Shown here in pieces: positions 1 to 12,631 of a stretch of DNA of 12,631 bases. The stretch is from Halomonas sp. GTDB lineage: Bacteria > Pseudomonadota > Gammaproteobacteria > Pseudomonadales > Oleiphilaceae. Location: NCBI GenBank assembly GCA_007135745.1, contig SLIH01000460.1:1-12631 (forward strand). Reading direction: 5' to 3'. Numbering within the stretch: the stretch's first letter is position 1; the number at the start of each line of letters is the position of its first letter. Under the pieces are notes generated by a model that was not told the origin of the DNA, did no database searches, and worked only from the letters and a program-made list of their open reading frames with translations. The translations under genes and the position numbers were made by a program.

Positions 1-1
1 G

Positions 2-211
2 GATGCCCACAAGAAAGTACCCTTCATGGCCCTGGCGACTCAGGGGATCCCCCGACAGGCGAAGATCACCGCTTCCGAGTTGCAGAAGCAGGACCGCAAG
101 AACGCTCCGGCGGAACTTATGACCGTGGACTTCGAAGGCGAAGAAGTGCAGATTCCCAATCTTGAGGTTCTGGAAGGGCTCGCTCTGAAAGCGTCGAAAA
201 GGAAACGCTGA
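2..211 (+). CDS. 3' end of an unidentified protein (5' truncated)
   Basis: The frame is open from the left edge to a TGA at 209-211, so this is most likely the C-terminal 69 residues of a longer protein. A separate small gene starting at the ATG at 26 is possible but has no clear ribosome binding site. The visible part is mixed charged and hydrophobic, has a short acidic stretch (DFEGEE), and ends in a very basic tail (KASKRKR), as in some nucleic-acid-binding proteins. I do not recognise the family. In Pseudomonas znuA usually lies beside zur, but this tail does not look like the end of ZnuA. It runs in the same direction as zur, 68 bases away, so some read-through into zur is possible. That it is coding is fairly likely; its function is unknown. 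Confidence 0.5.
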   Translation, partial: DAHKKVPFMALATQGIPRQAKITASELQKQDRKNAPAELMTVDFEGEEVQIPNLEVLEGLALKASKRKR

Positions 212-264
212 TAAGGCTCCCCGGGGGTACGCAAACTCGGGGCTGGCCCACCCCTCCCTCGAAC

Positions 265-277
265 GTTATACTATAAC
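265..277. promoter_or_regulatory. Zur operator (Zur box) overlapping the zur promoter
   Basis: GTTATA-C-TATAAC is a perfect 13-base palindrome matching the core of the gammaproteobacterial Zur box. It ends two bases before the zur ATG at 280. The left half contains a -10-like hexamer, TATACT (267-272, 5/6 matches to TATAAT), which would place the transcription start at or next to the A of the zur start codon. A good -35 hexamer is not seen. With zinc bound, Zur on this site would block zur-znuC-znuB transcription, giving autoregulation. The match is seen; the regulation follows from the known family. Confidence 0.88.
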
Positions 278-279
278 CC

Positions 280-771
280 ATGTCCAGACCTCTGCCCTAC
301 CGCCCACATAACCACGACGCCTGCGTTCGCGATGCCATGGAAGAAGCGCACGCACTCTGCACCCAGGCCGGAGCACGCATGACGCGTCTGCGTGAACAGG
401 TTCTGTCGCTCATATGGCAGTCCCACCGCCCACTGGGTGCCTACGATATCCTCGACAGCCTCAATGCCGATGGGCGCAAGGCGGCACCTCCCACCGTTTA
501 CCGGACTCTGGATTTTCTCCAGCGGATGGGACTGGTGCACCGAATCGCATCGCTCAACGCCTTTGTTGGCTGTACACAGCCCAGCCATCACCACAGCGGC
601 TGTTTTCTTATCTGTGAAACCTGCCACAACGTACTGGAACTGCCCTCCTCCAGTATCCGCAATGCGATTGAAGGAGAAGCGCGGAAGCAGGGGTTCGCAC
701 CCCGTGAAACCGTTGTGGAAGTGACCGGCCTGTGCCCGGCGTGTAAGGATGACGGGCCAACCAATGAGTGA
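280..771 (+). CDS. zur: Zur, zinc uptake regulator (Fur family)
   Basis: This 163-aa Fur-family repressor senses cytosolic zinc and represses high-affinity zinc uptake. The N-terminal winged helix covers about residues 25-90, with a recognition region PPTVYRTLDFL typical of Zur. The C-terminal dimerisation domain carries the structural zinc site C112-x2-C115 and C152-x2-C155, plus a His-rich stretch (PSHHHSG) that probably belongs to the sensory site. The N-terminus has HNHDAC, resembling pseudomonad Zur, which supports the ATG at 280 over the downstream ATG at 337. There is no room for a ribosome binding site before 280, because the Zur box ends at 277. The message may therefore be leaderless, or the start may lie downstream. 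The end overlaps znuC, so the two are translationally coupled. Function is secure; the exact start is less so. Confidence 0.94.
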   Translation: MSRPLPYRPHNHDACVRDAMEEAHALCTQAGARMTRLREQVLSLIWQSHRPLGAYDILDSLNADGRKAAPPTVYRTLDFLQRMGLVHRIASLNAFVGCTQPSHHHSGCFLICETCHNVLELPSSSIRNAIEGEARKQGFAPRETVVEVTGLCPACKDDGPTNE

Positions 772-1528
772 ACCACTGGTCGAGCTGAATCAGGTCGGAA
801 TCAGCTTCGCCGGGCGTCAGGTGCTTGAAGGGGTTTCCCTGGCGCTGAAACCACGCGACATGGTGACCGTCATTGGCCCCAATGGCTCGGGCAAAACCAC
901 ACTTATCCGTCTGATTCTTGGTATCGAGAAACCCTCGGTCGGACATATAAGCAGGCAACCCGGATGCCGCATTGGTTACGTGCCCCAACGGATGGTGCTG
1001 CAACCCACAATGCCGCTGACCGTTGAACGTTTCCTGCGACTCAGCGGTGCCGCGCGGTCCGAGATTCACGGCGCACTGGAACGCACAGCCATCGTCAAAC
1101 TCCAGAAGGCGTCTGTGCATCACCTTTCCGGAGGCGAGTTCCAGCGGGTACTGCTTGCCAGAGCCCTTTTACGCAGACCCCAGCTTCTGGTGCTGGATGA
1201 ACCCGCCCAGGGACTGGACGTCAATGGCCAGGCGGCGCTCTATGATCTTATTCGAGGCATTCGGGATGAACTCGGCTGTGCCGTGCTCAGTGTCTCCCAT
1301 GATCTCCATCTGGTGATGGCCTCAACCGATACCGTCATCTGCCTGAACGGCCACATCTGCTGCCGTGGTGAACCCGAACAGATCTCGCGGGAACCGGCCT
1401 TTGCCGAACTCTTTGGTGACGAACTGGCCCGCAGTCTGGCGGTCTATCATCACCACCATCATCACAGTCACGACCTGCACGGCAACGTGGCCAGCCCCGG
1501 GCACCATCATCTGCCGGAAGATAGCTGA
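764..1528 (+). CDS. znuC: ZnuC, ATPase of the zinc ABC importer
   Basis: This is the ATP-binding subunit of the ZnuABC high-affinity zinc importer; it powers uptake through ZnuB on the cytoplasmic face. At 254 aa it matches the family. Walker A is GPNGSGKT from residue 38, the ABC signature LSGGE is at 121-125, and Walker B ends at D145-E146. The C-terminus is His-rich, with six consecutive His (229-234), further His at 236 and 239, and HHH near 247-249. E. coli ZnuC has a comparable tail, so this is a family trait that may bind or buffer zinc. The start at 764 overlaps zur by 8 bases and begins just ahead of the conserved VELNQV strand. An upstream in-frame ATG at 749 sits directly against the AAGG and is a possible alternative giving five more residues. 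Confidence 0.95.
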   Translation: MSEPLVELNQVGISFAGRQVLEGVSLALKPRDMVTVIGPNGSGKTTLIRLILGIEKPSVGHISRQPGCRIGYVPQRMVLQPTMPLTVERFLRLSGAARSEIHGALERTAIVKLQKASVHHLSGGEFQRVLLARALLRRPQLLVLDEPAQGLDVNGQAALYDLIRGIRDELGCAVLSVSHDLHLVMASTDTVICLNGHICCRGEPEQISREPAFAELFGDELARSLAVYHHHHHHSHDLHGNVASPGHHHLPEDS

Positions 1529-2331
1529 TGCTGACACTGCTGGACGATTTCTTCTGGCGCGCAATGATCGGAGGCCTGTGCGTAGCCATAGTGGCCGGGC
1601 CTCTGGGCTGTTTTGTGGTCTGGCGCCGAATGGCCTATTTTGGCGACACCCTGGCCCATTCCGCACTTCTGGGCGTGGCGCTCGGCACACTTCTGCATCT
1701 TAACCTGAACCTGAGTATTGCCCTGGTGTGTGTTGGGCTGGCCCTGGCCCTGGTTGCGCTTTCGCGCCAGCAAACCCTGGCCAGTGATACCCTGCTCGGC
1801 ATCCTCTCACACAGCGCACTGGCCATTGGCCTTATCACCCTTGGCTTCATGAGCGATGCGCGCCTGGACCTGAGCGCCTATCTCTTTGGGGATCTTCTCG
1901 CCGTCGGACGCAACGACCTGCTCTGGATGAGCGCCGGCGGCATCGCCGTGCTGGGGCTTATTGCGACCCTCTGGCGAGGCCTCCTCATGGCCACCATCCA
2001 CGAGGAACTCGCCCAGGCGGAGGGAATCAACACCGGACGCCATCGCCTGGCACTGATGCTGATGCTCTCACTTGTCATCGCCTCAGCCATGAAGGTGGTC
2101 GGCGTGCTGTTGATTACCGCACTGCTGATCATTCCCGCCGCCGCTGCCCGGCCCCTTGCCTCCACACCGGAACGCATGGTCATGTTCTCGGGGCTGCTCG
2201 GGGCTGTCTCCGTGGCGGGCGGTTTATCACTTTCCTGGTGGACCGACAGTGCCGCTGGCCCTTCCGTGGTCGTCACCGCTTTTGTCTTGTTCCTTCTGAT
2301 ATGGATGTGGCGCGGACACAAAGCCTGGTGA
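1528..2331 (+). CDS. znuB: ZnuB, membrane permease of the zinc ABC importer
   Basis: This 267-aa integral membrane protein of the ABC-3 family forms the zinc-conducting channel of ZnuABC and docks ZnuC. It is almost entirely hydrophobic, with about eight membrane segments: one near residues 9-32, two between about 40 and 80, and others around 85-105, 128-150, 172-200, 220-235 and 245-263. The DTLAHSALLGVALG segment is characteristic of metal ABC-3 permeases. The stop of znuC and the start of znuB share one base (TGATG), so translation is coupled. The periplasmic binding protein ZnuA is not encoded in this window and must lie elsewhere. No clear terminator follows; the next gene starts 74 bases downstream. 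Confidence 0.95.
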   Translation: MLTLLDDFFWRAMIGGLCVAIVAGPLGCFVVWRRMAYFGDTLAHSALLGVALGTLLHLNLNLSIALVCVGLALALVALSRQQTLASDTLLGILSHSALAIGLITLGFMSDARLDLSAYLFGDLLAVGRNDLLWMSAGGIAVLGLIATLWRGLLMATIHEELAQAEGINTGRHRLALMLMLSLVIASAMKVVGVLLITALLIIPAAAARPLASTPERMVMFSGLLGAVSVAGGLSLSWWTDSAAGPSVVVTAFVLFLLIWMWRGHKAW

Positions 2332-2345
2332 ATCCGTGCTGCGAC

Positions 2346-2374
2346 TTGGTGTCACCCCCTCGGTAGGCTAAAGT
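2346..2374 (+). promoter_or_regulatory. Weak candidate promoter for the PAS sensor gene
   Basis: TTGGTG (2346-2351) and TAAAGT (2369-2374) are spaced by 17 bases, 31 bases ahead of the chosen start at 2406. They match the housekeeping consensus at only 3/6 and 4/6 positions, so this is a weak candidate. The gene might instead be read through from znuB. Confidence 0.25.
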
Positions 2375-2405
2375 GTTTAAGGACAGGATCCGGGAGGGAT
2401 GCTTG

Positions 2406-3707
2406 ATGGATCGGGACACAACCACGGGTTGGATTAAGCTGCTTTGGCTGCCGTTGGTGGTTTTTCTGGGCGGGCTGCTGATCACCGCACTGCTCTGGAT
2501 TGAAACCCGGGAAGCATTGCAAGGCCAGGCCGAGCAAACGCTGGAACGGATTCACCATCTGCAGGCACAGCGCCTGCAACAGGGGATAAACACCTTCGAA
2601 GGCAACCTGGAGCAGCTGGCGAACCAGTTGCCGGCGGAAAATCCCGAAGCGCTGCTCGGGACAATACGGGATCCAATGCCCGGGTGGCAGGCCCTGGCTG
2701 TGCTCGACAACGACACCCGAGTACAGTGGCAGTACAGTATCCAGGACGAGCTCTGGGCGGAGGGGACTCGATTCGATGCCGCAGCACACTGGCGCGGCAC
2801 CCTTGAACGTGCCCGAAACCAGGGTGCGGTAGCCACTTCTCCGCGCTTTGAACACCCCACCCGACCCGGCGATCAATTACAGGCACTGGTCTGGCCCCTT
2901 CCCGGAAATAACGGCGAGGCCGGTTATCTGATTGCCAGTTTTTCGCCCGTTCAGTTTATCCAGGCCTTTCTCGGTCCTGTGGAGGGGCACAGTGAACATA
3001 CCGCCATCGTTGATCTCGACCAGCACGATCACCGGCCCATCTTCCAGAGCCAGCCGGATCAGGGGCTCGGCACCAGCAGGGAATCCGAACTGGGACTGGG
3101 GGATCGACGCTGGCTCATGCGCAGCCAGATCACACCGGAAATGGCGGGGCATAACAGCGGCCTGATTCAGGGGCTTCCCCTCGGAGGTGCTGCACTGAGT
3201 ATCGCCCTGGCGTTGCTGCTGGGTCAGATGCGCCATCGTCAGGCGCAGCTGCAGAAAACCACGGAACAGCTTCAGAAGGAATGGGACCGAGACCGGCGCG
3301 CCCTCGACAACAAGCATCTTGAGAAGGAAGTGCTCAGTCGTGCCCTTTCGGACAGCGAGCAGCGCACACGGGACTTTGTTGAACTCGGCGAAGCCATTGG
3401 CTTTGAGCTCGATGACCAGGCAACCATAGGCTATGTGTCACCCCAGGCCTACCAGCTTCTCGGCCGCCCCCCCACGGAGGTCGCCGGTATGGCGCTGGCG
3501 CAGCTGCTCCCGGAACCGGAGCGCGCTCGCCTGCGCGATGCCCTGCGTGATTGTCGCCGTGAAGCCACGGCCGTTCTGCTCGACACACAGATGCACCGCA
3601 TCAGTGGACAGGATCTCCCCGTACGGCTGCGCATGATCACCATCACCGATGCACTGTCCCATTGCCAGGGGTATCGTGTTGTGGCCTGGCCGCGCGCCTC
3701 CCATTGA
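2406..3707 (+). CDS. Membrane-anchored sensor protein ending in a PAS domain
   Basis: This 433-aa protein is built like the input half of a sensor kinase or diguanylate cyclase. A membrane helix at about 10-31 is followed by a roughly 220-residue extracytoplasmic region that starts with a helical stretch rich in Gln and Glu, as in double-Cache or CHASE-like sensors. A second membrane helix lies at about 253-274, then a charged coiled coil (about 275-325), and finally a PAS-like domain (about 320-430, with a YVSPQAYQLLGR core). The protein stops there: no histidine kinase, GGDEF, EAL or methyl-accepting domain is present, and the 73 bases that follow hold no leftover of one. The start at 2406 has a GGGAGG site 8 bases upstream; a GTG at 2373 in the same frame lacks this. 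Ligand and partner are unknown. Confidence 0.75.
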   Translation: MDRDTTTGWIKLLWLPLVVFLGGLLITALLWIETREALQGQAEQTLERIHHLQAQRLQQGINTFEGNLEQLANQLPAENPEALLGTIRDPMPGWQALAVLDNDTRVQWQYSIQDELWAEGTRFDAAAHWRGTLERARNQGAVATSPRFEHPTRPGDQLQALVWPLPGNNGEAGYLIASFSPVQFIQAFLGPVEGHSEHTAIVDLDQHDHRPIFQSQPDQGLGTSRESELGLGDRRWLMRSQITPEMAGHNSGLIQGLPLGGAALSIALALLLGQMRHRQAQLQKTTEQLQKEWDRDRRALDNKHLEKEVLSRALSDSEQRTRDFVELGEAIGFELDDQATIGYVSPQAYQLLGRPPTEVAGMALAQLLPEPERARLRDALRDCRREATAVLLDTQMHRISGQDLPVRLRMITITDALSHCQGYRVVAWPRASH

Positions 3708-3730
3708 TTCCCGGGAATTCATCGCCATCT
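3703..3730 (+). promoter_or_regulatory. Possible heat-shock (RpoH) promoter for cbpA
   Basis: CGCCATCT (3723-3730) matches 7 of 8 positions of the RpoH -10 consensus CCCCATNT. ATTGAT (3703-3708) lies 14 bases upstream and matches CTTGAA at 4 of 6. The spacing is right for RpoH. The -35 half overlaps the stop codon of the sensor gene. E. coli cbpA is known as an RpoS-dependent gene, so heat-shock control here is only a suggestion. Confidence 0.3.
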
Positions 3731-3780
3731 AGATAAACGGAAACAGCATTTTCTGCTCTGACTGGATTGAAGGTAAGGTG

Positions 3781-4728
3781 ATGGAATTCAAGGACTACTA
3801 CGACATTCTCGGGGTCAACGAAGACGCCTCGAAGTCCGAAATCAAATCAGCGTATCGACGCCTGGCCAGGAAATACCATCCCGACGTCAGCGACGACGAA
3901 GACGCTGAAGACCGCTTCAAGGAAGTCAGTGAAGCCTATGAGGTTCTGAAGGACGACGAGAAACGTGCCGAATATGACCAGTTGCGCCGCTATGGCAGCA
4001 GTGGGGGTGGCTTCGAACCACCGCCCGGCTGGGAATCCTCGGCCGGATTCTCGGGGGGCGGCTTCACCGGCGCCGACAGCCGCGATTTCAGTGATTTTTT
4101 TGAGTCCGTCTTCGGTGGCATGGGGGGCGGTTTCCGCCAGCAGCGCGGCCAGGGCTTTGCCATGCGTGGCGAGGATATGCATCACCCGCTGTCGCTGTTT
4201 CTGGAGGAGGCCTATCACGGATGCGAGAAGGCCATCACGCTGACCAAACCGGAACCCGGACCCGATGGCCAGATCCAGCGCCGTCAGCGCAACCTGAAGG
4301 TCAAGGTCCCGGCAGGGGTCCGCGATGGGCAAAACATTCGCCTCAAGGGCCAGGGCGGCCCCGGCATGGGCGGCGGGCCCGCCGGCGATCTTTATCTGGA
4401 GGTCCGGATTGCGCCCCACCCCCATTTCAGGCTGGAAGGCAGCGATCTCTATCTCACCCTACCCGTCACCCCATGGGAAGCTGCTCTGGGGGCCAGCGTC
4501 CAGGTGCCCACCATGGATGGCCGGGCCAGCATGAAAATTCAGCCTGGCGCTCGGGAAGGGCAGAAAATGCGCCTTCGAGGCAAAGGCATGCCTGGCAAAC
4601 AGCGAGGGGATCTGTACGTCGTATTGCAAATTACCATGCCGCCCAAGCAGACTGAAAAGAGCCGGGAGCTGTTCCGGGCTCTGGCAGATGAGGTTCCGTT
4701 CAACCCTCGTGAGCATCTGGGAGTGTGA
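3781..4728 (+). CDS. cbpA: CbpA, DnaJ-like co-chaperone / curved DNA-binding protein
   Basis: This J-domain protein of 315 aa stimulates DnaK ATPase and, in E. coli, also binds curved DNA in the nucleoid in stationary phase. The J domain covers residues 1-70 with the diagnostic HPD triad at 33-35. A Gly/Phe-rich linker (about 75-130, including GGFTG and GGMGGGF) and two beta-rich substrate-binding domains (about 135-300, with KVPAGVRDGQ) follow. There are no CxxCxGxG zinc-finger repeats, which separates it from DnaJ. The ATG at 3781 follows a GAAGG site (3769-3773) at good spacing; a GTG immediately before it is not needed. cbpM follows 3 bases after the stop, so the two are one transcription unit, as in enterics and pseudomonads. 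Confidence 0.93.
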   Translation: MEFKDYYDILGVNEDASKSEIKSAYRRLARKYHPDVSDDEDAEDRFKEVSEAYEVLKDDEKRAEYDQLRRYGSSGGGFEPPPGWESSAGFSGGGFTGADSRDFSDFFESVFGGMGGGFRQQRGQGFAMRGEDMHHPLSLFLEEAYHGCEKAITLTKPEPGPDGQIQRRQRNLKVKVPAGVRDGQNIRLKGQGGPGMGGGPAGDLYLEVRIAPHPHFRLEGSDLYLTLPVTPWEAALGASVQVPTMDGRASMKIQPGAREGQKMRLRGKGMPGKQRGDLYVVLQITMPPKQTEKSRELFRALADEVPFNPREHLGV

Positions 4729-4731
4729 CCC

Positions 4732-5064
4732 ATGGGTAAAGAAACCCATTCCGCGGAAATGATGGACGAATTCATGCGGCTGACCCTGCGGGATCTGTGC
4801 TTTGACTGCCACATCAGCGCGGAATACGTCATTGAACTGGTCGAGTTCGGCATTCTCAGACCACGCCGGGGACGGGCCCCCAGTGAATGGGTCTTTGCCG
4901 GCAGCGATCTGGTCAGAATCAAGAAGGCGGAACGCCTGCGCCGGGATCTGGATGTCAATCTGCCCGGCGTGGCGCTGTCACTGGATCTGCTTGAGGAAGT
5001 CCGCGAGCTGCGTCGTGCGGTGGAGCAGCTACGCCGCGAGCAGGCACAGCGGGAATCACCCTGA
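4732..5064 (+). CDS. cbpM: CbpM, modulator of CbpA
   Basis: This 110-aa partner protein binds the J domain of CbpA and inhibits both its co-chaperone and DNA-binding activities in E. coli. It has a MerR-like helix-turn-helix fold: a stretch LRDLCFDCHISAEYVIELV, a turn into FGILRPRRG, and a C-terminal leucine-rich helix (about 80-105, LLEEVRELRRAVEQLRRE) suited to coiled-coil packing. Length is close to E. coli CbpM. It starts 3 bases after the cbpA stop. The position beside cbpA decides the call, because other MerR-like proteins look similar. Confidence 0.88.
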   Translation: MGKETHSAEMMDEFMRLTLRDLCFDCHISAEYVIELVEFGILRPRRGRAPSEWVFAGSDLVRIKKAERLRRDLDVNLPGVALSLDLLEEVRELRRAVEQLRREQAQRESP

Positions 5065-5080
5065 ACGCGGCACCCTCTGC

Positions 5081-5323
5081 TCAATCAGACTGCTTATGGC
5101 TGCCGTCACACAGCGGTGGATTCTTCGTCTGCTTGCAACCACAGAAAAAAAGCTCCTTGCTTTCCTCGGGCGTATAGGCCAACGGCGTAATACCGGTCCC
5201 CTTGTGCGAACCATCGCAAAAGGGTTGGCTGGCACTGCGTCCACAGGCACACCACATGACTTTCCTGCCGGCTTCCACCGCTGTTTTATAAGGAGATTTC
5301 TGTGCCACCACGGGTTCCGTCAT
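5081..5323 (-). CDS. Small protein with two CDGSH iron-sulfur motifs
   Basis: This 80-aa protein carries two complete CDGSH signatures. The first has ligands C25, C27, C36 and H40; the second has C61, C63, C72 and H76. Each 3-Cys-1-His set should hold one redox-active, acid-labile [2Fe-2S] cluster. Such tandem-motif, soluble, single-chain proteins resemble the mitochondrial CISD3/MiNT type rather than the membrane-anchored single-motif mitoNEET. No membrane segment is present. The start has an AGGAG site 7-8 bases upstream on the minus strand. It is the last gene of the minus-strand operon, 35 bases after the patatin stop, and ends 16 bases from the end of convergent cbpM. Biochemical role and partner are unknown; electron transfer or cluster transfer is inferred from the family. 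Confidence 0.92.
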   Translation of the reverse strand: MTEPVVAQKSPYKTAVEAGRKVMWCACGRSASQPFCDGSHKGTGITPLAYTPEESKELFFCGCKQTKNPPLCDGSHKQSD

Positions 5324-5358
5324 TGTCTGCTCTCCTGATCACATCGTTGGTTTCTGAA

Positions 5359-6459
5359 TCAACCGCGCAGTTCCGACAGCGGCCGGACTTCATCCACAAA
5401 GCGCTCCCTGTCCACCTGCTCCAGGAAATACTCACCCAGACGGCGGCTCTCCTGCATGGCACGATGCCAATGACGCTCGCGGGTTTCGTCATCACCACTG
5501 TAACGGACAAAATCCTTACGGTCAGGTAACTGACCATCCGGCAGCTCGGCCAGATATTCGTGCGAAGGCGCCACCAGCAGCAGGTCGGCAAGCCGCTCGG
5601 GGTCTCCCCCGCGCCAGGGCAGCAGTTTGTCGAACCAGCCAGGCACAATGCGTTCGCGGAAATGAGGGAAAAGCACAATGCCGTCCGTCTGGTAAGGCAG
5701 ATCCAGGTGATAATCGGTCAGCCCACCGTCCCGGAATGCCCGCCCCGGGACCCCCGGAATTTCATTCACGGCCTCCATCACCGTCGGAATGGAACCGGAT
5801 GCCAGCAGGGTGGCGCGCAGATTTTCAGGGGTCAGCATTGCATAGCGTGTGGGCAGATCCTCTCTGTCACCCAGCGGTGGAGTGTCGCGCGGATCATGGA
5901 CGATAATCCGCTCAAAGCCATTGGCGACAAACCGCCGGTTGACTGTATTGGCCGCAATCACCCCGGCCAGCCCCAGAGCCAGTGCCGGATGGGTATCGGC
6001 CTGCAGGGAACGCCAGCGGCTCGCATTCACCACCACATTGAGACGGAACTGTGACTGGGTCAGGACATGCTCATCCTGATCCTGCAACAGATCGGACAGC
6101 ATGGCTTCGCATTTGCGGCTGACCTCGGCCATGCTGATTCCCTTGGGAAAACGCTGCTGCGTATAGAGTTCCGAGAGGCGCCGGATGCCAGCCACCGGAT
6201 CCGGCAGACAGAGACTGGCCGAGCGCCAGCTGCCGATAGAAGCGCCAATCAGGTGCCGCTCTCGGGGGGCCCGAGGCAACCAGTCTCCGAAAAGCGCCTC
6301 GTCCAGTCCCACCAGCCCCAATGCCTTGGGCCCACCGGCCGCACCGGCGATAACGCTGACATCCTCCGGCCTCAGGCCATGTTCTCGGAGCCGGGCCAAC
6401 GCGCGCTCTCCGGCATAGAATCTCAGCGGTGGGGACTGATCCTTTAATGGCATCGCCAT
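5359..6459 (-). CDS. Patatin-like phospholipase / acyl hydrolase
   Basis: This 366-aa protein has the patatin catalytic layout: a glycine-rich oxyanion element GAAGGPKAL (39-47), the nucleophile elbow G-A-S74-I-G, and the catalytic Asp in the D244-G-G motif. Together these make a Ser-Asp dyad that would hydrolyse acyl esters of phospholipids or neutral lipids. There is no signal peptide or clear membrane helix, so action in the cytoplasm or at the inner membrane surface is likely; it does not look like a secreted ExoU-type toxin. The start at 6459 lies 6 bases after the stop of the upstream hydrolase, with GGAG about 9 bases ahead, and a second Met lies two codons in. The tight spacing implies co-expression and a joint pathway. 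The substrate cannot be read from the sequence. Confidence 0.88.
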   Translation of the reverse strand: MAMPLKDQSPPLRFYAGERALARLREHGLRPEDVSVIAGAAGGPKALGLVGLDEALFGDWLPRAPRERHLIGASIGSWRSASLCLPDPVAGIRRLSELYTQQRFPKGISMAEVSRKCEAMLSDLLQDQDEHVLTQSQFRLNVVVNASRWRSLQADTHPALALGLAGVIAANTVNRRFVANGFERIIVHDPRDTPPLGDREDLPTRYAMLTPENLRATLLASGSIPTVMEAVNEIPGVPGRAFRDGGLTDYHLDLPYQTDGIVLFPHFRERIVPGWFDKLLPWRGGDPERLADLLLVAPSHEYLAELPDGQLPDRKDFVRYSGDDETRERHWHRAMQESRRLGEYFLEQVDRERFVDEVRPLSELRG

Positions 6460-6465
6460 GTTTGA

Positions 6466-7404
6466 TTACTCCGTCGTGTCACCATCCGCCACACGTTGAC
6501 GGAAACGCAGGTAATGCTCAACGGTGGTCTGGGGATCTTCGAAATGGGGATAGTGCCCAATGCCTTCCAGTAGAACGGTATCAGGCCGGGCGACGAGCTG
6601 GCGATATCGCTCAAGCATGGCGCGCCCGGACACCGGATCCGCCGCCCCCCAGATCAGCCTCACCGGCCGCCTGGCCTGTTGCAGTGCACCCACCCACCGA
6701 TGACGGTGAATACGACGTTCTTCCATGTAGTGGATCAGCTGGTGGATGATGCCGCGGCCATTGTTGTAGGTCAGAAGCTGCCAGAGATCATCCAGCTCCT
6801 CTAGTGTCGGCTGGCTGTTACGTCCAAAAATCTTACAGAGATTGTATTCCAAGACCCGACGGGTCTGCACCCGACTCACCAGAGGTCCCAGCGGTCCAAG
6901 CAGCAGGTTCTGAAGCACAATGGGGCGATGCACTTCCGGAAACAGGGCACCGTTCAGAAAACAGACGCTGTCAATGACGAACGGAAGCTCGCCCTCCTGA
7001 TCCCGGGCCAGTAGCTCCTGAGCCACCGAGCCACCATAGTCGTGAGCCCAGATGTGTACCCGCTCAATCCCCATCTCCGCCAGTAAGCCCTGCTGCAGGT
7101 CCGCCTGATCGATAATGGAATAGGGATAGCCCACCGGCTTGTCGGAGAAGCCGAAACCCAGCATATCCGTGGCCAGGACACGGTAACGGCTGACCAGGGG
7201 CTGCCAGACGCAATGCCAATCCCAGCTGGCCGTGGGAAAACCGTGCAGCAGAAGGACGACTTCGCCTTCCCCTTCAAGGCGGGTGAAGATCGCATTCTCG
7301 CCATAGCGAAACCACCGCCCAGTATCCTGCCAGCACTGCAGGCCATGGGATTCCGTCACGGTCACACCCTCCCTGGATGGTGAATAGTCCCTTTTCAGTG
7401 TCAT
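6466..7404 (-). CDS. Alpha/beta hydrolase, MEST/PEG1-like (Asp nucleophile)
   Basis: This 312-aa alpha/beta hydrolase belongs to the epoxide hydrolase / haloalkane dehalogenase side of the fold. The oxyanion motif HGFP is at 54-57. The nucleophile elbow is H-D122-Y-G-G with Asp in place of Ser. The likely acid is D256 in WGAADP and the base is H284 in GHYPHFEDP. The stretches LGFGFSDKP, HDYG, FPEVHRP and RRWVGAL closely resemble the vertebrate imprinted-gene product MEST/PEG1 as I remember it, so the nearest named family is MEST-like hydrolase. The start at 7404 is chosen over an upstream Met at 7494 because AGGAG sits 7 bases before it. It is the first gene of the operon, with a TyrR-type operator 36 bases upstream. 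The reaction is unknown; ester or epoxide hydrolysis is inferred. Confidence 0.87.
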   Translation of the reverse strand: MTLKRDYSPSREGVTVTESHGLQCWQDTGRWFRYGENAIFTRLEGEGEVVLLLHGFPTASWDWHCVWQPLVSRYRVLATDMLGFGFSDKPVGYPYSIIDQADLQQGLLAEMGIERVHIWAHDYGGSVAQELLARDQEGELPFVIDSVCFLNGALFPEVHRPIVLQNLLLGPLGPLVSRVQTRRVLEYNLCKIFGRNSQPTLEELDDLWQLLTYNNGRGIIHQLIHYMEERRIHRHRWVGALQQARRPVRLIWGAADPVSGRAMLERYRQLVARPDTVLLEGIGHYPHFEDPQTTVEHYLRFRQRVADGDTTE

Positions 7405-7424
7405 TAAATGGCTCCTTGCGATCC

Positions 7425-7430
7425 AGTATA
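7425..7430 (-). promoter_or_regulatory. Candidate -10 element for the hydrolase-patatin-CDGSH operon
   Basis: On the minus strand this reads TATACT, 5/6 to the -10 consensus and 20 bases before the start codon at 7404. The matching -35 position (about 7448-7453) is poor (AGTTTT) and falls inside the TyrR-type palindrome at 7441-7458. The promoter may thus need an activator or be blocked by the regulator. Confidence 0.4.
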
Positions 7431-7440
7431 ACTCCGAGAG

Positions 7441-7458
7441 TGTAAACAAAACTTTACA
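7441..7458. promoter_or_regulatory. TyrR/PhhR-type operator (TyrR box)
   Basis: TGTAAA, six bases, then TTTACA is an exact match to the classical TyrR box, including the conserved G and C 14 bases apart. TyrR and its pseudomonad homologue PhhR respond to tyrosine and phenylalanine. The site ends 36 bases upstream of the hydrolase start and covers the expected -35 position, as an operator for repression would. It could also act toward the small gene on the plus strand, 227 bases away. The match is seen; the identity of the binding protein is inferred. Confidence 0.65.
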
Positions 7459-7519
7459 GTCTTGCCGACCCCCCCGCACCACAAATACTGGCACTTACCG
7501 AATCCACACAAACTTTCCA

Positions 7520-7537
7520 ATTAAACCCCCTTTTAAT
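7520..7537. repeat. Inverted repeat ATTAAA-N6-TTTAAT
   Basis: A perfect dyad with 6-base arms and a C-rich 6-base centre, the same 6-6-6 geometry as the TyrR box 79 bases to its left. It lacks the G and C that TyrR needs, so it is probably a site for another regulator or chance AT-rich symmetry. Confidence 0.35.
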
Positions 7538-7544
7538 CAGCCTG

Positions 7545-7579
7545 TTGCATCGCCAACACTCATAATGAGAACTATGCAA
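7545..7579. repeat. Nested inverted repeats in the 7405-7685 intergenic region
   Basis: TTGCAT (7545-7550) and ATGCAA (7574-7579) form an outer dyad, and CTCAT-A-ATGAG (7559-7569) is an 11-base palindrome within it. The two centres are about two bases apart. This could be a protein binding site or a small cruciform; no known consensus fits. Confidence 0.35.
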
Positions 7580-7613
7580 TGATGCTTGGCAGGGAAGCTG
7601 CATAATAATTGAT

Positions 7614-7643
7614 TGACGGATTAATTCTGACAATTTGCCGTCA
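7614..7643 (+). repeat. Possible leader hairpin before the 60-aa gene
   Basis: TGACGG (7614-7619) pairs with CCGTCA (7638-7643) around an 18-base AT-rich loop. It lies about 43 bases before the start at 7686 and could fold in the mRNA leader. TTGACG at its left arm is also a possible -35, but no convincing -10 is found at the right distance. Confidence 0.3.
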
Positions 7644-7685
7644 CTGTCCCGGCCATTCCTGAAACGCCAGGCAGGTGAATTATTC

Positions 7686-7868
7686 ATGAAGAGGTGTGAC
7701 AGCGTGGATGCCATCAATCGTCTCAACAGGCTTTACGAACTGAAGCAGGCTCAGCTTGAGAAAGCTGGCGAGCTGCTGGATTCGGAAACCCTGCTGCACC
7801 GTGTGCTCGCGGCCGAAGCCGAAGCCATCAGCGAGGCGTTGCACGAAGAGCGCAACCGCCTCAGCTGA
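7686..7868 (+). CDS. Small conserved-looking helical protein of unknown function
   Basis: This 60-aa protein begins MKRCDSVDAINRLNRLYELK and is predicted almost wholly alpha-helical, with heptad-like leucines and alternating charges (LYELKQAQLEKAGELL, then LLHRVLAAEAEAISEAL). It contains a single Cys at position 4. The start at 7686 has an AGGTG site 8 bases upstream; an in-frame ATG at 7635 would add 17 residues but lacks such a site. Regular third-position GC and the ribosome site suggest a true gene. It stands alone between the divergent hydrolase operon and folE. I do not recognise the family. The shape would suit a small dimeric coiled-coil adaptor. Confidence 0.6.
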   Translation: MKRCDSVDAINRLNRLYELKQAQLEKAGELLDSETLLHRVLAAEAEAISEALHEERNRLS

Positions 7869-8112
7869 ATCCAACCAGCTTTTGCCGGGCGCCTATACTG
7901 TGGCGGTGTTCGGCTTCTGAATAATCCATCACCGTCACCCCATCGTAAGACCCACCAGAGAGCAACGGTTGCCCTTGTGCCCCCAAAACCCTGAACGCAG
8001 GCAATTTGGGTTGTTTGCTACAAGCGGTTAAACTTCGCCCTTTCCCGTTCGCACCCTCAGGAAAGCGCCTCACGGGCTATCCCACAGGAAACAACTGAGA
8101 GAGACAGCTCCG
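7869..8112 (+). other. Intergenic region upstream of folE
   Basis: These 244 bases hold no convincing gene. CCCAAA (7982-7987) and TTTGGG (8005-8010) form a 6-base dyad with a 17-base loop. TTGGGT (8006-8011) and TAAACT (8029-8034), spaced 17 bases, are a weak candidate promoter (3/6 and 4/6). No Zur box, TyrR box or riboswitch pattern is seen. Confidence 0.3.
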
Positions 8113-8679
8113 ATGAACGACAATCTGGAGAAAATGGCCGCCGACTACCGCGATATCCTGGCGCAACTCGGGGAAGACCCGGATCGCGAAGGCCTTGCGG
8201 ATACGCCGATGCGCGCGGCCAAGGCTCTGCAATTCCTCACCCAGGGCTATCAGCAGGACATCAACACGGTCGTCAATGGAGCCATCTTCGAGTCCTCAAC
8301 CGATGAAATGGTCGTTGTCCAGGATATCGAGCTCTATTCCCTGTGCGAGCACCATATGCTTCCGTTTATCGGTAAGTGCCACCTCGCCTACCTTCCCAAC
8401 GGGCGTGTCCTGGGCCTTTCCAAGTGCGCCCGGATCGTGGACATGTACGCCCGTCGCCTGCAGATCCAGGAAACACTGACCCGGCAGATTGCCGAGGCCA
8501 TACAGGAGGCCACCCACGCCAAGGGCGTAGCAGTGGTCATCGAAGCCAATCACATGTGCATGATGATGCGCGGCGTGGAGAAACAGAACTCCACCATGAA
8601 AACCTCGGTAATGCTGGGCGCCTTCCGTGAATCCCAGGCCACACGCATGGAATTCCTGACGCTGATCAACCGTAAATAG
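8113..8679 (+). CDS. folE: GTP cyclohydrolase I, zinc-dependent type (FolE)
   Basis: FolE converts GTP to 7,8-dihydroneopterin triphosphate, the first step of folate and monapterin synthesis, in the cytoplasm as a homodecamer. At 188 aa it is shorter than the 222-aa E. coli enzyme but keeps the whole catalytic core. The zinc ligands are C78 and H81 in LCEHH and C149 in NHMCMMMRG; the Cys-to-Cys distance of 71 equals that in E. coli (110 and 181). The SxxEHHMLPF and KQNSTMKTS segments are typical. This is the zinc-requiring type IA enzyme, not the FolE2/FolEB backup. A purine stretch (GAGAGAGA) near 8095-8105 acts as ribosome site. folX follows 10 bases after the stop, so the pair feeds dihydromonapterin. 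Confidence 0.96.
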
Positions 8680-8689
8680 GGCAACTGCA

Positions 8690-9064
8690 ATGACTGATAA
8701 CAGCCGCATTGCCACCATCAGAATCAAGAATCTTCGCCTGCGAACCTACGTCGGCATCAAGGAAGAAGAGGTCAACAACCGACAGGATGTGGTCATCAAT
8801 GTCCGGCTGCAGTACGACGCCAGTCAGGCCATTCGCAACAACGACATCGATGCGGCACTCAATTACCGCACCATCACCAAGAACATCATTGCCCATGTTG
8901 AGGAAAACCGCTTCGCGCTGCTGGAACGGATGACCCGTGAAGTGCTCGACATTGTCATGGCGCCTGCCGCCGTAAAGAACGCGATGGTGGAGATCGACAA
9001 GCCCCATGCGCTGCGTTTTTCCGATTCGGTTTCGGTCAGCCTGACCGCCAACCGGGAGGATTGA
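8690..9064 (+). CDS. folX: Dihydroneopterin triphosphate 2'-epimerase (FolX)
   Basis: FolX epimerises dihydroneopterin triphosphate to dihydromonapterin triphosphate, which leads via FolM to tetrahydromonapterin, the cofactor for bacterial phenylalanine hydroxylase. The 124-aa protein carries the hallmark block [19 protein letters not shown], then [19 protein letters not shown] and [13 protein letters not shown], which match E. coli FolX much better than FolB (dihydroneopterin aldolase). It belongs to the same tunnel-fold family. It forms an operon with folE. folM is not found next to it here; a DUF502 gene follows instead after 104 bases. Confidence 0.94.
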
Positions 9065-9168
9065 GCCAAAGCACGGTTACCACTGGGTCACACTGCACAC
9101 ACTCCGGCGGAATTTCGGGTTATCCTTAGCGGATATGTCTTCGTTCGCCAATGGGAAAGGATAACGCC

Positions 9169-9864
9169 ATGGATGAAACCCCTCAGTCACTGGGTAAAAC
9201 CTTCCTGACCGGGCTCGCCCTGTTGCTGCCCCTTTTCATCATCCTCCTCCTGCTTTTCTGGCTCTTTGAGCTGATCACCGGTGCCATTGCGCCCATCAGC
9301 AACCTGGTCAGCAATGTCACCGGCATGCCGTCATTGTTGGGCGACGGCCTGGTTCTGGTGTCACTGATCGCCTTCATTTTTTTCATTGGTGTGGCCGCAC
9401 AGACCGCGGTCGGTCGCTGGCTCCATCCCCAGTTTGATATGTACATGCAGCGGGTTGCCCCGGGCTATCGCATGATCCGGGAGATCGTCCAGCACCTGTT
9501 CGGCCGGGGCGGTGAATCCCCCTTTGCCCATGGCTCGGTTGCCCTGGTCAAACTCTATGGACCCACGGTACCCCTGACGGCCACCGCCATTGTCACCAGC
9601 CGGCATGAAAACGGCACCTGTACTGTCTTTGTGCCCACGGGGCCCAACCCGACGTCCGGCTTTATCTACCATGTAGCCCCGGAGCTTGTTCAACTGCGGC
9701 CCGATATCCGGGTGGATCAGGCCCTTCGCACCGTCATTGCCTGCGGCATGGGGGCGAACGAACTTTTTGGCGGGCCGCCACCGGTGCGCCTGGACGAGAG
9801 CGAAAATCAACCAACGGACTTACCACCGGAAGTTCAAACAACGGATCCAGAGAATCTGAAATAA
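9169..9864 (+). CDS. DUF502 family inner membrane protein
   Basis: This 231-aa protein fits the DUF502 family, whose plant members are the COV/LCV proteins. Two hydrophobic segments lie near the N-terminus: about residues 10-38 (LLLPLFIILLLLFWLF) and about 55-78 (LVSLIAFIFFIGVAAQ). A soluble beta-rich part with the conserved VFVPTGPNPTSGF and DQALRTVIACG motifs follows, then a hydrophilic, acidic tail of about 30 residues. The start at 9169 is chosen for its AAAGGA site 7 bases upstream; the ATG at 9151 would add six residues. It appears to be transcribed alone. The molecular function of bacterial DUF502 proteins is not established. Confidence 0.88.
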   Translation: MDETPQSLGKTFLTGLALLLPLFIILLLLFWLFELITGAIAPISNLVSNVTGMPSLLGDGLVLVSLIAFIFFIGVAAQTAVGRWLHPQFDMYMQRVAPGYRMIREIVQHLFGRGGESPFAHGSVALVKLYGPTVPLTATAIVTSRHENGTCTVFVPTGPNPTSGFIYHVAPELVQLRPDIRVDQALRTVIACGMGANELFGGPPPVRLDESENQPTDLPPEVQTTDPENLK

Positions 9865-9867
9865 ATG

Positions 9868-9889
9868 CCCGGGAAAGCACCGGGGCTTT
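9868..9889 (+). terminator. Weak terminator-like hairpin after the DUF502 gene
   Basis: CCCGG (9868-9872) can pair with CCGGG (9880-9884) around a 7-base loop, followed by GCTTTG with only three T residues. An alternative pairing is AAAGC with GCTTT. It lies 4 bases after the stop. The poor T-tract makes it a doubtful intrinsic terminator. Confidence 0.3.
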
Positions 9890-9916
9890 GTAAGCGGCCC
9901 AACTAGCCTCCATAAT
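9888..9916 (+). promoter_or_regulatory. Candidate sigma-70 promoter of the DUF411 gene
   Basis: TTGTAA (9888-9893, 4/6) and CATAAT (9911-9916, 5/6) are spaced by exactly 17 bases. The start of transcription would fall near 9923, giving a leader of about 36 bases that contains the hairpin at 9933-9951. No copper-regulator (CueR) dyad is visible within the spacer. Confidence 0.5.
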
Positions 9917-9932
9917 ATCCTCAGGCAGTCGC

Positions 9933-9951
9933 GACCCGCTGCGTGCGGGTC
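9933..9951 (+). promoter_or_regulatory. Leader hairpin just before the DUF411 start codon
   Basis: GACCCGC and GCGGGTC form a perfect 7-bp GC-rich stem with a 5-base loop (TGCGT), ending 7 bases before the start codon at 9959. The only purine-rich stretch that could serve as ribosome site (GCGGGT) lies in its right arm. It may therefore limit translation. There is no T-tract, so it is not a typical terminator. Confidence 0.45.
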
Positions 9952-9958
9952 TTAACCG

Positions 9959-10486
9959 ATGGACACTCGAATGAAAAGATTTGTACTTCCCGCGGGCATT
10001 GCCCTAATCGGTGCCATTCTGATTCCGCTGCTGTGGCTTGGAACTGGCGATGACGAGGTCTCTGTAACCACAGCCTCCAATATCAAGCAGAACAGCGAGA
10101 CCATGGTCGTCTACATGTCACCCCAGTGCGGTTGCTGCGGGGTCTGGGTAGACCATGTGGAGGAACACGGCTTCACCACTGAGACGCGCAAGACGGACGC
10201 CGTCAATGCCATCAAGGAGGAAGCCGGACTGCCGCGCGACCTGGTCAGCTGTCACACCGGCTTTATTGATGGTTATCTGATCGAGGGCCATGTGCCTGCC
10301 AGCGATATCCAGCGGCTGCTGGAAGAGCGACCCGACGCCGCAGGCCTCAGTGTTCCCAGAATGCCCATCGGCTCGCCGGGCATGGAGATTGAAGGCGAAG
10401 GCCGTGAGGCCTTCGATGTGGTGCTGTTCCGCCGGGATGGTTCACGTGAAGTATTCAATCATTACCCGGCACAGGATGCTCTGTAG
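9959..10486 (+). CDS. DUF411 metal-binding protein, membrane-anchored
   Basis: This 175-aa protein starts with a single hydrophobic segment (about residues 8-27), which acts as an uncleaved anchor or signal. It continues with the DUF411 domain: a thioredoxin-like first strand ending in SPQCGCCGVWVDH (Cys 57, 59 and 60), then C98-H99 and H111 in the LVSCHTGFIDGYLIEGHVP block, then GLSVPRMPIGSPGME. DUF411 proteins are usually found beside copper-resistance genes and are thought to bind copper in the periplasm. Here no copper genes are nearby. The start at 9959 has only a weak ribosome site, largely caught in the leader hairpin; an ATG at 9971 is an alternative. The membrane anchor is clear; copper binding is inferred from the family. 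Confidence 0.88.
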   Translation: MDTRMKRFVLPAGIALIGAILIPLLWLGTGDDEVSVTTASNIKQNSETMVVYMSPQCGCCGVWVDHVEEHGFTTETRKTDAVNAIKEEAGLPRDLVSCHTGFIDGYLIEGHVPASDIQRLLEERPDAAGLSVPRMPIGSPGMEIEGEGREAFDVVLFRRDGSREVFNHYPAQDAL

Positions 10487-10517
10487 TTCCGGAACAGCAG
10501 GCCGCAATCAAAACCGT

Positions 10518-10523
10518 TATACT
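10518..10523 (+). promoter_or_regulatory. Possible -10 element of rnb
   Basis: TATACT (5/6 to consensus) lies 35 bases ahead of the rnb start. No matching -35 is seen at 16-18 bases (the hexamer there is CAGCAG). rnb may be transcribed from here with a poor -35, or from the DUF411 promoter through a 72-base gap without terminator. Confidence 0.25.
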
Positions 10524-10558
10524 GCCGCGTTTCAAATCTTCCGTAACAGGTCAACCGA

Positions 10559-12514
10559 ATGCTCAACGCCGACGCTCTCAATCAGCTGAAACAGCTTCGC
10601 TCCGACATCAAGGCGGAGAAAACCCTGCTTGATGGGACCGTCAAACGCGTCACCGGACGCTTTGGCTTTGTCGCCCTGGACGATGGCCAGGATGTCTATC
10701 TTCCCCAGGAGGAAGCCCAGCGCGTACTGATCGGTGATCGCGTGCGGCTCAGCCTGGTTGAGGGCGGTCAGGGTCGACCCGCTGGGGAACTGGAATCGCT
10801 GGAAAGCCAGAACCTGGCCACCTTTATCGGGCAATACCAGGTCCGTGGCAAAGGCCACTTTGTGGCCCCCGACATCAACGGTTTCAGTCGTTGGCTTTTT
10901 GTGCCGCCCAAACAGCGGGCCGATGCCCGTGACGGTGATTATGTGCATTGTCGCGTCAGCCGCCACCCCTTCCGCTCGGGCAATGCCCAGGCGGAAATAC
11001 TGGAGGTGATCGGTCATGCCACGGAACCGGGCATCGAACGCAGTTACGCCATGGCCAAGTATGCCCTGCGCGAGGACTGGCCCGAGCCGGTGGAAAAAGA
11101 AGTGGCCGCACTTTCGGAAGAGTCCATCAATGAGCTGGCAAGTACCCGCACCGATCTCAGTGACCGTGAGTTTGTCACCATTGACGCGCCCAGCACCCAG
11201 GACATGGACGATGCCGTCCATGCCAGCACCCGGGACGACGGCTGGTTGCTTTCGGTAGCCATTGCCGACCCGGCGGCGCTGCTGCCCGAAGATGGCGCTA
11301 CGGAACTGGAAGCACGACAGCGCGCCAGTGCCGCCTATTTCCCGGGCCAGCCCCGCACCATGCTGCCATCACAGATCAGCCAGAATCTGGGGTCGCTGGT
11401 TCCGGGGGCACAGCGCCTGGCTCTGGTGTGTGAAATCCATGTGCAGCCCGATGGTGCCCTGGGCAACTATCGCTTCATTCCAGCACTCATCCGCTCCCGA
11501 GCCAAGCTCAGTTATGACGCCGTTGCGAAGCTGTTTGAAGGCACCCCGGACGATGACATCCGCGCCCTGGATCAGGGCACCAGCGCCAGTCTGGCCCAGC
11601 TCAGGGACGTACTGGAGGCCTTGCGCGGCTGGCGCGAACGCCATGCGCTGGTCAATGAGGACCGCCCGGATTACCGTCTCAAGCTCAATGAAGCCCGCAA
11701 GATCCGCACCATCGAAAAACGCCACCAGACACCGGCGCATCGCCTGATTGAAGAATGCATGATCGCCGCCAACCGCTGTGCCGCAGACTTTCTCTCCAGC
11801 CAGGCCGGCAGTGGCCTTTTCATCACCCACGGCGGCATCCGACCGGAAAAGATTGAAAGTGTCCAGCAGCTGCTGCAGCAACACTGTCCGGAGCTGGCCG
11901 AGCTTGACCCGAACACCCCGGAGGGTTTTGCGGCGCTGGTGCGCGGGGCGTCGGCGCTGGAAACGGAACTGCCCGTCAAGGCCATCGTCATGCGGCAGCT
12001 GGAACGGGCCGAACTGGCCACCAAGGCCGCCCCGCACCAGGGCATGGGGCTGCCGCTCTACACCACCATGACCAGCCCTCTGCGCAAGTACTCGGACTAC
12101 TTCGTGCATCGGCTGATCCGCCACCATCTGGGGATTGCTCCGCCACCGGAGTGGACCCCGGAGGTGCTGAGCGCGCTGCAGGAATCCCAATGGCAGCTTC
12201 GTCAGGCGGTCAACGAAATGGAGCAGTCACTGAAATGCCAGTTTGCCCCCAGCCTGGGTAGCGAACCCATGAAGGGCCAGATCGTGCAGGTTAACGCCGG
12301 CGGCTTCCAGGTCCGGCTGGACGACACCGGCCTGGTCGGATTTGTCTCGGCCCGGGACATGGAAGGAAAATTCAGTTTTGATCCCGTCACCCATCGCCTG
12401 AGTAACGCGGAACAGACCTTTCAGCTGGAGCAGACGGTCAAGGTCCGTTTTCGGGAAGTGGATCAGGAGCGGCGCCAGATTCGCTTCGACCTGGTGCCCG
12501 ACGACGAAGGCTGA
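10559..12514 (+). CDS. rnb: RNase II, processive 3'-5' exoribonuclease
   Basis: RNase II degrades single-stranded RNA from the 3' end to short oligonucleotides in the cytoplasm. The 651-aa length is close to the 644 aa of E. coli RNase II and much shorter than RNase R. Two N-terminal cold-shock-like RNA-binding domains (about 1-190) precede the catalytic RNB domain. The active-site acids lie in the VTIDAPSTQDMDD block: D209, D215, D217 and D218, with the same spacing as E. coli D201, D207, D209 and D210. Y260 (in AAYFPG) corresponds to Tyr253, and R509 (in TSPLRKYSD) to Arg500. An S1 domain forms the C-terminus (about 570-648). All key residues are intact. The start follows AACAGG at suitable spacing. 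Confidence 0.93.
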   Translation: MLNADALNQLKQLRSDIKAEKTLLDGTVKRVTGRFGFVALDDGQDVYLPQEEAQRVLIGDRVRLSLVEGGQGRPAGELESLESQNLATFIGQYQVRGKGHFVAPDINGFSRWLFVPPKQRADARDGDYVHCRVSRHPFRSGNAQAEILEVIGHATEPGIERSYAMAKYALREDWPEPVEKEVAALSEESINELASTRTDLSDREFVTIDAPSTQDMDDAVHASTRDDGWLLSVAIADPAALLPEDGATELEARQRASAAYFPGQPRTMLPSQISQNLGSLVPGAQRLALVCEIHVQPDGALGNYRFIPALIRSRAKLSYDAVAKLFEGTPDDDIRALDQGTSASLAQLRDVLEALRGWRERHALVNEDRPDYRLKLNEARKIRTIEKRHQTPAHRLIEECMIAANRCAADFLSSQAGSGLFITHGGIRPEKIESVQQLLQQHCPELAELDPNTPEGFAALVRGASALETELPVKAIVMRQLERAELATKAAPHQGMGLPLYTTMTSPLRKYSDYFVHRLIRHHLGIAPPPEWTPEVLSALQESQWQLRQAVNEMEQSLKCQFAPSLGSEPMKGQIVQVNAGGFQVRLDDTGLVGFVSARDMEGKFSFDPVTHRLSNAEQTFQLEQTVKVRFREVDQERRQIRFDLVPDDEG

Positions 12515-12631
12515 TCAACAGCCCGCGTGGGTTTCCCCCACCGCCATAAGCCGTCGCCTGAGGGACGTGCGGGCGGCCATGAATCGCCTGGGCGGCTCAT
12601 CCATGGGCTCGGTGGTCAACCGGATGGTGCC
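12515..12631 (-). CDS. Possible 3' end of a convergent gene (truncated by the window edge)
   Basis: On the minus strand one frame stays open from the right edge to a TGA whose complement is at 12515-12517, directly abutting the rnb stop. It gives 38 residues ending in a basic, Arg-rich segment (RTSLRRRLMAVGETHAGC). About 33 of 39 codons end in G or C, as in the neighbouring genes. A competing plus-strand frame with an ATG at 12579 is open to the edge as well but has no ribosome site. The protein is not recognisable. Confidence 0.35.
   Translation of the reverse strand, partial: GTIRLTTEPMDEPPRRFMAARTSLRRRLMAVGETHAGC

Follow-up and report, generated by a model that had tools for sequence, protein, structure and literature searches.

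The DNA analysed here (the window, 12,631 bases) is an entire contig (G000:C146) from a 68% complete genome. Three intact genes follow one another on its minus strand and code, in the direction of transcription, for a MEST-like alpha/beta hydrolase, a predicted patatin-fold acyl hydrolase and a small iron-sulfur protein with two CDGSH motifs (Table 1). The gaps between them measure 6 and 35 bases, as the sequence-only reading of this DNA had claimed, and each gene is preceded by a Shine-Dalgarno-like site. The AAGGAG 7 bases upstream favoured 7404 as the start of the hydrolase gene over 7494, where a longer frame begins. The GGAG of the patatin gene falls in the final codons of the upstream hydrolase gene, and translational coupling between the two is possible in the window. 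The small gaps and the Shine-Dalgarno-like sites make an operon probable at this locus.

Table 1. Genes and sequence features of the window
Feature	Position	Strand	Remarks
Fur-family gene	left of the three genes	plus	best NCBIfam model Zur, 114.3 bits, below the cut-off of 167
ABC ATPase and ABC-3 permease genes	left of the three genes	plus	read as znuC and znuB
PAS gene and cbpA-like gene	left of the three genes	plus	
cbpM-like gene (MerR_2)	4732..5064	plus	NCBIfam CbpM, 59.7 bits, below the cut-off of 138
Dual-CDGSH (type 6 / class II CISD) iron-sulfur protein	5081..5323	minus	80 aa
AGGAG, Shine-Dalgarno-like	5332..5336	minus	8 bases ahead of CDGSH ATG
Patatin-fold acyl hydrolase (predicted)	5359..6459	minus	366 aa
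GGAG, Shine-Dalgarno-like	6469..6472	minus	9 bases ahead of patatin ATG
MEST-like alpha/beta hydrolase	6466..7404	minus	312 aa
AAGGAG, Shine-Dalgarno-like	7412..7417	minus	7 bases ahead of hydrolase ATG
Small ORF ahead of folE	7689-7868	divergent from hydrolase	about 60 aa
folE, GTP cyclohydrolase I	8113..8679	plus	Pfam, 253.4 bits
FolB-family gene (folX-like)	right of the three genes	divergent	

The cbpM-like gene is convergent with the CDGSH gene and ends 16 bases from its stop codon. At the other side, the small ORF ahead of folE had no match in Pfam. Rfam gave no match at gathering score for an RNA element in the window. A perfect palindrome, GTTATACTATAAC, occupies positions 265-277, directly before the longest Zur-like frame (280), and shows 0 mismatches to the Zur consensus; it likely serves autoregulation of the Zur-like gene. 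Control of the three genes by Zur was considered and rejected, the only upstream site (7420-7432) having three mismatches. The window holds 10 sites with three mismatches against a mean of 5.3 in shuffled sequences, and at least 10 were found in 20 of 200 shuffles.

The hydrolase scores 92.9 bits against Pfam PF00561 and carries His-Asp at the nucleophile elbow, as expected of this kind of alpha/beta hydrolase. The catalytic candidates are His54 (HGFP), Asp122 (HDYG), the predicted nucleophile, Asp256 and His284, and the nucleophilic Asp is kept in 26 of 27 sequences. At one locus (L056, genome G019), HNYG replaces HDYG, which puts Asn at the nucleophile position; the hydrolase and patatin genes share 4 bases there. 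Its nearest known kin are MEST/PEG1 and the Asp-nucleophile alpha/beta hydrolases, such as epoxide hydrolases and dehalogenases. The best relatives of solved structure mostly align with about positions 15-140 of the 291 of the hydrolase profile; 8ooh and 4opm were matched nearly end to end. A single-sequence structure model (pLDDT 43) was set aside. The blocks HGFP, GFGFSDKP, HDYG, NGxxFPExHxP and RWVGAL are presumably MEST-like, and the putative likeness to MEST/PEG1 is one of these motif blocks. In PMC5481029, MEST is given Ser-His-Asp at 145-147 and a resemblance to epoxide hydrolases. The window's enzyme would attack an ester or an epoxide via Asp122, His284 and Asp256.

The second protein has the motifs of a patatin-like phospholipase: the Gly-rich oxyanion motif GAAGGPK at residues 39-45, the GxSxG serine Ser74 (GASIG) and the aspartate Asp244 of a DGG/DGA motif (here DGG). 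Ser74, Gly76 and Asp244 are conserved in 49 of 49 sequences, Gly42 in 46 of 47 and Lys45 in 47 of 47. The structure model (pLDDT 90.9) has the patatin fold, with patatin-fold enzymes in the top rows of both Foldseek and VIA-align. Its score against Pfam PF01734 (26.3 bits) misses the cut-off of 27.7, which makes it divergent on that measure and is why it is named patatin-fold here. CapE and CapV were the top fold matches, and identity to CapE, CapV, PlpD and plant patatin is 12-17% over the structural alignments. The block PGWFDKLLPWR (residues 273-283), of which 10 of 11 columns are invariant in 15 sequences, sets the group of the window's patatin apart from these four. A lipid would most likely be de-acylated through the Ser74-Asp244 dyad.

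Residues 24-50, the surroundings of the oxyanion loop (window 6310-6387 for residues 25-50), resemble TAL-effector repeats in single-sequence comparison, with E down to 4.5e-10. A profile of 15 patatin sequences had no match in the PDB at E 0.001, and the TAL-repeat matches are therefore read as a chance likeness and not as kinship. An anti-phage effector, in line with the CapE and CapV matches, was rejected: none of the three proteins had a PADLOC match. When 10 neighbour genes were scanned in the same way (rnb left out), only the znuC-like ATPase was matched (best mad3, 102.5 bits), which is attributed to the common ABC ATPase fold. Locus L068 (genome G008) has a patatin homologue (36%) and, 111 bases downstream in the same orientation, a distinct alpha/beta hydrolase (27%).

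The CDGSH protein consists of two zf-CDGSH stretches, with motifs about 20 residues apart and no other domain, the organization of the type 6 CISD described in PMC3174974. It matches 3tbn, a type 6 CISD of known structure (phmmer E 1.4e-35), in a near full-length alignment and CISD3 6avj (phmmer E 5.8e-20). Like MmCISD of Magnetospirillum magneticum and human CISD3, it carries both motifs on one short chain, each with three Cys and one His as in type 6 CISD, and its gene position after a patatin gene is the sole difference seen. The cluster ligand residues are present in the sequence, and the protein would bind two [2Fe-2S] clusters and serve in the transfer of electrons or clusters. The families proposed in the sequence-only reading were thereby recovered for the patatin and the CISD3-type protein, and, on motifs, for the putatively MEST-like hydrolase. 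Of 59 CDGSH matches in the survey below, 10 fall in open frames longer than 500 aa and are likely fusions; type 5 CISD are fusions to a glutamate synthase domain according to PMC3174974, and the long-frame matches would fit this type.

Each gene was searched for in the same 97 genomes (the window included), 61 from the window's family and 36 from outside it. Matches were obtained in 64 genomes for the patatin, counting homologues of 34-40% identity, in 51 for the CDGSH protein, counting likely fusions, and in 55 for the hydrolase (E 1e-30). Within the family, 46 genomes have the hydrolase, 51 the patatin, 39 the CDGSH protein, 38 both hydrolase and patatin, and 31 all three. With distances taken between match ends and not gene ends, hydrolase and patatin lie at most 60 bases apart in 7 of 38 genomes, 150 bases in 8, 3 kb in 33 and 10 kb in 34, and all 34 near cases, across 7 genera, share strand and order. 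Patatin and CDGSH are at most 150 bases apart in 8 of 34 (three genera) and at most 6 kb apart in 19 of 34. Both gaps measure 150 bases or less in a single one of the 31 genomes with all three genes, namely the window.

Intervening genes were surveyed at 33 hand-picked loci of 32 family genomes with our own gene-calling script, which overlooked some short genes; CDGSH genes were added by tblastn. Upstream of the hydrolase and on the opposite strand, folE or its preceding small ORF was found at 26 of 27 loci, the small-ORF family being the divergent neighbour at 13 of these 27. The steadiest neighbour of the hydrolase is thus the divergent folE. Downstream, with domains assigned from one example each, an opposite-strand GGDEF (diguanylate-cyclase) gene follows at 13 of 27 loci, the patatin at 7 and other genes at 7. 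At some hydrolase-patatin loci a TetR gene sits between the two besides the opposite-strand diguanylate-cyclase gene. The patatin has a co-oriented CDGSH as its next gene in 6 of 27 cases and a facing TetR gene in 8 of 27. A block from folE to znuB-znuC-zur persists in much of the window's family. Inside it hydrolase, patatin and in some genomes CDGSH are co-oriented, with other genes entering and leaving between them. Such a constant order with a changing set of intervening genes amounts to synteny and not to a fixed operon. The neighbourhood search proposed with the sequence-only reading thus upheld the order of hydrolase and patatin within the family; the run of three did not recur, and opposite-strand genes often intervene.

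All five genomes of the genus to which the window belongs have hydrolase and patatin directly adjacent, as a compact pair that is probably co-transcribed; compact pairs were also found in G016 and G019, from two other genera. In the hydrolase and patatin trees the window groups with its genus and G016, consistent with descent. Hydrolase and patatin might constitute a two-enzyme lipid-turnover pair with CDGSH as an unrelated passenger, a reading held to be rather unlikely. It draws on the compact arrangement with the hydrolase always first, on the catalytic residues kept in both families and on the TetR gene facing the patatin, one example of which is weakly PsrA-like (70.7 bits, cut-off 300). 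PsrA is a fatty-acid regulator. Such a pair could perform, for example, stepwise de-acylation or the removal of acyl or epoxy lipids, functions that are doubtful to the same degree. However, each gene occurs alone within the family (8 of 46 genomes with the hydrolase lack the patatin, and 13 of 51 with the patatin lack the hydrolase), the hydrolase is more often followed by the opposite-strand GGDEF gene than by the patatin, and no link between the two was seen outside the family, either in the 5 genomes with both or at the 14 named loci described below.

In the window alone among the genomes examined, the CDGSH gene also follows directly behind the compact hydrolase-patatin pair, so a single transcript over all three genes is likely here. 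In the other four genomes of the genus CDGSH is located elsewhere; three of them (G001, G002, G004) have only another CDGSH branch, and the nearest relative of the window's protein (78%) belongs to the sister genome G003, on a different contig. A CDGSH tree of 25 rows from the fetched loci, out of the 59 matches, over 78 columns, separates the window from the patatin-adjacent CDGSH genes of other genera without firm support. It suggests that the window's CDGSH may have come to its place separately; an AU test did not reject one origin for the patatin-adjacent genes (p-AU 0.10, or 0.19 with G003 included).

In the 36 genomes outside the family, no two of the genes were found at most 10 kb apart (0 of 5 for hydrolase and patatin, 0 of 6 for patatin and CDGSH, 0 of 5 for hydrolase and CDGSH), and of the 3 genomes that hold all three genes none has both gaps small. 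A patatin scan of named genomes gave 14 loci, 38-59% identical, among others in Halopseudomonas, Pseudomonas, Thioalkalivibrio, Vogesella and Haliea; neither hydrolase nor CDGSH was found near any of the 14 (up to 6 kb on each side, less at contig ends), although 3 of them, at 58-59% identity, match family members in closeness. The surroundings of more distant hydrolase homologues (19 stretches of 7-12 kb, 12 from outside the family and 7 from within) contained no patatin, CDGSH or folE at E 1e-5. In a sample drawn class-wide (143 genomes, the window and 142 others), the patatin was present in 3 genomes (E 1e-10), the hydrolase in 5 (E 1e-40) and CDGSH in 70 (E 0.001). All three together were found in none of the other 142, and one (G234) has hydrolase and patatin on separate contigs. 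A compact three-gene operon recurring across lineages was accordingly not seen, either in the family or class-wide.

Presence in the family genomes is uncorrelated for hydrolase and patatin (both in 38 of 61, Fisher p = 1.0) and for patatin and CDGSH (p = 0.47). A correlation is seen for hydrolase with CDGSH (36 of 46 genomes against 3 of 15, p = 9e-5, uncorrected for kinship). This correlation, together with the small gaps, the ribosome-binding-like site of each gene and the CDGSH genes close behind the patatin in three genera, is what speaks for a single module with functions in lipid handling and redox, which the sequence-only reading had suggested. The proposal largely fails and is held to be very improbable: small gaps on both sides of the patatin occur in 1 of 31 family genomes with all three genes and in 0 of 3 outside, CDGSH lies elsewhere in the rest of the genus, the presence of patatin and that of CDGSH are uncorrelated, and no other genome of the class-wide sample combines the three. 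A common pathway for all three is not supported.

Each of the three parts belongs to a known kind, and they most probably lie side by side through local gene order rather than through a common pathway. Against this reading stand the fixed pair order in the 34 near cases, the hydrolase-CDGSH correlation, the p of 0.10 in the origin test and the incomplete genome. There may be some selection behind the fixed hydrolase-patatin order and the compact pairs, and local gene order leaves the enzyme pair open and overlaps with it. A more specific proposal, in which the MEST-like hydrolase and then the divergent patatin with its PGWFDKLLPWR block would act on an acyl or epoxy lipid, with translational coupling at the level of the genus and CDGSH as a late recruit of a single lineage, is judged improbable, more so than the pair as such.

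A true module would have joined two animal-like proteins of unclear function. The lesson of the locus is that the close spacing of three genes in a single contig argues only weakly for a pathway. If the hydrolase and the patatin did act in sequence, a bacterial strain could serve in the search for the substrate of MEST. A MEST-like gene in bacteria, whose catalytic residues are conserved and which is paired with a patatin in one genus, is a tractable place for the hunt for MEST-type substrates.
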